Positions 1 through 64,000 of a stretch of 64,000 nt of DNA are shown piece by piece. Below the pieces are notes generated by a model that saw nothing but the letters and a program-made list of their open reading frames with translations, was not told the DNA's origin and searched no databases. This stretch comes from Kordiimonadales bacterium IMCC3096. GTDB taxonomy: Bacteria > Pseudomonadota > Alphaproteobacteria > Minwuiales > Minwuiaceae. Position 1 is the first letter of the stretch. The number at the start of each line of letters is the position of its first letter. Location of the stretch: NCBI GenBank assembly GCA_016865035.1, contig CP018227.1:1954001-2018000 (forward strand), given 5' to 3'. The position numbers and the translations under genes are program-made.

Positions 1-41
1 TTCTTACTTCCCGTTCTGGCCGGTCACTGCTGCCGAGAGGC

Positions 42-839
42 CTACTTCCCGGTGAACTTCGCCTTGCGCTTCTCGACGAAGGCATTGACGCCCTCGCGAT
101 AGTCCTCGCGCTTCGCGCATTCCGCGAAGCACTCCGCCTCGAACTGCAGCTGGCTCTCGAATTCGTTCTCCAGGCTGCGGTACATCAGCCGCTTGCCCTG
201 TCCCAGCACGAAGGTCGGACCATTCGCCAGCCGCGTGGCCAGCTTGTCGGTCTCCGCATCCAGATCGGCGTCCGGCACGACGAAGTTGACCAGACCGGCG
301 TCGGCCATCTGCTGCGCGGTGTGGCGGTCGCCCAGCATGGTCATCTCGATGGCCTTCTTGATGCCGACGGCGCGGGGCAGGTGAAAGCTGGAGGATGCAT
401 CCGGCGTCGTGCCGATGTGGACATAGGCCAGGGTATAGAAGGCGCTCTCGGCGGAGATCACCATGTCACAGGCCGCGGCCATGGAGACACCGGCACCGGC
501 GGCGGCACCGCGGACCTTGGCGATGATCGGCTTCGGCATCCGGCGCATGGAATACATGATCGGGTGCAGGTCATGGATGCGGTTGACGAAATAGGCCTGG
601 ATCTCGCTCTCGGAGGCCGTGCCGAGGTATTCGTGCATGCCCTTCACATCGCCACCGGCCATGAAGTGATCACCGGCGCCGGTCAGCACGACGCAGCGCA
701 CCGCGTCGTCATATTCCAGCTCGTGCATGGCTTCGCGCATCAGCGCCCGCATCTCCATCGACAGCGCGTTGCGTGCCTCGGGACGGTTCATGGTGACGGT
801 GGCGATACCGTCGGCGATGCCTACTTCCAGATCAGCCAT
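42..839 (-). CDS. Enoyl-CoA hydratase/isomerase family protein
   Basis: A 265-residue crotonase-fold protein. The first oxyanion-hole segment AGGDVKGM lies at about residues 61-68 and the second, GAAAGAGVSMAAACD, at about 111-125. The usual first catalytic glutamate is not obvious near residue 141 (HIGTTPD), while Asp147 sits where the second acidic residue is expected, so the exact reaction (hydration, isomerisation or other acyl-CoA chemistry) cannot be read off. A purine-rich GGGGAGAGAGAGAA precedes the ATG. It is the last gene of the minus-strand run that includes the Anbu operon, 45 nt after the moeB-like stop. That gap allows co-transcription but there is no functional link visible. Family assignment is firm; substrate is unknown. 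Confidence 0.9.
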   Translation of the reverse strand: MADLEVGIADGIATVTMNRPEARNALSMEMRALMREAMHELEYDDAVRCVVLTGAGDHFMAGGDVKGMHEYLGTASESEIQAYFVNRIHDLHPIMYSMRRMPKPIIAKVRGAAAGAGVSMAAACDMVISAESAFYTLAYVHIGTTPDASSSFHLPRAVGIKKAIEMTMLGDRHTAQQMADAGLVNFVVPDADLDAETDKLATRLANGPTFVLGQGKRLMYRSLENEFESQLQFEAECFAECAKREDYREGVNAFVEKRKAKFTGK

Positions 840-884
840 TTCTCTCTCTCCCCAAAAAGAATCTCGTGACGATAGCGGAGCCTT

Positions 885-1640
885 TCAGACACCGCCACAG
901 AGTGGACATTCCGGGTCCGGCCTGACCCGTACCTTGCGGAACGTCGCGCCCAGCGCATCATGGATCAGCAACTGCCCGGCCATGCTTTCGCCCAGCCCGA
1001 GCAATTCCTTGATCACCTCCACCGCCTGCATCGACCCCATGACCCCGGCGATGGCGCCAAGCACGCCGTCCTGGGCGCAGGTCTGCTCCTCCGGCGGGAT
1101 CTCCGGGTACAGGCAGCGATAGCAGGGCAGCCCGTCCTCATAGCCACGCCAGGTGGCCAACTGACCGTCAAAGCGCAGGATCGCGGCGGAGACGAGCGGC
1201 TTGCGGTTCCTGAAACAGGCGTCATGTACGGCGAAACGGGTGGCGAAATTGTCCGATCCGTCGCAGACGAGATCATAGCCGGAGACCAGTTCGTCGGCGT
1301 TCTCGGCGCTGATCCGGGTCTGATGCGCCTCCACGGTGACATCATCGTTCAGACGGGCGACCGAAGTGATCGCGCTGTCTGTCTTCGGGCGATCGAGCAT
1401 GTCGCCGCCATGCAGGACCTGGCGCTGCAGGTTGGAGCGGGAGACGATATCGTCATCCACCACGCCGATGGTCCCGACCCCGGCTGCGGCCAGATACATG
1501 ATCAGCGGGGAACCGAGCCCGCCGGCACCGACCACCAGGACCCGCGCCCGCAGCAGCTTCTGCTGGCCGGCGCCGCCGACTTCCTTCAGGACGATGTGGC
1601 GGGCATAGCGGTCGATCTGGCTGTCGGTCAGACCGCTCAT
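885..1640 (-). CDS. moeB: MoeB/ThiF/HesA-family E1-like adenylyltransferase
   Basis: A 251-residue enzyme of the bacterial E1-like family, which adenylates the C-terminal glycine of a ubiquitin-fold sulfur carrier (MoaD for molybdopterin, ThiS for thiamine). The ATP loop GAGGLGS is at residues 38-44, the CDGSDNF acidic motif at 126-132, Zn-binding pairs C173/C176 and C245/C248, and the conserved Cys188 before DGVLG. Length is typical of MoeB without a rhodanese domain. Its ATG overlaps the Anbu stop by 4 nt (ATGA), so the two are very probably translationally coupled. Whether it serves molybdopterin synthesis (the window also encodes a molybdenum hydroxylase at 55828-58592) or the Anbu system cannot be decided from sequence; no MoaD/ThiS-like gene lies beside it. 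Confidence 0.88.
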   Translation of the reverse strand: MSGLTDSQIDRYARHIVLKEVGGAGQQKLLRARVLVVGAGGLGSPLIMYLAAAGVGTIGVVDDDIVSRSNLQRQVLHGGDMLDRPKTDSAITSVARLNDDVTVEAHQTRISAENADELVSGYDLVCDGSDNFATRFAVHDACFRNRKPLVSAAILRFDGQLATWRGYEDGLPCYRCLYPEIPPEEQTCAQDGVLGAIAGVMGSMQAVEVIKELLGLGESMAGQLLIHDALGATFRKVRVRPDPECPLCGGV

Positions 1641-2383
1641 GCAGAGAAATCCAGTTCCAGATCGGGGATCTCGCGATAGGCGGCGCGCAAGGCATCGGAC
1701 CAGCGGTTGCGGATGTCCTCGAAGTAGGGGTCGCCCTCCTCGAACCGACGCTCCAGCCAGGTTCCGGGATGGTCGCGACGATAGAGCAGCAGATCCACCG
1801 GCAGGCCCACCGACATGTTCGACCGCAGGGTCGAATCCATCGAGATCAGGCCGACCTTCACCGCCTCCACCAGTGGCATCTGGAAGTTCATCACCCGGTC
1901 GAGAATCGGCTTGCCGTACTTGGTCTCCCCGATCTGGAAGAAGGGCGTGTCCTCGGATGCCTCGATGAAGTTGCCTTCCGCATAGACCTGGTAGAGCCGC
2001 AGTTCCCGCCCCGCGATCTGGCCGCCCAGCAGGAAGGAGGCATTGAAGCCCCCGGCGCCCTGATCCAGCGAGGGACCGTCGAGCATGCGCACCTGCCGCA
2101 CCGCATCGCCCACCAGGCGGGCAATGGAGAACATGCTCGGTGCGCCGAGGATCGTCTGGGACGGGTCAGCGTTCGGACTGGCGATCAGTTCCTGCAGGTG
2201 GCCGACGACCGCCTGGGTGACCGCCAGGTTGCCCGCAGACAGCAGCGTGACAAGCCGTTCGCCAGGCCGGTGCCAGACAGTGGTCTTGCGAAAGGTGGAT
2301 ATGCTGTCGATGCCCGCATTGGTTCGGGTATCGGCCAGCATCATCAGGCCTTCGGCAGTCAGCATTCCGACGCAATAGGTCAC
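1637..2383 (-). CDS. Anbu (ancestral beta-subunit) proteasome-like peptidase
   Basis: A 248-residue Ntn-hydrolase of the Anbu/COG3484 family, relatives of 20S proteasome beta subunits that assemble into open helical rings. The MTYC N-terminus is characteristic: Thr2 becomes the catalytic nucleophile once Met is removed, with Asp18 (LADTRTNAG) and Lys33 (TFRKT) matching the catalytic Asp17/Lys33-type positions of proteasome subunits. The start is GTG, with GGGGGAG about 9 nt upstream. It lies 83 nt downstream of the alpha-E gene and overlaps the E1-like gene by 4 nt. Other Anbu operons usually contain a transglutaminase-like gene as well; none is present here. Substrates of the family remain unsettled. 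Confidence 0.93.
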   Translation of the reverse strand: MTYCVGMLTAEGLMMLADTRTNAGIDSISTFRKTTVWHRPGERLVTLLSAGNLAVTQAVVGHLQELIASPNADPSQTILGAPSMFSIARLVGDAVRQVRMLDGPSLDQGAGGFNASFLLGGQIAGRELRLYQVYAEGNFIEASEDTPFFQIGETKYGKPILDRVMNFQMPLVEAVKVGLISMDSTLRSNMSVGLPVDLLLYRRDHPGTWLERRFEEGDPYFEDIRNRWSDALRAAYREIPDLELDFSA

Positions 2384-2466
2384 GGCTCAGGCTCCCCCCG
2401 GTGCGATTCCATCATCTGATGGACTGCCTCAAGCGGGATGGCAGGTGCCATCCGCAGGAACCGTTC

Positions 2467-3477
2467 TTACCCCATCGTCTGTTCCTGTCGAGCATTTTCC
2501 GGGATCGCCAGCGGGCTGTCGTCAGCTTCCGCGGTCAGCAGGAAATCCTTCCCGATCTGGGCAGCGATCTGCAGGTTGGTATCCACGACTTCCGTCAGGA
2601 ATTCATGCAGGCCGGATTCCTGGCCGGTAAACTCCGCCACCTCGCCGTAGACCAGCCGCGCCCGCAGCTTGCCGGCCATCCTGAGGCAGCGGGGCGGACT
2701 CTCGTAGCTCTCGGTCAGGTTCTGCAGATTCTCCATGATGTTGTCGTAGCAACTGCGCACCGACCGGGGCATCTCCGGCCGCAGGACCAGCAGTTCCGCC
2801 ACGTTGGTATAGCGGATCTGGTCGCCGAACATGCGGCGATAGCTGCCCTGTGCCGACACGGACTGCAGCAACGCAGCCCACTGGTAATAGTCGGGTGCGC
2901 CGCCCACGACCTCCTCGGTCGGCAGGATCAGGTGGTATTTCACGTCCAGGATACGGGACGTGGAATCCGCCCGTTCGATGAAGGTGCCCAGGCGCGTGAA
3001 GCTGTAGGCATCGTCGCGGATCATGGTACCGGCCAGTGCCCCCCGGACCAGATGCGACCGCGACTTGACCCATTCGAAGAAGGCGGTGTGGCCCATGCCC
3101 TCCACCTTTTCCGGGGTCATGTCCCGGATTCCGTGCCAGGTGTCGTTGATGGCTTCCCACAGTTCGCGCGTGATCGTGTGGCGTTGGGCCCGCGCGTTCT
3201 CACGGGCGACGGAGAAGCAATTGTAGATGCTGGACGGATTCTCCTTGCTGAGCGCCATGAAGCGCAGGGTCGGATCGGCCTCCACCTTGCCGACAAGCTC
3301 CGTGTAGAGCGGTGCCACGCCGCCGGCGATCAGCACCGCGGTCCATTCATCGGTCCCGCCCGCATCCTGCGGCATCAGGGCCATGCGATCGGCCACCTCC
3401 AGCAGGCGCGCGACATTCTCCGCGCGCTCCACATAGCGGCTCATCCAGAAAAGGTCGTCGGCTGTACGACTAAGCAT
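2467..3477 (-). CDS. Alpha-E domain-containing protein (COG2307)
   Basis: A 336-residue all-helical protein beginning MLSRTADDLFWMSRYVERAE, the standard opening of the alpha-E family. Family members are encoded next to, or fused to, circularly permuted ATP-grasp proteins and Anbu, and have been proposed to take part in making or attaching a peptide-like modification; direct biochemistry is lacking. Here the ATP-grasp stop is 2 nt upstream and the ribosome site GGAGGA is embedded in the end of that gene, so the two are coupled. The remaining sequence shows repeated amphipathic helices with many Arg/Glu, no enzyme motif I recognise. Confidence 0.92.
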   Translation of the reverse strand: MLSRTADDLFWMSRYVERAENVARLLEVADRMALMPQDAGGTDEWTAVLIAGGVAPLYTELVGKVEADPTLRFMALSKENPSSIYNCFSVARENARAQRHTITRELWEAINDTWHGIRDMTPEKVEGMGHTAFFEWVKSRSHLVRGALAGTMIRDDAYSFTRLGTFIERADSTSRILDVKYHLILPTEEVVGGAPDYYQWAALLQSVSAQGSYRRMFGDQIRYTNVAELLVLRPEMPRSVRSCYDNIMENLQNLTESYESPPRCLRMAGKLRARLVYGEVAEFTGQESGLHEFLTEVVDTNLQIAAQIGKDFLLTAEADDSPLAIPENARQEQTMG

Positions 3478-3479
3478 GA

Positions 3480-4889
3480 TCAGTCCTCCAGCACCCAGGT
3501 GTCCTTGGTTCCGCCGCCCTGGCTGGAGTTCACGACCAGCGAACCCTCCTTCAGGGCAACACGTGTCAGGCCGCCGGGCACGATACGCACCCGGTCCGCG
3601 CCGCTCAGCACGAAGGGCCTCAGGTCCACATGCCGGGGTGCCACCCCGGACCCCACGAAGGTTGGGCAGGTGGACAGTGCCAGGGTCGGCTGGGCGATGA
3701 AGCCCGTCGGGTCCGCCTTGATGCGCTCGGCATAGGCCTCCTGCTCCGCCTTGGTCGAGGCCGGTCCCACCAGCATGCCGTAGCCGCCGGAGCCGTGAAC
3801 TTCCTTCACGACCAGCTCGTCCAGGTGTTCCAGGATGTATTTCAGCTCGTCGTCCCTGCGGCCCATGTAGGTGGGGACGTTGTTCAGGATCGGCTCCTCA
3901 CCCAGGTAGAAGCGGATCATCTCCGGCACATAGACATAGATCGCCTTGTCGTCGGCGACGCCGTTGCCGATGGCATTGGCGATGGCGATGTTGCCGGCGC
4001 GATAGGCTGAGACGAGGCCCGGCACACCCAGCAGCGAATCCTTGCGGAACGCCTGCGGGTCCAGGAACTCGTCATCCAGGCGGCGGTACATCACGTCGAC
4101 GCGCTGCGGCCCCCGCGTGGTGCGCATGTAGACCACCTCGTCGCGCACGAACAGGTCCGCGCCCTCCACCAGCTCGATGCCCATGCGATCGGCCAGGAAG
4201 GCATGCTCGAAATAGGCGGAATTGAACCGGCCCGGGGTCATCACGACCACCTTCGGTTCCCGGTCCTTGTAGGGCGCGACGGAGCGCAGCGTGTCGCGCA
4301 GGAAGTCGGCGTAATGGTCCACCGGCCTCACCCGGTGCTGTCGGAACAGGCCGGGGAACAGGCGCATTTCCGCTTCCCGGTTGCCCATCATGTAGGACAC
4401 GCCGGACGGGGTGCGGACATTGTCCTCCAGCACGTAGAACTCGCCGTCGGCCTTCACCATGTCGACACCCGCGATATGGGCGTAGATTCCGGCGGGCGGC
4501 GTCACGCCCATCATGGATGGCACGAAGGCGTCGTTGGCTTCGATGATGTCGCGCGGAATGTGTCCGGCGCGGAAGATCTGCTGGTCGCCATAGACATCGT
4601 TCAGGAAGGCATTGATCGCCTTCACCCGCTGCTCCATCCCCTTTTCCATCGCGCTCCATTCGGCGCCGGTGATGACCCGGGGGACAACGTCATAGGGGAT
4701 CAGCCGCTCCGGATCTCCGCCCTCGCCATAGACCGCGAAGGTGATGCCCAGCCTGCGGAACAGCAGGTCGGCTTCCTTGCGCTTGTTCTGGAATGTCTCG
4801 ACAGTGGTGGTGGTCAGCCAGTGCTCCAGTTCGCGATAGGCTTCGCGCACCGAGCCGTCATTGGCCGTCATTTCGTCATAGGGTGTCAT
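3480..4889 (-). CDS. Circularly permuted type 2 ATP-grasp protein (COG2308)
   Basis: A protein of about 469 residues in the circularly permuted ATP-grasp family that partners alpha-E and Anbu proteins; predicted to ligate amine and carboxylate groups using ATP. Recognisable blocks are GRFNSAYFEHAFLADRMGI, the VMYRRLDDEFLDP segment, GNGVADDKAIY and the glycine-rich VKEVHGSGGYGMLVGP loop. The chosen ATG at 4889 has AGGA 4 nt upstream; an in-frame ATG at 4913 would add 8 residues. It is the first gene of the minus-strand operon, and the preceding 256 nt up to the divergent tRNA must hold its promoter, though I cannot pick convincing boxes. Confidence 0.92.
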   Translation of the reverse strand: MTPYDEMTANDGSVREAYRELEHWLTTTTVETFQNKRKEADLLFRRLGITFAVYGEGGDPERLIPYDVVPRVITGAEWSAMEKGMEQRVKAINAFLNDVYGDQQIFRAGHIPRDIIEANDAFVPSMMGVTPPAGIYAHIAGVDMVKADGEFYVLEDNVRTPSGVSYMMGNREAEMRLFPGLFRQHRVRPVDHYADFLRDTLRSVAPYKDREPKVVVMTPGRFNSAYFEHAFLADRMGIELVEGADLFVRDEVVYMRTTRGPQRVDVMYRRLDDEFLDPQAFRKDSLLGVPGLVSAYRAGNIAIANAIGNGVADDKAIYVYVPEMIRFYLGEEPILNNVPTYMGRRDDELKYILEHLDELVVKEVHGSGGYGMLVGPASTKAEQEAYAERIKADPTGFIAQPTLALSTCPTFVGSGVAPRHVDLRPFVLSGADRVRIVPGGLTRVALKEGSLVVNSSQGGGTKDTWVLED

Positions 4890-5106
4890 TGCGTCCTGGC
4901 GCCCCTCAAACATTCAAGATTGGCCTCAAGTGGAGCACGCGCATCCGCCGCTCGCAACAGGGATGAGTAAATAGGCCGCATTGGGTTTCGGGATGTTTCG
5001 CGAAGTCCGCCGCCCACGAATATTTCTTGGGCATCTGACCAGTTTTTGATCTTTTCTTTGCATTCCGTGGCAGGTTCCGAACAGTGCCGCACTTGTCGAA
5101 ACGGAC

Positions 5107-5134
5107 TTGCGGGCCAACCCCGCGCCAGTATAAA
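5107..5134 (+). promoter_or_regulatory. Sigma-70-type promoter of the tRNA gene
   Basis: TTGCGG at 5107-5112 and TATAAA at 5129-5134 are separated by 16 nt. The expected transcription start is near 5141, about five bases before the mature tRNA end, which fits stable RNA promoters. The G/C-rich stretch between -10 and the tRNA (CGCCCC) resembles a stringent discriminator, but that is inference. Confidence 0.6.
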
Positions 5135-5145
5135 TCGCCCCTGCT

Positions 5146-5222
5146 GGGCCTGTAGCTCAATTGGTTAGAGCCGACCGCTCATAACGGTCTGGTTGCAGGT
5201 TCGAGTCCTGCCGGGCCCACCA
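5146..5222 (+). tRNA. tRNA with CAT anticodon, probably tRNA-Ile2 (lysidine type)
   Basis: A complete 77-nt cloverleaf. The acceptor GGGCCTG pairs with CGGGCCC (one G-U), the anticodon stem is GACCG/CGGTC around loop CTCATAA, the T arm is GCAGG/CCTGC around TTCGAGT, the discriminator is A and CCA is encoded. The CAT anticodon could mean elongator Met or the Ile2 species whose C34 is modified to lysidine by TilS. The Ile-like acceptor GGGCCTG and the CTCATAAC/TGGTTG context resemble Ile2 genes more than elongator Met, but this is a judgement by eye. It is not initiator tRNA: the C1-A72 mismatch and the GGG/CCC initiator anticodon stem are absent. Confidence 0.95.
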
Positions 5223-5469
5223 CTTCTTCCAACGCGAACCGGTATCCAGAGTGCGTGGGGCGTGGAATCCGTTTGTCCTTCGCCTTTGCGGGTGTTCGGC
5301 GAGTGTCGCGCGTCATCCAGAGACCGTGGATACGCACCTGAACAGAGTTCATTGCCCAAGAATCTCCCGAGGCTGGGTTCGGCGTCCAGACCATCATTCT
5401 GCGGAACAGGGGGCACGACTCTGAAAGTTCTCGCGGAAATATCGATTCCACAAACCGTCACCGGGCCAC
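5223..5469. other. Intergenic stretch between tRNA and bax-like stop
   Basis: About 250 nt with no credible gene. The reading frames here are products of the tRNA and its flank. I see no clear T-run terminator for the tRNA. Confidence 0.5.
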
Positions 5470-6387
5470 TCAATCCGTGGCGCCGCCGACCCGTAGCAGG
5501 AGTGGAGGCATGGTTGTGTCCAGTCGCACCGGATCGTAGTCCGCCAGGCGATAATGGGCCATCAGGTTACGCAGACGCTTGACGTACTGGTCGCCGATTT
5601 CCGAGTAGTCTCCAAGACCGCCGGCCAGTTCGTGCCCGTCGACCTCTCGTGTCGTGGCTCTGGCTTCCCAGCGCAGCTTTCGGATGCGTTCGTAGGCCCG
5701 GCCCGCGTTGATCGTGTGAACATAGCCAGCGACGGCGTGGTAGATGTTGTCGAAACGGGCCACCTTCACATTGTTGTTCCTGGATAGCATGAAATCGCCA
5801 TCAACCGGCGACGGACCGTGCTCGCCGAAGAGGGCATTGCCCTGACGTGCAAAGCGTGAGGTTCCCCAGCCACTCTCGACAATGGCTTGCGCCAGGATCA
5901 GCGATATCGGAACCGCATCGACCCGGTGCAGCAGCGCGTTGACGTCCGGTCCCCGCCCGATCCCGTACTCCCGCCCCAGCCCGTCGAGCCAGTTCCGTTC
6001 GATGGCGCCCGCGTGTCCCAATCTGCCCAGAGCCTGAAGGTGATATCGAACCTTCAGTATGTCCGCATTGACCTTCTGGGCATGCGGCAGCACCAGCCGG
6101 ATAAATGTGTCTGTCTTCTGACGGGTCAGCAGTTCGGATAACCCGGAGGGAACGGACAATGTGTAGACCGGCGGCAGCGTCTTGCGTTCCCTGACAGTCG
6201 TCAGCGAATAGCCAAGCTGGTCGAAGGTTTCGGCAAGTTCCCGTCCATCCTTGATCCGCGCCCATTTCTGCCCCGGCGAAAAAGGGGAAGTTAGATGGAT
6301 CGGCAGCCATGGTGGCCGTGTGTCGGCGAGACTCATCGGAGAGAGCAACAACGTGAGGGCGAGGCCAGCAAGGAAGCGAGACTTCAT
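5470..6387 (-). CDS. Bax-like glucosaminidase-domain protein, exported
   Basis: Starting at the ATG at 6387 the protein has 305 residues and opens with a clean signal peptide (MKSRFLAGLALTLLLSPMSLA). The C-terminal two thirds match the mannosyl-glycoprotein endo-beta-N-acetylglucosaminidase family that includes E. coli Bax: SLILAQAIVESGWGTSRFA carries the catalytic glutamate, followed by the GNALFGE motif. It probably hydrolyses N-acetylglucosaminyl bonds of peptidoglycan in the periplasm. The frame extends 28 codons upstream to 6471 without a signal peptide, so I prefer the internal ATG. It is a single gene, divergent from icd. Confidence 0.88.
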   Translation of the reverse strand: MKSRFLAGLALTLLLSPMSLADTRPPWLPIHLTSPFSPGQKWARIKDGRELAETFDQLGYSLTTVRERKTLPPVYTLSVPSGLSELLTRQKTDTFIRLVLPHAQKVNADILKVRYHLQALGRLGHAGAIERNWLDGLGREYGIGRGPDVNALLHRVDAVPISLILAQAIVESGWGTSRFARQGNALFGEHGPSPVDGDFMLSRNNNVKVARFDNIYHAVAGYVHTINAGRAYERIRKLRWEARATTREVDGHELAGGLGDYSEIGDQYVKRLRNLMAHYRLADYDPVRLDTTMPPLLLRVGGATD

Positions 6388-6720
6388 TCTGCAATCCACA
6401 TTGTCGTATCTTGATACCGCATTGATCGCATGCGTCGCGCACAGGCGCAATTGATCAGGGACTGGACTCAAGGTGATCGGGGGTTCCGCGACGGGACATG
6501 CCGATATTCAGCCTGGCAGGAACATGACGCTGCGCGCCTCCAGTTCTCTGCTCCCCTGAAACCGCCCCGCCTGAAGCCGTCACGTTCCGCCGGGGTTTCC
6601 CGGACCGAGGCAGGGAGCGGAATCACGTCGGCGACGTCACACCGCATTCGACTGTCGAACGCTGACGTTCTATACCGTTCAGGATATCAGATCTTCAAAT
6701 GCTGCAAGTTGGAACACGCC
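6388..6720. promoter_or_regulatory. 333-nt intergenic region between bax-like gene and icd
   Basis: This region must hold two divergent promoters. The plus-strand frame is open throughout (from 6430) but the translated residues are not Icd-like, so I treat it as non-coding. A small inverted repeat, GTATC-TT-GATAC, lies at 6406-6417, 19 nt upstream of the bax-like start, and could be an operator. I find no convincing -35/-10 pair for icd. Confidence 0.35.
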
Positions 6721-8919
6721 ATGCCCAATATCATCTACACCAAGGTTGACGAAGCACCGGAGCTGGCCTCCGCTTCACTGTTGCCGATCATTCAGAAATT
6801 TGCCGCAGCCGCCGACGTCAGCGTTGGGACGAAGGATATCAGCCTCGCCGGGCGCATTCTGGCAGCCTTTCCCGAACATCTGAACGAGGACCAGCGGCAG
6901 TCCGATGATCTGGCGGAACTGGGCCGTCTGGTGACGACGGCCGAGGCGAACGTGATCAAGCTGCCGAACATCTCCGCATCCGTGCCCCAGCTTGTCAGCG
7001 CGATCAAGGAGCTTCAGTCGCAGGGCTATGCCATTCCCGACTATCCGGAAAACCCCGGTACGGACGATGAGAAAGCCGCCCGGGCCAGGTACGACGCGAT
7101 CAAGGGCTCGGCGGTCAACCCGGTTCTGCGCGAAGGCAATTCCGATCGCCGCGCTGCGAGAGCCGTGAAGAACTTCGCGAAAGCCAATCCGCACAGCATG
7201 GGCGACTGGTCAGCCGACAGTCTGACTCACGTGTCATCCATGTCGGGGAATGACTTCTTCTCGAACGAGACCTCGGCAACGCTGGGTGCCGCAACCGGTG
7301 CCAGGATCGTGCTGGAGACCGCCTCGGGCGAGACGGTTCTCAAGGAGGGGCTCGAGTATCCCGCAGGCACGGTCGTTGACGCGACCTTCATGAGCGTTGC
7401 CGCGCTGAAGGATTTCCTTGCCGCCGAGATCGACAAGACGAAGGAACAGGGCATCCTCTTCTCGCTGCACCTGAAGGCGACGATGATGAAGGTGTCCGAC
7501 CCCATTCTTTTCGGCCACGCGGTCCGCGCCTTCCTTGCACCGGTCTTCGACAAGCATGGGGATGCGATGGCCGCACTGGGCGTGAATCCCAATTCCGGTC
7601 TTGGTGACCTGTTGGCGCGGGTCAGGGACAACGCGGAAATCATGGCCGACATCGACGCCTGCATGGCCGCGCGCCCGCCGATGTACATGGTCGATTCCGA
7701 CAAGGGCATCACCAACCTGCACGTCTCGTCAGACGTGATCATCGATGCCTCGATGCCTGCCCTGATTCGTGCAGGCGGCAAGGGCTGGGGCCCTGACGGC
7801 AAGGAAGCGGACGCCAATTGCGTGATCCCGGACCAGTCCTATGCGACGGTCTATGATGAGACGATCACCTTCTTCAAGGAGAACGGCAAGCTGAACCCGG
7901 CCACTGCCGGAACGGTCCAGAATGTCGGCCTGATGGCGCAGAAGGCCGAGGAATACGGCTCTCACCCGACGACGTTCGAGATCGCCGAGGCCGGCACGGT
8001 CAAGATGATCCTCGATGACGGCACCGTCCTGCACCAGCACGCCGTCGAAGCGGGCGATATCTGGCGCTCCTCGTCAGTACGGCAGGCGCCGATCGAGGAT
8101 TGGGTCAATCTGGCGATCTCGCGTCAGAAAGCCGAAGGCTGCGAAGCGATCTTCTGGCTGGATGCGGCGCGGGCGCATGACGCTGAACTGATCGCCTACG
8201 TGAAGCCGATCCTTGAAGCGCGCGGCGTGGCGGACAGGTTCAGGATCATGGCCCCGCGGGAAGCCACACGCGCATCGCTCGAAACCATCACCAGGGGTGA
8301 GAATTCCATCGCCGTGACCGGCAACGTGTTGCGCGACTATCTGACGGACCTGTTTCCGATTCTCGAACTGGCAACGTCCGCCAAGATGCTGTCGATCGTG
8401 AAGCTGATGAACGGCGGTGGACTGTTCGAGACCGGTGCGGGCGGTTCCGCGCCGAAGCATGTCCAGCAGCTCAATGAGCAGAACCACCTGCGTTGGGACA
8501 GTCTCGGTGAGTTCTGCGCGCTTGGCGAAAGCCTGATCTTCCTCGCCGACGCCAAGGGCAACGAGAAGGCGCGCGTCCTTGGCAATGCAGTCGAGAAGGC
8601 GACGCAGGGCATTCTCGACCATGACCGCTCCCCCTCCCGCAAGGTCGGCGAGCCGGACAACCGCGACAGCCATTACTGGTTTGCCCGCTACTGGGCGGAG
8701 GCCCTGGCCGGCCAGACAGACGATGCCGAGCTCGCGGCCCACTTCGCCCCGATCGCGGATGCCCTTGCGTCGGGTGAGGCGAAGATTCTTTCCGAACTCG
8801 CCGCTGTCCAGGGACGCCCGGCGGAGCTTGGGGGCTACTATCACCCCGACGCGGCAAGAACCGCCGCCGTCATGCGCCCCTCCGAGACGCTGAACGCCAT
8901 CATCGGCAATCCCGCCTGA
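6721..8919 (+). CDS. icd: NADP-dependent isocitrate dehydrogenase, monomeric type
   Basis: A 732-residue protein matching the monomeric Icd family (usual length about 740), which oxidatively decarboxylates isocitrate to 2-oxoglutarate with NADP in the TCA cycle. The N-terminus [20 protein letters not shown] is diagnostic of the family, as are [11 protein letters not shown], the EGNSDRRAA substrate segment, [20 protein letters not shown] and the late [16 protein letters not shown] block. Residues before Met at 6721 in the open frame are not family-like. The monomeric enzyme replaces the dimeric homologue in many bacteria. A perfect hairpin follows the stop, so it is probably monocistronic. Confidence 0.97.
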
Positions 8920-8927
8920 TCCACCCC

Positions 8928-8958
8928 GGACCGTGCGCCAGTCTGTGGCGCACGGTCC
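8928..8958 (+). terminator. Hairpin terminator after icd
   Basis: A perfect 13-bp stem, GGACCGTGCGCCA against TGGCGCACGGTCC, with a 5-nt GTCTG loop, begins 9 nt after the icd stop. No T-run follows, so it may act as an mRNA 3' end stabiliser or a weak terminator. Confidence 0.65.
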
Positions 8959-9119
8959 AGTGATCAGGCCCCGTTGGCCATTCTGGCGTCTGTGGGGCTG
9001 TGGGCGACAATCACCCGGTTCCCACTCCTGCTACAGGCCCGCCATTCCGGTCTTCGGATGAGGTGTCGCACGCGCTCTCTCGCCTGCCCCATTCCAGGAG
9101 ACGACCGAGGAAAGAGCCC

Positions 9120-10568
9120 ATGAAACTGCTTGTCGCCTGTCTCGCCACGGAGACGAACACGTTCTCGCCGATGCTCACGGGACGACTCGCCTTTGAGGCG
9201 GGGATGGTCAGCCGGGAAGCAACGAGTGAGCCCGCGATGCTGTTCAGCGCGCCGCTTCATGAATGGCGCCGCATGGGTGAGGAGAAGGGCTGGGAAGTGG
9301 CCGAAAGCCTCTGCGCGGCGGCACAGCCTGCAGGCATCACCGTCCGGGCGGTCTATGAGGCTTTTCGTGACGAGATCCTCGCCGATATCGAAAGGCACCG
9401 GCCGGACGTCCTGTTGTTGTCGATGCATGGCGCCATGGTCGCCGACGGCTACGACGATTGCGAAGGCGACATGCTGGCCCGCGCTCGTGCCATCATGGGG
9501 CCGGACAGGGTGATCGGGATCGAACTCGACCCGCACAACCATCTCACCCAGGCGATGCTCGACAACGCCTCGCTCATCATCAGCTACAAGGAATATCCTC
9601 ACGTCGACGCGCCCGAGCGCGCGCGCGAACTGTTCATCATGGCCGCCGACGCCGCCGAGGGCAGGACACGACCGGTGATGCGGGCCCATGATTGCCGGAT
9701 GCTGACCATCATCGAGACCATGAAGGGCGCGGCAAGGGACTATGTCCAGGAAATGAAGGACGCCGAGGGGAAGGACGGAATCCTGTCCGTGTCATTGACC
9801 CATGGCTTCCCCTGGGCCGATGTCGCCGACGTCGGCACCAGGACACTGGTCATTGCCGACGGTGACGCCGACAAGGCAGCGCGCACGGCGAAGTCGTTTG
9901 CCGACAGACTCTGGGATATCCGCGAGGGGCTGCGGATGGACTACCCCGATATCCAGAAGGCGCTGGACATCGTTGCCGCCGCCAACCATGGGCCGATAGC
10001 CTTGGCCGACATGGGTGACAATGCCGGGGGCGGCGCGCCCTCGGATGCGACATTCTTCCTCCAGGAAATCCTCAAGCGCGGCATGAAGGACATCGCGCAT
10101 GGCATCTTCTGGGATCCGGTGCTGGTGACCATGTGTCAGGATGCCGGTGTCGGCGCGCGGATGCACGTGCGGCTGGGCGGGAAGATATGCAAGGAGTCCG
10201 GTGAAGCGGTGGACCTTGAAGTGACCGTGCGCGGCATCAGGGAGAACATGACCCAGAAACTGGGCGATGCCGACATGCCAATGGGGACAGGCGTCTGGCT
10301 GGACGCCGACGGCGTGCACCTGATCGTCTCGTCGATCCGGACCCAGAACTTCTCACCCTCGGTCTACACCGATCTCGGGATCGACATCACCCGGATGCGT
10401 GCCCTGATCCCGAAATCCACGAACCACTTCTATCAGAACTTCGAACGTATCAGCCCACAGGTGATCCATGTGCGCACGCCCGGCACCGTGACGCCGGACA
10501 TGACCATCATCCCCTTCACCAAGCGCGACGGGAATTTCTGGCCCAAGGTCGAGGACCCGTTCACCTGA
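9120..10568 (+). CDS. M81 family metallopeptidase (MlrC-like)
   Basis: The start at 9120 follows a good ribosome site (GAGGAAAG, 6-7 nt upstream) and gives 482 residues beginning MKLLVACLATETNTFSPM, the typical opening of MlrC/M81 proteins. The N-terminal domain carries SMHGAMVADGYDDCEGDML, PHNHLT and YKEYPHVDAPERA segments with the histidines and aspartates expected to bind zinc; the C-terminal domain includes GDNAGGGAPSDATFFLQ. The founding MlrC degrades linearised microcystin, but most homologues occur beside transporters and probably cleave other amides or small peptides. The neighbouring PhyH, amidase and TRAP genes suggest small-molecule catabolism. The real substrate is unknown. Confidence 0.9.
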   Translation: MKLLVACLATETNTFSPMLTGRLAFEAGMVSREATSEPAMLFSAPLHEWRRMGEEKGWEVAESLCAAAQPAGITVRAVYEAFRDEILADIERHRPDVLLLSMHGAMVADGYDDCEGDMLARARAIMGPDRVIGIELDPHNHLTQAMLDNASLIISYKEYPHVDAPERARELFIMAADAAEGRTRPVMRAHDCRMLTIIETMKGAARDYVQEMKDAEGKDGILSVSLTHGFPWADVADVGTRTLVIADGDADKAARTAKSFADRLWDIREGLRMDYPDIQKALDIVAAANHGPIALADMGDNAGGGAPSDATFFLQEILKRGMKDIAHGIFWDPVLVTMCQDAGVGARMHVRLGGKICKESGEAVDLEVTVRGIRENMTQKLGDADMPMGTGVWLDADGVHLIVSSIRTQNFSPSVYTDLGIDITRMRALIPKSTNHFYQNFERISPQVIHVRTPGTVTPDMTIIPFTKRDGNFWPKVEDPFT

Positions 10569-10738
10569 CGGCGATCACATTGACCTGCGCGCCCTGGAAT
10601 TCACGTCTGCAGGTTGCCCGGCTCTCCTTTCGTCCTGATCAGTCCGCCCTCTGCTCTTCGCATGATGCGCGGCCCGCGCCCTTGCGGTAGCCTTGGTCGG
10701 GGCCGAGGAGCCCGTGAACCGGACAAGGTGATGTGACC

Positions 10739-11902
10739 ATGAATGCGCCCGATACCGCTGCCCCGCTGACGGCCGAGGAACATGCGTCGGGTATGGCGGC
10801 CTATATCACGGCAGGGGAACGCCGGGCGCTGGCGCTGGGAAATCGCGGGCCGATCAGGCTGGACAGTTCGGGCGGGCTGCATCCGGACATCCTGGCGGCT
10901 TACCGGGAGCATGGCTTCTATGTCTTCCAGGATGCCATCGGGCCGGAGGAGCTTGCGGATCTGCGTGGCGACATGGAGCGGACGCTGGCCCGGGCGCCGG
11001 TGGCGCCGGACAGTGACCAGGACAGGGACGGCAATCCCGCGCTCGGCCAGGACTTCGCCCGCTCGCCCTATCGTTTCGCCCGTCCGCTCAGCGACCCCCT
11101 TGGCGGCACCAGCCGCAACAAGGGGCGACATCCGGTGAAGGTGGCGGAACCGACCCCCGCAGACGGTGCCCCCGAATGGACCATCGAGCTGCTGCACGGC
11201 AACCTGCAGCTGATGGATTCCTGCCTGCGCCTCTATGGCCATCCGGGACTGCTCGCCGCCTGCGAGGCGGTGCTGGGCGCGGACTTCGTGCCCTACAACG
11301 AGGTCGTCTTCATCAAGGAACCGGGCCTGGGTCCGTCCGTGGCCTGGCATCAGGATGGCACCACCCACTGGGATGCGCCGGACTGGGACATGGATGCGCA
11401 TGGCTTCAACTTCATGGCGCAGCTCTACCCCAGCACGCCGGGCAATGGCGTGTGGGTGCTGCCCGGCAGCCACAGGCTGGGCCGGGTCGACATCGCGGGG
11501 CTGGTTGCGGAAAGCGGCTCCGAGCGGATCGACGGGGCCGTGCCGCTGGTCTGTGACAGCGGCGATGTCATCATGACCAACCGCCAGCTCGTGCACGGGT
11601 CCTTCGCGAACTCGTCACCGGACAGGCGGGTGACGGTGAATGCCGGCTTCTTCGCCCGCGCGCGGGTGCTGGGGGTGACAACGGAGCTCTTGTCCGGCGA
11701 GGAAGTCACCTTCGACGAGGAACGCGTCAGGGAGCGCAGCCGCATGATCTCCGTCGGCATCGATGCGCGACGGCAGCGCTTTCCGGATGAGACGTCCTAC
11801 GTCTATCGCCCCGGCATCGGTCAGGAAGACCGGAACCGCTGGAGCGAGGAGGCCCGCAGGACCGTCGTCCGGGACTACAATCTGCGCGACATGTACATCT
11901 AG
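10739..11902 (+). CDS. Phytanoyl-CoA dioxygenase (PhyH) family protein
   Basis: A 387-residue Fe(II)/2-oxoglutarate-type dioxygenase. The iron triad is visible as H204-Q-D206 (AWHQDGTTHW) and H286 (LVHGSFANSS); the Arg pair near 295-296 (SPDRRVTVNAG) fits 2-oxoglutarate binding. I chose the ATG at 10739 because AAGGTGA sits 7 nt upstream; a GTG at 10733 would lie almost on the ribosome site. The family hydroxylates diverse substrates including acyl-CoAs, ectoine and natural products, so no specific reaction can be assigned. It converges on the nitronate monooxygenase gene, with a short GCCGCG/CGCGGC hairpin between them at 11931-11945. Confidence 0.87.
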   Translation: MNAPDTAAPLTAEEHASGMAAYITAGERRALALGNRGPIRLDSSGGLHPDILAAYREHGFYVFQDAIGPEELADLRGDMERTLARAPVAPDSDQDRDGNPALGQDFARSPYRFARPLSDPLGGTSRNKGRHPVKVAEPTPADGAPEWTIELLHGNLQLMDSCLRLYGHPGLLAACEAVLGADFVPYNEVVFIKEPGLGPSVAWHQDGTTHWDAPDWDMDAHGFNFMAQLYPSTPGNGVWVLPGSHRLGRVDIAGLVAESGSERIDGAVPLVCDSGDVIMTNRQLVHGSFANSSPDRRVTVNAGFFARARVLGVTTELLSGEEVTFDEERVRERSRMISVGIDARRQRFPDETSYVYRPGIGQEDRNRWSEEARRTVVRDYNLRDMYI

Positions 11903-11959
11903 AAAGGTCTGCTGTTCGGTTTCGGCACCGGCCGCGCTCCGCGGCATCCCTTCGTCCGG

Positions 11960-13072
11960 TCAGCCCAGCATCCGGTTCATGCGGTCGCGGGCGTCCAGCA
12001 GTTCGTCGATCATCTCGTAGACCACCTGTTTCACGGTCGTCTCCTCCTGCATGTCGCCGACAAGCTGGCCCACCGGGTAGGTCAGGAAGTCGTGCGCACG
12101 GACCCGCTCCACACGGGTGCGGCCTTCCTGCCACCAGAGATAGTTCTGCAGCGGCGCGGGCAGGGGGGGCGGTGCCGAATCCGCGTCATAGGCGCGGGTG
12201 AAGGCATTGTTCAGGGTCCGGCAGGGCTTACCGGTGACAGTCCGTGTCCAGACGGAATCGCTTGCTTCCGCATCGAACATCTTCTGCTTGATCTCGGGCG
12301 TGACCTCGCTCTGTACGGTCTTGAGCCAGACAGAGCCTGTCCAGACACCTTCACAGCCCAGCGCCAGCGCGGCGGCAACCTGGCGTCCCCGGCCCACGCC
12401 CCCGGCGCCAAGCACGGGCAGCGGCGCCACGGCATCGACGATGCTCGGCCAGAGGATCATGGAGGTCACGTCGCCGGTGTGGCCGCCCGCTTCGTTGCCC
12501 ACGGCGACGACGAAATCGCACCCGGCGTCCTTGTGCTTCAGCGCATGACGCGGCTTGCCTGCCAGTGCGCCAAGCCTGATGCCCCTGGACTTCGCCTGCG
12601 CCACCAGCTCAGGCGGGGGTGAACCGAGGGCATTGACGATCACCTTGATCGGATGCCGCATGGCGACCTCCAGAAGCTCCAGTCCCTCCCGCGGTGTGAA
12701 ATTGATGCCCTGGAGGATCTCCCGCTTGATGGCCATCTCGTCGGCCTCGGGCAGTCTTGGCACCCCGGCCTTGTCGAGCATGTCGCGAACGAACTCGACA
12801 TGGTCCTGCGGCAGCAGGTCATCCAGATCGAGCTTGCTGCCACCCGTATCGTCGAGGCGGGCGGGCATCAGGACATCCACGCCATAGGGGCGCCCGTCGA
12901 TGTGGCTGTCGATCCAGTCGAGTTCCGCCTCCAGACGTTCCGGATTCTGGCGCGCCAGACCCAGAATGCCCATGCCCCCCGCTTTCGACACTTCCACGAC
13001 GACGTCGCGGCAGTGGGAAAAGGCGAAGATCGGCACATCGATCCCGAACATCTCACAGAGACTGTTGTTCAT
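11960..13072 (-). CDS. Nitronate monooxygenase / 2-nitropropane dioxygenase family flavoprotein
   Basis: A 370-residue TIM-barrel FMN protein. The N-terminus FGIDVPIFAFSHCRDVVVEVSKAGGMG is a variant of the NMO opening (usually PIxQAPM), and the phosphate-binding region reads VVAVGNEAGGHTGDV and VLGAGGVGRGRQVAAALALGCEGVWTGS. The characteristic AGGHxG motif is therefore present. Nitronate monooxygenases oxidise alkyl nitronates such as propionate-3-nitronate, but close homologues include enoyl reductases and uncharacterised flavoproteins. A GGGGAGGGA ribosome site precedes the ATG. It is divergent from the TetR gene. Confidence 0.85.
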   Translation of the reverse strand: MNNSLCEMFGIDVPIFAFSHCRDVVVEVSKAGGMGILGLARQNPERLEAELDWIDSHIDGRPYGVDVLMPARLDDTGGSKLDLDDLLPQDHVEFVRDMLDKAGVPRLPEADEMAIKREILQGINFTPREGLELLEVAMRHPIKVIVNALGSPPPELVAQAKSRGIRLGALAGKPRHALKHKDAGCDFVVAVGNEAGGHTGDVTSMILWPSIVDAVAPLPVLGAGGVGRGRQVAAALALGCEGVWTGSVWLKTVQSEVTPEIKQKMFDAEASDSVWTRTVTGKPCRTLNNAFTRAYDADSAPPPLPAPLQNYLWWQEGRTRVERVRAHDFLTYPVGQLVGDMQEETTVKQVVYEMIDELLDARDRMNRMLG

Positions 13073-13268
13073 CCGAATCCCTCCCCGGTTTCAGAACGTC
13101 CGCGCGAAAGTCCGGAACAGCCGGTCTGCGGCGCGTGACCCAGATTCGCCCGTGTGCCCGGCCGGGTCAAACGCCAGGGGGCCGGCACATGCGTGAAGCT
13201 GCATCATGGACGCCCCGCCGGTCTCGCCGCATTATCGCGGCCACAGGATCGCAGGGGAGACATCAGAG

Positions 13269-13916
13269 GTGGCAAGGGCAACCCGGGCACGCAATCCCGA
13301 ACAGACGCGGAGTGCGTTGCTGGAGGCGGCGGCGAACGAGTTCGCGCAGTACGGCTTCGATGGCGCGCGTGTCGAGCGGATCGTCAAGGCCGCCGGGTGC
13401 AACATGCGGATGCTGTACCACTACTTCCAGAGCAAGGAGAACCTGTACCTGGAGGTGCTGGAGGGGGTCTACAGCGACATCCGGCAGCGTGAACAGGGGC
13501 TGGATCTCGAATCGCTGCCACCCCTCAGTGCCATCAGGCGGCTGACGCGGTTCACCTGGGACCATATCTCCACCAACCGGCTGTTCATCGACATCGGTCG
13601 CAACGAGAACCTGGTCGGCGGCCGCTTCATCAGCCAGTCGAAGACGATCAGTGAAATGTCATCTCCGCTGATCCGCCAGATCGCCGATGTCATCGCCCGG
13701 GGGCGGGAGAGCAAGGTGTTCCGCCATGATGTCGATGCCCTGCAGCTCTATATCTCGATCGTGGCGTTGAGCGCGCACCATATGGGCAACGTCCATACGC
13801 TCTCCGCCGTGTTCCAGACCGACCTGAGCAGTCCCGACTGGATCGCCGAACGGCGCAAGCATGTGGAGGTGATGGTGCTGCGCATGCTGGGCGTGGATGG
13901 TGACGGCATATCCTGA
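13269..13916 (+). CDS. TetR/AcrR family transcriptional regulator
   Basis: About 215 residues from the GTG at 13269, which has AGGGGAGA 8 nt upstream and gives the usual short lead-in to the helix-turn-helix (RSALLEAAANEFAQYGFDGARVERIVKAAGCNMRMLYHYFQSKENLY). An ATG at 13206 would add 21 non-conserved residues and lacks a good ribosome site. The C-terminal half is a helical ligand/dimer domain. It is convergent with the amidase gene (8 nt between stops) and divergent from the nitronate monooxygenase. The perfect palindrome at 15235-15256, between amidase and TRAP genes, has the size and symmetry of a TetR operator, so this protein probably represses uptake and amidase genes; that is inference. 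Confidence 0.9.
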   Translation: MARATRARNPEQTRSALLEAAANEFAQYGFDGARVERIVKAAGCNMRMLYHYFQSKENLYLEVLEGVYSDIRQREQGLDLESLPPLSAIRRLTRFTWDHISTNRLFIDIGRNENLVGGRFISQSKTISEMSSPLIRQIADVIARGRESKVFRHDVDALQLYISIVALSAHHMGNVHTLSAVFQTDLSSPDWIAERRKHVEVMVLRMLGVDGDGIS

Positions 13917-13924
13917 GTCTGCGG

Positions 13925-15175
13925 TCAGGACCGCAGGGGCAGGCAGGTTGGTGCAGCCATGGCGGGAAGGGCTGCCGAGATCCTGAGCGCGGCACTGACC
14001 AGGAATCCGTCCTGGCCAGGTGCAGCAGACAGCAGGATTCCCAGTGGCATGCCGTCGGCATCCAGCCCGGCCGGCAGGGAGACCAGCGGTCCCCCCAGTG
14101 CGGTCCAGGGCGTCAGGTAGGATTGGTCGCCGGTGGTGGCGAGCCCCCTCGGCGCCGCATCCGGCACCGGACAGGACAGCAGGACGTCGAAGCCGGACAG
14201 TGTCGGCCAGAATGCCGCCCGTGCCTGCGCGATCCAGTTCATGGCCTCGTCGCGCACACTGTCGCAGATCAGGGCACCATCGGCGAGGGCGTTCCTGAAA
14301 CGGGGTTGCAGGAATTCTTCCTTCCCCTGCACCACGTGCGTGAGGTTCCGCGCCATCTCGTGCAGCATCACGGTCCGGTGCCTGTCGATCATGTCGGGAA
14401 AGGACACCGGGCATTCCACCCGCGTGACCCCATGCCCCTGTTCGCCGAGCACGCGCGCGACGTCGGACATGACCTGGCGCATCCCGGGGCCGGGTGACTG
14501 CTCCGGCACATTCAGCAATCCGATGCTCAGGGGCCGGTCGGTCGCGGGGGCCGTGGGAATGGCGAAGTCCGCGGCAAGCACGCTGAACACCCTGCGAAGC
14601 CAGCCGGGGGTGGCGGCGATGACACCAATGGCATCGAAACTGTGCGACAGCGGGGCCATACCGGTCTGCGGCAGCACACCCAGGCCCGGCTTGTAGGAGA
14701 GCGCGCCACAGTATGTTGCCGGACGGCAGAGCGAGCCGGCCGTCTGCGTGCCGAGGGCGAAAGGCACGACACGCGCGCCGACCACCGCACCGGAGCCGCT
14801 GCTCGACCCGCCGGGACTCCTTTCCGGATCAAAGGGGTTTCGGGTCGTGGTCGGGTCGATGAAAGCGAATTCCGTGCTTCGTGTCTTGCCGACCGGCACG
14901 GCACCGCTGGCGCGCAAGGCCCTGACGACGGGCGCGTCGGCGACTGCCGGTTCCGCATCGGCAAAGGCATTGCTGCCGAACCGCGTTGGCTGTCCCCTGA
15001 CGTCGATGACATCCTTGACACCGAAAGGCACGCCCGCGAGTGGGCCGTCGGCATGACCGCCCTGCTGCAGGTCCGCGGGCGCTTCCCTGTGCGCCCAGGC
15101 ATCCAGCGCAGGTTCCCAGCGTGCTGCTGCGGCGAGATACCTGCTCAGATCGAAACCGTCCGGTGCTTCTGACAT
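13925..15175 (-). CDS. Amidase signature family hydrolase
   Basis: A 416-residue amidase-signature enzyme. The Ser-cisSer-Lys triad is visible: Lys in GVPFGVKDVIDV, the glycine/serine-rich GGSSSGSGAVVGARVVPFAL stretch and the nucleophile region TQTAGSLCRPATYCG. I chose ATG 15175; the frame continues to a TTG at 15199. The C-terminal part contains PAGLDADGMPLGI typical of the fold. Such enzymes hydrolyse linear amides, ureido acids or carbamates. Its position next to the TRAP transporter and its shared upstream region with a candidate operator suggest that the TRAP system imports its substrate. Confidence 0.88.
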   Translation of the reverse strand: MSEAPDGFDLSRYLAAAARWEPALDAWAHREAPADLQQGGHADGPLAGVPFGVKDVIDVRGQPTRFGSNAFADAEPAVADAPVVRALRASGAVPVGKTRSTEFAFIDPTTTRNPFDPERSPGGSSSGSGAVVGARVVPFALGTQTAGSLCRPATYCGALSYKPGLGVLPQTGMAPLSHSFDAIGVIAATPGWLRRVFSVLAADFAIPTAPATDRPLSIGLLNVPEQSPGPGMRQVMSDVARVLGEQGHGVTRVECPVSFPDMIDRHRTVMLHEMARNLTHVVQGKEEFLQPRFRNALADGALICDSVRDEAMNWIAQARAAFWPTLSGFDVLLSCPVPDAAPRGLATTGDQSYLTPWTALGGPLVSLPAGLDADGMPLGILLSAAPGQDGFLVSAALRISAALPAMAAPTCLPLRS

Positions 15176-15234
15176 CGATGATCCAACGCCTCTGGTCAAT
15201 TGTGGCCGTGCCGGAAACTGGCACGCTTCTCGCG

Positions 15235-15256
15235 AGTAAGTAATAAGTTACTTACT
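15235..15256. promoter_or_regulatory. Candidate TetR operator between amidase and TRAP operon
   Basis: A perfect inverted repeat: AGTAAGTAA (15235-15243), four bases, TTACTTACT (15248-15256). It is AT-rich in GC-rich surroundings, 60 nt upstream of the amidase ATG and 106 nt upstream of the TRAP binding-protein ATG. Length, symmetry and the nearby TetR gene support an operator controlling both directions. Confidence 0.6.
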
Positions 15257-15361
15257 AAAAGGCCCGACACAAGCATTTTCTGGGCAATAATGCTCAAAAA
15301 ATGACCAAGGGAAAATCGAGTGCCCGTAATTTGGGCATATGATGCAAGCAAGGAGGGTTGA

Positions 15362-16408
15362 ATGCTTCACGTTGCACGGAATCTACTGGAGACGTCACTC
15401 GGCAGATGTGCGGATCTCGCGGGATCGAACAGGGTGCGCGCGCTGGCCGTTGCCGCCGTTACCGGTCTTGCCGCGCTGCAGCCGGTGAACGCTGCTGAAC
15501 TGAAGATCCTGTCGAGCTTCAACTCGACGCAGAAGCCGACATATGCCGTGCTGGAACAGTACATCAAGAATGTCGGGGCGATTGGCGGTGACACGGTCAC
15601 CTTCAGGATCAGTGGCCCGGAAGTCGTACCGATCTTCGAACAGCTGCAGCCGGTGTCGTCCGGGGTGTTCGACGCGCTCTATACCCACCCGGTGTTTCAC
15701 GCCGGTGAAGGCGGTCTGGCGCTGACGGTCGATGCCATCGACGTCGATCCCATCGCGCGGCGGGAGTCGGGTGTGTGGAGCTACGTTGATGAGTTCTACC
15801 AGAAGAAGCACGGTCTGAAGATGGTGGCGATGATGTCCGTCAGCATGTACGGCTATCACCTCTTCACCAAGGAGCCGCTGTCCGATGCCGGTGATCTGAG
15901 CGGACGCAAGGTGCGGGGAACCCCGACCTACCATGGTGTGATCCGCGCCCTGGGTGCCGAGCCGGTGGTCCTGCCCGGATCCCAGATCTACTCCGCGCTG
16001 CAGAAGGGGATCGTCGAAGGTGCCGGGTGGCCCGCCGCCGGCATGGTCTCGATGAAGCACTATGAAGTCGCGAACTACCGTCTCCGTCCGACTTTCGGCG
16101 CGGCGACCCAGCCGGTCTTCATCAATCTGGACAAGTGGAACAGCCTGACGGACGAGGAGAAGTCCGTACTGCTCGAAGCCGGTGAGCTGACCGAACTGCA
16201 GATGCCCTGGATCGGCAACCGGATCCAGGAGGAAGAGGATGCGAAGCTCGACGAACTGGGCGTCAAGGTCGAGCAGCTGAGCCCGGCGATGGCGGAGAAG
16301 GTGCAGAGCGCCTTCATCTCCAGCATCTGGGAACTTGGCAACGGCTGCTGCGGCGACGCGGCGTCAGAGCTGCGGGCGATCGCGCTCAAGGCCGGATTGA
16401 CGGAGTGA
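15362..16408 (+). CDS. dctP: TRAP transporter substrate-binding protein (DctP family)
   Basis: A 348-residue periplasmic binding protein of a tripartite ATP-independent transporter. AGGAGG sits 5 nt before the ATG. An unusually long N-terminal region (about 35 residues) precedes the hydrophobic signal core ALAVAAVTGLAALQPVNA. The family body is clear: DALYTHPVFHAG, LSGRKVRGTPTYHGVIRALGAEPV and PGSQIYSALQKGIVEGAGWPA, where the Arg in KVRGT is the usual carboxylate-binding arginine. It probably binds an organic acid; adjacent amidase, thiolase and SDR suggest that the imported compound is broken down locally. It is first in the operon with the two membrane subunits. Confidence 0.92.
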   Translation: MLHVARNLLETSLGRCADLAGSNRVRALAVAAVTGLAALQPVNAAELKILSSFNSTQKPTYAVLEQYIKNVGAIGGDTVTFRISGPEVVPIFEQLQPVSSGVFDALYTHPVFHAGEGGLALTVDAIDVDPIARRESGVWSYVDEFYQKKHGLKMVAMMSVSMYGYHLFTKEPLSDAGDLSGRKVRGTPTYHGVIRALGAEPVVLPGSQIYSALQKGIVEGAGWPAAGMVSMKHYEVANYRLRPTFGAATQPVFINLDKWNSLTDEEKSVLLEAGELTELQMPWIGNRIQEEEDAKLDELGVKVEQLSPAMAEKVQSAFISSIWELGNGCCGDAASELRAIALKAGLTE

Positions 16409-16454
16409 TGGCCAGCCTGTGTGATCTTCTGCAGCCAGGGGGTTGCGCACGGCG

Positions 16455-16991
16455 ATGAGGCAATTGCTACAGCATCTGTGGTCGGCGGCGCGTTGGGGCC
16501 TCTGGTTCCTGCGCGCCGTCGGCTACAATGTTTCCAGGCTGGCCCTGGCGGGCATCGTTGTTGCCTTCGCCCTGGAAGTGGTCAGCCGTTACCTGTTCAA
16601 CGCCCCCACGTCCTGGTCTTCCGACCTGGTTTCCTACCTGCTGTGCGTCGTTGTCTTCACGATGATGCCGCACGTCACCGCCAGCGGCAGCCAGGTCGCT
16701 GTCACCGTCATGGTCGACGCGCTGCCGGATCGCTACAGACAGACCATGATGCGCCTGATCTACCTGCTCGGGTTTCTCGCCTGCGCCGCGATGGCCTGGT
16801 TCGCGGGCGGTGAAACGATGCGGCAGATCGTTCGCGAGATCCAGATGCTGGCCATCCACCCGATTCCGAAATGGTGGGTTTCGGTCTGGATCGGCATCGG
16901 TTTCGGGCTCTCGTCGCTGGAATACCTGCGTCTCGCATGCAGCCGGGACGCGGCCCCCGACCGGTCCTCGGTCCCTCCGGCGGAGATATAG
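16455..16991 (+). CDS. dctQ: TRAP transporter small permease subunit (DctQ family)
   Basis: A four-helix membrane protein of about 178 residues. Hydrophobic segments include LALAGIVVAFALEVVSRYLF, SYLLCVVVFTMMPHVTASG, MRLIYLLGFLACAAMAWFAG and SVWIGIGFGLSSLEYLRLA. The small subunit helps the binding protein dock onto the large permease. I used ATG 16455; a TTG at 16443 is in frame but abuts the AGGGGG ribosome site. It lies 46 nt after dctP and 2 nt before dctM. Confidence 0.9.
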   Translation: MRQLLQHLWSAARWGLWFLRAVGYNVSRLALAGIVVAFALEVVSRYLFNAPTSWSSDLVSYLLCVVVFTMMPHVTASGSQVAVTVMVDALPDRYRQTMMRLIYLLGFLACAAMAWFAGGETMRQIVREIQMLAIHPIPKWWVSVWIGIGFGLSSLEYLRLACSRDAAPDRSSVPPAEI

Positions 16992-16993
16992 AG

Positions 16994-18304
16994 ATGGAAT
17001 GGTGGGTCACATTGCTGATCGCAGGCGCAGTCCTGCTCGGCCTCTTCTTCTCCGGCGTACCGATCTTTCTGGCCTTCCTCATCATCAACGTCGGCGGTGT
17101 GATCGCGTTCCTCGGGCCGAACGCCTTCAGCATGATCGTCAACTCGGTGTTCGACACGACGACGACCGCCACGCTGACGGCGATCCCGCTGTTCGTGCTG
17201 ATGGGGGAAATCCTGTTCCGCTCCGGATCGACCGCCGTGCTGTTCGATGCGGTCGACAGCCTGATCGGCAGGGTGCGGGGGCGGCAGTACGTCCTTGCCA
17301 TGTCGCTGGCGACGATCTTCGGAGCGCTGTCCGGGTCCAACATGGCGGTGGCGGCAATGATGGGGCGCACCGTCTATCCGGTCATGGCGGCGCGGGGCTA
17401 TGATTCCAAGCTCTCCATCGGGGTCATCCTCGCCGGTTCCAGCCTGGCACCGATCATTCCGCCGAGCGTGCTCGCCATCATCATCGCGACGCTGGCCAAT
17501 GTCTCGGTGGCCGGCTTGCTGGTCGCGGGCCTGCTGCCGGGCCTGATGATCTCCATCCTCTGCCTTGGCTATGCCCTGATTCGCTGCGCCTTCAACCCGT
17601 CGCTGGCACCCAGTGCCAGCCGGGATGACGGCACCGGCGCGCCGGCGGAAAGCGCCCTGCGCCAGATCCTGAAATGCACACCGTTCCTGATCATCATCGC
17701 ATCCGTCATGGGCTTCATCCTGACCGGTGTCGCGACCCCGTCCGAATCGGCCGCGACGGGTGTCGTCGGCTCGCTCGTCACGGCGGCGATCTTCCGCAAG
17801 CTGTCCTTGCGGATGATCTGGGAAAGTCTCGGCCAGGCCGCGAGCATCGCCAGCATGATCCTGATCATCATGGCGACATCGACCATGTTCTCGCAGTTGC
17901 TGGCCTTCAGCGGCGCGACAGGCCAACTGGCGTCGATGGTGCTCGATTCCCAGCTGTCCCCCGCCCTGATCCTGATCCTGATGATGGCCATCGTCTTCGT
18001 GTTCTGCATGTTCATCGACCAGGTCGCGCTGATGCTGGTCGTGATCCCGATCTACCTGCCTGTGGTCGAGGCCCTGCAGTTCGATCCGATCTGGTTCTGG
18101 CTGCTGATGCTGCTGAACGTGGTCATCGGCGGGATCACGCCCCCGTTCGGCTATGCCATGTTCGCCTTCAAGGGGGTGGTGCCGGACGTGGATCTGCGCG
18201 ACATCTTCCGGGCAAGCTTTCCGATTGTCGGCCTGTTCATCCTGGCGATGGTGATCGTCTACTGGATACCCGCCATCGCCACGTTCCTGCCGGAGATGCT
18301 CTAG
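16994..18304 (+). CDS. dctM: TRAP transporter large permease subunit (DctM family)
   Basis: A 436-residue polytopic protein with about 12 membrane segments, starting MEWWVTLLIAGAVLLGLFFSG with GGAG just upstream. Family features include the SGVPIFLAFL segment, ALSGSNMAVAAMMGRTVYPVM, SLAPIIPPSVLAIIIATLANV and the GGITPPFGYAMFAFKGVVP region late in the protein. It forms the Na+-coupled translocation channel of the TRAP system with dctP and dctQ. The operon appears to end here. Confidence 0.93.
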   Translation: MEWWVTLLIAGAVLLGLFFSGVPIFLAFLIINVGGVIAFLGPNAFSMIVNSVFDTTTTATLTAIPLFVLMGEILFRSGSTAVLFDAVDSLIGRVRGRQYVLAMSLATIFGALSGSNMAVAAMMGRTVYPVMAARGYDSKLSIGVILAGSSLAPIIPPSVLAIIIATLANVSVAGLLVAGLLPGLMISILCLGYALIRCAFNPSLAPSASRDDGTGAPAESALRQILKCTPFLIIIASVMGFILTGVATPSESAATGVVGSLVTAAIFRKLSLRMIWESLGQAASIASMILIIMATSTMFSQLLAFSGATGQLASMVLDSQLSPALILILMMAIVFVFCMFIDQVALMLVVIPIYLPVVEALQFDPIWFWLLMLLNVVIGGITPPFGYAMFAFKGVVPDVDLRDIFRASFPIVGLFILAMVIVYWIPAIATFLPEML

Positions 18305-18443
18305 ATCGGTTCATCGGATGATGGGCAGCACCTGCCCTTGCCTCCGCCCCGGCCACCGCCCATGCGCAATCCCGTGGTGTACCGGTTGCACCCGCGCGCT
18401 AATGTGGCCCCAGACGGAATTCCATTTGCCGGGGAGCAAGAGC

Positions 18444-19676
18444 ATGAGTGAAGCATGGATCATCGACGCCTGCCGGACACCGCGCGGTGTCGGCAAGTAT
18501 GGCAAGGGCGCGCTGTCGGAAATTCATCCGCAGCAGCTGGGCGCGACCGTGCTGCGGGCGCTGGCCGAGCGCACCGGGATCAATACCGAGGAAGTGGACG
18601 ATATCGTCTGGGGCACCAGCGCCCAGGTCAACACCCAGAGCGGTGACCTGGGGCGGATGGCGGCGCTGGATGCGGGGTACAGCATGAAGTCCAGCGGCGT
18701 GACCCTGGACCGTTTCTGCGGCTCCGGCATCACCACGGTCAACATGGCCGCAGCCACCATCATGTCCGGCATGGAGGACCTGGTGGTCGCGGGCGGCACG
18801 GAGATGATGTCGATGCCGGGTCGGCGCGGTGACGGACCGGCGACGATGGACCGGGGCAACAAGCGGCTCCGGGAGCATCACCCGCAGACCCATCAGGGCA
18901 TCTGCGCCGATGCCATCGCGACGCTGGAAGGCATCAGCCGCGAGGCACTGGACGAACTCGGCTATCACAGCCAGCAGCGCGCCGCGCAGGCCATCGCGGA
19001 AGGCCGTTTCGACAGGAGCCTGGTGCCGGTCCATCGGGAGGACGGGACCCTGGCCCTGGATCGGGAGGAATATCCGCGGCCGCAGACGACCCTGGCGGAC
19101 CTGGCCAACCTGAAGCCCGCATTCGCCGCCATGGCGGATCAGCCGGTGGATGATGACGGCACCACCTACCGCAGCCTGGTGCTGCAGAAGTTCCCGGACC
19201 TGGACATCAAGTTCGTGCATCACGCCGGCAATTCGTCGGGCGTGGTGGATGGCGCGGCGGCAATCCTGCTCGCGTCCCCCGACTACGCGAAGGCGCACGG
19301 TCTGAAGCCACGGGCGCGGATTGTGGCCACAGCGAACATGGGCGACTGCCCGACGCTGATGCTCAACGCCCCGGTTCCTGCGGCCCGCAAGGTACTGCAG
19401 CGCGCCGGTATGACCATGGACGACATCGACCTGATCGAGATCAACGAGGCCTTTGCCGTCGTGGCGGAGAAGTTCATCCGTGATCTGGACCTGGACCGGG
19501 AGAAGGTGAACGTCAACGGCGGCTCCATCGCGCTGGGTCATCCCATCGGCGCCACCGGTTCCATCCTGATCGGCACGGTGCTGGACGAGCTGGAACGCCG
19601 CGACCTGCAGCGTGGTCTGGTGACCATGTGCGCCGCGGGTGGCATGGCCCCCGCCGTGATCATCGAACGGATCTAG
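18444..19676 (+). CDS. Thiolase family protein (acetyl-CoA C-acyltransferase)
   Basis: A 410-residue thiolase. The acyl-accepting Cys92 is in DRFCGSGITTVNMAA, followed by NEAFAVVAEKF, GGSIALGHPIGATGSILIG with the catalytic His, and MCAAGGMAPAVIIERI with the second catalytic Cys near the C-terminus. The ATG has GGGGAG 7 nt upstream; the longer frame from 18318 is not family-like. Thiolases cleave 3-ketoacyl-CoA in beta-oxidation or condense acetyl-CoA. With the SDR that follows it could form the last two steps of a beta-oxidation route. Confidence 0.93.
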   Translation: MSEAWIIDACRTPRGVGKYGKGALSEIHPQQLGATVLRALAERTGINTEEVDDIVWGTSAQVNTQSGDLGRMAALDAGYSMKSSGVTLDRFCGSGITTVNMAAATIMSGMEDLVVAGGTEMMSMPGRRGDGPATMDRGNKRLREHHPQTHQGICADAIATLEGISREALDELGYHSQQRAAQAIAEGRFDRSLVPVHREDGTLALDREEYPRPQTTLADLANLKPAFAAMADQPVDDDGTTYRSLVLQKFPDLDIKFVHHAGNSSGVVDGAAAILLASPDYAKAHGLKPRARIVATANMGDCPTLMLNAPVPAARKVLQRAGMTMDDIDLIEINEAFAVVAEKFIRDLDLDREKVNVNGGSIALGHPIGATGSILIGTVLDELERRDLQRGLVTMCAAGGMAPAVIIERI

Positions 19677-19698
19677 GCAACCGCTGTCCAGGGGTCGC

Positions 19699-19726
19699 GC
19701 GGTACCGGCAGGCAAGCCGGTACCGC
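19699..19726 (+). terminator. Perfect hairpin between thiolase and SDR genes
   Basis: GCGGTACCGGC (19699-19709) and GCCGGTACCGC (19716-19726) form an 11-bp stem with a 6-nt loop, starting 22 nt after the thiolase stop. There is no T-run, so attenuation or transcript stabilisation is as likely as termination. Confidence 0.4.
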
Positions 19727-19789
19727 CATCCCGGTAATTTCGAAGAGGCGCGGCAACGATGTCCGCGACACATCCATCGGAGTGAAATC

Positions 19790-20554
19790 ATGAATCTCGA
19801 AAACACCTCCGCGCTCGTCACCGGCGGCGCGTCGGGTCTGGGGCTTGCCTGTGCCAGGGCACTGGTCGCGAAGGGCGCATCGGTCGTCATCGTCGATCTG
19901 CCTACGTCGGCCGGGGCCGATGTCGCGGCGGAACTGGGCGACAGGGCCTCCTTCGTCGCCGCCGATGTCACCAGTGGCGAGGAAATGGAGGCCGCCGTGG
20001 CCGCGGCGGAGGCCAATGGCCCGCTGCGTGCCGTCCTGCATTGTGCCGGACACGGTGGCGCGGTGCGGCTGGTCAATCGCGACGGCACGCCGGGATCGCT
20101 GGAAGCCTATACCCGGGTGATCAACACCAACCTGATCGGTTCGTTCAACGTGCTGCGGCTGGCTGCTGCCAGCATGGCGAAGAACGATCCGCTGGACGGT
20201 GACCGGGGGGCCTGCGTGATGACGGCATCCGTTGCCGCCTTCGAGGGGCAGATCGGGCAGATTCCCTATGCCGCGTCAAAGGCCGGTGTGGTCGGCATGA
20301 CCATTGTTGCCGCCCGCGACCTGGCGTCGAAGCTGATCCGCGTGAACACCATCGCGCCGGGCATCTTCGACACGCCGCTGCTGGGCCGCCTGCCGGAGGA
20401 GATCCGCCAGAACCTGGGCGCCAGCGTGCCACATCCGGCGCGCCTGGGTCGTCCCGACGAGTTCGCCGCCATGGCCATCCACATGCTGGAGAACCAGATC
20501 CTGAATGGCGAGACGATCCGCCTGGACGGTGGCATCCGCATGCCGCCGCGCTGA
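19790..20554 (+). CDS. SDR dehydrogenase, 3-hydroxyacyl-CoA dehydrogenase type-2-like
   Basis: A 254-residue short-chain dehydrogenase. [15 protein letters not shown] is the NAD-binding loop (about residues 11-25), the catalytic Tyr/Lys are in [12 protein letters not shown] and the catalytic Ser in [14 protein letters not shown]. The C-terminal [19 protein letters not shown] and the final [10 protein letters not shown] match the HSD17B10-like 3-hydroxyacyl-CoA dehydrogenases. GGAGTGA precedes the ATG at 19790. It lies 113 nt downstream of the thiolase on the same strand, which supports an acyl-CoA role. Confidence 0.9.
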
Positions 20555-20598
20555 GCGGGTCATCGGCTTGATCGAGGAGTCGTGGCGGAGAGCCGCTC

Positions 20599-21444
20599 TC
20601 AGGAGCAGGCTTTCCGCGCGACCTCCGCGAAATCCGGGTGCCAGCGGGACAGGGGTGGCCGGTTCTCCGTGATGTCCTGCGCGGCCCAGAGGATGCGCCT
20701 TGCATCCATCTCCGCCGTGACCTCGTCGTCAGGGCAGATGATGTAGAACTGCGCGCCCGCCACACCATCCAGCAGCATGTCGACCACACGGTCGGGCAGC
20801 CATGCGCCGGGCTTGTGCTCGGCCTTGCCGGTGGTGGTCCATCCGGGCACCAGCAGGTGCGCGCTCAGCCGCGCCGCACCCTGGTTGTCGGGCCTGTTGC
20901 GCAGGTCATGCTCCAGCGCCTCCGTATAGGTCTTCAGCGCCGATTTGGTCATGTTGTAGATCGGATGACCGGGCGGATTGGTGATCCCCTGCTTGGAGCC
21001 GGTGTTGACGATGGCTGTCGGCGCAGGGTTCGCCAGCAGGTCGGGCAGGAAGGCCTGTACCGCCGTGACAGGTCCCCAGAGGTTGACCTCCATCGCCTGC
21101 CGCCAGCTTTCCGGATCGGCATCGAAGCCCCGTCCGGTGCGGGTCACCGCATTGTTGACCAGCAGGTCCACCTGACCGAAGGCCGCCAGCGTCGCCTTCT
21201 TCAGGCTTTCGATCTGATCCGGCTTCGATACGTCCGTGGCATGGCCCAGCACCGTCTCCGGCCCCGCCGTTGCCGCTGCCCGTACCTCCGCCAAGGCTGC
21301 ATCCAGGTCAGGTCCCGGCAGATCGGCCATCACGACGGACATGCCCTTTCCCGCCAGCCGCAGGGCCAGTGCCTTGCCGATCCCGAGTGCTGCGCCGGTG
21401 ACCACGGCCACCTTGCCGGGTTCGAAGATGCTGCCGCGATCCAT
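20599..21444 (-). CDS. SDR family NAD(P)-dependent oxidoreductase
   Basis: A 281-residue classical SDR. The cofactor loop is TGAALGIGKALALRLAGKG near the N-terminus, VNNAV follows the fourth strand, and the active site is YNMTKSALKTYTEAL. The C-terminal tail (FYIICPDDEVTAEMDARRI) is longer than in minimal SDRs. ATG 21444 has AGGGGAA upstream; the in-frame extension to 21696 is not SDR-like. Substrate unknown. It converges on the HSD10-like gene. Confidence 0.88.
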   Translation of the reverse strand: MDRGSIFEPGKVAVVTGAALGIGKALALRLAGKGMSVVMADLPGPDLDAALAEVRAAATAGPETVLGHATDVSKPDQIESLKKATLAAFGQVDLLVNNAVTRTGRGFDADPESWRQAMEVNLWGPVTAVQAFLPDLLANPAPTAIVNTGSKQGITNPPGHPIYNMTKSALKTYTEALEHDLRNRPDNQGAARLSAHLLVPGWTTTGKAEHKPGAWLPDRVVDMLLDGVAGAQFYIICPDDEVTAEMDARRILWAAQDITENRPPLSRWHPDFAEVARKACS

Positions 21445-21550
21445 GCTGTTCCCCTGTTCCTCGGGTTGCGGGCAGGACCCCCCGACGGGGACTGCCGTTC
21501 CCCGACAGCATCCCATCTTTACCGGCGGCGACGCCAGCCTGTCGGGATGG

Positions 21551-22663
21551 CTATTCGAACGTCTCCGGCTTGAAGAAGACGGCGGCGGTGCATTCCGGGT
21601 CAGGCATGTCCCGGCAGGCGCGCGCGCCCGGCACGTCGAACGGGGTGTAGATGGAGACGGTTGGCGGGCCATTGCCGCTCTCCGGCAGCCAGACATGCAG
21701 GTCCCAGATTCGCGGATGCCACATCAGCACGTTGTTCGGGGTCGGTGCCTCGATGGCGGGGTCCGGCGACAGGCTGTCGACCACGGTCTCGCCCCTGACG
21801 GACTCGGTCGGGGGCCGCAGCGCCATGACGCCGCTGTTCAGGTGATAGCCCGCCTCATGCAGGAACCATTCGCTTGACGGGATACAGCCCATGGTCGGAC
21901 GACGTTTGGCGCTGTCCATCACCTTGCCCCAGGCACCGCCGATCACGCGATAGGGGGTGGTGTCGCCATTGGGGTCGGCGACCAGCGCCTGATAGGCACT
22001 GTCACTCTCGTCCGCCCGCTGCGCGCGGGGGGCAACGAACAGCAGGCCGGGTGGCCCGATCTGCACATCGCCGTTGGAGAAGATGCTGCTCGCCCCGGCG
22101 AAGGTGATGCCGATCTGCGCCAGGCTGGCGTTGCCGTGGGGTACGGCGAAGAAACCGGCTCCGGCCATGCCCAACCCGTTCTCGATGTCGTCGAACGCGC
22201 GCAGGAACACGCCGAGGGTGGTGATGGAGGCTTCGACGTTCGCGTCGCTGCACCCGATGACGAAATCCTTCCTTCCGCTCCGGACCGTGGCGATCTCGCT
22301 GCCGCCCGGCAGGCGGTAATCGATGAACCATTCGTAGAACAGGTGATCGGCCCGGAGCGCCGCCTGGGCCAGCGGCGGGGTCGCGCGCCAGGTCGTGCCG
22401 CCGGCGACCGGCTGGGCCACGACCTCATGCGCCGCCGCCGCGCCGGGCCAGTGGTGGCGGGTGTAGCGCGCATAGACTGCCACGGTCTGGTAACCCGCAG
22501 GCACATCGACCTCGGCTGTCAGGACGCGGGGGTCTCCGGTGAACCACTGGTCTGAAGTATCGCTGATGGTTGGCGACTCGAAGTTCTTCAGGGCCTCGCA
22601 GCCGCCGAGAAGCAGCAGCATTGCCCCGGCTATCAGTCCCCGGTACATCATTCCTCGGCGCAT
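21551..22663 (-). CDS. Uncharacterised lipoprotein, 370 residues
   Basis: The start at 22663 has AGGAGG 5 nt upstream and gives a lipoprotein signal with lipobox LLGGC, lipidated Cys22. The mature part is Trp/Tyr-containing, mostly predicted beta, with YQTVAVYARYTRHHWPGAA, DHLFYEWFIDYRLPGGSE and a C-terminal region WHPRIWDLHVWLPESGNGPP. Mature cysteines (GCSDAN, MGCIPSSEW, ACRDMPDPEC) could form disulfides. I do not recognise the family. It stands alone between an SDR gene and the divergent acyl-CoA ligase; no function is proposed. Confidence 0.8.
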   Translation of the reverse strand: MRRGMMYRGLIAGAMLLLLGGCEALKNFESPTISDTSDQWFTGDPRVLTAEVDVPAGYQTVAVYARYTRHHWPGAAAAHEVVAQPVAGGTTWRATPPLAQAALRADHLFYEWFIDYRLPGGSEIATVRSGRKDFVIGCSDANVEASITTLGVFLRAFDDIENGLGMAGAGFFAVPHGNASLAQIGITFAGASSIFSNGDVQIGPPGLLFVAPRAQRADESDSAYQALVADPNGDTTPYRVIGGAWGKVMDSAKRRPTMGCIPSSEWFLHEAGYHLNSGVMALRPPTESVRGETVVDSLSPDPAIEAPTPNNVLMWHPRIWDLHVWLPESGNGPPTVSIYTPFDVPGARACRDMPDPECTAAVFFKPETFE

Positions 22664-22827
22664 ACTGGCCTCCTGATCCATGTCGGTAGAATGATACCCG
22701 AATCTTTCCCGTCGGGCGAGACTGCGGACGCTCCATGGTACGGTGTCTGATGGAGAAGCGGGACCGGTGCATGTGCCGTACAGGGGAAAATGAGGCGCTG
22801 GCGCGTCGGCCGGGGGGACAGGGAACC

Positions 22828-24378
22828 ATGACGATACATACCATTCACGATGCCTTCTGCCAGCGTGTGGAGGCCGCGCCGGACAAGACGCTGGCGGAGC
22901 GCCCGGGACAGGCCGACATGAGCTTCGCGGAGGGGATGGCCGGGGTCGGCAGCCTGGCGGCGGCGCTGGTGGCCCGAGGGGTGGTCAAGGGCGACAGGGT
23001 GGCGGTGCAGGTCGACAAGAGTGTCGAGGCGCTGTTGCTCTGCCTGGCCTGCCAGCGGATCGGGGCGGTCTTTCTGCCGCTCAATACCGGGTATACGGCC
23101 AGCGAGATCGACTATTTCGTCGGGGATGCGGAACCGCGCCTGTTCGTCTGTCGTCCGAAGGATCTGGCGAAGCTGCGCGCCGACATGCCGGGGACGGTGG
23201 CCGTCGAGAGCATGGGGGCACTGGCGGACGGCACCCTGATGGATCTGGCGGCGACCCTGCCGCCGGTGACCCGGACAACGGCGGTGAGCCATGATGACCT
23301 TGCGGCAATCCTGTACACCTCCGGCACGACGGGGCGGCCCAAGGGGGCGATGCTGTCCCACGGCAATCTGGCCACCAACTGCGACGCGCTGCTGTCGGCC
23401 TGGCGTTTCACCGATCAGGACCGGCTGATCCATGCCCTGCCGATCTTCCATACCCATGGCCTCTTCGTCGCGGCGAACATGTGCCTGACCGCGGGCGCGA
23501 CCATGATCTTCCTGGACAGGTTCGACGCCGACACGGTGCTTGATCTGATGCCGGATGCGACCGTGCTGATGGGCGTGCCGACGTTCTACAGCCGTCTTGT
23601 GCAGTCGGATCGGCTGACGGCGGACAGGGTGTCGAACATGCGCCTGTTCGTCTCCGGCTCGGCACCATTGCTTGCCGACGTTCACCTGGCCTTCCGGGCG
23701 GCGACGGGTCACGCCATCCTGGAACGCTACGGCATGACGGAAACCTGCATGATCACGTCCAACCCCTATGACGGCGACCGCCGGGCAGGGACAGTCGGCT
23801 TTCCCCTGCAGGACGTGGACGTGCGGATCGCGGATCGGGAGGACGGGACAGTCCTGGCACGGGGCGAGACCGGTGCCATCCAGGTGAAGGGGCCGAATGT
23901 CTTCGGCGGTTACTGGCGCCTGCCGGAGAAGACCGCGTCCGAATTCACCGACGATGGTTTCTTCATCACCGGCGATCTCGGGCGCTTCGATGCAGAGGGC
24001 TATCTGCACATCGTCGGGCGCGACAAGGATCTGGTGATCTCCGGTGGCTACAACGTCTATCCCAAGGAGATCGAGCAACTGATCGACGAGGTGCCGGGCG
24101 TGGTCGAATCGGCGGTCGTCGGCCTGCCGCATCCGGATTTCGGGGAGGCGGTGACGGCTGTCGTCGTTGCTGAAGCAGGGGCAACGCTGGATGAGGCCGC
24201 CGTCATTGCGGCGATCTCCGACGGACTGGCGCGCTACAAGCAGCCGAAACGTGTGCTGTTCACCGACGCCTTGCCCCGAAATGTCATGGGCAAGGTGCAG
24301 AAGAACGTACTACGCGATACCCACGCCGGGCTCTACAAGAGCGACGGGGCCGCGACGGAAGGGGATCGGAAGCAATGA
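22828..24378 (+). CDS. Acyl-CoA ligase, MatB (malonyl-CoA synthetase)-like
   Basis: A 516-residue ANL-superfamily ligase. The AMP-binding P-loop is YTSGTTGRPKGAMLSHGN, the A5-type motif is ERYGMTETCMITSNPYDGDR and the hinge/C-domain reads GRDKDLVISGGYNVYPKEIE with the catalytic Lys in NVMGKVQKNVLRDTHAGLY. The TSNPYDGxRRxGTVGFPL and GKVQKNVLR stretches are close to malonyl-CoA synthetase MatB, so malonate or methylmalonate is the best guess. I start at ATG 22828; the open frame begins at 22735. It overlaps the downstream amidase by 4 nt. Confidence 0.87.
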   Translation: MTIHTIHDAFCQRVEAAPDKTLAERPGQADMSFAEGMAGVGSLAAALVARGVVKGDRVAVQVDKSVEALLLCLACQRIGAVFLPLNTGYTASEIDYFVGDAEPRLFVCRPKDLAKLRADMPGTVAVESMGALADGTLMDLAATLPPVTRTTAVSHDDLAAILYTSGTTGRPKGAMLSHGNLATNCDALLSAWRFTDQDRLIHALPIFHTHGLFVAANMCLTAGATMIFLDRFDADTVLDLMPDATVLMGVPTFYSRLVQSDRLTADRVSNMRLFVSGSAPLLADVHLAFRAATGHAILERYGMTETCMITSNPYDGDRRAGTVGFPLQDVDVRIADREDGTVLARGETGAIQVKGPNVFGGYWRLPEKTASEFTDDGFFITGDLGRFDAEGYLHIVGRDKDLVISGGYNVYPKEIEQLIDEVPGVVESAVVGLPHPDFGEAVTAVVVAEAGATLDEAAVIAAISDGLARYKQPKRVLFTDALPRNVMGKVQKNVLRDTHAGLYKSDGAATEGDRKQ

Positions 24379-25844
24379 GCGGAATCAGTGGTGGCAGTGC
24401 GCAGGCGGCCGCGGACGACATGATCTTCACCGATGCGACCGCATTGTCCCGGGCCATTGCGGCACGCCAGATCTCCTGCGTCGAGGTCATGCGGACCTAT
24501 CTGGACCGCATCCGGCGTTTCAACCCGGTCCACAATGCCATCATTTCCATGCGGGACGAGGATGTGCTGCTGGCCGAAGCCGCGGATGCGGATGCCGACC
24601 TGGCCGCGGGCCGTCATCGCGGATGGATGCATGGCTTTCCGCTGGCGGTGAAGGATCTGGCCGCCACTGCCGGGATTCCGACCACCTTCGGCTCCCCGCT
24701 GTTCGCCGACAATGTACCGGACCAGGATTGTCTGATGGTATCGCGCATGCGCGCCGCCGGGGCCATCATCATCGGCAAGACCAACACGCCGGAATTCGGG
24801 CTCGGTTCCCATACCTACAATCCATTGCACGGAATCACCCGCAATGCCTGGAATCCGGCCCTGTCGGCGGGCGGGTCCAGCGGCGGCACCGCCGTTTCCC
24901 TCGCGCTCGGCATGCAGCCGGTCGCCGACGGCAGTGACATGATGGGCTCGCTGCGCAACCCCGGTGCCTTCAACAATGTGCTGGGTCTGCGCCCGTCCTT
25001 CGGTCGGGTGCCGAACGCGCCGAAGCCGGAATCCTTCGTGCATCAGCTGTCCACCGACGGTCCCATGGCCACCAGCGTGCGTGACCTGGCGCACCTGCTG
25101 GATATCCAGTCGGGCTACGATCCGTCCGCGCCGCTCAGCCTGGCGGACCCGGAGGCCCCCTTTGCCGCGGGACTTGAGGGTGATGTCACCGGTCTGCGAA
25201 TCGGCTGGATCGGCGACTGGAACGGCTACTACACCTGCGAGGCAGGCATCCTCGACCTCTGCACTGCGGCAGTGGAGCAGTTCGCAGCACTGGGGGCCGT
25301 GGTCGAGCCGCTGGTCCCGGACTTTGCTCCGGAACAGCTCTGGCAGGCCTGGATTGTGCTGCGCAACTGGGCGGTCACCGGCACCTATGCCCCCTATCAC
25401 GCTGATCCCGCGACCCGTGATCTGCTGAAGCCGGAGCTCGTCTGGGAGATCGAGCAGGGACTGAAGCTGTCGGCGCAGGACGTGCACCGGGCCAGTGTGC
25501 TGCGCAGTGACTGGTACCGCTGCATCGATGACCTGTTCAGCCGCTATGACGCCATCGCCATGCCCACCGCGCAGGTATTCCCGTTCGATGCCGAGATTTC
25601 CTGGCCCGACCGGATCGGGGCGCGGGCCATGGACACCTACCACCGCTGGATGGAAGTCGTCATTGCCGGAACCCTGAGCGGCTGCCCGGCGATCAATCTG
25701 CCCGCCGGGTTCGACGCCACCGGTCGCCCCACGGGCTTCCAGCTCATCGGCCGCCCGCGCGGTGAGCAGCAGCTGCTGCGGATGGCCGCGCGCTACGAGG
25801 AAGCGACCGACTGGCTGTCGATGCGTCCGCAAGGGGCGGTCTAG
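24375..25844 (+). CDS. Amidase signature family hydrolase
   Basis: A 489-residue amidase with all signature parts: catalytic Lys in FPLAVKDLAATAG, the GGSSGGTAVSLALGMQPVADG segment with the cis-Ser, and the nucleophile region SDMMGSLRNPGAFNNVLGLRPS. Length and a long C-terminal domain fit general amidases. Its ATGA overlap with the MatB-like ligase shows translational coupling, so a pathway in which the amidase releases a carboxylate for CoA activation is plausible. Malonamidase-type chemistry would fit a malonyl-CoA ligase, but this is inference. Confidence 0.9.
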   Translation: MSGISGGSAQAAADDMIFTDATALSRAIAARQISCVEVMRTYLDRIRRFNPVHNAIISMRDEDVLLAEAADADADLAAGRHRGWMHGFPLAVKDLAATAGIPTTFGSPLFADNVPDQDCLMVSRMRAAGAIIIGKTNTPEFGLGSHTYNPLHGITRNAWNPALSAGGSSGGTAVSLALGMQPVADGSDMMGSLRNPGAFNNVLGLRPSFGRVPNAPKPESFVHQLSTDGPMATSVRDLAHLLDIQSGYDPSAPLSLADPEAPFAAGLEGDVTGLRIGWIGDWNGYYTCEAGILDLCTAAVEQFAALGAVVEPLVPDFAPEQLWQAWIVLRNWAVTGTYAPYHADPATRDLLKPELVWEIEQGLKLSAQDVHRASVLRSDWYRCIDDLFSRYDAIAMPTAQVFPFDAEISWPDRIGARAMDTYHRWMEVVIAGTLSGCPAINLPAGFDATGRPTGFQLIGRPRGEQQLLRMAARYEEATDWLSMRPQGAV

Positions 25845-25882
25845 GGCGAGAGGCGTCCGCTTCGCGACGGCCCGGACGGGCC

Positions 25883-26347
25883 TCAGGCTCCGGTGTCGTC
25901 CGCCGGTGCCTGCATCCGTGCGCCGACGGAGCGGTGGGTGATCTCCCGGCCCGTATTGGTGTCCAGCAGCTTCGGCGACACAGGCACGCCCGTCTCCCGG
26001 TCCACAAGCGTGACTGCGGTACCGGTCGGGGCCGGAACGTGTGTGTTGGCCCAGTCGATCAGCGTGGCGAGCACCGGATAGAGCGCCGTGCCAGTCTCCG
26101 TCAGCCGGTACTCGTGGCGGGGCGGGCGCTGCTGATAGGGCACCCGACGCAGTACACCCGCGCTTTCCAGCTTCTTCAGCCGGTCCGACAGGACATGGCG
26201 GGTGATGCCCAGACGTTCCTGCATCTGTTCGAAGCGCCGGATGCCCTGGAAGCAGTCGCGCAGGATCAGCATGGTCCAGCGGTCCCCCACGACCGAGAGG
26301 CCCCGCGCGACAGGGCAGGCTTCTTCTCTCAGGTCATTCCAGCGCAT
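25883..26347 (-). CDS. HxlR family winged-helix transcriptional regulator
   Basis: A 154-residue MarR/HxlR-type regulator. CPVARGLSVVGDRWTMLILRDCFQG is the HxlR N-terminal signature with its conserved Cys, followed by the recognition helix region RFEQMQERLGITRHVLSDRLKKLESAGVL and the wing YQQRPPRHEYRLTETG. It is divergent from the MATE gene, and two tandem palindromes in the 152-nt intergenic region look like its binding sites, suggesting control of the efflux pump and of itself. Confidence 0.93.
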   Translation of the reverse strand: MRWNDLREEACPVARGLSVVGDRWTMLILRDCFQGIRRFEQMQERLGITRHVLSDRLKKLESAGVLRRVPYQQRPPRHEYRLTETGTALYPVLATLIDWANTHVPAPTGTAVTLVDRETGVPVSPKLLDTNTGREITHRSVGARMQAPADDTGA

Positions 26348-26393
26348 GGGTCACTCGCTTTCCGCCAGGGTGCAGTTGGATGAATAGCACAGA

Positions 26394-26424
26394 TTGACAG
26401 GTTCCAAAAGGGAACGCAGTATAT
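26394..26424 (+). promoter_or_regulatory. Candidate promoter of the MATE gene
   Basis: A consensus -35 TTGACA is at 26394-26399. The nearest -10-like sequences are AGTATA/GTATAT at 26418-26424, a spacer of 18-19 nt, slightly long. The first palindrome sits inside the spacer, which is typical of regulated promoters that need DNA distortion. Confidence 0.45.
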
Positions 26425-26441
26425 GCATTCCAAAAAGGAAC
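26401..26441. promoter_or_regulatory. Two tandem HxlR-operator-like palindromes
   Basis: GTTCC-AAAAG-GGAAC occupies 26401-26415 and ATTCC-AAAAA-GGAAC occupies 26427-26441. Both are TTCC-N5-GGAA palindromes with A-rich centres, spaced 26 bp centre to centre, i.e. on about the same helical face. One lies in the promoter spacer, the other just past the -10. Confidence 0.6.
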
Positions 26442-26499
26442 TGACTGGATCCGTGCCCCACGACCTGCGACGCGCGGCCCCTGACCCTAGGATCTGCGT

Positions 26500-27981
26500 A
26501 TGACGACCGAAACCAGTACCATCGCCGCCACACCGGCACCGTCGGCATCGGCACCGTCGGCATCGGCACCGTCGGCATCGGCACCGTCGGCATCGGCACC
26601 GTCGGCATCGGCACCGTCGGCATCGGCAATGGCCCGCACGGCGCGGACGCAGATGCTGCTGACCGCCCCGATCGGTCGCACCCTGCTGCGGCTCGCGGCA
26701 CCGAATGTGGTCGCCATGTTCGTCATGGCGGCGGTCAGCATCGCGGAGGGGTTCTTTGCCGGAGTGCTGGGAATCACCGCGCTGGCCGGACTGGCGCTGG
26801 TCTTCCCATTGGTCATGCTGACCCAGATGCTCTCCGCCGGGGCCATGGGCGGGGCCATCTCGGGGGCCATCGCGCGGGCACTGGGGAACAACGACCCGGA
26901 ACGGGCGGGCAGCCTGACCTGGGCTGCCTGGAGCATTGCCGTGTCGATTGCCGTCCTCTCGGCGGTCCTGATGGGCCTGTTCGGCCGGGATGTCTTCGAG
27001 CTGCTGGGGGGAGGCCCCGAAACGGTCGACGCGGCGCTGGCCTATGCCGGTGTCTTCTTCCCCGGCTGCATCACCATCTGGCTGTGCCATTCCTCCCTCA
27101 GCGTCATTCGCGGGTCCGGCAACATGGGCATCCCGTCGATGGTGCTCTTCCTGACTTCCCTCGGCTCCATCCCCATCGCCGGGACACTGGCGCTCGGCTG
27201 GGGACCGTTCCCGGCGCTGGGGATGCAGGGTCTGGCGGCCGGGCATGTGCTGGCCTATGGCATCGGTGCGATAGTCGCGCTCACCTTCGTCGGCTCCGGA
27301 CGGGTCGGATTCCTGATCAAGGGGCGGCTGCAGGGCCTGCGCCGGGACCTGTACCGCGACATTCTCAGCGTCGGCCTGATTGCCTCCCTCAGCACCATCC
27401 AGACCGTGCTCACGACCGTGCTGATGGTCGGCCTGGCCGGTCTGCACGGGCAGGCGGCGCTGGCCGGATACGGTCTGGGCGCGCGCCTCGAGTTCCTGAT
27501 GATCCCGGTTGTCTTCGGGATCGGCGCGGCCATGACGGCCATGGTCGGGGCCAATATCGGGGCAGGCAACAGGCCCCGTGCCCTGCGGGTGGCCTGGACC
27601 GGTTCCTTCGCGGCGGCAGTGATCGTCGGCAGCATCGGCGCGGTGCTCTCGCTCCAGCCCGATCTCTGGCTGCGCATCTTCCTGGATGCATCGGACACGG
27701 CGGCGCTGGAGGCGGGGCGCAGCTATTTCCGGACCGTCGCGCCGTTCTACTTCTTCTACGCCCTGGGCCTGGCGCTGTTCTTCGCCAGCCAGGGGGCAAG
27801 CCGCATGGTCTGGCCCATGATCGCCAGCATCTTCCGCATCGTCACCGCGCTCGGTACGGCCCTGTTCCTGACCCGGTCAATGGGGATGGGCGTGGCGGGC
27901 GTGTTCAGCGGTGTCGCGGCCGGCATGCTGGTCTACGGCATCCTCACCGCCCTGTCGGTACGCCTGACCCGCTGGCGTTGA
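26500..27981 (+). CDS. MATE family multidrug efflux transporter
   Basis: A 493-residue MATE transporter with 12 predicted membrane segments in two halves. Recognisable parts are APNVVAMFVMAAVSIAEGFF, LVFPLVMLTQMLSAGAMGGA and, in the second half, AALAGYGLGARLEFLMIPVVFGIGAAMTAMVG. It should export drugs or metabolites using H+ or Na+. The first 40 or so residues are unusual: six exact copies of the pentapeptide APSAS precede the first membrane domain. ATG 26629, just after the repeat, is an alternative start. It is divergent from the HxlR gene. A terminator for the opposite strand lies just after its stop. Confidence 0.92.
   Translation: MTTETSTIAATPAPSASAPSASAPSASAPSASAPSASAPSASAMARTARTQMLLTAPIGRTLLRLAAPNVVAMFVMAAVSIAEGFFAGVLGITALAGLALVFPLVMLTQMLSAGAMGGAISGAIARALGNNDPERAGSLTWAAWSIAVSIAVLSAVLMGLFGRDVFELLGGGPETVDAALAYAGVFFPGCITIWLCHSSLSVIRGSGNMGIPSMVLFLTSLGSIPIAGTLALGWGPFPALGMQGLAAGHVLAYGIGAIVALTFVGSGRVGFLIKGRLQGLRRDLYRDILSVGLIASLSTIQTVLTTVLMVGLAGLHGQAALAGYGLGARLEFLMIPVVFGIGAAMTAMVGANIGAGNRPRALRVAWTGSFAAAVIVGSIGAVLSLQPDLWLRIFLDASDTAALEAGRSYFRTVAPFYFFYALGLALFFASQGASRMVWPMIASIFRIVTALGTALFLTRSMGMGVAGVFSGVAAGMLVYGILTALSVRLTRWR
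26536..26625 (+). repeat. Six perfect 15-bp tandem repeats inside the MATE gene
   Basis: The unit GCACCGTCGGCATCG is repeated six times without a single change, encoding (APSAS)6 at the protein N-terminus. The 15-nt unit preserves frame, so copy-number change would alter length but not reading frame. Perfect identity suggests recent expansion. Confidence 0.97.
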
Positions 27982-28010
27982 GGTCGGTATCGGCGCTCGC
28001 ATTGATCCGC

Positions 28011-28044
28011 GCAAAGAAAAGGCCGGGGCATATCTGCCCCGGCC
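28011..28044 (-). terminator. Rho-independent terminator of carD
   Basis: Read on the minus strand, GGCCGGGGCA (with a 4-nt loop) pairs with TGCCCCGGCC over 10 bp and is followed by TTTTCTTTGC. It begins 30 nt after the carD stop. It also lies 30 nt after the MATE stop on the other strand and may serve both. Confidence 0.85.
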
Positions 28045-28074
28045 CTGTCCGTCACATCGCTGTCAGCCTGAGCG

Positions 28075-28620
28075 TCAGGTGGCGAGGAAGCGGTTCAGTT
28101 TCTCTTCGGCGTTCTCGTGGGCGATCTTTTCCACGGCGGCCAGTTCCCGCGTCAGCCGTTCCTTGGCGGCCTCGTAGATCTGGCGCTCCGAATAGGACTG
28201 GTCCGGCTGGTCCTCGTTGCGGTGCAGGTCGCGCACGACCTCCGCGATGGAGACCGGATCGCCCGAGTTGATCTTCGCCTCGTATTCCTGCGCGCGGCGC
28301 GACCACATGGTGCGCTTGACGCGCGCGCGTCCCTTCAGCGTATCCATCGCCTGCTTCATCAGCTTGGTGGAGGCGAGGGCGCGCATGCCGGTGGCCGTCG
28401 CCTTGGTCACGGGAACACGCAGGGTCATCTTCTCGTGCGGGAAATCGATGACAAAGAGCTGCAGCTTGAAACCGGAAATTTCCTGATCCTCGACAGCCGT
28501 GATCATGCCGACGCCGTGGGAGGGATAGACAACATAGTCATTGGCCTGAAATTCCAGCTTCGCCTTCTTCTTGCGCGGCGCAGCCTTGGCCCGGACCTCG
28601 GTAGAACTTGCTTCAGTCAT
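28075..28620 (-). CDS. carD: CarD family transcriptional regulator
   Basis: A 181-residue RNA-polymerase-binding regulator. After a basic, alanine-rich start (KAAPRKKKAKLEF) comes the RID domain: NDYVVYPSHGVGMITAVEDQEISG, then the DNA-binding helical domain with MTLRVPVTKATATGMRALAS and the MWSRRAQEYEAKINSGD segment. CarD stabilises open complexes at many promoters, notably rRNA promoters. The start at 28620 follows AAGGACTGAT; the open frame upstream to 28818 is not CarD-like. It is monocistronic, with a strong terminator. Confidence 0.95.
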   Translation of the reverse strand: MTEASSTEVRAKAAPRKKKAKLEFQANDYVVYPSHGVGMITAVEDQEISGFKLQLFVIDFPHEKMTLRVPVTKATATGMRALASTKLMKQAMDTLKGRARVKRTMWSRRAQEYEAKINSGDPVSIAEVVRDLHRNEDQPDQSYSERQIYEAAKERLTRELAAVEKIAHENAEEKLNRFLAT

Positions 28621-29018
28621 ATCAGTCCTTCTCTTTCTGCCGCTTCGGACACCCTGACGGTTCGAAGCGGTTCCTGTTCCGGTATCCCGAAACGGCAAGA
28701 CCCTGCCTGAACCCCCGGAAATGGCGGTTCCTTCGAGACAAGCGGAACATGCAAGGCCAGGTCTTCCGCCGGGCGCGCGGTCCAAAACTGGTGCCGACAC
28801 GAAAAAACGGGCCGCCATCAGCCGCCCGCCGGGTATCAGGTCACACAGATGCGCGCCCGCAGCTCCCTGACCGAGAAGTTATATAACACAAAAATGACAG
28901 ATCTCACAGTGCGGACTCGCATTCAGTGAACACAAATCCGCATGACCGGCCATGCGCGTTCACATGGCCGGGAGATCGTGTCCGCCCCCGCGTCGGCAGG
29001 GGACGTTCGTAGCAGGTG
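28621..29018 (-). promoter_or_regulatory. 398-nt intergenic region upstream of carD
   Basis: No credible gene is present. An AT-rich patch at 28878-28895 (on the minus strand TTTTTGTGTTATATAAC) is the best promoter candidate; TATAAC could be the -10, but no good -35 is visible. If used, it gives carD a leader of about 250 nt. The remaining part toward fdxA would be the fdxA 3' flank; a CCGGCCATG/CATGGCCGG inverted repeat at about 28946-28970 may end that transcript. Confidence 0.35.
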
Positions 29019-29357
29019 TCAGTCGCCGGCGCCGGGGTTGGCGCTGAAATGCTTCTCGAACTTGTCCGGCGTCTCGCGCCAGTCGTCCGCATCAGCAGGG
29101 CTTTCGCCCTTGCGGGTGATGTTCGGCCACTTCTCCGAATATTCCCGGTTCAGTTCCAGCCACTTGTCGGCTTCCGGATCGGTATCGGGCAGGATGGCCT
29201 CGATCGGGCACTCGGGCTCGCAGACGCCGCAATCGATGCATTCGTCGGGGTGGATCACCAGCATGTTCTCGCCCTCGTAGAAGCAATCCACCGGACAGAC
29301 TTCCACACAATCCTGGAACTTGCACTTGATGCAGTTCTCCGCGACGACATAAGGCAT
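29019..29357 (-). CDS. fdxA: 7Fe-8S ferredoxin FdxA
   Basis: A 112-residue ferredoxin. Cysteines in [17 protein letters not shown] (residues 9-25 region) bind one cluster and those in [12 protein letters not shown] the other, in the arrangement of the 3Fe-4S plus 4Fe-4S alphaproteobacterial FdxA type. The C-terminal 50 residues, rich in Trp/Glu/Lys, are also typical. AAGG precedes the ATG. It probably acts as a low-potential cytoplasmic electron carrier. The gene follows the terB-like gene on the same strand by 67 nt. Confidence 0.95.
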
Positions 29358-29424
29358 CTGCCTTCACTCCCCTTGGTTTTCCCCTGATGCACCGGTGACC
29401 CTTTCACCGGCTCTCAGGTATCAC

Positions 29425-29904
29425 TCAATCCGAACCGCCCTGAAGCCGTCCGGCGACGCGCTGCCGCGCCTCACCATTTTCCCTGTCGGAAACATAGATG
29501 AGGCCTCCGATGCGGCGCAACAGGTTGGCTTCATAGGCGTGCAATTCGCCGTCCGCAAGCACGACCTCCCAAAGCATCTCGATCACCTCCACGCGGCGTT
29601 CGGATGGATAGCCTTCCTTGATGGCGCGGGTGAAGGTGCTGATCTCGACGGCATTCTGCTGGCGCTTCTCGGCCACTTCGATCAGCGACGTGGTTTCGTC
29701 GGCCGTCAGCTTGAATTTCTCCGCCAGCACGCGGCGCACCGTCCTTTGCTCCTGCGCATCGAACTCACCGTCCAGGTGCGCGGCCTCGATCAGCAGGATC
29801 GCCGCCGCAAGCTGCAGGTCGTCGGGCGCGGTGCTGGCCGCATCGGCATCGCTTCCTCCACGCAGGCTTTCGAGCCATCGTGTCACGCGGTTCGTTGAGG
29901 CCAT
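29425..29904 (-). CDS. TerB/DjlA-like tellurite resistance domain protein
   Basis: A 159-residue helical protein of the TerB superfamily. The repeated acidic calcium-binding-like loops EAAHLDGEFDAQEQRTV (about residues 40-56) and VVLADGELHAYEANLLRRI (about 113-131) are the hallmark. Single TerB-domain proteins are common in alphaproteobacteria and mostly uncharacterised; tellurite resistance should not be inferred from the name. No ter operon surrounds it. Confidence 0.88.
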   Translation of the reverse strand: MASTNRVTRWLESLRGGSDADAASTAPDDLQLAAAILLIEAAHLDGEFDAQEQRTVRRVLAEKFKLTADETTSLIEVAEKRQQNAVEISTFTRAIKEGYPSERRVEVIEMLWEVVLADGELHAYEANLLRRIGGLIYVSDRENGEARQRVAGRLQGGSD

Positions 29905-29965
29905 TCGGAAATGTTCCTGAGTCCTGTGTTCAGCCAGTCATGTGCACGGACGACATATTGCCTGT

Positions 29966-30475
29966 TCAGAAAAGGCCAAGCGTGTCGATCTTCGAGAGTT
30001 CGCGCGGGTCGAGCGGGCGCTGGTCCGCGTCGCGCTTGTTGAACAGCACCAGATCGGTCAGCAGGGTGTTGACCTTCGCCAGGCTCTGCTCCTGCGCGGC
30101 GGCGAGATCGCGGATGCCCTCCGGCGGGGACATGGCCCCGGCAGACCGCAGCAGCGCCAGTTCGCCGCTGGTCGCGCCTTCCGGCCCGGTCCCTGTGACC
30201 GATGTGACGATGCGGCCATCCTGCCCGATGGCGACGGACGTGACGCGCTTGCCCGTGCGCGGCGCGGCGGTCTGCTGCACCCCGCCAGGTCCCGGCGGGC
30301 GCAGGTTGAAGTCAGGCGGCACAACAAGGGGGGAGAACACGGTCACCCGGCTTTCGTCCGGTGACGACTTGCTCAGACCCAGCGTGTCCTTCACCGTGTC
30401 ACAGCCGCCGACAACCAGCACCAGGGCCAGCACGGGCAGCAAACGGGTCAGGCGATTCTCAAGACTGCTTTTCAT
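29966..30475 (-). CDS. DUF3035-type lipoprotein
   Basis: A 169-residue lipoprotein starting at 30475, with lipobox VVGGC (Cys25). The sequence VFSPLVVPPDFNLRPPGPG is typical of the DUF3035 family (beta-barrel assembly-associated or otherwise uncharacterised lipoproteins) of alphaproteobacteria. Near the C-terminus is DLVLFNKRDADQRPLDPRELSKIDTLG. It overlaps the end of lspA by 17 nt, placing a lipoprotein directly behind the signal peptidase that processes lipoproteins. Family assignment is from N-terminal pattern only. Confidence 0.8.
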   Translation of the reverse strand: MKSSLENRLTRLLPVLALVLVVGGCDTVKDTLGLSKSSPDESRVTVFSPLVVPPDFNLRPPGPGGVQQTAAPRTGKRVTSVAIGQDGRIVTSVTGTGPEGATSGELALLRSAGAMSPPEGIRDLAAAQEQSLAKVNTLLTDLVLFNKRDADQRPLDPRELSKIDTLGLF

Positions 30476-30956
30476 GGCTGCCGTTTCTAGCGCCAAGACG
30501 GCGTCCGAACAAGGAATCCAGCAGCAGGATAGTCACTCCGCACGAAATTGCGATATCCGCCACGTTGAAAGCGGGCCAGTGCCAGCCCGCGACATGAAAG
30601 TCGAAGAAGTCCGCGACCTGTCCGTAATTGACCCGATCGATGGCATTTCCGATGGCCCCGCCGATCACGGCTGCGAGCGCCAGGCGCTGCCAGGGTCCTT
30701 CTGCCCGGCGCATCCAGAAGAACAGGAAGACGGAAACCACCACGTTCACACCTGCGAGGATCCAGCGTGTTTCCGTCGGGTCGCCCCCGAACAGGCCGAA
30801 GCTGACCCCCGGGTTCCAGACCATCACCAGATTGAAGAACGGGGTCAGGGTCAGCGTGGCAAAGTTCCGTGCGGCCATGACGTCGATCAGCCACGCCTTC
30901 GTGGCCTGATCGAGAACGATCAGAATGGCCGAGAATACCAGCGCGCGAGCGATCAT
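30459..30956 (-). CDS. lspA: Lipoprotein signal peptidase (signal peptidase II)
   Basis: A 165-residue inner-membrane aspartic protease with four membrane segments. The catalytic aspartates are in GNAIDRVNYGQVADFFDFH and FNVADIAISCGV; the ILVLDQATKAWL motif marks the N-terminal region and LVMVWNPGVSFGLF the conserved NxGxAFG-type segment. I chose ATG 30956. It cleaves prolipoproteins before the lipidated cysteine, such as the DUF3035 protein encoded next. Upstream it is divergent from the CoA-transferase gene. Confidence 0.95.
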   Translation of the reverse strand: MIARALVFSAILIVLDQATKAWLIDVMAARNFATLTLTPFFNLVMVWNPGVSFGLFGGDPTETRWILAGVNVVVSVFLFFWMRRAEGPWQRLALAAVIGGAIGNAIDRVNYGQVADFFDFHVAGWHWPAFNVADIAISCGVTILLLDSLFGRRLGARNGSHEKQS

Positions 30957-31090
30957 TGCGGATCCAGAAGACAGGGCAAGCTGCTGCTGACAGTTGGCCC
31001 CGGCAAGGCGTCCGGTCAAGCCCCTTCTCCTTCGTGGCGGCAGAGTCCATCATGCGGTCTGTGATTGAACGACCCTGGGGAGGATCGGAC

Positions 31091-32320
31091 TTGGCTCACG
31101 CCCATGTGCTGGACGGCATTCGCGTACTCGATTTCACACAGTTCATTGCCGGCCCGGCCTGCACCCGCCTGATGGCGGAGATGGGCGCGGACGTGGTCAA
31201 GCTGGAGCATGCGCCGGGGGGCGATCTCTGCCGCGTGCTGCCGGTGATCAAGAACGGCCGGTCGGGCTACTTCGTGCAGCACAACCAGGGCAAGCGTTCG
31301 GTCTGCCTCGACATGCGTTCGGCCGAGGGCAAGGCGATCATCCGCGACCTGATCGCCTGGGCAGACGTGGTGGTGGAGAATTTCTCGCCCGGCGTGATCG
31401 ACCGGATGGGATTCGGCTGGGCGCAGGTTCACGCCATCAATCCCTCCGCCATCATGTGCTCGATCTCCGCCTTCGGGCAAAGCGGGCCGCTGCATCAGCT
31501 GGTCGGCTTCGACTATATCGCCCAGGCCTATGCCGGTGTGACCTCCATGATCGGGGACCCGGACGGGCCGCCGCCGATCGTCGGGCTGGCCATCGGGGAC
31601 ATGGGCACGGCGATCACCTCGCTGGCGGCCATCAACGGGGCGCTGTTCCATCGGGAACGGTCACGGGGTGACGGGCCGGGCAAGGGCCAGCATCTCGATA
31701 TTTCCCTGCTGGATTTCTACTTCCACTGCCACGAGATCAATGTGGAGGTACATTCCCTGAGCGGTGGCGAGGTCCAGCCGCACCGCACCGGCAGCCATCA
31801 CGCGATGGTGGCTCCCATCGGCATCTTCCGGGCAAGGACAGGCTATCTGGTGGTGGTGGCGCTGGGGGACCAGTGGGGCCGGGTGTGCAGGGCCATGGGA
31901 CGCGAGGACCTGATCGAGGACCCGCGATTCGTCGATGGACCGGCGCGAATGGCGAATCAGGCTGAACTGATCGCCGTGATCGAGGGGTGGCTGGGCAGCC
32001 TGGAATCCGATGAGGCCGGAATCGAGGCGCTGCAGGCGCAGAGAGTGCCCTGCGCCCCGGTCCTGAGCGTCGCCGACGCCATGCGCCTCCCGCACCTGAT
32101 CGAGCGCGGCACGGTACGCCAGATCGACGACAGGGGCGTCGGGCCGATGGCCATCACCGGCAATCCGCTGCGCTATTCGGACTTCCCCGAACCCCTTGAC
32201 CTGACGGCGCCCTTTCTGGGCGAGCACAATGCTGCGGTCCTGGAGGGTGACCTGGGCATGTCGGCGGCAGATGTCGCGCGGCTACAGACCAGCGGGGTGC
32301 TGCACGCCGAACGGCGGTAG
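31091..32320 (+). CDS. CaiB/BaiF family (class III) CoA-transferase
   Basis: About 409 residues from a TTG at 31091, which has an ideal GGGGAGG 7 nt upstream; ATG 31052 is an in-frame alternative with no ribosome site. The N-terminus LDGIRVLDFTQFIAGPACTRLMAEMGADVVKLE is the family signature, and GLAIGDMGTAITSLAAINGALFHRE carries the active-site aspartate that forms the acyl anhydride. Class III enzymes move CoA between carboxylic acids (formyl, carnitine, succinyl, mesaconyl and others). Substrate cannot be assigned. A strong hairpin directly follows the stop. Confidence 0.9.
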   Translation: MAHAHVLDGIRVLDFTQFIAGPACTRLMAEMGADVVKLEHAPGGDLCRVLPVIKNGRSGYFVQHNQGKRSVCLDMRSAEGKAIIRDLIAWADVVVENFSPGVIDRMGFGWAQVHAINPSAIMCSISAFGQSGPLHQLVGFDYIAQAYAGVTSMIGDPDGPPPIVGLAIGDMGTAITSLAAINGALFHRERSRGDGPGKGQHLDISLLDFYFHCHEINVEVHSLSGGEVQPHRTGSHHAMVAPIGIFRARTGYLVVVALGDQWGRVCRAMGREDLIEDPRFVDGPARMANQAELIAVIEGWLGSLESDEAGIEALQAQRVPCAPVLSVADAMRLPHLIERGTVRQIDDRGVGPMAITGNPLRYSDFPEPLDLTAPFLGEHNAAVLEGDLGMSAADVARLQTSGVLHAERR

Positions 32321-32357
32321 CGGGTACGCTTCCCCGGGTTGGGGGGAAGCATACCCG
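32321..32357. terminator. Bidirectional terminator hairpin
   Basis: CGGGTACGCTTCCCC (32321-32335) pairs with GGGGAAGCATACCCG (32343-32357) with a single mismatch and a 7-nt loop. It lies exactly between the convergent CoA-transferase and quinone oxidoreductase genes, so it can serve both transcripts. Confidence 0.7.
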
Positions 32358-32364
32358 TTCCGGT

Positions 32365-33345
32365 TCAGCGGACGTTGACGATCACCTTGCCGGTGGCCTT
32401 GCGGGCGGCGAGGGCCTTCATGGCGTCCGGTGCCTGCTCCAGCGGGAAGGTCATGGAGACATGCGGGCGCAGCTTGCCCTCCGCGCACCAGTCCAGCAGC
32501 GTGCCGAACTGGCTGCGGCATTCCTCTGGATTCCGCTCCGTCCAGGCACCCCAGAACACGCCGACGATCTGGCACTGCTTCAGCAGCACCAGGTTCGCCT
32601 TCGCCTCCGGAATGCGTCCTGATGCGAACCCGATCACCAGCAGACGGCCGCCCCAGTTGATGCAGCGCAGTGATTCGTCGAAGGCGTCACCGCCGACCGG
32701 ATCGTAGATCACGTCCGCGCCCTGGCCGCCGGTCAGTTCCTTGACCTTGTCGCGGATCGAATGTTCGGAATAGTTGAAGACGTGATCGGCGCCATATTCC
32801 TTCACGATGTCCATCTTCGCGTCCGAACCGACCGTGCCGATCACCGTCGCGCCCATGCGCTTGCCCAGTTCCACGGCGTTCAGACCGACACCGCCGGAGG
32901 CACCATGGACCAGCAGCACCTCGCCCGGCTTCAGTTCGCCCCGGTCCTTCAGCGCGTGATAGGTCGTGCCATAGGTGACCGGGAAACCGGCCGCCTGTTC
33001 GAAGGTCACGCCATCGGGCAGCAGGAATGTCTTCGCTGCTGTCGCGATCGCCTGCTCGGCATAGCCGCCGCCCATGCTGGTCATCGCCATCACCCGGTCG
33101 CCGGGCTTGAAACCGCTCACGCCCTCACCGACAGCCGAGATGACGCCGCCGACTTCCATGCCGGGGGAAAAGGGGAACGCCGGCTTGAACTGGTACTTGC
33201 CGGCAATCATCAGCAGGTCGGGGAAGTTCACCCCGGCGCAATGCACATCAATCCGGACCTCCCCGGCACCCGGCTCCGGCGAAGCCACATCCTCCAGCTT
33301 CAGATCATCGGGTCCGCACCATTCGTGACACAGCATCGCCTTCAT
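32365..33345 (-). CDS. NADPH:quinone oxidoreductase (zeta-crystallin-type MDR)
   Basis: A 326-residue zinc-free medium-chain reductase. GVNFPDLLMIAGKYQFKPAFPF is typical of the family N-terminus; the cofactor fold shows VLLVHGASGGVGLNAVELGKRMGATVIGTVGS, and no structural zinc cysteines are present. It reduces quinones or alpha,beta-unsaturated carbonyls with NADPH. A paralogue with the same architecture is at 37313-38302. In the window both neighbour acyl-CoA metabolism genes. Confidence 0.92.
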   Translation of the reverse strand: MKAMLCHEWCGPDDLKLEDVASPEPGAGEVRIDVHCAGVNFPDLLMIAGKYQFKPAFPFSPGMEVGGVISAVGEGVSGFKPGDRVMAMTSMGGGYAEQAIATAAKTFLLPDGVTFEQAAGFPVTYGTTYHALKDRGELKPGEVLLVHGASGGVGLNAVELGKRMGATVIGTVGSDAKMDIVKEYGADHVFNYSEHSIRDKVKELTGGQGADVIYDPVGGDAFDESLRCINWGGRLLVIGFASGRIPEAKANLVLLKQCQIVGVFWGAWTERNPEECRSQFGTLLDWCAEGKLRPHVSMTFPLEQAPDAMKALAARKATGKVIVNVR

Positions 33346-33554
33346 CGCGTCTTCTCCCCTTGCGTTTGCATCTGCTGCCCGATGACGTAGCCCGCACGTC
33401 CGGTCACGGCAAGGTGGTGGGCAGGTTCCCCTGCGTAAAATCCCGTTGTTTCACCGAAAATCCCCTGATTCGGGCGATTCCGGTTGAACACCCGGCCAAT
33501 TCGCTTTGGGATGCAGGGCGAAGCAGAACCCGAGATAACAGGGAGATCCAGAGA

Positions 33555-34337
33555 ATGCGGTTCCTGAAACATCTGACCCTCACCGCTGCGGCGCTGGCCA
33601 CGGCTGCAGCCCTTTCCTCCGCCCAGGCCGACGGCATGAAGCTGAAGATCGGCACGGAGGGCGCATATCCTCCGTTCAACAATCTGACCGCGGACGGAAA
33701 GCTGGAGGGCTTCGACATCGATATTGCCAAGGCGCTCTGTGCCGAGATGAAGGCCGAATGCACCTTCGTCACCCAGGACTGGGACGGCATCATCCCGGCC
33801 CTGCAGGCGGGCAAGTACGACGCGATCATCGCCTCCATGTCGATCACGGACGAGCGCAAGAAGAAGGTCGATTTCACCGAGAAGTACTACAACACGCCCC
33901 CGGCCATCGCGGTGCCGAAGGATTCGGCGCTGAAGGGCACCAGCCCCGCCGATCTGGCCGATGCCGCCATCGGGGTGCAGGGTTCCACCACCCATTCCAA
34001 CTTCGCCGAGGCGAAATACACCGACAGCACGATCCGCGGCTATCCGACGGCTGACGAGTACAAGCTGGACATCGACAGCGGTCGCCTGGACGCGGTGATG
34101 GATGATGTCACCGTGCTGCAGGAATGGCTCGACAGTGCGGATGGTGCCTGCTGCAAGCTGCTGGGCACGATCACGCCGGACCCGACCATCCATGGTGAGG
34201 GTGCCGGTATCGCCATCCGCAAGGGCGAGACCGAACTGGCGCAGAAGTTCAATGCCGCGATCAAGGCGATCCGCGCCAATGGTGTCTACAAGTCGATCAA
34301 CGACAAGTACTTCACGTTCGACGCCTACGGAGGCTGA
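33555..34337 (+). CDS. Polar amino acid ABC transporter substrate-binding protein (HisJ/ArgT-like)
   Basis: A 260-residue periplasmic binding protein. Signal peptide MRFLKHLTLTAAALATAAALSSAQA; then LKIGTEGAYPPFNNLTADGKLEGFDIDIAKALC, the SBP family 3 signature, DWDGIIPALQAGKYDAIIASMSIT and the GVQGSTTHSNFAE hinge. This pattern fits the Lys/Arg/Orn/His-binding group. The start ATG at 33555 follows AGGGAGA; the upstream open frame is not homologous. It heads an operon with two permease genes. Confidence 0.92.
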   Translation: MRFLKHLTLTAAALATAAALSSAQADGMKLKIGTEGAYPPFNNLTADGKLEGFDIDIAKALCAEMKAECTFVTQDWDGIIPALQAGKYDAIIASMSITDERKKKVDFTEKYYNTPPAIAVPKDSALKGTSPADLADAAIGVQGSTTHSNFAEAKYTDSTIRGYPTADEYKLDIDSGRLDAVMDDVTVLQEWLDSADGACCKLLGTITPDPTIHGEGAGIAIRKGETELAQKFNAAIKAIRANGVYKSINDKYFTFDAYGG

Positions 34338-34463
34338 ACGGACCGGATGTGCCTGATGGCGGGCACAGCATGATGCAGGCCACCGCGCCTGTGACCAGCC
34401 TCGCCCCACGCCTGACCGGGCGTCGGGTGAGGCCTGGTCCGTCTGCCGTGCGGCGGTGCCAGC

Positions 34464-35177
34464 ATGGATGAGATACTCGCCCTGCTGAGCCTCAGCGATA
34501 CCGGCTGGGGCGACGAGATCGCCTCCGGTGTGGGCGTCACCATCTCGCTGGCGCTGGCCACCCTGCCGCTGGGCCTGCTGATCGGTTTCTTCGTGGCGCT
34601 GGCCAAGCAGTCGGAGGAACCGACGCTGCGGCTGGCGGGCAATATCTACACGACTGTCTTTCGCGGACTGCCGGAACTGCTGACCCTGTTCCTGGTCTAT
34701 TTCGGCGCCCAGATCGGCATCCGCCAGCTGCTGCTGGCGATGGGCAGCGAGACGACGATAGAGATCAACAGCTTCCTCGCCGGCATGGTGGCGCTGGGGC
34801 TGGTCTTTTCCTCCTTCTCCAGCGAGGTCTTCCTGTCCGCCTTCCGCGCCATCCCGCGCGGACAGTACGAGGGCGGTCATGCCATCGGCCTGTCGCGGTT
34901 CCAGACCATGCGCCTGATCATCCTGCCGCAGCTGATCCGCATCGCGCTGCCCGGACTGAGCAACCTCTGGATGATCCTGCTGAAGGATACGGCGCTGGTC
35001 AGCGTCATCGGCCTGTCCGACATCATCCGCCAGACCGGCATCGCCGCACGGGTGACCAAGGAAGCCTTCCTGTTCTTCGGTGTCGCCTGTCTGCTCTATC
35101 TGGCGCTGGCGATCCTCTCGTCCATCGCCATTGGCGCGATCAATCACTGGGCCGCCAGGGGGGATGCCCCCCGATGA
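34464..35177 (+). CDS. Amino acid ABC transporter permease (HisQ-like)
   Basis: A 237-residue permease with about five membrane segments. GVGVTISLALATLPLGLLIG is the N-terminal signature of the HisQM family and the EAA loop EGGHAIGLSRFQTMRLIILPQ lies at about residue 135. Its stop overlaps the next permease start by 4 nt (ATGA). A 126-nt gap separates it from the binding protein. Confidence 0.92.
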   Translation: MDEILALLSLSDTGWGDEIASGVGVTISLALATLPLGLLIGFFVALAKQSEEPTLRLAGNIYTTVFRGLPELLTLFLVYFGAQIGIRQLLLAMGSETTIEINSFLAGMVALGLVFSSFSSEVFLSAFRAIPRGQYEGGHAIGLSRFQTMRLIILPQLIRIALPGLSNLWMILLKDTALVSVIGLSDIIRQTGIAARVTKEAFLFFGVACLLYLALAILSSIAIGAINHWAARGDAPR

Positions 35178-36013
35178 CAGCCATCGTCAACGAACATATC
35201 CAGCCCGCCCTGCCACCACCGCCCGTGCGACGGCGCTGGAGCGGCACCCGCACCACCGGCTGGATCGCGCTGGCGGCAATGATCGGCCTGCTGGGGGGCC
35301 TGAGCCTCTATCTGATCCTGGCCTGGGACAGCGAACTGGTCGCGAAATATGCGCCGAAGTACTGGAAGGGCCTGCAGATCACGCTGGGGCTGGTGGCCAC
35401 GTCGCTGGTCTTCGGTGCGGCCATGTCACTGCCCGTCGCCGTCGGGCGCCTGTCGCCGAACCGGGCTGTCGGCGCGCTGGCCTATGGCTACGTCTACCTG
35501 TTTCGCGGTACGCCACTGCTGGCGCAGGTGTTCCTGGTCTATTACGGCGCCGGCGAGTTCCGGCCAGAACTGCAGTCTGTGGGACTCTGGGCATTCTTCC
35601 GCGATCCCTGGAACTGCGCCGTCTTCGCCTTTGCCCTGAACACGGCGGCCTATCAGGCGGAGATCCTGCGCGGCGCGATCCAGTCGGTCGCGAAGGGCCA
35701 ATGGGAGGCGGCGGAGGCGCTGGGCCTCACCCGCCTGCAGGCGTTCCGCAAGATCATCCTGCCGCAGGCCCTGATCGTGGCGCTGCGCCCCTATGGCAAC
35801 GAGATCATCCTGATGCTGAAGGGATCGGCCATTGTCGCCATCATCACCGTGCTGGACCTGATGGGGGAGACGCGGCGCGCCTATTCCCGCAGCTTCGATT
35901 TCCAGACCTACCTCTGGGCAGCCGTCGTCTACCTACTGATGGTGGAGACCATCCGCAACATCTGGGAACGGCTGGAGAAACGCCTCACCCGCCACCTGCG
36001 CCGCGACGGGTGA
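35174..36013 (+). CDS. Amino acid ABC transporter permease (HisM-like)
   Basis: A 279-residue permease partner of the HisQ-like protein. It has a proline-rich 40-residue cytoplasmic N-terminal extension (PPPPVRRRW), then GLQITLGLVATSLVFGAAMSLPVAVG and the EAA loop WEAAEALGLTRLQAFRKIILPQAL. No HisP-type ATPase follows; the next gene is convergent. The ATPase must be elsewhere or shared with another transporter. Confidence 0.92.
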   Translation: MTAIVNEHIQPALPPPPVRRRWSGTRTTGWIALAAMIGLLGGLSLYLILAWDSELVAKYAPKYWKGLQITLGLVATSLVFGAAMSLPVAVGRLSPNRAVGALAYGYVYLFRGTPLLAQVFLVYYGAGEFRPELQSVGLWAFFRDPWNCAVFAFALNTAAYQAEILRGAIQSVAKGQWEAAEALGLTRLQAFRKIILPQALIVALRPYGNEIILMLKGSAIVAIITVLDLMGETRRAYSRSFDFQTYLWAAVVYLLMVETIRNIWERLEKRLTRHLRRDG

Positions 36014-36040
36014 GACTGTCTGACGTAAGCGGCCCGGTGA

Positions 36041-37279
36041 TCAGTCCCTGAACTTCTTGAACAGGTCGTGGGCGACCTTGCGGATCTGGATCTCCTCGGT
36101 GCCTTCGGTGATGCGATAGCGGCGGTGGTGGCGATAGATGTGCTCGAAGGGCTTGTAGCGGGTGTAGCCCATGCCGCCGTGCACCTGCATGGCCCGGTCC
36201 GCCGCCTCGCAGACGAAGCGGTTGGCGCGGTAGTTGGCCATGGCGACCCAGTGCGTCACCTCCATGTGGTGCGCCTGGTCCAGGTGCCAGGCGCTCTTGT
36301 AGACCAGGTTGCGCAGCATCTCGGCCTCGGTATTCAGCTCGGCCAGCGGCCACTGGATGGCCTGGTTGGTGCTGAGCGGCTTGCCCCAGGTGACGCGCTT
36401 GTTGGCCCATTTCACGGCCTCGTCGACGCAGTACTGTCCGGCCCCGAGGCTGGATGCCGCCTGCCGGATGCGGTTCTCGTGGAAGAACGCCTGGGCACAT
36501 TCCAGACCGCGGCCTTCCTCGTGCAGGATGGCGCTGTCGGGTACCCAGACATCGCGGAAATGCACCTCCGCATGGTCGGAGGGCATGTTGAAGGTCCAGT
36601 GCATGTAGGCAATGTCGACCCCCGGTGTCTCCACCGGAACGATGAAGGCGGTGATGCCTTTCGGGCGGCCCACGTCGCCGGAGGTGCGGGCGAAGACCAC
36701 GTCGTGGGACGCGTTGGACATGCCCGAGTTCCAGCGCTTGGTGCCATTGATCAGCCAGCCGCCATCCTTCTGCACCGCCGTCGTTTCCATGTAGGTGGCG
36801 TCGGAGCCATGATTGGGTTCCGTGACGCCGAAGGCGACACGCTTGCGACCCGTGATCATGTCCTCGATGAATTCCTTCTTCTGCTCCGGGCTGGCGACGG
36901 CGTGGAAGATCATGACCACGGGAAAGTTGCCGACGATGGAGCTTTCGTTCTGCAGGTCGTTGTGCAGTCCCAGGCCCCGGTGGGCCAGATGTTCGCGGAT
37001 GATCGCCATGCCCAGGTTGGAGCCGGCCGAGCCGCCGATATCCGTGGGCAGGGCCCAGCGCAGATGACCGGCCTTGTCGGCGCGGCGCTTCATCTCCGCC
37101 AGCAGTTCCTCCCACTCCTCCTTCGGGCGGCCGCCATTGTCCCAGTCGGTGCGTTCATATTCGCGCCGATGGTCGAAGAACCTGATGTTCTCCTCCTCCA
37201 GCGGCTTGATCTCCTTCTCGATGAAGGCATCGAGCACGCCGATGTAGTCGCTGATCTCGCGCGGGATCGTGAAGTCCAT
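36041..37279 (-). CDS. Acyl-CoA dehydrogenase family protein
   Basis: A 412-residue flavoprotein. FGVTEPNHGSDATYMETTA and RWNSGMSNASHDVVFART form the flavin/substrate region; the C-terminal AMQVHGGMGYTRYKPFEHIYRHHRRYRITEGTEEIQIRKVA is typical of the ACAD10/11-like group. ATG 37279 has GGAGG 6 nt upstream; the GTG at 37285 abuts it. It should oxidise an acyl-CoA with transfer to ETF. Downstream of a quinone oxidoreductase on the same strand (gap 33 nt), so the two are probably co-transcribed. Confidence 0.92.
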   Translation of the reverse strand: MDFTIPREISDYIGVLDAFIEKEIKPLEEENIRFFDHRREYERTDWDNGGRPKEEWEELLAEMKRRADKAGHLRWALPTDIGGSAGSNLGMAIIREHLAHRGLGLHNDLQNESSIVGNFPVVMIFHAVASPEQKKEFIEDMITGRKRVAFGVTEPNHGSDATYMETTAVQKDGGWLINGTKRWNSGMSNASHDVVFARTSGDVGRPKGITAFIVPVETPGVDIAYMHWTFNMPSDHAEVHFRDVWVPDSAILHEEGRGLECAQAFFHENRIRQAASSLGAGQYCVDEAVKWANKRVTWGKPLSTNQAIQWPLAELNTEAEMLRNLVYKSAWHLDQAHHMEVTHWVAMANYRANRFVCEAADRAMQVHGGMGYTRYKPFEHIYRHHRRYRITEGTEEIQIRKVAHDLFKKFRD

Positions 37280-37312
37280 GGTCACCCTCCCCAGGGTTCT
37301 GTTTCGTTTGCG

Positions 37313-38302
37313 TCAGACTGTCTGGTCCAGCCTCACCACCAGCTTGCCCACTGCCTTGCGGTCGCGCATGGCGCGGAAGGCGTCGATGCCATTGTCCAGG
37401 CTGTAGGTGCCGCCGATGTGCGGGCGCAGCTTGCCATCCGACCAGAGTTCCATCATGGCCGCGATGTTGGCCCGGCAGCGGTCGGGGAACCGGCGGGCGA
37501 AGCCCTGGTAGGCAACGCCGATCAGTTCGATCTGCTTGATCAGGATGTGATTGGCGGGCAGCTGCGCGATGTCACCGGCGGCGAAGCCGATGACCAGCAT
37601 CCGGCCGCCCCAGTTGATCGACCGTATCGCCTGATGGCTGTAGTCGCCGCCGACGGAATCGAAGATCACGTCCGCACCGCGACCATCGGTCAGCGCCTTG
37701 ATCTGGTGGCGCAGTTCGTCGCCCTCCGCATAGTTCACCAGATCATCGGCACCGCGTGCCCGGCAGGCGGCGAGCTTCTCGTCCGAGCTGGCGGCGGCAA
37801 TGACCCGCGCGCCCCATGCCTTGCCGGCCTCGACAGCGGCCAGACCGGTGCCACCCGATGCGCCCAGCACCAGCAGGGTTTCCCCGGCCTGCAGGCGACC
37901 GCGATCCTTCAGCGCATGATGAATGGTGCCATAGGTCAGGCAGAAGGCTGCGGCAGTGTCGAAGTCCATGGCGTCAGGCAGCGGAAAGACCCAGTCCGTC
38001 GGGCAGACGACGAACTCGGCCAGGCAACCGATCCAGGGATGCACGGCAACCCGCTGACCAATCTCCAGCCCGGTGACTCCCTCACCAAGCGCGTCGATGG
38101 TGCCAGCGGCTTCCATCCCCGGCGCAAACGGCGGTTGCCCACTGTACTGGTACTTGCCCTGCGGCATCAGCAGGTCGGGAAAGTTCAGAGACACCGCGTG
38201 CACCCGCACCCGAATCTCTCCCGCACCCGGTTCCGGCGTCGGCAATTCGCCGACCTTCAGATCCTCGATGGATCCGATCTTCTCGCAGATGATCGCCCGC
38301 AC
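37313..38302 (-). CDS. NADPH:quinone oxidoreductase family protein
   Basis: A 329-residue zinc-free MDR protein starting with GTG at 38302, preceded by GGGGAGGACAGG. The start MRAIICEKIGSIEDLKVGELPTPEPG and the cofactor fold ETLLVLGASGGTGLAAVEAGKAWGARVIAAASS are clear. It resembles the gene at 32365-33345 in layout and probably acts on quinones or enoyl compounds. It is the upstream partner of the acyl-CoA dehydrogenase. Confidence 0.92.
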   Translation of the reverse strand: MRAIICEKIGSIEDLKVGELPTPEPGAGEIRVRVHAVSLNFPDLLMPQGKYQYSGQPPFAPGMEAAGTIDALGEGVTGLEIGQRVAVHPWIGCLAEFVVCPTDWVFPLPDAMDFDTAAAFCLTYGTIHHALKDRGRLQAGETLLVLGASGGTGLAAVEAGKAWGARVIAAASSDEKLAACRARGADDLVNYAEGDELRHQIKALTDGRGADVIFDSVGGDYSHQAIRSINWGGRMLVIGFAAGDIAQLPANHILIKQIELIGVAYQGFARRFPDRCRANIAAMMELWSDGKLRPHIGGTYSLDNGIDAFRAMRDRKAVGKLVVRLDQTV

Positions 38303-38503
38303 CCTGTCCTCCCCTGAACCCCGTGCCGTCGCCTGCAGCAACTATAGAAGCTTCCCGATGGAAACGCAGCGTTTCCCTTGCACGACCTTGCGGCAGGGCA
38401 GGGATGCGCTCATCTCGGGTATAGACTTTGGTGTCGTGCGATGCCCTGCAACGGCCTGCAGGACAGGCGACACCGAACGAAATGACAAGCCGGGAGAAAC
38501 GAC

Positions 38504-39139
38504 ATGGCCCTCGACCGCATTGACCATCTGGCCTTCATCACGCCGGATCTGACCGGTACCATCCGCTTCTACCGTGACCTGCTGGGCATGGACCTGTCGC
38601 TGGGTATCGGTCACGACGGTTTCCGCCACTACTTCTTCAGCGCGGGCGCCAATTACATCGCCTTCTTCGCCTATGACGGCGCGTCGGCCATGACGAAGAA
38701 ATTCCACGGCAACCGCACATCCGACCCGATCGGTTTCGATCATGTGGCCTTCACCGTGGAAACGCGGGAGGAGTTCTTCGAGTGGAAGGACCGGCTGGAG
38801 GCGGCGGGAATCGAGGTCACCGGACCGATCGACCATGGTGTCTTCTGGTCTCTGTACTTCTTCGACAACAACAATATCCCGCTGGAGATCGCGTGGAACC
38901 TGATGGAAGTCGCGGAAGCGCCTGCCGTGGTCGACGACGACATCCCGGCCATCGTGCATGAAGGATCGCGCCCGCAACCGGGCCACTGGCCGGCGGTCAC
39001 GCAGCGGACCGCGCCGGAGGACATGAAGCCCGCGAAGACGGGGAACGCCTATGCCCTGCGCAAGGAACTGCTGGCCAGCGGGCGCGGCAGGCTGACAGCG
39101 GCTGGCCGGGTTGCGCTCGAACAGATTGGCGAGGACTGA
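38504..39139 (+). CDS. VOC (glyoxalase/dioxygenase) superfamily protein
   Basis: A 211-residue protein. The N-terminal 130 residues are one VOC module: LDRIDHLAFITPDLTGTIRFYRDLLGMDL, FDHVAFTVETREEFFEWKDRLEAAGIEV and SLYFFDNNNIPLEIAWN. The metal ligands are likely His in DHLAF, His in FDHVAF and Glu in IPLEIAW. The C-terminal 70 residues are family-variable. Reaction unknown: it could be a glyoxalase-like isomerase, dioxygenase or binding protein. It stands between convergent or divergent unrelated genes. Confidence 0.85.
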   Translation: MALDRIDHLAFITPDLTGTIRFYRDLLGMDLSLGIGHDGFRHYFFSAGANYIAFFAYDGASAMTKKFHGNRTSDPIGFDHVAFTVETREEFFEWKDRLEAAGIEVTGPIDHGVFWSLYFFDNNNIPLEIAWNLMEVAEAPAVVDDDIPAIVHEGSRPQPGHWPAVTQRTAPEDMKPAKTGNAYALRKELLASGRGRLTAAGRVALEQIGED

Positions 39140-39156
39140 AGTCGCCCGCTCGCGGT

Positions 39157-41709
39157 TCAGAACTGGCGCAGCAGCCGCATGATGTAGTCGAGTTCGTCCG
39201 CCGAACGGCTGCGCTGGCCTGAGCGGCGGCGGAGTTCGTCGAGGATTTCGCGGGAGCGCTGGAGCGCGCTCTGCGCGGGCACCATGTCGCCGGTGCCTTC
39301 GCCCCAGCTGTCGGTGGGGGAGCGGCCCAGCGGGTCCGTCGGTTCGCCGTTGCGCCCGTCCTGCCCCGGGGCGTCCTGGTTCTGTGCCTGGCCCTGGCCC
39401 TGATCAGCCAGATCCTGCAACACTGATTCAGCGCCACGCCGCAGCCGGTCCAGTGCCTGGGCCTGTTCATCCATCGCCTGGTCGGATTGCCCCGCACCCA
39501 GCGATGACTGGGCGGAACGCATGGCCTGTTCGGCCTCTCCCAGTTCCCCCGGTATGCTGCCCATGCTCTCGCCCAGTTGCTGCATCAGTTCGCCCAGACG
39601 GCGTCGCAACTGGCCCTGCGCGTCGGCAAGATCCTGCTCGCTCTGCTGGGACGGCGTGCCGCCGCGCGCACCCTTGTTCTGATCGAATGTCTGCGAGCGG
39701 CCGAAGCGGCTGCGGCCCGGGGAGTTGAAGGGATTGGTCTGGGACGGCAGCTTCGAATCCGGTTCGGCCTGCTGCTGACGCCGCTCGAAGGTGCGGTCCA
39801 TGAGCTGCTGCTGCTGTTCCATCATCTGCCCGAGCTGGTCCGCCAGCCGTTCCGCCTGCTGCTCCGACTGCGCCCGTCCGCCCTGGTTCCCCATCTGCAG
39901 GTTCTCCAGCATGTTCTGCAGTTGGGACAGCATCTGGCGCGCCTGGTCCCGCGCGCCGGAGCGCGAAAGCTCCCGCGCCTTGTCCAGCATGTCGGCCAGG
40001 CTCTGACGCTCGACACTCTCCGCGCCGTCCATCTCCGGCAGATCCTCGCCCGCCTCCATGCGGCGCTGGGCGTCCTGCTGCATGGCGCGCAGATATTCGT
40101 CCATGGCTTCCTGCAGTTCGTCCATCAGGGCCTGGATCTCGGCCTCAGAGGCGCCATTGGCCAGGGCCTCCGACAGCCGTTCCTGAATGTCGCGCAGACG
40201 GGACTGGGCAACGGAAATGTTCCCGTCCTCGATCCTCAGCGCGGTCTGCCAGAGCATCTGCTGGCTGGCGGCGATGGTCTCCGCATCACCGCTTGCCGCG
40301 AGGTCGGAGGCCAGCATGCTCAGGCCGATATGCACCGCGAAATCGCTGTGATAGCGCTTCGGGTTGATCATCAGGGCATGCAGCGCGCGAACCACCCATT
40401 CCCGCTGCCCCGCCGCATCGTCGAACAGCCGCTGCCGCAGTTCGATGGCGGCGCGGGCGGCGGGCTGCCTGAAGGTGCGTGCCGGCAGGTCGAAGGTCAG
40501 TGGTTCGGAGCGACCGATCTGATCCGCATCGTCCCGCGCCTCCATGACAAGAACCACCTGCCTGCCGGCCCAGGGATGGTCGGCCAGATCGCGGAACACG
40601 GTATCGATGGCCTCCATCGGCCGGCGGCTCGACAGCGGCAGGTCCAGAATGATCTCGCCGTCATGCCCGTCGCGCGTGATCCGGACGGCAACACCGGCAA
40701 CGCCATAGTCATCGGTGGCGCGGTAGGCAAGCCGCAGCGCGCCGCGCAGGGTGCCCTTTGGCGGCTCCGTCAGTTCGATAGTCGGCTGGTGGTCGGGAAT
40801 GATGCTGATCGGCCAACCGGCGATCTCGCGCTCTCCGTCGCGGATGCTCAGCCGGTCACCTGCCGTGATCAGCCGTTCGATCTGCAGATCCTTCTCGCCC
40901 ACGCGCTCGAAGGCCTCAAGCGTGTCTGCCACGGCCAGAGCCGGTTCGGCCGCGCCATGATAGCGGGCCAGAAAGCGGCTGCCGGTCGGCACCGCGAGGG
41001 GCGCCGCCGCGCCGGCATCATCCTGCGACGGGGTCAACGCACTGATGAAGACCGGCGGCATGCCGGTATGGGCGGGCGGCGTCACCCAGGCCTCCAGCAC
41101 CGTGTCGTCGGCCAGGGCGTCGGTTGCCGTGCCAGTGTCCAGCGCGGCGACCAGCCGCTCCCCCGAGCGACCACCTGCGGCGGCCAGGCTGAGGCAGAAG
41201 ATCATCAGCACCAGCAGGCGCAGGGCCATGGGATCGCGCGCGGGCATCCGGGTGTCGGCGACAGGCAGGCGCAATGCCCCGATACGTGCCGCCATCTGGC
41301 GCCGGTGCGCCTGCCAGAGCGACAGGGCGGCGGAATCGTCACGGCCAACGGCGATCTGGTCCTGCACGCTGGTGAGGGGCCTGTGGGCGCCACCGGAACG
41401 CTCCAGCCGCTGCACCACTTCCTCTGCGGAGGGGGCCTGCCAGGCAAGCAGGCCGCGCAGCAGCAGGAAAAGGCAACCGAGGACGCCAGCCGCCAGACCC
41501 ACCAGATGCAGCACGGGTGGGAGCAACTGCCAGATGCCGAGCAGTGTGACGGAAACCAGCAGCAGCACCGCGGCGAAGCCTGGCCAGAGCAGGGGAACCA
41601 GACGTTCCCAGCCCAGGATCAGACGCGTCGCCCACAGTTTCCGCCCCAGCGCCGCGCGCTGCTGCGGGTCAAGAATGCTGTCCAGCGTCTCGTCGCGTTC
41701 GTCTGCCAT
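39157..41709 (-). CDS. TIGR02302 family protein (DUF4175)
   Basis: An 850-residue protein of the alphaproteobacterial TIGR02302 family. Two N-terminal hydrophobic segments (VPLLWPGFAAVLLLVSVTLLGIW and LVGLAAGVLGCLFLLLRGLLAW) and one near residue 175 anchor it in the inner membrane. The middle is a beta-rich region and the last 350 residues are very Gln/Met/Glu-rich coiled coil (QMMEQQQQLMDRTFERRQQQ). Function unknown. It follows lysA by 16 nt, so it belongs to the argH-lptM-lysA transcript. ATG 41709 has AGGGAG upstream. Confidence 0.9.
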   Translation of the reverse strand: MADERDETLDSILDPQQRAALGRKLWATRLILGWERLVPLLWPGFAAVLLLVSVTLLGIWQLLPPVLHLVGLAAGVLGCLFLLLRGLLAWQAPSAEEVVQRLERSGGAHRPLTSVQDQIAVGRDDSAALSLWQAHRRQMAARIGALRLPVADTRMPARDPMALRLLVLMIFCLSLAAAGGRSGERLVAALDTGTATDALADDTVLEAWVTPPAHTGMPPVFISALTPSQDDAGAAAPLAVPTGSRFLARYHGAAEPALAVADTLEAFERVGEKDLQIERLITAGDRLSIRDGEREIAGWPISIIPDHQPTIELTEPPKGTLRGALRLAYRATDDYGVAGVAVRITRDGHDGEIILDLPLSSRRPMEAIDTVFRDLADHPWAGRQVVLVMEARDDADQIGRSEPLTFDLPARTFRQPAARAAIELRQRLFDDAAGQREWVVRALHALMINPKRYHSDFAVHIGLSMLASDLAASGDAETIAASQQMLWQTALRIEDGNISVAQSRLRDIQERLSEALANGASEAEIQALMDELQEAMDEYLRAMQQDAQRRMEAGEDLPEMDGAESVERQSLADMLDKARELSRSGARDQARQMLSQLQNMLENLQMGNQGGRAQSEQQAERLADQLGQMMEQQQQLMDRTFERRQQQAEPDSKLPSQTNPFNSPGRSRFGRSQTFDQNKGARGGTPSQQSEQDLADAQGQLRRRLGELMQQLGESMGSIPGELGEAEQAMRSAQSSLGAGQSDQAMDEQAQALDRLRRGAESVLQDLADQGQGQAQNQDAPGQDGRNGEPTDPLGRSPTDSWGEGTGDMVPAQSALQRSREILDELRRRSGQRSRSADELDYIMRLLRQF

Positions 41710-41725
41710 CAGGCTCCCTGAATAC

Positions 41726-43009
41726 TCAACCGTCCTGTTCGAGCCACGAGGGTATGGCGTCGAGACCCAGAAGATCATCGAAGGTCTGGCGTGCCCGGAC
41801 AACCGCGAAACGGTCGCCGTCCACCAGAACCTCGGGCACCAGCAGGCGGGTATTGTACGTTGACGCCATCACCGCACCATAGGCACCGGCACCCATGAAG
41901 CACAGCGTATCACCGGCTGCGACGGAAGGCATGTCACAATCCCTTGCGAAGGTGTCGGTGCTCTCGCAGATCGGGCCGACGAGGTCGGCGCGGATCATCC
42001 GGCCCTGCGGCTCACGCTCCGTGCGGACCTCGTGCACCGCATCGTACATGGCCGGGCGCACCAGATCGTTCATCGCCGAATCGAGGATGACGAAGGTCCG
42101 GCCATCACCGTCCTTCACGTAGATCACCCGTGACAGCAGCGCCCCGGCATTGCCGACGATCATGCGACCCGGTTCGAAGATCAGCGTCGCGCCGAGATGG
42201 CCGACCGTGCGGCTGACGATATCGGCATAGGCATCGGGGGAGGGCGGGACGGCGTCGGGGCTGTAGGGAATGCCCAGTCCGCCACCCAGGTCGATGGTAT
42301 TGATCCCGTGCCCGTCATCGCGCAGCGCCGCGACCAGGTCCGCGGCCCTGGCGAAGGCCTTCTCGAAGGGGCTGAGGTCGGTCAGCTGTGATCCGATATG
42401 CAGATCGACACCGATGACGCGGATGCCCGGCAGCTTCGCGGCGCGGGCATAGACCTCGCGCGCCCGGCCGATCGGGATGCCGAACTTGTTCTCCGCCTTG
42501 CCGGTGGAGATCTTGGCATGGGTCAGCGCATCCACGTCCGGATTGACGCGGATGGTGATGGCGGCGGTCAGCCCCAGACCGGCGGCGGTCTCCGACAGGG
42601 CTTCCAGTTCCGGCTCCGATTCGACATTGAACTGGCGGATACCGGCCTGCAGCGCGAAGGTCATCTCCATCCGGGTCTTGCCGACACCGGAGAAGACGAT
42701 CTTCTCCGGCGGTACCCCGGCGGCGAGGCCACGGCGCAGCTCCCCCTCCGACACCACATCGACACCGGCACCCATGCGGGCCAGCGTGCGGATGATGGCC
42801 AGGTTGCTGTTGGCCTTCACCGAATAGCAGATCAGGCTCTCCACCGCAGGACAGGCACTGGCCAGCGCCATGGCGAAGACGCGGTACTGGCGGCGCAGCA
42901 TGGCGGAGGAATAGACATAGACCGGGGTACCCACCCGGTCCGCGATTTCGGCAATGGCCACATCCTCGACATGCAGATGGCCATCGCGGTACTGGAACTG
43001 GTCGGTCAT
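41726..43009 (-). CDS. lysA: Diaminopimelate decarboxylase
   Basis: A 427-residue PLP enzyme that converts meso-diaminopimelate to lysine, the last step of lysine synthesis. The PLP lysine is about Lys65 in YSVKANSNLAIIRTL; VNPDVDALTHAKISTGKAENKFG, DLGGGLGIPY and the substrate-binding CESTDTFARD and GAYGAVMASTYN motifs are all present. ATG 43009 overlaps the lptM stop by 4 nt; the long upstream frame to 43324 is a shadow of argH. Confidence 0.96.
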   Translation of the reverse strand: MTDQFQYRDGHLHVEDVAIAEIADRVGTPVYVYSSAMLRRQYRVFAMALASACPAVESLICYSVKANSNLAIIRTLARMGAGVDVVSEGELRRGLAAGVPPEKIVFSGVGKTRMEMTFALQAGIRQFNVESEPELEALSETAAGLGLTAAITIRVNPDVDALTHAKISTGKAENKFGIPIGRAREVYARAAKLPGIRVIGVDLHIGSQLTDLSPFEKAFARAADLVAALRDDGHGINTIDLGGGLGIPYSPDAVPPSPDAYADIVSRTVGHLGATLIFEPGRMIVGNAGALLSRVIYVKDGDGRTFVILDSAMNDLVRPAMYDAVHEVRTEREPQGRMIRADLVGPICESTDTFARDCDMPSVAAGDTLCFMGAGAYGAVMASTYNTRLLVPEVLVDGDRFAVVRARQTFDDLLGLDAIPSWLEQDG

Positions 43010-43152
43010 TCGGCGTTCTTTCGCTGCTGCTTCTTCTCCTGCTCGGCCTGCTGCCGGGCACTTTCGGACGGGGTCAGGGGCTCGCCCTTCTTGCCGCAGG
43101 CGCTGACTCCGACGGCCAGCACCAGCAGCACCAGGATCAGCGGCCGCATCAT
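43006..43152 (-). CDS. lptM: LptM-like small lipoprotein
   Basis: A 48-residue gene that is below ordinary ORF length limits. It begins with two consecutive ATG codons and encodes a hydrophobic signal and lipobox ending VSAC (Cys19), followed by [11 protein letters not shown], the hallmark CGxKGxL/P-type motif of LptM (YifL), then a Gln/Glu/Lys-rich tail. LptM stabilises the LPS translocon LptDE by promoting its disulfide maturation. Its start overlaps the argH stop (ATGA) and its stop overlaps the lysA start (ATGA). That order argH-lptM-lysA fits alphaproteobacteria. Confidence 0.9.
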
Positions 43153-44543
43153 GCCAGCTTCTCCCGCCAGCGGCGGATCTGTGCCCGCACCTGATCCGGT
43201 GCGGTGCCGCCATAGGACTTGCGTGCATGCACGGCGCTTTCCGCGTCCAGCACCCTGTAGACCGCATCGGTGATCTTCGGTTCGATCTGCTGCAGCACCT
43301 CCAGCGGCAGATCGGCCAGATCACAGCCGCGATCCTCGGCTGCCTTCACTGCGGCACCCGTGGCGTGATGTGCCTCCCGGAACGGCATGTCGAGGGCCTG
43401 CACCAGCCAGTCGGCGAAATCGGTCGCGGTGGCGAAGCCGGAGGTGGCGGCGCTGCGCAGGGCGTCGCGGTTCGGCACCATGTCGGCAATCATCCCCGCC
43501 ATGGCGGTGACGCAGAGTTCAATGGTGTCGGCGGCGTCGAACAGGGCTTCCTTGTCTTCCTGCATGTCCTTGCCATAGGCCATGGGCAGGCCCTTCATGA
43601 CCATGGTCAGTGCCACATAGGCCCCGCTGACCCGCCCGATCTTGCCCTTGATCAGCTCCGCCGCGTCCGGATTGCGCTTCTGCGGCATGATCGAGGAGCC
43701 GGTGGAGAAGGCATCCGACAGGGTGACGAAGCGGAACTGCGCCGAGGACCAGATCACCAGTTCCTCCGCCAGTCGCGAAAGATGCATCGCGGCGACATTG
43801 GCGGTGTGCAGGAAATCGAGGCAGAAATCACGGTCCGACACCGCGTCCAGGCTGTTGGCGGTGGGGCGGTCGAAGCCGAGCGCCGCCGTGGTCGCATCCC
43901 GGTCGATGGGAAACGAGGTGCCGGCCAGCGCCGCCGACCCCAGCGGCGATTCATTCAGCCGCCGCCGCGTCTCCGCCAGCCGGTCCCGGTCGCGCCCGAA
44001 CATCTCGACATAGGCCATCATGTGGTGGCCGAAGGTCACCGGCTGCGCCACCTGCATGTGGGTGAAGCCGGGCATCACCGCCTCCGCATGGGCATCGGCC
44101 TGGTCGAGCAGGGCCGTGATCAGGTCGCGGAACGCCAGGTCGAGGCGGTCGATGGTGTCGCGCACCCACAGGCGGAAGTCCGTTGCCACCTGGTCGTTGC
44201 GGCTGCGCCCCGTGTGCAGGCGGCCCGCCGTGGGGCCGATCAGTTCCCGCAGCCGGTTCTCCACATTCATGTGGATGTCTTCCAGCGCGGCCGAGAATTC
44301 GAACCTGCCCTCATCGATCTCACGCAGAATTGCGTCCAGACCGTCATTGATTGCGGCAACGTCATCCCTTGTCAGGATACCCTGTGCGGCCAACATGTCG
44401 GCATGCGCCTTCGATCCCCGGATGTCCTGGGCATGGAAGCGCTGGTCGAAATCGATGGAGGCGTTGATCTTCTCCATCACCTTCGCGGGGCCGCCGGCGA
44501 AACGGCCGCCCCACATCTCATTGCTGGTGGGTTTGTCTGACAT
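43149..44543 (-). CDS. argH: Argininosuccinate lyase
   Basis: A 464-residue member of the fumarase/aspartase superfamily that cleaves argininosuccinate to arginine and fumarate. [24 protein letters not shown] opens it, [17 protein letters not shown] and the signature [20 protein letters not shown] are intact. Its start codon lies on the complementary strand within the tlpA start (CATG shared), so the two promoters must lie within each other's coding sequence. It heads argH-lptM-lysA-TIGR02302. Confidence 0.97.
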
Positions 44544-45123
44544 GAAATCTCTGTGGCCTGGAATGTTGCACCGGATCGGCCTGTTGGCCCTGCTGATGGC
44601 GATCCTTAGTCCGGCAGGCGCCGGAGCGGAACCCCCGCTGGCGCAATATGCCACGGGTCAGTTACAGAATCTCGCGGTTCATGACACGCCGAAGCCGCTT
44701 GCCGATGCGAGCTTCCGGGACGGCAGCGGCGCTGAGATCGGTTTCGATGCCTTCCGCGGCAAGGTGGTGCTGGTCAATCTCTGGGCCACCTGGTGTGCCC
44801 CCTGTCGCCACGAGATGCCATCGATCAGCCGCCTTCAGACTGCGCGCGGGGGCGATGATTTCCTGGTCGCCGCGATCTCGGTCGACCGGGGCGGTGCCGA
44901 GAAGTCGCTGACCTTCCTGCAGGAAGTGGATGCCGACAACCTGCCGCTCTACGTCGATCCGACCACCCGGATCGGTCGCGCGCTGGGGGCCTATGGCCTG
45001 CCGATCACGATCCTGCTGAACCGGCAGGGGGAGGAAGTGGCGCGACTGGTCGGTCCGGCGGAATGGGACAGCCCGGAAGCACTGGCCCTGATCGATGCGC
45101 TGATCGCGGACGGCGCGTCCTGA
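44542..45123 (+). CDS. tlpA: TlpA-family thiol:disulfide oxidoreductase
   Basis: A membrane-anchored or exported thioredoxin-like protein of 193 residues (or 186 from ATG 44563). The hydrophobic segment [19 protein letters not shown] is followed by the thioredoxin fold with catalytic [13 protein letters not shown] and cis-Pro in YGLPITIL. TlpA reduces periplasmic cysteines, for example in cytochrome oxidase CuA assembly or cytochrome c maturation. The first ATG shares bases with the argH start on the other strand; the second ATG gives a shorter signal peptide. No clear ribosome site for either. Confidence 0.9.
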
Positions 45124-45178
45124 GAGGATATTTCTTCAGGAGGGCCGGCGCAGCTTCCAGAAGAGGTAAACCTCCCGC

Positions 45179-45589
45179 TCAGTCTTCCTTTGGCTCGCAG
45201 AGCACCGCGTAGGGCGCATCGAGGCGCTGGCCGTTATGGAACAGTGCACCGGTCTGCCGGTTGACGGTGACCTGCCCCGCATCGATCCCGGCATCGTTCA
45301 GGAAGGGCGGTGTGTCGGCTCCGAGAAGTTCGGCCAGCGGCACCCGCAGGTCGATGGTGATCTCGTTGGGCAGGGTAATGCCGCCTGAACCGGGAAGATC
45401 GGCGGGTGCCACCGCATTGCCATTTGCGTCGACACCGGGCCGATAGGCCACATCGGCGTCCGGTCTGTGGATCTCCACCAGACGGCAGGTCTCCTCCGGG
45501 TCCGGTTCTGCCGGATATGTCTTCGGGGCCGCTGTCAGCAGTCCGGGAAGTATCGTCAGCAGGAGCAGCAGGGGTAGGGGATTGCGCAT
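45179..45589 (-). CDS. Exported protein of unknown function, 136 residues
   Basis: A small protein with a strong signal peptide (MRNPLPLLLLLTILPGLLTA) and a mature part of about 115 residues with two cysteines (EETCRLVE and AVLCEPKED) that could form one disulfide. The sequence is rich in Pro, Asp and Gly. I do not recognise the family. It is convergent with tlpA, and its upstream region holds a palindromic repeat and the divergent dehydrogenase promoter. Confidence 0.75.
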   Translation of the reverse strand: MRNPLPLLLLLTILPGLLTAAPKTYPAEPDPEETCRLVEIHRPDADVAYRPGVDANGNAVAPADLPGSGGITLPNEITIDLRVPLAELLGADTPPFLNDAGIDAGQVTVNRQTGALFHNGQRLDAPYAVLCEPKED

Positions 45590-45640
45590 CAGTTCATTCT
45601 GGCCACGATAGCTTGATGATTGGTTGCCGGAAGTTTGCTG

Positions 45641-45716
45641 CCTGTTCCGTCCCTCTCCCCCACCCGGCCACCCACGGGATCATCCTGAATGGGTGGCCGG
45701 GCGGGGAACAGGGACG
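45641..45716. repeat. Dispersed palindromic repeat, copy 1
   Basis: CCCGGCCACCCA (45663-45674) and TGGGTGGCCGGG (45690-45701) are a perfect 12-bp inner stem around a 15-nt loop. The outer arms (CTGTTCCGTCCCTCTCCCCC against CGGGGAACAGGGACG) are degraded by a small deletion. It shares arms and loop with copies at 50284 and 54823. Confidence 0.85.
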
Positions 45717-45767
45717 ACGCCGCGCCTTCCGTGCAGTCATGGATGAGGATTCTGGGGAGAGCGTTTC

Positions 45768-46796
45768 ATGGCGCGGATTGTCTATCTCGATGCGTTTCCG
45801 GCGGAGAATGCCCTGCCCATTCTGGCTGAACGGCCGGAACATGAAGTGATCCGCATCGACCGCCACGCGCCGTTTGCCGAGAGTTTCGCCACGCTGGCCT
45901 CCGCGCACGCGTTCCAGTGCGTTCCGGCACGGGACGAGGTGCCGGAACCGCTGCGCGTCGATGCCGCCTTCCTGGCCCGGGCGCCGGAACTGCTGGTGGT
46001 GTCCTCCGGCGGCTCGGGTGTCGATACCTTCGACCTCGACGCCTGCACGGCGGCAGGGGTGCTGGTGGTCAATCAGGCGGGCGGCAATGCGGAGGCGGTG
46101 GCGGAACATGCGCTCGGCATGATGCTGCTGCTGATGAAGCGGGTGCCGGAGGCGGACCGCGCCCTGCGCCGGGGCTGGAATGGCGCGCGTACCGATTTCC
46201 GGGGCGCGGACCTGTTGGGCAAGACGGTCGGCATCATCGGCCTCGGTCACATCGGGCGCAGGCTGGCCAGCATCTGCCGCCACGCCTTCGACTGCGAGGT
46301 TCTGGCATACGACCCCTATCTGGATGCCGATGAGATGGCCCGCCGTGACGCGCGGAAGGTCGGCTTCGAGGAGGTGCTGTCGGGCTCCGACGTGGTCAGC
46401 ATCCATTGCCCGCTGAGCGCCGAGACCCGGAGGATGTTCGACGCGGCGGCCATCGGCATGATGAAGCCCGGCGCCCGCCTGATTGCCACCGCGCGCGGCT
46501 TCATCCATGACGAGGACGCGCTGTATCAGGCGCTGAAGTCCGGTCATCTGGCCGGTGCCGGTCTCGACGTCTGGGATGCCGAGCCCCCCACCGCCGACCA
46601 CCCGCTGCTCTCCCTCGACAACGTCATCACCAGCCCCCACACCGCAGGCGTCACCCGCGACAGCCGCGAACGCATGGCCCGCTACGCCGCGACGCAACTG
46701 ATCGACATCTTCGACGGCAAGGCCCCGGTGCGCCCGGTGAACACAGCCGTGCTGCCTGTCTGGCAGAAGAGGGTGCAAGGGTTCCTGAAGGGGTAG
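45768..46796 (+). CDS. D-2-hydroxyacid dehydrogenase (NAD-dependent)
   Basis: A 342-residue D-isomer-specific dehydrogenase, related to phosphoglycerate dehydrogenase and CtBP. The NAD loop is GKTVGIIGLGHIGRRLASICRH; catalytic residues are Arg in TARGFIHDEDAL, Glu in DVWDAEPPTADHPLL and His in SPHTAGVTRDSRER. GGGGAG precedes the ATG. It could act on glyoxylate, hydroxypyruvate or similar 2-keto acids; which one is unknown. It stands alone with a repeat on each side. Confidence 0.92.
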   Translation: MARIVYLDAFPAENALPILAERPEHEVIRIDRHAPFAESFATLASAHAFQCVPARDEVPEPLRVDAAFLARAPELLVVSSGGSGVDTFDLDACTAAGVLVVNQAGGNAEAVAEHALGMMLLLMKRVPEADRALRRGWNGARTDFRGADLLGKTVGIIGLGHIGRRLASICRHAFDCEVLAYDPYLDADEMARRDARKVGFEEVLSGSDVVSIHCPLSAETRRMFDAAAIGMMKPGARLIATARGFIHDEDALYQALKSGHLAGAGLDVWDAEPPTADHPLLSLDNVITSPHTAGVTRDSRERMARYAATQLIDIFDGKAPVRPVNTAVLPVWQKRVQGFLKG

Positions 46797-46812
46797 CCCC
46801 CGTCATCGTTCA

Positions 46813-46965
46813 CGGGCTTGACCCGCCGCGAGCCTGGTCTCCGACGCCTGCGCGGCACCATGGGTACCCGGGTCAAGCCCGGGCACGGCGTGGTGGAAGG
46901 TGGAGCCGGAAGTTGGTCATCTCAACAAGACCCACCCACGACGCTCGCGGACTTGATCCGCGAGC
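46813..46965. repeat. REP-like mosaic with a CTTGA core
   Basis: CGGGCTTGACCCG (46813-46825) and its exact complement CGGGTCAAGCCCG (46869-46881) form a 13-bp inverted repeat around 43 nt. A further hairpin, GCTCGCGGA-CTTGA-TCCGCGAGC (46943-46965), shares the same core. The block fills most of the 202 nt between the convergent dehydrogenase and gshB genes and holds no gene. Confidence 0.75.
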
Positions 46966-46998
46966 CCAGCTTGAGGCGCTGGAGGGACGTGACCCGAC

Positions 46999-47940
46999 TC
47001 AGGCGCGCTTGGCTTCGATGGCGTCCCAGATCAGGCCGGAGAGGTTGGAGCCGTCGAAGCGGTCGATTTCCTGGATGCCGGTGGGGCTGGTGACGTTGAT
47101 CTCCGTCATCCAGTCGCCGATGACGTCGATGCCGACGAAGATCATGCCGCGCGCCTTCAGCTCCGGGCCGATGCGGTCGCAGATCTCCCGCTCCCGCGCG
47201 GTCAGGGTGGAGCGGACGGCCTGTCCGCCGACATGCATGTTGGACCGGCTCTCGCCCTCTGCCGGGACGCGGTTGATCGCGCCCACCGGTTCCCCGTCCA
47301 CCAGGATGATGCGCTTGTCGCCCTTGCGCACGTCGGGCAGGAACTTCTGCGCGATGATCGGTTCGCGGTACATCACCGCGTAGGTTTCCATCAGGGAACT
47401 CAGGTTGTCGTCGCCGGGCCGTAGGTGGAACACCCCGGCGCCGCCATTGCCGTAGAGCGGCTTGATGATGATGTCCTGATGCTCGGCCTGGAAGGCCCGG
47501 ATCATGTCCGTGTTGCGGGTGATCAGCGTCGGCGGCATCAGATCGACGAAGTTGGTGACGAACAGCTTCTCCGGCGCGTTGCGCACCTCCATCGGGTCAT
47601 TCACCACCAGTGTCTTCGGATGGATGCGTTCCAGCAGGTAGGTCGTCGTCAGATAGGCCATGTCGTAGGGCGGGTCCTGGCGCAGCAGCACCACATCGAC
47701 CTCCGACAGGTCGATGATGCGGTCCTCACCCTGGCTGAAATGGTTGCCGACTTCCCGCTGCACGGTGACGTCGCGCAGCCGGGCCATGACCTTGCCGTCC
47801 TGCCAGGCCAGCTCGTCGGGCAGGTACCAGCTCAGTTCGTGGCCGCGCGCCTGTGCCTCCAGCATCAGCGCGAAGGTGGAATCCCCCTTGATGTCGATCC
47901 CGGCAATCGAGTCCATCTGGACGGCGACCTTGAGTGTCAT
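46999..47940 (-). CDS. gshB: Glutathione synthase
   Basis: A 313-residue ATP-grasp ligase that joins gamma-glutamylcysteine and glycine. [34 protein letters not shown] is the family opening; [30 protein letters not shown] and the metal/ATP-binding [21 protein letters not shown] are intact. ATG 47940 follows GGGAAAAG; the open frame upstream is short. It is a single gene, convergent with the dehydrogenase. Confidence 0.96.
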
Positions 47941-48139
47941 GAGCTTTTCCCGTTCGTGGCTGCCCGAACCGGCAGCGGTCACCCGATGATAGGGCGGACG
48001 CGGGCGCGGGCAAACCGCACGCCGGTAATCCGGACTGGCAGGCAGTGGTCAGGTGCCGCGACAGGCGCGGCGGCAGGATGGTCCACCATGCAGAGCACTC
48101 CTGCACCCGGCATGGCGGCCCTTTCCCCGGTTCAGCGCA
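47941..48139. other. Intergenic region between gshB and fadB-like gene
   Basis: About 199 nt holding the gshB promoter on the minus strand and the fadB-like 3' end. No gene or clear terminator seen. Confidence 0.4.
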
Positions 48140-50239
<2,100 letters not shown>

Positions 50240-50283
50240 GGCTCTCTCCTCCCCAATCGGAATGTTTGTGTGTCCGTGCGACA

Positions 50284-50368
50284 GCCTGTTCCATCCCTCT
50301 CCCCCTCCCGGCCACCCACGGGAGTATCCCTAATGGGTGGCCGGGAGGGGGAGAGGGATGGAACAGGC
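50284..50368. repeat. Dispersed palindromic repeat, copy 2 (35-bp perfect arms)
   Basis: The arms at 50284-50318 and 50334-50368 are perfectly complementary over 35 bp around a 15-nt loop (CGGGAGTATCCCTAA). The arms are C-rich/G-rich on opposite strands. It lies 44 nt upstream of the fadB-like start and about 65 nt downstream of the MFS stop on the minus strand. Confidence 0.95.
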
Positions 50369-50432
50369 CACGGCAAGAAACTCGTACCAATGAGTTAGCT
50401 CAGGCTGTCAGGAGCGTCAAAGACTGTTCGCG

Positions 50433-51581
50433 CTACAGCGCCAGATACTTGCCGTCGAACCGGCGATTCAGCAGCAGTGCCGCCACTGTCGCGCCGACCG
50501 ACAGGCCCGCCATCGCGACATAGGCGTGTGCGCCGAAGTCGCCGTAGAGACGGCCCGCGAGCAGGGCGCCGAGGCCCATGAAGATGCCCATGCCGAAGGC
50601 GGCGAACAGCCCCTGGGCGCTGGCCGACATGTCGGGTGGCGCGGCGCGCTGGATGAAGTGCATGGCCCCCAGGTGGGTCGCGCCGAAGGTGAGGCCGTGC
50701 AGCACCTGCAGCAGGGCCAGCGCGGTGAAGGTGTCGACGAAGCCGACCACGGACCAGCGCAGGATGCCGGCGGCACAGCCGACGATCATCAGGATCATCG
50801 GGCCGATGCGGGCAATCACCTGCCGGGCGAAGGCGAACAGGATGATCTCCGCCACCACGCCCTCGGCCCAGAGCAGACCAATCTCCACATCGCTGAGACC
50901 CCGCGCCTGCCAGTCGAGCGTGCCGAAGCCATAGAGCACCGCATGGGCCGCCGCATTCAGGCCGACCGCCAGCAGGAACAGCCGGTAGACCGGGTGGGCG
51001 AGCAGGCGCAGGGCGCCTCTCTTGCGGTCCTTCGCGACCGGAAAGCGGATATCGGGCACGAACAGGGCCACGATGGTGGTCAGCGCCAGACCGCCCACCA
51101 CCAGCCAGTGCGTGATGTCCGGGTTCCCCCCCTCCAGCAGCCAGCCCGCGCCATAGACCGCGCCGATGAAGCTGACCGAGCCCCAGAGGCGCATCCGTCC
51201 GTAGTCCAGATCCTTCTGCGCCGCCGCGGTCATGGTCAGGTTGTCACCCAGCGGCAGCACCGGGGCATAGATGGCCTGCGCCAGGATCGTGAAGCCCAGG
51301 AACATCCAGAACCCGTCGGCGAAGTGGAACAGCGCATAGCCGATGGTGGTGCCCACCAGCAGCAGCACCAGCGGGCGTCGCCGCAGCCCCAGACTGTCGG
51401 CCCAGCGGGTGCCGAGCGGGCTGGTCAGCGGCTTGATCCAGAATCCGGCGGCCAGCACGATGCCGATCTCGTCCGCACTCAGCCCGCGCGCGCTCAGCCA
51501 GGCCGGCCACCAGGGCATCAGCACCCCGGCCACGGCAAAGATCGCGGCATAGAACAGCGACAGCCGGATCGCCCAGCCCAT
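50433..51581 (-). CDS. MFS transporter, 3-phenylpropionic acid transporter (PPP/HcaT) family
   Basis: A 382-residue 12-helix transporter. The N-terminus MGWAIRLSLFYAAIFAVAGVLMPWWPAWLSARGLSADEIG and the C-terminal LLQVLHGLTFGATHLGAMHFIQRAAP are typical of the HcaT-like MFS group. Such proteins may import aromatic acids or sugars; substrate unknown. ATG 51581 has only a weak ribosome site; the longer frame up to 51755 overlaps the peptidase gene and is not MFS-like. The gene follows the peptidase by 35 nt. Confidence 0.88.
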   Translation of the reverse strand: MGWAIRLSLFYAAIFAVAGVLMPWWPAWLSARGLSADEIGIVLAAGFWIKPLTSPLGTRWADSLGLRRRPLVLLLVGTTIGYALFHFADGFWMFLGFTILAQAIYAPVLPLGDNLTMTAAAQKDLDYGRMRLWGSVSFIGAVYGAGWLLEGGNPDITHWLVVGGLALTTIVALFVPDIRFPVAKDRKRGALRLLAHPVYRLFLLAVGLNAAAHAVLYGFGTLDWQARGLSDVEIGLLWAEGVVAEIILFAFARQVIARIGPMILMIVGCAAGILRWSVVGFVDTFTALALLQVLHGLTFGATHLGAMHFIQRAAPPDMSASAQGLFAAFGMGIFMGLGALLAGRLYGDFGAHAYVAMAGLSVGATVAALLLNRRFDGKYLAL

Positions 51582-51616
51582 GCCATTGTCGGCAGGGGGT
51601 TCTGCGACCGTCCCGC

Positions 51617-52684
51617 TCAGAGCGGCAGGCCCCGCACCACCCGGTGCACGAAGCCCAGCTTCTCGACCACCGGCGCGGCGAGCGCGAAGGGATAGGCATC
51701 CTCCTGGCCGACACTGCGATTGAGGCTGTTCATCGCCACGGTCAGCGGCATCCATTGCGACATCAGACGCTCGAAATCGGTCTCGTCATAGGGGTTGGAT
51801 CGCTGAGCGATCTCCACCCCGTCGGCCCGGACCTGCAGCGGATCGGTCTGCAGCCCGAAGTTCCAGGCCGTGTTGAGCGTGTCGATGATCAGCAGGTAAT
51901 GGCTCCAGCTCTCGGCCCAGTCCTCCCACGGGTGACTGGCGGCATAGGCGCTGATGTAGTGGTCGCGCCAGTCGCTGCGCGGGCCGTTCTGGTAATGCGT
52001 CTCCAGCGCCTCGCCATAGTCCTGCCGTTCATCCCCGAAGAGCTGGCGGCACGGCTCCAGCCATGCGGTCGGCGCGATCAGGCGATCCCAGTAGAAATGC
52101 CCGGACTCGTGGCGGAAGTGGCCCAGGATTGTGCGATAGGGCTCGGCCATCTGCTCGCGCATGCGGATCCGCGCCGCCGGATCGGCCTCCGCGATGTTGA
52201 TGGTGATCAGTCCGGCATCATGGCCGGTCAGTACCCGGCCGCGTTCGCTGAAGGTCGGGTCCTCGTCAGCCAGGAAGTCGAAGGCCAGCCCATCCGCGCG
52301 CACCGACTTCGGACTGACATCCAGCCCCAGTCGCATGCAGGTGAAGACCAGCCGCCGCTTCTCCGCTTCCAGCCGGTGCCAGAGTTCGCGGTGGCCGGGC
52401 ACATCCAGGTCCGGGATGGTGTTGTTGAGCCTGCACGACACGCAGAAGGGATCCGCGTCACCGTCCCGGATCATCCAGTTGCAGCCATTGTCCTGGGCGT
52501 GGTGGCTGCACTTGACGTAGCGGGTCGATGTGCCGCCGCCGACCAGTGTCGCGCTGCCGTCCGCATCCAGGGCCACCATCTGTGACGTATCCGGCACGAA
52601 CCCGAGGTCCGCGCCGCAGGACATGCATGTCGTGTTCTCGAAGTAGACAGCCGCACTGCAACTGCCACAGGTAAAGATCTTCAC
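51617..52684 (-). CDS. Putative zinc-binding metallopeptidase with N-terminal zinc ribbon
   Basis: A 355-residue protein of a family annotated as putative zinc-binding peptidases. The N-terminus holds zinc-ribbon-type cysteines (FTCGSCSAAVYFENTTCMSCG) with further Cys/His at 70-100. The catalytic motif is HFRHESGHFYWD (HESGH), with a downstream acidic site in WEDWAESWSHYLL. Lack of signal peptide implies a cytoplasmic protein. Substrate unknown. It is encoded just before an MFS transporter on the same strand. Confidence 0.85.
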   Translation of the reverse strand: MKIFTCGSCSAAVYFENTTCMSCGADLGFVPDTSQMVALDADGSATLVGGGTSTRYVKCSHHAQDNGCNWMIRDGDADPFCVSCRLNNTIPDLDVPGHRELWHRLEAEKRRLVFTCMRLGLDVSPKSVRADGLAFDFLADEDPTFSERGRVLTGHDAGLITINIAEADPAARIRMREQMAEPYRTILGHFRHESGHFYWDRLIAPTAWLEPCRQLFGDERQDYGEALETHYQNGPRSDWRDHYISAYAASHPWEDWAESWSHYLLIIDTLNTAWNFGLQTDPLQVRADGVEIAQRSNPYDETDFERLMSQWMPLTVAMNSLNRSVGQEDAYPFALAAPVVEKLGFVHRVVRGLPL

Positions 52685-52834
52685 GTCATGGATTCCCGGA
52701 ATGGTTCAAGAACTTGGATGTGGCCCATGTCCGTTCCGGCGTTCGGGAAACGGCACCGACCTGCCTGCATGTCGCCCTTCGGAAGCCGAACTGCAATGTC
52801 GGACCGGAGGTGCGGGCAGGCCGGTGCGATCCTG

Positions 52835-53986
52835 TCAGTTCCGGCCCATCATGTCGCGTGCAATGATCTGCTTCATGATCTCCGCGCTGCCGCCTGCGAT
52901 GCGTGACATGCGGCTGTCGGCCCAGGCCCTGGCGATGGGATATTCCCACATGTAGCCCGCGCCGCCGTGGAGTTGCAGGCATTCGTCCAGCACCCTGCAC
53001 TGCATGTCGGTGGCGTTCATCTTTGCCATCGCGGCATCGATCTCGCTCAGTTCCCCCTTCAGGTGCTGTTCCAGGCAGCGATCGACGAAGACCCGCAGCA
53101 TGGTTGCATGCGACTGCAGCTCCGCCAGCTTGAACTGGGTGTTCTGGAACTGCGCGATGCTGCGTCCGAAGGCCTGACGGTCCTTGGTATAGGTCACGGT
53201 CCAGTCGATGGCCGACTGCACGGTCTCCGCGCCCTTGACCGCCTGGATCAGCCGTTCCTGCGGCAACTGGCTGACCAGCTGGATGAAGCCCTTGCCCTCA
53301 TCCGGTCCCAGCAGGTTGGACACCGGTACCCGCACGTCGCTGAAGAACAGCTCCGACGTGTCCTGCGCGTGCATGCCGATCTTCTCGAGATTGCGCCCGC
53401 GCTCGAAGCCTGCGCGATCACCCTCCACCAGGATCAGGCTGATGCCGCGCCAGCCCTCGTTCGGGTCGGTCTTGCAGGCCACCACCACCAGGTCGGCGAG
53501 CTGGCCGTTGGAGATGTAGATCTTGGAGCCGTTGATGACGTACTCGTCGCCTTCGCGTTTCGCGGTGGTGCGGATGCCCTGCAGGTCCGATCCGGCACCG
53601 GGTTCCGTCATGGCGATGGCGCCGATGACTTCCCCTGTGGTCATCTTCGGCAGCCACTTCTTCTGCTGTTCCGCCGATCCATAGTGGCGGATGTAGGGGG
53701 CGATGATGTCGGAATGCAGCGGGAAGTTCGGCCCCGTTGCACCGACCCTGGCCAGTTCCTCCAGCACGATGGCGGAGAACATGAAGTCGGCGCCGATGCC
53801 GCCCATTTCCTCGGGAATGTCACAGCAGAGCAGGCCGGCCTCGCCCGCCTTCAGCCAGACCTCGCGGGAGACCTGGCCGTCCTTCTCCCACTGGCGATGG
53901 TGGGGCTCCACCTCCGTCTCCATGAAACGGCGGCAGGAATCGCGGAAAATCTGATGGTCTTCATTGAAGATCGTGCGTGGAATCAT
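52835..53986 (-). CDS. Acyl-CoA dehydrogenase
   Basis: A 383-residue flavoprotein. IAMTEPGAGSDLQGIRTTA (about 130-150) and YISNGQLADLVVVA bind FAD; the C-terminal RVLDECLQLHGGAGYMWEYPIARAWADSRMSRIAGGSAEIMKQIIARDMMGR is typical of short/long-chain acyl-CoA dehydrogenases, with LQLHGGAGYMWEYP. The catalytic base should be the Glu in WEYPIAR or in the C-terminal region. Three nt separate it from the enoyl-CoA hydratase upstream in the same transcript. Confidence 0.94.
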   Translation of the reverse strand: MIPRTIFNEDHQIFRDSCRRFMETEVEPHHRQWEKDGQVSREVWLKAGEAGLLCCDIPEEMGGIGADFMFSAIVLEELARVGATGPNFPLHSDIIAPYIRHYGSAEQQKKWLPKMTTGEVIGAIAMTEPGAGSDLQGIRTTAKREGDEYVINGSKIYISNGQLADLVVVACKTDPNEGWRGISLILVEGDRAGFERGRNLEKIGMHAQDTSELFFSDVRVPVSNLLGPDEGKGFIQLVSQLPQERLIQAVKGAETVQSAIDWTVTYTKDRQAFGRSIAQFQNTQFKLAELQSHATMLRVFVDRCLEQHLKGELSEIDAAMAKMNATDMQCRVLDECLQLHGGAGYMWEYPIARAWADSRMSRIAGGSAEIMKQIIARDMMGRN

Positions 53987-53989
53987 GGC

Positions 53990-54784
53990 TCAGACCCCCC
54001 TGAATGTCGGTGTGCGTTTCTCGACGAAGGCCTTCGCGGCCTCCTTGTGGTCCTCGGTCTCGCCGCTGCGGGTGTGGTGCATCGCCTCCATGTCGAAGCA
54101 GCGGGCCAGGGACTCGGTCATGGCCGCGTTCATGTTGCGCTTCATGTAGGACAGGGCGATCTTCGGCCCGTTGGCGATCTTCTGCGCCAGCGCCATGGTC
54201 TCCGCCTCCAGGTCGGCGTCGGCGACAACGCGGTTGACGATGCCCAGCGCGTGCGCCTCTGCAGCGTTCAGCTTGTCGGCGGTATAGTAAAGCTCCCGGG
54301 CCTTGGCAGTGCCGACCAGATGGGTGAGGAAATAGCTGCCGCCGAAGTCACCCGAATAGCCCACGTTGGCGAACGCGGTGGTGAACTTCAGCGTGTCGGA
54401 GGCCACCCGCATGTCGCATGACAGGGCGATGGACATGCCCGCCCCGGCGACCGGACCACGCACCATTGCAATTGTCGGCTTCGCCATCTCGTGCAGCAGG
54501 CGGGAAACCTCCATGCCGCCGCGCAGCTTCAGCACCTTGGCCTCCAGCGTGTTGTCGGCGAACTCCCGCCCTTCGGCCATCGACTTCACGTCGCCCCCGG
54601 CGCAGAAGCCGCGGCCCGCGCCCGTGATCACGACGCAGCCGATGGAGCGGTCCATGGACAGCCGCTGGCAGTTCTCCACCAGCGCCTCAAGCATTTCCCC
54701 GCTCAGCGCGTTCAGCCGGTCCGGCCGGTTCATTGTCAGGACGGCAACGCCATCCCTTTCCTCGACCAACAGGTGATCGGTCAT
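53990..54784 (-). CDS. Enoyl-CoA hydratase/isomerase family protein
   Basis: A 264-residue crotonase. The oxyanion segment GAGRGFCAGGDVKSMAEG lies at about 59-76 and PVAGAGMSIALSCDMRVAS at about 112-130. A canonical first Glu is not obvious in FTTAFANVGYSGDFGGSYFL, where Asp fills the second acidic position, similar to the gene at 42-839. ATG 54784 follows GGGGAGGAATGAGGAA. It is co-transcribed with the acyl-CoA dehydrogenase (3-nt gap). Confidence 0.92.
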   Translation of the reverse strand: MTDHLLVEERDGVAVLTMNRPDRLNALSGEMLEALVENCQRLSMDRSIGCVVITGAGRGFCAGGDVKSMAEGREFADNTLEAKVLKLRGGMEVSRLLHEMAKPTIAMVRGPVAGAGMSIALSCDMRVASDTLKFTTAFANVGYSGDFGGSYFLTHLVGTAKARELYYTADKLNAAEAHALGIVNRVVADADLEAETMALAQKIANGPKIALSYMKRNMNAAMTESLARCFDMEAMHHTRSGETEDHKEAAKAFVEKRTPTFRGV

Positions 54785-54822
54785 TTCCTCATTCCTCCCC
54801 GGAAGTGTGGCTCGTTTGCTGC

Positions 54823-54903
54823 CTGTTCCATCCCTCTCCCCCACCCGGCCACCCAACAAGGATACTCACGTGGGTGGCCGGGTGGGGGAGAGGGATGGAA
54901 CAG
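54823..54903. repeat. Dispersed palindromic repeat, copy 3 (33-bp perfect arms)
   Basis: The arms at 54823-54855 and 54871-54903 are perfectly complementary over 33 bp around a 15-nt loop. The loop reads as the reverse complement of the copy-2 loop with three or four changes, so this copy is inverted. It ends 13 nt from the VOC gene stop and 39 nt before the hydratase start on the minus strand. Confidence 0.95.
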
Positions 54904-54915
54904 ACCAAACCCGAA

Positions 54916-55692
54916 TTACTGGATCAGGTTACAGCGCACCTGCATCATGGTGAAGCCGTCGGCATCGTTTGGCAGGCCACGCGCCTTTGCACGGCTGAGG
55001 GACTCGGCCTTGTCCGCCATGCGGAAATCGATGGCCGAGATTCCGGGCAGTTCGTCCGCGCCCGTGGCGCGGAAACGGATGATGCCCCCGTCGGGCAGCG
55101 GCATGTCGAAGCCGCCCTCGACCGCCAGGCAGGGAATGTCCAGCAGCGATGACCAGGTCGATGCCTGCCGTGCAGGATCGGGATTGACCAGTTCCATGCC
55201 GACCATGGCCTCGGTCAGGCCCGCGCGCACATGGCTGAGCCAGTCCGGCCCGCCCCAGCGCCAGTAGCTCCATTCCTCCGACGGGTCCGGCGACTCGGCG
55301 AAGGAATCGACCGACAGGATGACCCCGCCCAGATCAACCGGGTGGAAATGGGTCGCGACCGCGCCATCGTCGTCACTGTTCCAGACGGCGCGAATGCCCA
55401 GCTTCTCCGCCCGCGCCCGTGTCGGGGCCGCATCGGCGGCATGCAGCAGCACCATGTAACCGGCGTCGCCGCCGCGCCGGGCCATGAAGCGCCCCGCCGC
55501 CGTGTCGGTCTGCCCGGGCTCCGGCGCCACGATCTCCAGGAAGTTGTCGCCCACCGGGATGACACCATTGTGCAGCCCGAAGTGGCCGACACCGGGATCG
55601 CGAAACCCGACCTCCAGTCCCAGTACATCCAGCAGAACCTCTTCCGCCGGTTCCAGCTTTTCCGCAGCAAACGCGATCTGGCGCAGTTTCAT
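54916..55692 (-). CDS. VOC family protein, two-module type
   Basis: A 258-residue protein with two glyoxalase-like modules: the first (MKLRQIAFAAEKLEPAEEVLLDVLGLEVG) through about 125, the second from WLSHVRAGLTEAMVGMELVNPDP. Metal-ligand candidates are His in VGHFGLHN and Glu in NFLEIVAPEPG. Such proteins resemble the glyoxalase_5/bleomycin-resistance-like group; reaction unknown. ATG 55692 is preferred over the longer frame to 55731. It is the first gene before the hydratase/dehydrogenase pair. Confidence 0.8.
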   Translation of the reverse strand: MKLRQIAFAAEKLEPAEEVLLDVLGLEVGFRDPGVGHFGLHNGVIPVGDNFLEIVAPEPGQTDTAAGRFMARRGGDAGYMVLLHAADAAPTRARAEKLGIRAVWNSDDDGAVATHFHPVDLGGVILSVDSFAESPDPSEEWSYWRWGGPDWLSHVRAGLTEAMVGMELVNPDPARQASTWSSLLDIPCLAVEGGFDMPLPDGGIIRFRATGADELPGISAIDFRMADKAESLSRAKARGLPNDADGFTMMQVRCNLIQ

Positions 55693-55746
55693 CAATCGTC
55701 CTCCCCTTGAAGTCTGCTCCCCTTTTCGCACAGGCCGGCCACAAAC

Positions 55747-55808
55747 GGAAACGGCGCCGGTGGTTTCCCGCCGACGCCGTTCCGGTTCAGGCCCCGGAGA
55801 GGGGCCTG
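55747..55808 (-). terminator. Paired hairpins after the iorAB-like operon
   Basis: CAGGCCCC (55788-55795) pairs with GGGGCCTG (55801-55808) around GGAGA. Next to it, GGAAACGGCGCCGG (55747-55760) pairs with CCGACGCCGTTCC (55771-55783) with one bulge and one mismatch. They lie 20-80 nt after the large-subunit stop. No T-run is present. Confidence 0.5.
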
Positions 55809-55827
55809 ATGTTCAGTGCTTCGATCG

Positions 55828-58125
55828 TCAGCCCATGGCGGCCTTGACCGCGGCTGCCGTGATCGGCAGGTCGCGGACGCGGGCGCCGGAGGCGGCGAAG
55901 ATGCCGTTGGCGATGGTCGGTGCGACCACGGTCACGCCGGGTTCGCCCGCACCCACCGGATAGTGACCCGGCGACACCACGGTCACGTCGATGTCCGGCA
56001 TGTCTTCCATGCGGACCGGCGTGTAGGTGTCGAAGTTGTCCTGCTGGATCGCGCCATTCTCCATGGTCGCGAACTCCTTGGTCGCGAGGCTGAGACCCCA
56101 GAGGGCACCGCCCTCGACCTGCGCACGGACACCATCGGGGTTCACCGCGGTACCGACGTCGATGACCAGGGTCATCTTCTCGACCTTGAACTCACCGGTC
56201 TTCGGATCGACGTGCACCTGGGAGGCGCAGGCCGTCCATGTCGGGGTTGCCCGTTCCTGGGCGGAGACGCAGGCAATGCCGATGCCGGTGTTGGCCGCCA
56301 TCTTCTTGCCGTAGCCGGCCTTGTCCGCCGCCATCTGCAGCACGTTGGCCAGGCGGTTCGCACCGCCGACGGCCATCGGGGCGGAACCGGCGTTCTTGCC
56401 GGTCGCGTCCAGCATGGCGAGACGCATCTTCAGCGGATCGACGCCCATCTTGTGCGCCATCTCGTCGATGAAGCATTCCACCGCCCAGAAGGTCCAGCCC
56501 GGTGCCACCGACCGAAGCTGGCCGGACGGCGTTGCCGACTGTGCCAGTTCCGACTTGATGGTGCGCACGGTCTGGTTCGGGATCGAGTACCAGTGGTCGG
56601 AGCCATTGATCGAGAACGGATCGACCTTGCCCTGCTTGTCCACCGAATCGGCCAGGAAGGCCGGGGCCTGCCGTGCCGTCGCCCAGGCGGAGACCACCTG
56701 CTGCTCCAGCCCGACCAGCTTGGATCCGTCACCGCCACCGGTCAGCTTCTGGTGCGTGATCGTGCGGGTGAAGTCCATCAGGGTGTCGGCTTCGCGGCTG
56801 TAGATCAGCTTCACCGGCTTGCCCGCGCCCTTCGCGGTCAGCGCCGCGACCAGGATGTAGTCGGATTCAAGCCTGCGGCCGAAACCGCCGCCCAGATGAT
56901 ACTGGTGAACCACCACCTGGCTCGGGTCCAGCTCCAGCGCCGCCGGTACCAGGCCCACCGCGAGGGTCTGGAACTGGTTGCCGGTATGGATGTGATAGAC
57001 GTCGTCCTTCACTTCCACGACCGCGTTCATCGGCTCCAGCGGGGCATGCACGTTCAGCTGCGTCGTGTAGACCGCCTCATGCGTTGCCTTCGCCCCCTTG
57101 ATGGCGGTAACCGAATCACCGTCCTTCACGAACAGCTGCGCGCCCTCACCGGAGGACTGCAGCTTCTCCGCATCGGCCAGGATATCTGCGGAGGACACCT
57201 TGGCGTTCGGACCGATGTCATAGGTCACCTTCAGCGCGTCACGGGCCTTGATTGCCTGCGGATAGGAATCCGCCAGCACCGAGACCCAGCCGGTGGTGGT
57301 GCCGGTGACATCATTGATCACCACGTGGCCCTGATAGCCCGGCACCTGCTTCGCGGCGGATTCATCGACTGCCGTCACCTTGGCGCCATAGCGGACCGGC
57401 GGCACCTTCGGCGTGGCGTAGACCATGCCATCGACGAAGACGTCGAGGCCGAAGGTCGCCGTGCCGTCGGTCTTGGCCGGAATGTCCAGTGCGGGCATCG
57501 GCTTGCCGACATAGCGCCGCTTCGACGGATCCTTCAGCGTGATCGCCTTCAGCTCGTCTTCCGAGAAGGCGCGGGCGGTTGCCCCGGCCTTCACCAGATC
57601 GCCGTAGGAGATCTTGCGGCCGGACTTGGCATGGCTGACCATGCCCTGTTCCGCCTGCAGCTCCGACAGGGCAACGCCCCAGTGCTTCACGGCGGCTTCC
57701 ATCAGCGCGATGCGGCCGGCGGCACCGGCACGGGACATCTGGTCGAAGGTCCAGTTCACCGACCAGGAACCACCGGTCACGAACAGGCCGTATTCCGGCG
57801 CGGTCGAGACATAGGCGATGGAGACATCCTCCCAAGGCACTTCCAACTCCTCGGCAAGGGCCTGCGACAGCGGGGTGCCGACATGCTGGCCCATCTCGGC
57901 CTTGGTGATGTTGACGACGACCTTGCCGGCCTCGTCCATCGTGAACCAGATGTTGGGCGCGAAGTTGCCTGCAGCCTTGGCCTCCGCCAGACCACCCACG
58001 GCGGGCAGCAGCCCGTAGCCCATGGTCAGGGTGCCGACGGCCAGGGATCCGACCAGGAAACCGCGTCGCGAAACATCGCTCACGCTCTTGCTCCCGGTGC
58101 GGCCGATCTTTTCAATCCTTGTCAT
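55828..58125 (-). CDS. Molybdenum hydroxylase large subunit (IorB / aldehyde dehydrogenase type), Tat-exported
   Basis: A 765-residue molybdopterin cytosine dinucleotide-type catalytic subunit of the xanthine oxidase family, closest in layout to isoquinoline 1-oxidoreductase IorB. It has a twin-arginine signal (Arg20-Arg21, SRRGFLVGS) before a hydrophobic stretch. HLGGGFGRRLESD and the active-site glutamate in GAGEPGVTVVAP are visible. It should hydroxylate N-heterocycles or aldehydes using water, passing electrons through the small subunit to a cytochrome. It follows the small-subunit gene by 11 nt. Substrate unknown. Confidence 0.92.
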   Translation of the reverse strand: MTRIEKIGRTGSKSVSDVSRRGFLVGSLAVGTLTMGYGLLPAVGGLAEAKAAGNFAPNIWFTMDEAGKVVVNITKAEMGQHVGTPLSQALAEELEVPWEDVSIAYVSTAPEYGLFVTGGSWSVNWTFDQMSRAGAAGRIALMEAAVKHWGVALSELQAEQGMVSHAKSGRKISYGDLVKAGATARAFSEDELKAITLKDPSKRRYVGKPMPALDIPAKTDGTATFGLDVFVDGMVYATPKVPPVRYGAKVTAVDESAAKQVPGYQGHVVINDVTGTTTGWVSVLADSYPQAIKARDALKVTYDIGPNAKVSSADILADAEKLQSSGEGAQLFVKDGDSVTAIKGAKATHEAVYTTQLNVHAPLEPMNAVVEVKDDVYHIHTGNQFQTLAVGLVPAALELDPSQVVVHQYHLGGGFGRRLESDYILVAALTAKGAGKPVKLIYSREADTLMDFTRTITHQKLTGGGDGSKLVGLEQQVVSAWATARQAPAFLADSVDKQGKVDPFSINGSDHWYSIPNQTVRTIKSELAQSATPSGQLRSVAPGWTFWAVECFIDEMAHKMGVDPLKMRLAMLDATGKNAGSAPMAVGGANRLANVLQMAADKAGYGKKMAANTGIGIACVSAQERATPTWTACASQVHVDPKTGEFKVEKMTLVIDVGTAVNPDGVRAQVEGGALWGLSLATKEFATMENGAIQQDNFDTYTPVRMEDMPDIDVTVVSPGHYPVGAGEPGVTVVAPTIANGIFAASGARVRDLPITAAAVKAAMG

Positions 58126-58136
58126 GATCTGCCTCC

Positions 58137-58592
58137 TCAGCCTTTCTGCATGTCACTGGCTGCGCGTGCGACGGCAGCCTTGATGCGCTTGTAGGCCATG
58201 CAACGGCAGAGATTGCCGGTCATCGCACCGACAATTTCGTCGTCAGACGGATTCGGATTCTCCGACAGGAACGCCGCGGCGGTCATGATCTGGCCGGACT
58301 GGCAATAGCCGCACTGCGGTGCCTGTTCGGCAATCCATGCCTTCTGCACCGGATGGTCGCCGCCCAGTCCTTCGATCGTGGTGATCTCGACGCCTTCCGC
58401 CGCATCGACCGGCGTGATGCAGGTACGTGTTGCAACGCCGTCAATATGCACCGTGCAGGCGCCGCAAAGTCCCTTGCCGCAGCCGAACTTGGTGCCCGTC
58501 ATCCGAAGATGCTCGCGAATTACCCAGAGCAGAGGGGTATCCGCAGGGACATCAACCGTCTTGGTTGCCCCGTTGATCTTGAGGGTTGCCAT
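58137..58592 (-). CDS. (2Fe-2S)-binding small subunit of molybdenum hydroxylase (IorA type)
   Basis: A 151-residue protein with both 2Fe-2S clusters of the family. The plant-ferredoxin-type cysteines are in [14 protein letters not shown] plus the RTC at about residue 60, and the helical-domain cluster in [10 protein letters not shown] and [12 protein letters not shown]. No signal peptide, so it is presumably exported with the Tat-targeted large subunit. It feeds electrons from molybdenum to an acceptor outside the cytoplasm. First gene of the operon, divergent from soxX. Confidence 0.93.
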
Positions 58593-58700
58593 GTATCCTC
58601 CCAGAGTGTTGCAACGTCGTCTGATGCGACGCTTTCTTGCTTCTTGTCATTTGTGCGGGTTGGCCTGACGACCTCTTGTGCGTCATCATCCCCTTCCCCG

Positions 58701-59210
58701 ATGCGGAAATACTGTGCGGAGTGCGTCATCCTGTCAAATCATGTTGCGGCTCTTCTGCTGGCGGTCATTGGGGCCTGCTGCACCCTGGTTCCGGCCCGTG
58801 CGCAGCAATGTTCCGACCTGGTCGCGCAGTTTGTCGTACGCGAAGGCGGCATCGACAGGCCGCTTTGCGGTCGGGCGGGTGATGCCGCGCGTGGCCGCGT
58901 GATCGTGGCCGGACGGCAGGGCAACTGCCTCGCCTGCCACGCCGCGCCGATTCCGGAACAGGCGTTTCACGGTGACATCGGTCCGCCGCTGCATGGCGTG
59001 GCGGGACGCCTGAGCGAAGCGGAACTGAGGCTGCAGGTCGTGGACGCCACCCGCATCAATGAAGAGACCGTGATGCCACCGTTTCACCGGGTGGCGGGCC
59101 TGACCGGGGTGCGTCGTGATCGGGTCGGTCAACCGCTGTTGAGCGCAATGGAGGTGGAGGACGTGATAGCCTACCTGCTGACGCTGAAACAGGACCAGGC
59201 CCAGGAATGA
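58701..59210 (+). CDS. soxX: SoxX-like c-type cytochrome
   Basis: About 169 residues from ATG 58701, with a signal segment (NHVAALLLAVIGACCTLVPARA). The single haem site is C76-LA-C79-H80 (GNCLACHAAP), and Met125 (VMPPFHRV) is the likely sixth ligand; these match SoxX, the small subunit of the SoxAX thiosulfate-binding cytochrome. No good ribosome site precedes the start, so a different start is possible. It overlaps soxY by 4 nt. soxA is not present in the window. It might also accept electrons from the divergent IorAB-type enzyme. Confidence 0.87.
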   Translation: MRKYCAECVILSNHVAALLLAVIGACCTLVPARAQQCSDLVAQFVVREGGIDRPLCGRAGDAARGRVIVAGRQGNCLACHAAPIPEQAFHGDIGPPLHGVAGRLSEAELRLQVVDATRINEETVMPPFHRVAGLTGVRRDRVGQPLLSAMEVEDVIAYLLTLKQDQAQE

Positions 59211-59725
59211 ACCAACACTCACCCAGCACGCGTGGCGTTTCCCGACGGGGTGTCGTCACGGGCGCTCTGGCCCTTCTGGGCCTGCCCGTGCTGCCCGCCT
59301 GGGCGGAGGGGATCCGCAATCGCGTGTCGATGTTCCGCCGGACCTTCCCCGTCCAGCCGGACGTGGCCGATGCGGAGGTGCTGGTGGACATCGTCCTGCG
59401 CGGCCGCACGCCCGAGCCTGACCTGATCGATCTGAAGCTGCCGGTGCTGGCGGAGAATGGTGATTCGATTCCGCTGACCTTTGATATCCGCTGCAGCTTC
59501 GAAGGCAACGACTGGCCGAAGACCGTTCATGTCTTCGTGCTCGGCAATCCGTTTCCGGAGGTGGCGCGCTATCACTACGGCCCCTGGAATGGCAGCGCCC
59601 TGACCGAGATGCGGTTCCGCATGCTGCAGACCTCTGATGTGGTGCTGGTGGCGGAGATGGTGGACGGGCGCGCGGCAACGGCACGGCAGAACGTCGAGGT
59701 TCTGCTCGGCGCCTGCGGCGGCTGA
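59207..59725 (+). CDS. soxY: SoxY sulfur carrier protein
   Basis: A 172-residue protein with a twin-arginine signal (SRRGVVTGALALLGLPVLPAWA). SoxY carries sulfur intermediates on a C-terminal cysteine in the motif GGCGG; here the tail reads GACGG with the cysteine at 170, a one-residue deviation. The immunoglobulin-like body includes DLKLPVLAENGDSIPLTFDI and the VFVLGNPFPEVARYHYGP segment. ATGA overlap with soxX and a 3-nt gap to soxZ show an operon. Confidence 0.93.
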   Translation: MNQHSPSTRGVSRRGVVTGALALLGLPVLPAWAEGIRNRVSMFRRTFPVQPDVADAEVLVDIVLRGRTPEPDLIDLKLPVLAENGDSIPLTFDIRCSFEGNDWPKTVHVFVLGNPFPEVARYHYGPWNGSALTEMRFRMLQTSDVVLVAEMVDGRAATARQNVEVLLGACGG

Positions 59726-59728
59726 ACC

Positions 59729-60070
59729 ATGGCCGCACCGCTTCGCCGTATCCATGTCCCCCGTTCGGTAAAGCGGGGGGAGGTTTTCGAGGTCAGGACG
59801 CTGGCACGGCATCCGATGGAGTCCGGTGTCCGTTTCTCCACCGACAACATCGTCGTCATTCCCCGCCATATCCTTCAGGAGGTGAAGGCCTTCTACAACG
59901 ACCGCCTGGTGTTTCGGGCCGAGTGGTTCAGCTCCGTTTCCTCCAACCCCTATCTCAGCTTTCGGGTGAAGGCCGTCGAGAGCGGCGAGGTCCGCGTTGT
60001 CTGGATCTCCGACTACAATGTGCATACCTCGGCCAGCACGATGATCGAGGTGGTGGCGCCGGACCCCTGA
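59729..60070 (+). CDS. soxZ: SoxZ, SoxY-binding partner
   Basis: A 113-residue protein without signal peptide, to be exported bound to SoxY. Family features: VPRSVKRGEVFEVRTLARHPMESG, FYNDRLVFRAEWFSSVSSNPYLSF, VVWISDYNVHTSASTMIEV. SoxYZ presents sulfur intermediates to the Sox cycle. The operon ends here; SoxB, SoxA and SoxCD are not in the window. Confidence 0.95.
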   Translation: MAAPLRRIHVPRSVKRGEVFEVRTLARHPMESGVRFSTDNIVVIPRHILQEVKAFYNDRLVFRAEWFSSVSSNPYLSFRVKAVESGEVRVVWISDYNVHTSASTMIEVVAPDP

Positions 60071-60086
60071 TCGCCATGGCGCTGTG

Positions 60087-60950
60087 TCAGGCGTACTGGC
60101 TGATCAGTCCGCTCCAGTCCCGGGTCTCCTCCGGCGTGCGGATGGCAGTGGCCAGGCCGGCCATGTCGGAGACGGGGACGAGAACCCGGTCGATACCCAT
60201 CCGGGCATAGTCCTCCAGCAGCGCACGGTCTTCCGGCATGCTGACGGTGATCTCCAGCGCCGCCGGGTTGCGCCCGTTCTGCTCCGCCGTGTCGCGGGCG
60301 AGCTGGATCAGGTCCTGCGGGGCTTCCCGTGCCGGAAAGAAACCATCCCCCAGCCGTCCTGCGCGTCGCGCCGCGGCCTTCGAATGGCCGCCGACAATGA
60401 TCGGCACCGCGCCAGCGACAGGCCGGGGCACGCAGTACATCGGCGCGAAGCTGACATGCTCACCCTGAAAAGAGGCCGGCTGTTCGCCCCAGAGTGCCCG
60501 CAGGGCGGCGACGCATTCATCGGTGCGCGGCCCGCGTGTCCCGAACGGCTGTCCCAGCGCCGCGAACTCCTCCGCCAGCCAGCCGACGCCGATGCCCAGC
60601 AGGGTCCGTCCGCCGCAGAGATGGTCCAGCGTGGCCACCTGTTTCGCGACATGCACCGGACTGTGCTGCGGCAGGATCAGGATGCCGGTGCCCAGCCTGA
60701 TCCGGCTGGTCCCGGCGGCGACATAGGCCATCCAGATCAGCGGATCGGGCAGGGGCAGATCCTCCACCCCGCCGGCCATCTTGCCGTTCTGCGCATAGGG
60801 ATAGGCGGAACCGTAGCCCGCAGGCACGACCGTATGTTCCACTGTCCAGGCACTGTCGAACCCGGCTTCCTCAGCGGCCTGCAGCAGCTCCAGCGCGGGG
60901 TCCGGATCGACATAGGGGCCGGTGTTGCAATAGCGCAGTCCGAATTTCAT
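60087..60950 (-). CDS. LLM class F420-dependent oxidoreductase (TIGR03619-like)
   Basis: A 287-residue TIM-barrel protein of the luciferase-like monooxygenase superfamily. MKFGLRYCNTGPYVDPDPALELLQAAEEAGFDSAWTVEHTVVP, DPLIWMAYVAAGTSRIRLGTGILILPQHSPVHVAKQVATLDHL and PIIVGGHSKAAARRAG are characteristic. The name implies F420, but alphaproteobacterial members may use FMN; no F420 genes are seen here. It converges on soxZ. Substrate unknown. Confidence 0.88.
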   Translation of the reverse strand: MKFGLRYCNTGPYVDPDPALELLQAAEEAGFDSAWTVEHTVVPAGYGSAYPYAQNGKMAGGVEDLPLPDPLIWMAYVAAGTSRIRLGTGILILPQHSPVHVAKQVATLDHLCGGRTLLGIGVGWLAEEFAALGQPFGTRGPRTDECVAALRALWGEQPASFQGEHVSFAPMYCVPRPVAGAVPIIVGGHSKAAARRAGRLGDGFFPAREAPQDLIQLARDTAEQNGRNPAALEITVSMPEDRALLEDYARMGIDRVLVPVSDMAGLATAIRTPEETRDWSGLISQYA

Positions 60951-61046
60951 GGCTGGTCCCTCCCCGGATCATGCGGCATCCGCCGCGCCGGGGAAGGGTA
61001 GACCGTTTGCTGCCCGGATGTAATCGGCCTCCCGTCCAGGGCGTGG

Positions 61047-61520
61047 CTATTTCAGGCCGAAACGCTTCGCCGCCAGGTGATCCAGCGACAGGGCACCGGC
61101 ACCGCGGGCAATCAGGTAGCAGAGGATCGCCATCCAGAAGAAATGCTCGAAATTGTCATAGGCGGCGGCGCGGGCGCCGAGCACGAACTGGATGACCAGC
61201 GACATCACCAGCAGCGGGATGGCAGCCAGCCGGGTGAAGGCGCCGACCAGGATCAGTGCCGACATCACCAGCTCGAAGAAGGTGCCGAGGAACGCCGCAA
61301 CGGCGACCGGCAGGATCGGCACCATGTATTCATATTCGAACAGCAGCAGCGTGTTGTCCCAGTCGTCCAGCTTGGTCATGCCGGCCCGCCAGAAGGTCAG
61401 GAAGATCACGATGCGCAGGAACAGCACGGCGGCGGGACCGCCCCAGGTGTCCAGCGGACGGGTGACAGCGGCGACGAGACCGGCGATGCCGCCGGGCGTG
61501 GTGTCTTGCGTGTTGGCCAT
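61047..61520 (-). CDS. DoxX family membrane protein (bufferin operon)
   Basis: A 157-residue protein with four predicted membrane segments: PAAVLFLRIVIFLTFWRAGMTKL, ILPVAVAAFLGTFFELVMSALILVGAFT, IPLLVMSLVIQFVLG and HFFWMAILCYLIARGAGAL. DoxX proteins commonly end bufferin (BufABC) operons. Its role there is unknown. It lies 13 nt after bufC. Confidence 0.9.
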   Translation of the reverse strand: MANTQDTTPGGIAGLVAAVTRPLDTWGGPAAVLFLRIVIFLTFWRAGMTKLDDWDNTLLLFEYEYMVPILPVAVAAFLGTFFELVMSALILVGAFTRLAAIPLLVMSLVIQFVLGARAAAYDNFEHFFWMAILCYLIARGAGALSLDHLAAKRFGLK

Positions 61521-61533
61521 GGTGGGGTTCCCT

Positions 61534-62304
61534 TTATTCTTCTTCGGTTTCTTCGTTGCGTCGGTGGGTGAAGTTGCCGGCAGACAGGTGTCCGGCGAAG
61601 GCCGTCATCAGATCGAAGCCGGGGTCGGTCTGCTGGGCCGCGACAGCCGCCTCGCCGAGTGTTCCACCGTCCTGCAGGGTTCGCAGCAGGGCGTGTTCTG
61701 CCGGATGCAGCAGGCTGGTCTGCACCTGCATTGCCGGTCGGGCGACCAGCACCGCTTCCGACCGGGGGGCGATGCTGCTCTCCGCCATCGCGTCGGCATT
61801 CATCCAGATCGCGTGGATCGGCCAGTCGGAGTGCAGCAGCGTCGCGGAGGGGACAAGCGCCGGTCGCAGCGCCAGCAGCACGTCCGCCGCCAGCCCCTGC
61901 AGTGCATCTGCGCCCATCGGCGCGGCTTCCCCTGCGCCATAGGCCGCATTGCGGGCCCAGTCGAGCCGGGCGATGTCCACCAGCCAGGGCCGGTCGGCCA
62001 GGGGCTCCGACAGGGCGATGAAGTCAGGCAGCTCCGCGCCATAGTCGAGCAGGTGGTTGGCCCGCGAGGGCGCGTGACGGATGAAGGCCGTTACCAGGCG
62101 GGTGAACAGGCCTTCCCCCAACAGCGTCCGTATGGTGGGAAACGCGTCGGCCAGCACTTCGAGGATCGATGCATGGGTATTGTTGCGATAGACCTCGAAC
62201 CGCGCCGCCTGACGGCCATCGTCCTCCAGATCGGACAGGATCCCGTCCGATCCCTGGAACACGCCTGCGGCGAAGCGGCTCTGGATTTCCAGCAGGGTGC
62301 TCAT
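61534..62304 (-). CDS. bufC: BufC / HvfC family (DUF2063) RiPP precursor-handling protein
   Basis: A 256-residue protein; the N-terminal domain STLLEIQSRFAAGVFQGSD...YRNNTHASILEVLADAFPTIRTLLGE matches DUF2063, which binds and presents precursor peptides to MNIO enzymes. The C-terminal half is a PqqD/ubiquitin-like-adjacent helical-beta region with PWLVDIARLDWARNAAYGAGE. It starts at ATG 62304, overlapping the bufB stop by 4 nt. The long frame to 62403 is not family-like. Confidence 0.9.
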   Translation of the reverse strand: MSTLLEIQSRFAAGVFQGSDGILSDLEDDGRQAARFEVYRNNTHASILEVLADAFPTIRTLLGEGLFTRLVTAFIRHAPSRANHLLDYGAELPDFIALSEPLADRPWLVDIARLDWARNAAYGAGEAAPMGADALQGLAADVLLALRPALVPSATLLHSDWPIHAIWMNADAMAESSIAPRSEAVLVARPAMQVQTSLLHPAEHALLRTLQDGGTLGEAAVAAQQTDPGFDLMTAFAGHLSAGNFTHRRNEETEEE

Positions 62305-63176
62305 GATGCGGTCCCCGCGCCCGTTGGCAGCGCATCCAGCCGGGACTGTGCGGTCCGGACCTCTGCCAGCAGCACCTCCAGTTCGGGAATCTCGGTATCC
62401 CATTCGACAAGCGTCGGAACGGCACCTGTGGCCGCGATCGCCTGATCGTAGAGGGTCCAGACGCTGTCACGGACCTGGCTGCCGTGATCGTCGATCAGCA
62501 GGGTGCCCCCGGCGTCGGCCCGTTCCGCATGTCCGGCCAGATGGATCTCCCCCACCGCGTCGAAGGGCATCCGGGCGAGGTAGTCCGCGGCGTCGAAGCC
62601 GAGGTTGTGGGCGCTGACATGGATGTTGTTCACGTCCAGCAGCAGCCCGCATCCGGCGCGTCGCACGGTCTCTTTGACAAAGTCCGCATGATCCAGCTCC
62701 GCCCCGGCGAATGCGGCGTACATGGACGGATTCTCGACCATGACCTGACAGCCGGTCGCGTCCTGGAAGATGCCGATGTTGCGGGCAAGGACATTGACCG
62801 CCTCCTCCGTGCAGGGCAGGGGCAGCAGGTCGTTCAGGCTGGCGCCGCCCACCTGTGCCGGGGCACGGACCCAGGCAATGTGGTCGGACAGGGCGGCCGG
62901 TCGATAGCGCCGCACCAGGTCACGGATGCGGGTGAGATGTTCCCGATCCGGCTCGTCAACCGATCCCAGCGAAAGCCCGACACCGTGGAAACTGAGGTCG
63001 AACCTTTCCCGGATCGCGTCAAGCTGGCGCAGGCGCGGCCCGCCCGGCACCATGTAGTTCTCGGTATGAACCTCGACCCAGTCGATCGCGGGCGGTCGGC
63101 TGATGACATCCAGCACATGTGGATGGCGCAATCCGAACCCGGCCGTCGGCGGCAAACTGGTGTTGGTCCCTTTCAT
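62301..63176 (-). CDS. bufB: BufB family MNIO (DUF692) bufferin maturase
   Basis: A 291-residue multinuclear non-haem iron oxidase. Iron-ligand motifs are in order: GFGLRHPHV, VHTENYM, LSFHGVGLSLG, LSDHIAWV, MVENPSMY, DVNNIHVSAHN, EIHLAGHAE and DDHGSQV, with EWDTE near the end. The enzyme oxidatively modifies cysteines of the BufA precursor (to thiooxazole-type groups in the characterised members), creating a metal ligand. It overlaps bufC and follows bufA by 72 nt with a hairpin between. Confidence 0.95.
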   Translation of the reverse strand: MKGTNTSLPPTAGFGLRHPHVLDVISRPPAIDWVEVHTENYMVPGGPRLRQLDAIRERFDLSFHGVGLSLGSVDEPDREHLTRIRDLVRRYRPAALSDHIAWVRAPAQVGGASLNDLLPLPCTEEAVNVLARNIGIFQDATGCQVMVENPSMYAAFAGAELDHADFVKETVRRAGCGLLLDVNNIHVSAHNLGFDAADYLARMPFDAVGEIHLAGHAERADAGGTLLIDDHGSQVRDSVWTLYDQAIAATGAVPTLVEWDTEIPELEVLLAEVRTAQSRLDALPTGAGTAS

Positions 63177-63202
63177 TGCAATGCATGCCCGGCACTCGGG
63201 GT

Positions 63203-63229
63203 CGGGGCGCTGGCTGGACCAGCGCCCCG
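63203..63229 (-). terminator. Hairpin between bufA and bufB
   Basis: CGGGGCGCTGG (63203-63213) pairs perfectly over 11 bp with CCAGCGCCCCG (63219-63229) around a 5-nt loop. Lack of a T-run on the minus strand suggests an attenuator or RNA-stability element that could keep precursor mRNA above maturase mRNA. Confidence 0.55.
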
Positions 63230-63248
63230 GTTCCGAAGATGACGCGGA

Positions 63249-63545
63249 TCAGCCCTTGGCTTTCTCGTTGACGCCATCAAAGGCGGTCTGCTGACCACCC
63301 TTCGCCTCGCATTCGGCAGCCGTCGCCAGCTTCCACTCGCCGCCGTCATAGTCGACCGTCGACTGGCCGGCGCAGGAGTGGGTGCCTGCCTTGTTGGCGC
63401 AATCGTTCTGGCCAGCCTTGGAAATGCCGTAGCACTTCACCTTGTCGGCGGCGACGGCGTCGACCGGGGCCAGGGCAGCGGCCATGCCAACGGCACCCAT
63501 CAGGGCAGCGGCAACGGAAAGGCTCTTGATTGATGTGTTCTTCAT
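63249..63545 (-). CDS. bufA: BufA1 family bufferin precursor (DUF2282)
   Basis: A 98-residue secreted precursor. Signal peptide MKNTSIKSLSVAAALMGAVGMAAALAPVDAVA, then a mature chain with four cysteines in KCYGISKAGQNDCAN, HSCAG and AECEAKGG. That is the DUF2282 pattern. After BufB modification it should bind metals such as copper in the periplasm. AAGGAG lies 6 nt before ATG 63545; the longer frame to 63599 is not part of the gene. Confidence 0.92.
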   Translation of the reverse strand: MKNTSIKSLSVAAALMGAVGMAAALAPVDAVAADKVKCYGISKAGQNDCANKAGTHSCAGQSTVDYDGGEWKLATAAECEAKGGQQTAFDGVNEKAKG

Positions 63546-63612
63546 GATGTTCTCCTTCAGGTTCTGATCTACTCGGTTGGGTTGGCGGGACCCCTGCAAC
63601 CCGCTGCGATCC

Positions 63613-63640
63613 AGTCTATCCGCCGTTTCGCCGGGGCCAA
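63613..63640 (-). promoter_or_regulatory. Possible promoter of the buf operon
   Basis: On the minus strand TTGGCC (63640-63635) and TAGACT (63618-63613) are spaced by 16 nt, 68 nt before the bufA ATG. This is only a modest match to sigma-70; an ECF-type promoter cannot be excluded. Confidence 0.25.
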
Positions 63641-63744
63641 TCGCCCAGACGCTGTTCTGGCGTGAATGTGATCGCGTACCGCGGGTCTTCGGAACCCCCT
63701 ACTGCCGCCGTCCGACGACAGTAACTGGTGAGCCGGATGCCGGC

Positions 63745-64000
63745 TCAGTTCACCGGCGCGTGGCTGGCGTCGAACTGGGGCACCGGGCCGTCGGGCGAAT
63801 GCTTCTTCTCCAGGCTGGCCCAGTTCACTTCCGACTGCTTGAGGTTGCCCTGAATGTCGGCCTCCCAGAAACCGACCACGGTGGGGGTGATGTTGAGGTA
63901 GAGCTTGCCGTCGACAATGCGCCAGAGCTCCGGGTTCGCCGGCACCTTGCCGCCCTGGGCGATGCCATAGGCGCAGTGACCATCGTAGGCGGGTGCATAT
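63745..64000 (-). CDS. YHS domain-containing protein, 5' end beyond window
   Basis: The frame runs open to the window edge, so the gene start is outside. The visible 84 residues begin YAPAYDGHCAYGIAQGGKVPANPELWRIV and continue DGKLYLNITPTVVGFW, the pattern of YHS-domain proteins (small metal-associated modules). The internal GTG near 63945 is not the start. It precedes the bufferin operon on the same strand, separated by the 199-nt region upstream of bufA; a metal-related function is plausible. Confidence 0.85.
   Translation of the reverse strand, partial: YAPAYDGHCAYGIAQGGKVPANPELWRIVDGKLYLNITPTVVGFWEADIQGNLKQSEVNWASLEKKHSPDGPVPQFDASHAPVN

What the first reader, a model, noticed from the sequence alone, without database searches (positions are those of the whole stretch)
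50284..50368. Family of near-perfect palindromes of about 80 nt with a conserved asymmetric loop
Seen: copies at 45641-45716, 50284-50368 and 54823-54903. Arms are 33-35 bp and perfect in two copies, and all share C-rich arms and a 15-nt loop; the third is inverted relative to the second. All are intergenic, and two lie within the presumed minus-strand transcripts directly before the start of beta-oxidation genes. Such structures would make very stable RNA hairpins. They resemble REP/MITE elements but no transposase is visible.
Basis: seen in the sequence. Interest (0 to 1): 0.55.

Follow-up and report, generated by a model that had tools for sequence, protein, structure and literature searches.

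The report
Flipping palindromic DNA repeats of Alphaproteobacteria
The three hairpins belong to a large family of repeated DNA palindromes scattered between genes in many Alphaproteobacteria; their two arms change together and their central loop is often flipped over between close relatives, yet no gene that moves them was found.

Summary
The three palindromes exist as described. The same core occurs in Sphingomonadales, Kiloniellales, Acetobacteraceae and Rhodospirillales, 1 to 109 exact-core copies per genome in 19 genomes chosen for having it. The arms covary (233 doubly changed cells against 88 in shuffles) with few G-U pairs. The asymmetric loop ignores transcription (18 with, 13 against) and is flipped at 7 of 23 orthologous sites. 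Window copy 1 is missing from the two nearest relatives. RAYT (Y1_Tnp), the usual mover of such repeats, is absent from 7 of 7 Minwuia genomes, and the hairpin lies beside 0 of 13 Y1 genes in seven other hairpin-bearing genomes. Best reading: a MITE-like, non-autonomous DNA element whose arms are kept matched and whose loop is inverted by template switching or conversion between copies, and which is spread by an unidentified enzyme. No Rfam family and no relevant paper holding the arm sequence was found. A new variant of a known kind.

The parts
45648..45674 (+). copy 1, left arm (element 45641-45716); loop orientation +
   Evidence: no element at the orthologous site of G003, G004 and G007
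45675..45689 (+). copy 1, 15-nt loop CGGGATCATCCTGAA
45690..45716 (+). copy 1, right arm (imperfect, 89%)
50284..50318 (+). copy 2, left arm
50319..50333 (+). copy 2, loop CGGGAGTATCCCTAA
50334..50368 (+). copy 2, right arm
   Evidence: no element in G002, G003, G005, G006, outer remnant in G004
54823..54855 (-). copy 3, arm (loop orientation -)
54856..54870 (-). copy 3, loop; on the minus strand CGTGAGTATCCTTGT
   Evidence: loop points the other way in G007 at the same site
54871..54903 (-). copy 3, arm
   Evidence: site occupied in G003, G007, G004 (loop lost) and G005 (degenerate)
48140..50227 (-). neighbour of copy 2: enoyl-CoA hydratase / 3-hydroxyacyl-CoA dehydrogenase gene (start at 50227 or 50239)
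53990..54784 (-). neighbour of copy 3: enoyl-CoA hydratase gene
45768..46796 (+). neighbour of copy 1: 2-hydroxyacid dehydrogenase gene

Best explanation
These are copies of a non-autonomous, MITE-like DNA element of Alphaproteobacteria whose core is a palindrome with arms of about 33-35 bp and an asymmetric loop of about 14-18 nt. SHOWN as patterns: dispersed intergenic copies, absence at some orthologous sites, concerted change of the two arms, a loop that occurs in both orientations at orthologous sites, absence of RAYT in the genus. INFERRED: (1) new copies are made by an enzyme acting in trans that recognises the extruded hairpin; (2) at a site, replication template switching and/or conversion between copies writes one arm onto the other and inverts the loop, which keeps the arms matched; (3) copies persist because they sit in non-coding DNA at little cost. 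No host function is needed.
For: 48 copies in this genome; of 47 with known context none has its centre inside a predicted gene, three touch a predicted gene end by 9-35 nt. The 47 palindromes of score 18 or more in 859 kb (overlaps included) are all this family, 46 by motif and one by eye; ten control regions of 20 kb hold none. The 63 palindromes called in regions of two relatives also fit it; those regions were chosen around copies and one array was called three times. Covariation score 0.260 against 0.081 shuffled and at most 0.054 when slid; 39 of 2097 cells are G-U (hand sum). Outer arm 9-mers differ at 0.55 of 9 positions between the two arms of one element but at 2.11 of 9 between orthologous elements (22 clean pairs of 39; 0.64 and 2.10 with misregistered rows kept); in 11 of the 22 pairs each element is internally matched yet the two differ. 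Loop class is kept at 16 of 23 sites (7.3 by shuffling sites), orientation at 16 of 23 (11.4 by shuffling, P about 0.06). In a Kiloniellales genome the same loop occurs in both orientations relative to asymmetric ends. Template switching is reported to homogenise inverted-repeat arms and invert spacers (PMC8604942, abstract and passages). G003, G004 and G007 lack copy 1; G007 has a copy where this genome has none (L310).
Against: No enzyme was found. No clean target-site duplication was seen in Minwuia. Most of the sites that could be compared are occupied in both genomes, so current spread looks slow (the compared regions were chosen around copies and lean that way). An absent element can be loss rather than gain: G004 keeps an outer remnant at the copy-2 site, and this genome seems to hold internally deleted elements at two sites of G007 copies. 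Template switching and conversion were not separated. That the inner core is shared by all lineages is partly by construction, since I searched for it. The strict loop motif is in only 26 of 103 class-wide copies, a looser one in 44 of 103, so recognition of the loop is a guess.
Confidence: 0.45

Rival explanations
1. The spreading enzyme is an ordinary TA-inserting DDE transposase (IS630- or IS711-like) that acts on outer terminal inverted repeats; the palindrome is a passenger of a classic MITE.
For: In the Kiloniellales genome the full unit is TA-GAGCGTTTTCCG...hairpin...CGGAAAACGCTC-TA. Class-wide flanks hold inward TAGAG in 26 against outward in 6 of 194 flanks, and TAG[AC]G on both flanks in 9 against 0 outward of 97 elements. 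IS711 of Brucella duplicates TA of YTAR and has been linked to the palindromic Bru-RS repeats (PMC2266754, passages).
Against: Of the 37 Minwuia copies printed with flanks only the one at 1173503 shows such ends. TAGCG alone shows no inward bias, 17 against 17. Mean end-to-end similarity barely exceeds the control (7.9 against 6.8; 12 or more in 6 of 97 against 1.1% of controls). No autonomous element with such ends and a duplication was found in the held loci (about 2.8 Mb with overlaps); a looser scan gave 88 inverted pairs against 129 direct ones, counted slightly differently. Whole genomes were not scanned for such an element.
Confidence: 0.28
2. RNA-level element: the hairpin in the transcript terminates, stabilises or processes mRNA and is kept by selection.
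For: All placed copies are intergenic and, in tandem gene pairs, lie a median 28 nt after the upstream stop codon and 68 nt before the next start; very stable fold; the stem is the same in RNA whichever way the loop points.
Against: Placement follows available intergenic space: 31 tandem, 8 convergent, 8 divergent against 57%, 17% and 27% of intergenic length. No T-run terminator called. G-U pairs are rare. The loop is not aligned with transcription: 18 with, 13 against.
Confidence: 0.14
3. REPIN/REP system moved by a RAYT (Y1 transposase), perhaps lost recently in Minwuia.
For: Inverted pairs and tandem half-units look like REP/BIME arrays; a weak GTTTGTGG lies outside the arms, and GTGG is a known variant of the GTAG tag (PMC3733652, passage). 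Seven of 17 class genomes with genuine-looking hairpins have Y1_Tnp against 65 of the other 368 (my tally; 6 of 23 pattern hits set aside as chance by eye).
Against: 0 of 7 Minwuia genomes have Y1_Tnp; 10 of the 17 have none; 0 of the 13 Y1 loci of the seven genomes carry the palindrome (four are cut by contig ends; three lone 8-10-nt motif hits in two loci), while two are flanked by different palindromes of their own.
Confidence: 0.06
4. Chromosome-organisation site used near the replication origin.
For: 17 of 24 exact-core sites lie within 0.5 Mb of a parB gene at 1.77 Mb (23% of the genome); hand count; a parA-like gene beside it by eye.
Against: Of its genus, G002 gives 0 matches and G006 2 on both strands; distribution over the class is patchy, 23 of 385 genomes by exact pattern.
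Confidence: 0.06

Closest known systems
REP / BIME / REPIN with RAYT
   Same: short intergenic palindromes in inverted pairs, compensatory changes, tandem half-units (PMC3116915, PMC3733652, passages)
   Different: arms of about 33-35 bp instead of stems of 5-13 or 8-9 bp, no RAYT in the genus, arms near perfect, asymmetric loop that flips
ERIC and other bacterial MITEs
   Same: about 100-130 bp, intergenic, copy number varies between taxa (PMC10969869, passages)
   Different: different host class; here the palindrome is nearly perfect and the loop flips; sequence relation not tested
Bru-RS1/Bru-RS2 of Brucella
   Same: palindromic repeats of 103-105 bp in an alphaproteobacterium (PMC2267715, table passage); linked to a YTAR-targeting IS (PMC2266754, passages)
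   Different: no sequence comparison made here
CIR, Caulobacter CcrM-associated intergenic repeats
   Same: strictly intergenic repeats linked to DNA methylation sites in Caulobacter and other alpha-proteobacteria (PMC10969869, passage and reference title; original paper not held)
   Different: GANTC lies just outside the arms in part of the Minwuia copies only; sequence not compared
Br-REP1 of Bradyrhizobium
   Same: central stem-loop flanked by two further palindromes, strongly varying copy number (PMC5082802, passages)
   Different: 20-nt palindrome of other sequence

Membership tests
REP (GTAG or CGTC type) | stem of 5-13 bp (GTAG) or 8-9 bp (CGTC) | tested here: not met
   arms mostly 24-38 bp against Table 1 of PMC3733652 (passage)
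REP (GTAG or CGTC type) | terminal GTAG or CGTC tag | tested here: inconclusive
   no conserved GTAG or CGTC in 93 Minwuia flanks; weak GTTTGTGG, and GTGG is a known GTAG variant
REPIN | RAYT (Y1_Tnp) in the genome, REPs flanking it | tested here: not met
   0 of 7 Minwuia genomes; 0 of 13 Y1 loci elsewhere
MITE | small, dispersed, non-coding, intergenic | tested here: met
MITE | terminal inverted repeats with target-site duplication | tested here: inconclusive
   TA-GAG ends in Kiloniellales and some others; one of 37 printed copies in Minwuia
MITE | parent IS with the same ends | tested here: inconclusive
   none in the held loci; whole genomes were not scanned for it
MITE | presence/absence at orthologous sites | tested here: met
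CIR | associated CcrM sites (GANTC) | tested here: inconclusive
   17 GANTC in the first 10 nt outside 92 Minwuia flanks, 2.7 expected from intergenic DNA; class-wide 6 against 2.8 expected from all DNA
Bru-RS | sequence similarity to Bru-RS1/2 | not tested
   no Brucella sequence fetched
Structured RNA (Rfam) | match at gathering score | tested here: not met
   none at the hairpins of the window or in 6 further loci; below threshold mostly microRNA hairpins

The most novel reading that the evidence does not exclude
A class-wide mobile DNA hairpin that is moved through recognition of its extruded single-stranded structure by an enzyme not of the RAYT kind. After landing it is kept matched by self-templated arm copying that also flips the loop, so that perfection of the palindrome is a product of replication and not of selection on RNA.
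Probability: 0.22. Interest if true: 0.75.

Novelty: new variant of a known kind. Interest (0 to 1): 0.5.

Why it matters
Dispersed palindromes without a known mover are an old puzzle. This family has many similar copies, orthologous sites in near relatives, and an asymmetric loop that reports each flip, so it makes arm homogenisation and spacer inversion measurable in natural genomes. Copy number varies strongly between related genomes (0 to about 40 places scored within one genus; up to 109 exact cores elsewhere), which offers a set of genomes in which to look for the unknown mover.

Tried and rejected
RAYT as mover: rejected for Minwuia and unsupported elsewhere. Rfam: no family. Terminator: no call. 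Replichore bias of the loop: none evident from counts per chromosome part, not formally tested. Autonomous IS with TAGAG-type ends: none in held loci; the one strong pair (L185) encloses a ChaC-like gene (my reading by eye) and a truncated copy. Plasmids: two records with partial matches. Viral contigs: 27 stretches match, not examined. Literature: of six 12-15-mers of the arms one 12-mer occurs in three papers on unrelated subjects, the rest in none; the other searches (listings and passages only) gave analogues. That the family is not in print is stated for these searches alone.

Limits. Gene calls are from my own simple finder. G007/G004 regions were chosen around copies, so sharing of sites is overestimated. 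Orthologous flanks were found for 33 of the 48 copies. One search parsed 28 pairs and left 16 rows unparsed; by eye these include flips (1751927 in G007, 1856749, 2563917) and same-way pairs (for example 4270749, 1435810). One search scores 25 same, 10 flipped, 4 unscored of 39 pairs. Its arm 9-mers were misregistered in some rows; one search repeats the count on 22 of 39 pairs with the same result. Alignment A1 holds 60 of the 140 oriented copies that I had (22 of 37 own, 38 of 103 others); I favoured rows whose loop could be oriented, so it overstates loop conservation, and the class-wide rows share the inner arm because the search pattern demanded it.

Full report
OBSERVATION. The three palindromes are real: 35-bp and 33-bp perfect arms and a 27-bp arm at 89%, each with a 15-nt loop. 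They fold far better than shuffled sequence.

FAMILY SIZE. A search of the window's own genome (4,291,441 bases, one contig) gave 83 matches on both strands, with 40 of 69 candidates scored. The exact inner core occurs 24 times, the reversed control 0 times. In 859 kb that I fetched (overlaps included) all 47 palindromes of score 18 or more are this family, 46 by motif and one by eye; one weaker copy makes 48; ten 20-kb control regions hold none. The genus is Minwuia by inference: two contig lengths of relative G007 equal those of Minwuia thermotolerans DHS20C03 records.

DISTRIBUTION. Exact-core counts in 19 genomes picked from those hits range from 1 to 109 (Kiloniellales bin 109, Acetobacteraceae bin 77, Sphingomonas R647 52, S. 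tagetis 41, Hephaestia caeni 35, Pelagibius litoralis 31). In an even draw over the class 23 of 385 genomes match the exact pattern; six of these look like chance by their loops.

ANATOMY. The consensus is an outer arm of variable type, then CTCCCCC-N-CCCGGCCACCCA, a loop, and the mirror arm. Over 60 sequences 13 of 35 pairs never vary, 14 have changes on both sides and 94.4% of cells pair. 233 cells are doubly changed against 88 in shuffles, with none of 500 shuffles reaching it, and slid controls collapse. The inner pairs are invariant in part because the search pattern fixed them. 39 of 2097 cells are G-U, and A-T to T-A exchanges are common; this is what DNA-level copying gives and not what stepwise RNA compensation usually gives (inference).

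LOOP. In Minwuia the loop is asymmetric with a common motif near AGTATCCT; all 37 copies could be oriented by it or a close variant. Class-wide it is looser: the strict motif in 26 of 103 copies, a loose form in 44 of 103. It is read in either direction: 23 plus and 25 minus in this genome; in tandem gene pairs 18 with and 13 against transcription. At orthologous sites in G007 and G004 it points the same way in 25 and the other way in 10 of 39 pairs, 4 unscored. With one pair per site, 23 sites: loop class kept at 16 (7.3 by shuffling), orientation kept at 16 (11.4 by shuffling, P about 0.06), and 4 are flipped with the same class. In the Kiloniellales genome the loop sits both ways relative to asymmetric ends: with both ends visible 15 one way and 2 the other, the first being favoured by the query; among the 9 loci found by pattern alone 2 and 7.

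TURNOVER. Flanks of the pairs are 92.8% identical on average. On 22 clean pairs the outer 9-mers of the two arms of one element differ at 0.55 positions, those of orthologous elements at 2.11; in 11 pairs each element is internally matched yet the two elements differ, in 3 they agree, in 8 at least one element has unmatched arms. So arms tend to change together. Several sites show another loop class and other arms. Copy 1 of the window is absent in G003, G004 and G007; copy 2 is absent in G002, G003, G005 and G006, reduced to a remnant in G004, and its site holds about 3.9 kb of other DNA in G007; copy 3 is present in G003 and G007 (loop the other way in G007), in G004 without a loop and in G005 degenerate. 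G007 has a copy at a site that lacks it here.

PLACEMENT. Of 47 copies with known context none has its centre inside a predicted gene; 31 tandem, 8 convergent, 8 divergent, close to the share of intergenic DNA. Exact-core sites cluster around parB: 17 of 24 within 0.5 Mb (hand count; parA-like gene beside it by eye).

MOVER. Y1_Tnp is absent from this genome and from 7 of 7 Minwuia genomes, one of them 89% complete. In the class it occurs in 72 of 385 genomes; 7 of my 17 hairpin genomes have it, somewhat more than the rest (65 of 368). None of the 13 Y1 loci of those seven carries the palindrome, while two are flanked by palindromes of their own, which shows that the test can see such an association. 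Outer ends of the type TA-GAG..GTTT are seen in several orders, recalling YTAR-targeting IS elements and Bru-RS, but Minwuia copies mostly lack them and no parent IS was found in held loci.

MECHANISM. Template switching between arms homogenises arms and inverts spacers (PMC8604942, abstract and passages); both marks are seen here. Conversion between dispersed copies would also give wholesale replacement. I commit to a MITE-like element with hairpin-directed spread by an unknown enzyme plus self-templated maintenance, at 0.45. The spread is inferred; arm concert and loop flips are shown as patterns, not as a process.

KNOWN KINDS. It works like a REP or MITE. It is not a REP by stem length or by RAYT; the tag is undecided. 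Membership in MITE is met for form and for presence/absence at sites, open for ends and parent. CIR and Bru-RS remain untested by sequence. Rfam has no family; the arm sequence is in no relevant paper of the held library.

Noticed in passing
window 46826-46969: A second dispersed repeat, about 75-81% alike at more than ten other places in this genome and relatives, with CCCGGGTCAAGCCCGGG-type palindromes; looks like a CGTC-type REP (label recalled).
   Followed up: no
Minwuia loci, e.g. 1549862 and 1531063 in own coordinates (L252): Tandem half-units: outer arm that stops after about CCCTCTC, followed by a linker near GGGAGTCTGTTTG and another arm; L185 in Kiloniellales has a half-unit truncated at the matching point.
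   Followed up: partly
G000:C1 around 1.77 Mb: Copies cluster around parB, 17 of 24 exact-core sites within 0.5 Mb.
   Followed up: partly
Minwuia flanks, first 10 nt outside the arms: GANTC sites enriched: 17 against 2.7 expected, though not at one fixed position.
   Followed up: partly
L351 and L355: Y1 transposase genes flanked on both sides by a different palindrome with GGGGACACAATACTTATAT arms.
   Followed up: no
L045, L048, L053 (Sphingomonadales): Some copies are cut by another palindrome with GCAAAGTANTACTTTGC, as if the hairpin were its target.
   Followed up: no
G007:C4:92345-96293: About 3.9 kb of other DNA in G007 at the site of window copy 2.
   Followed up: no
G004:C103 (L347): One site with two copies whose loops point in opposite directions, a stretch of N between them.
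   Followed up: no
CP051228.1 (L144): A record titled Mesoflavibacter carries this otherwise alphaproteobacterial element; the title may be wrong.
   Followed up: no
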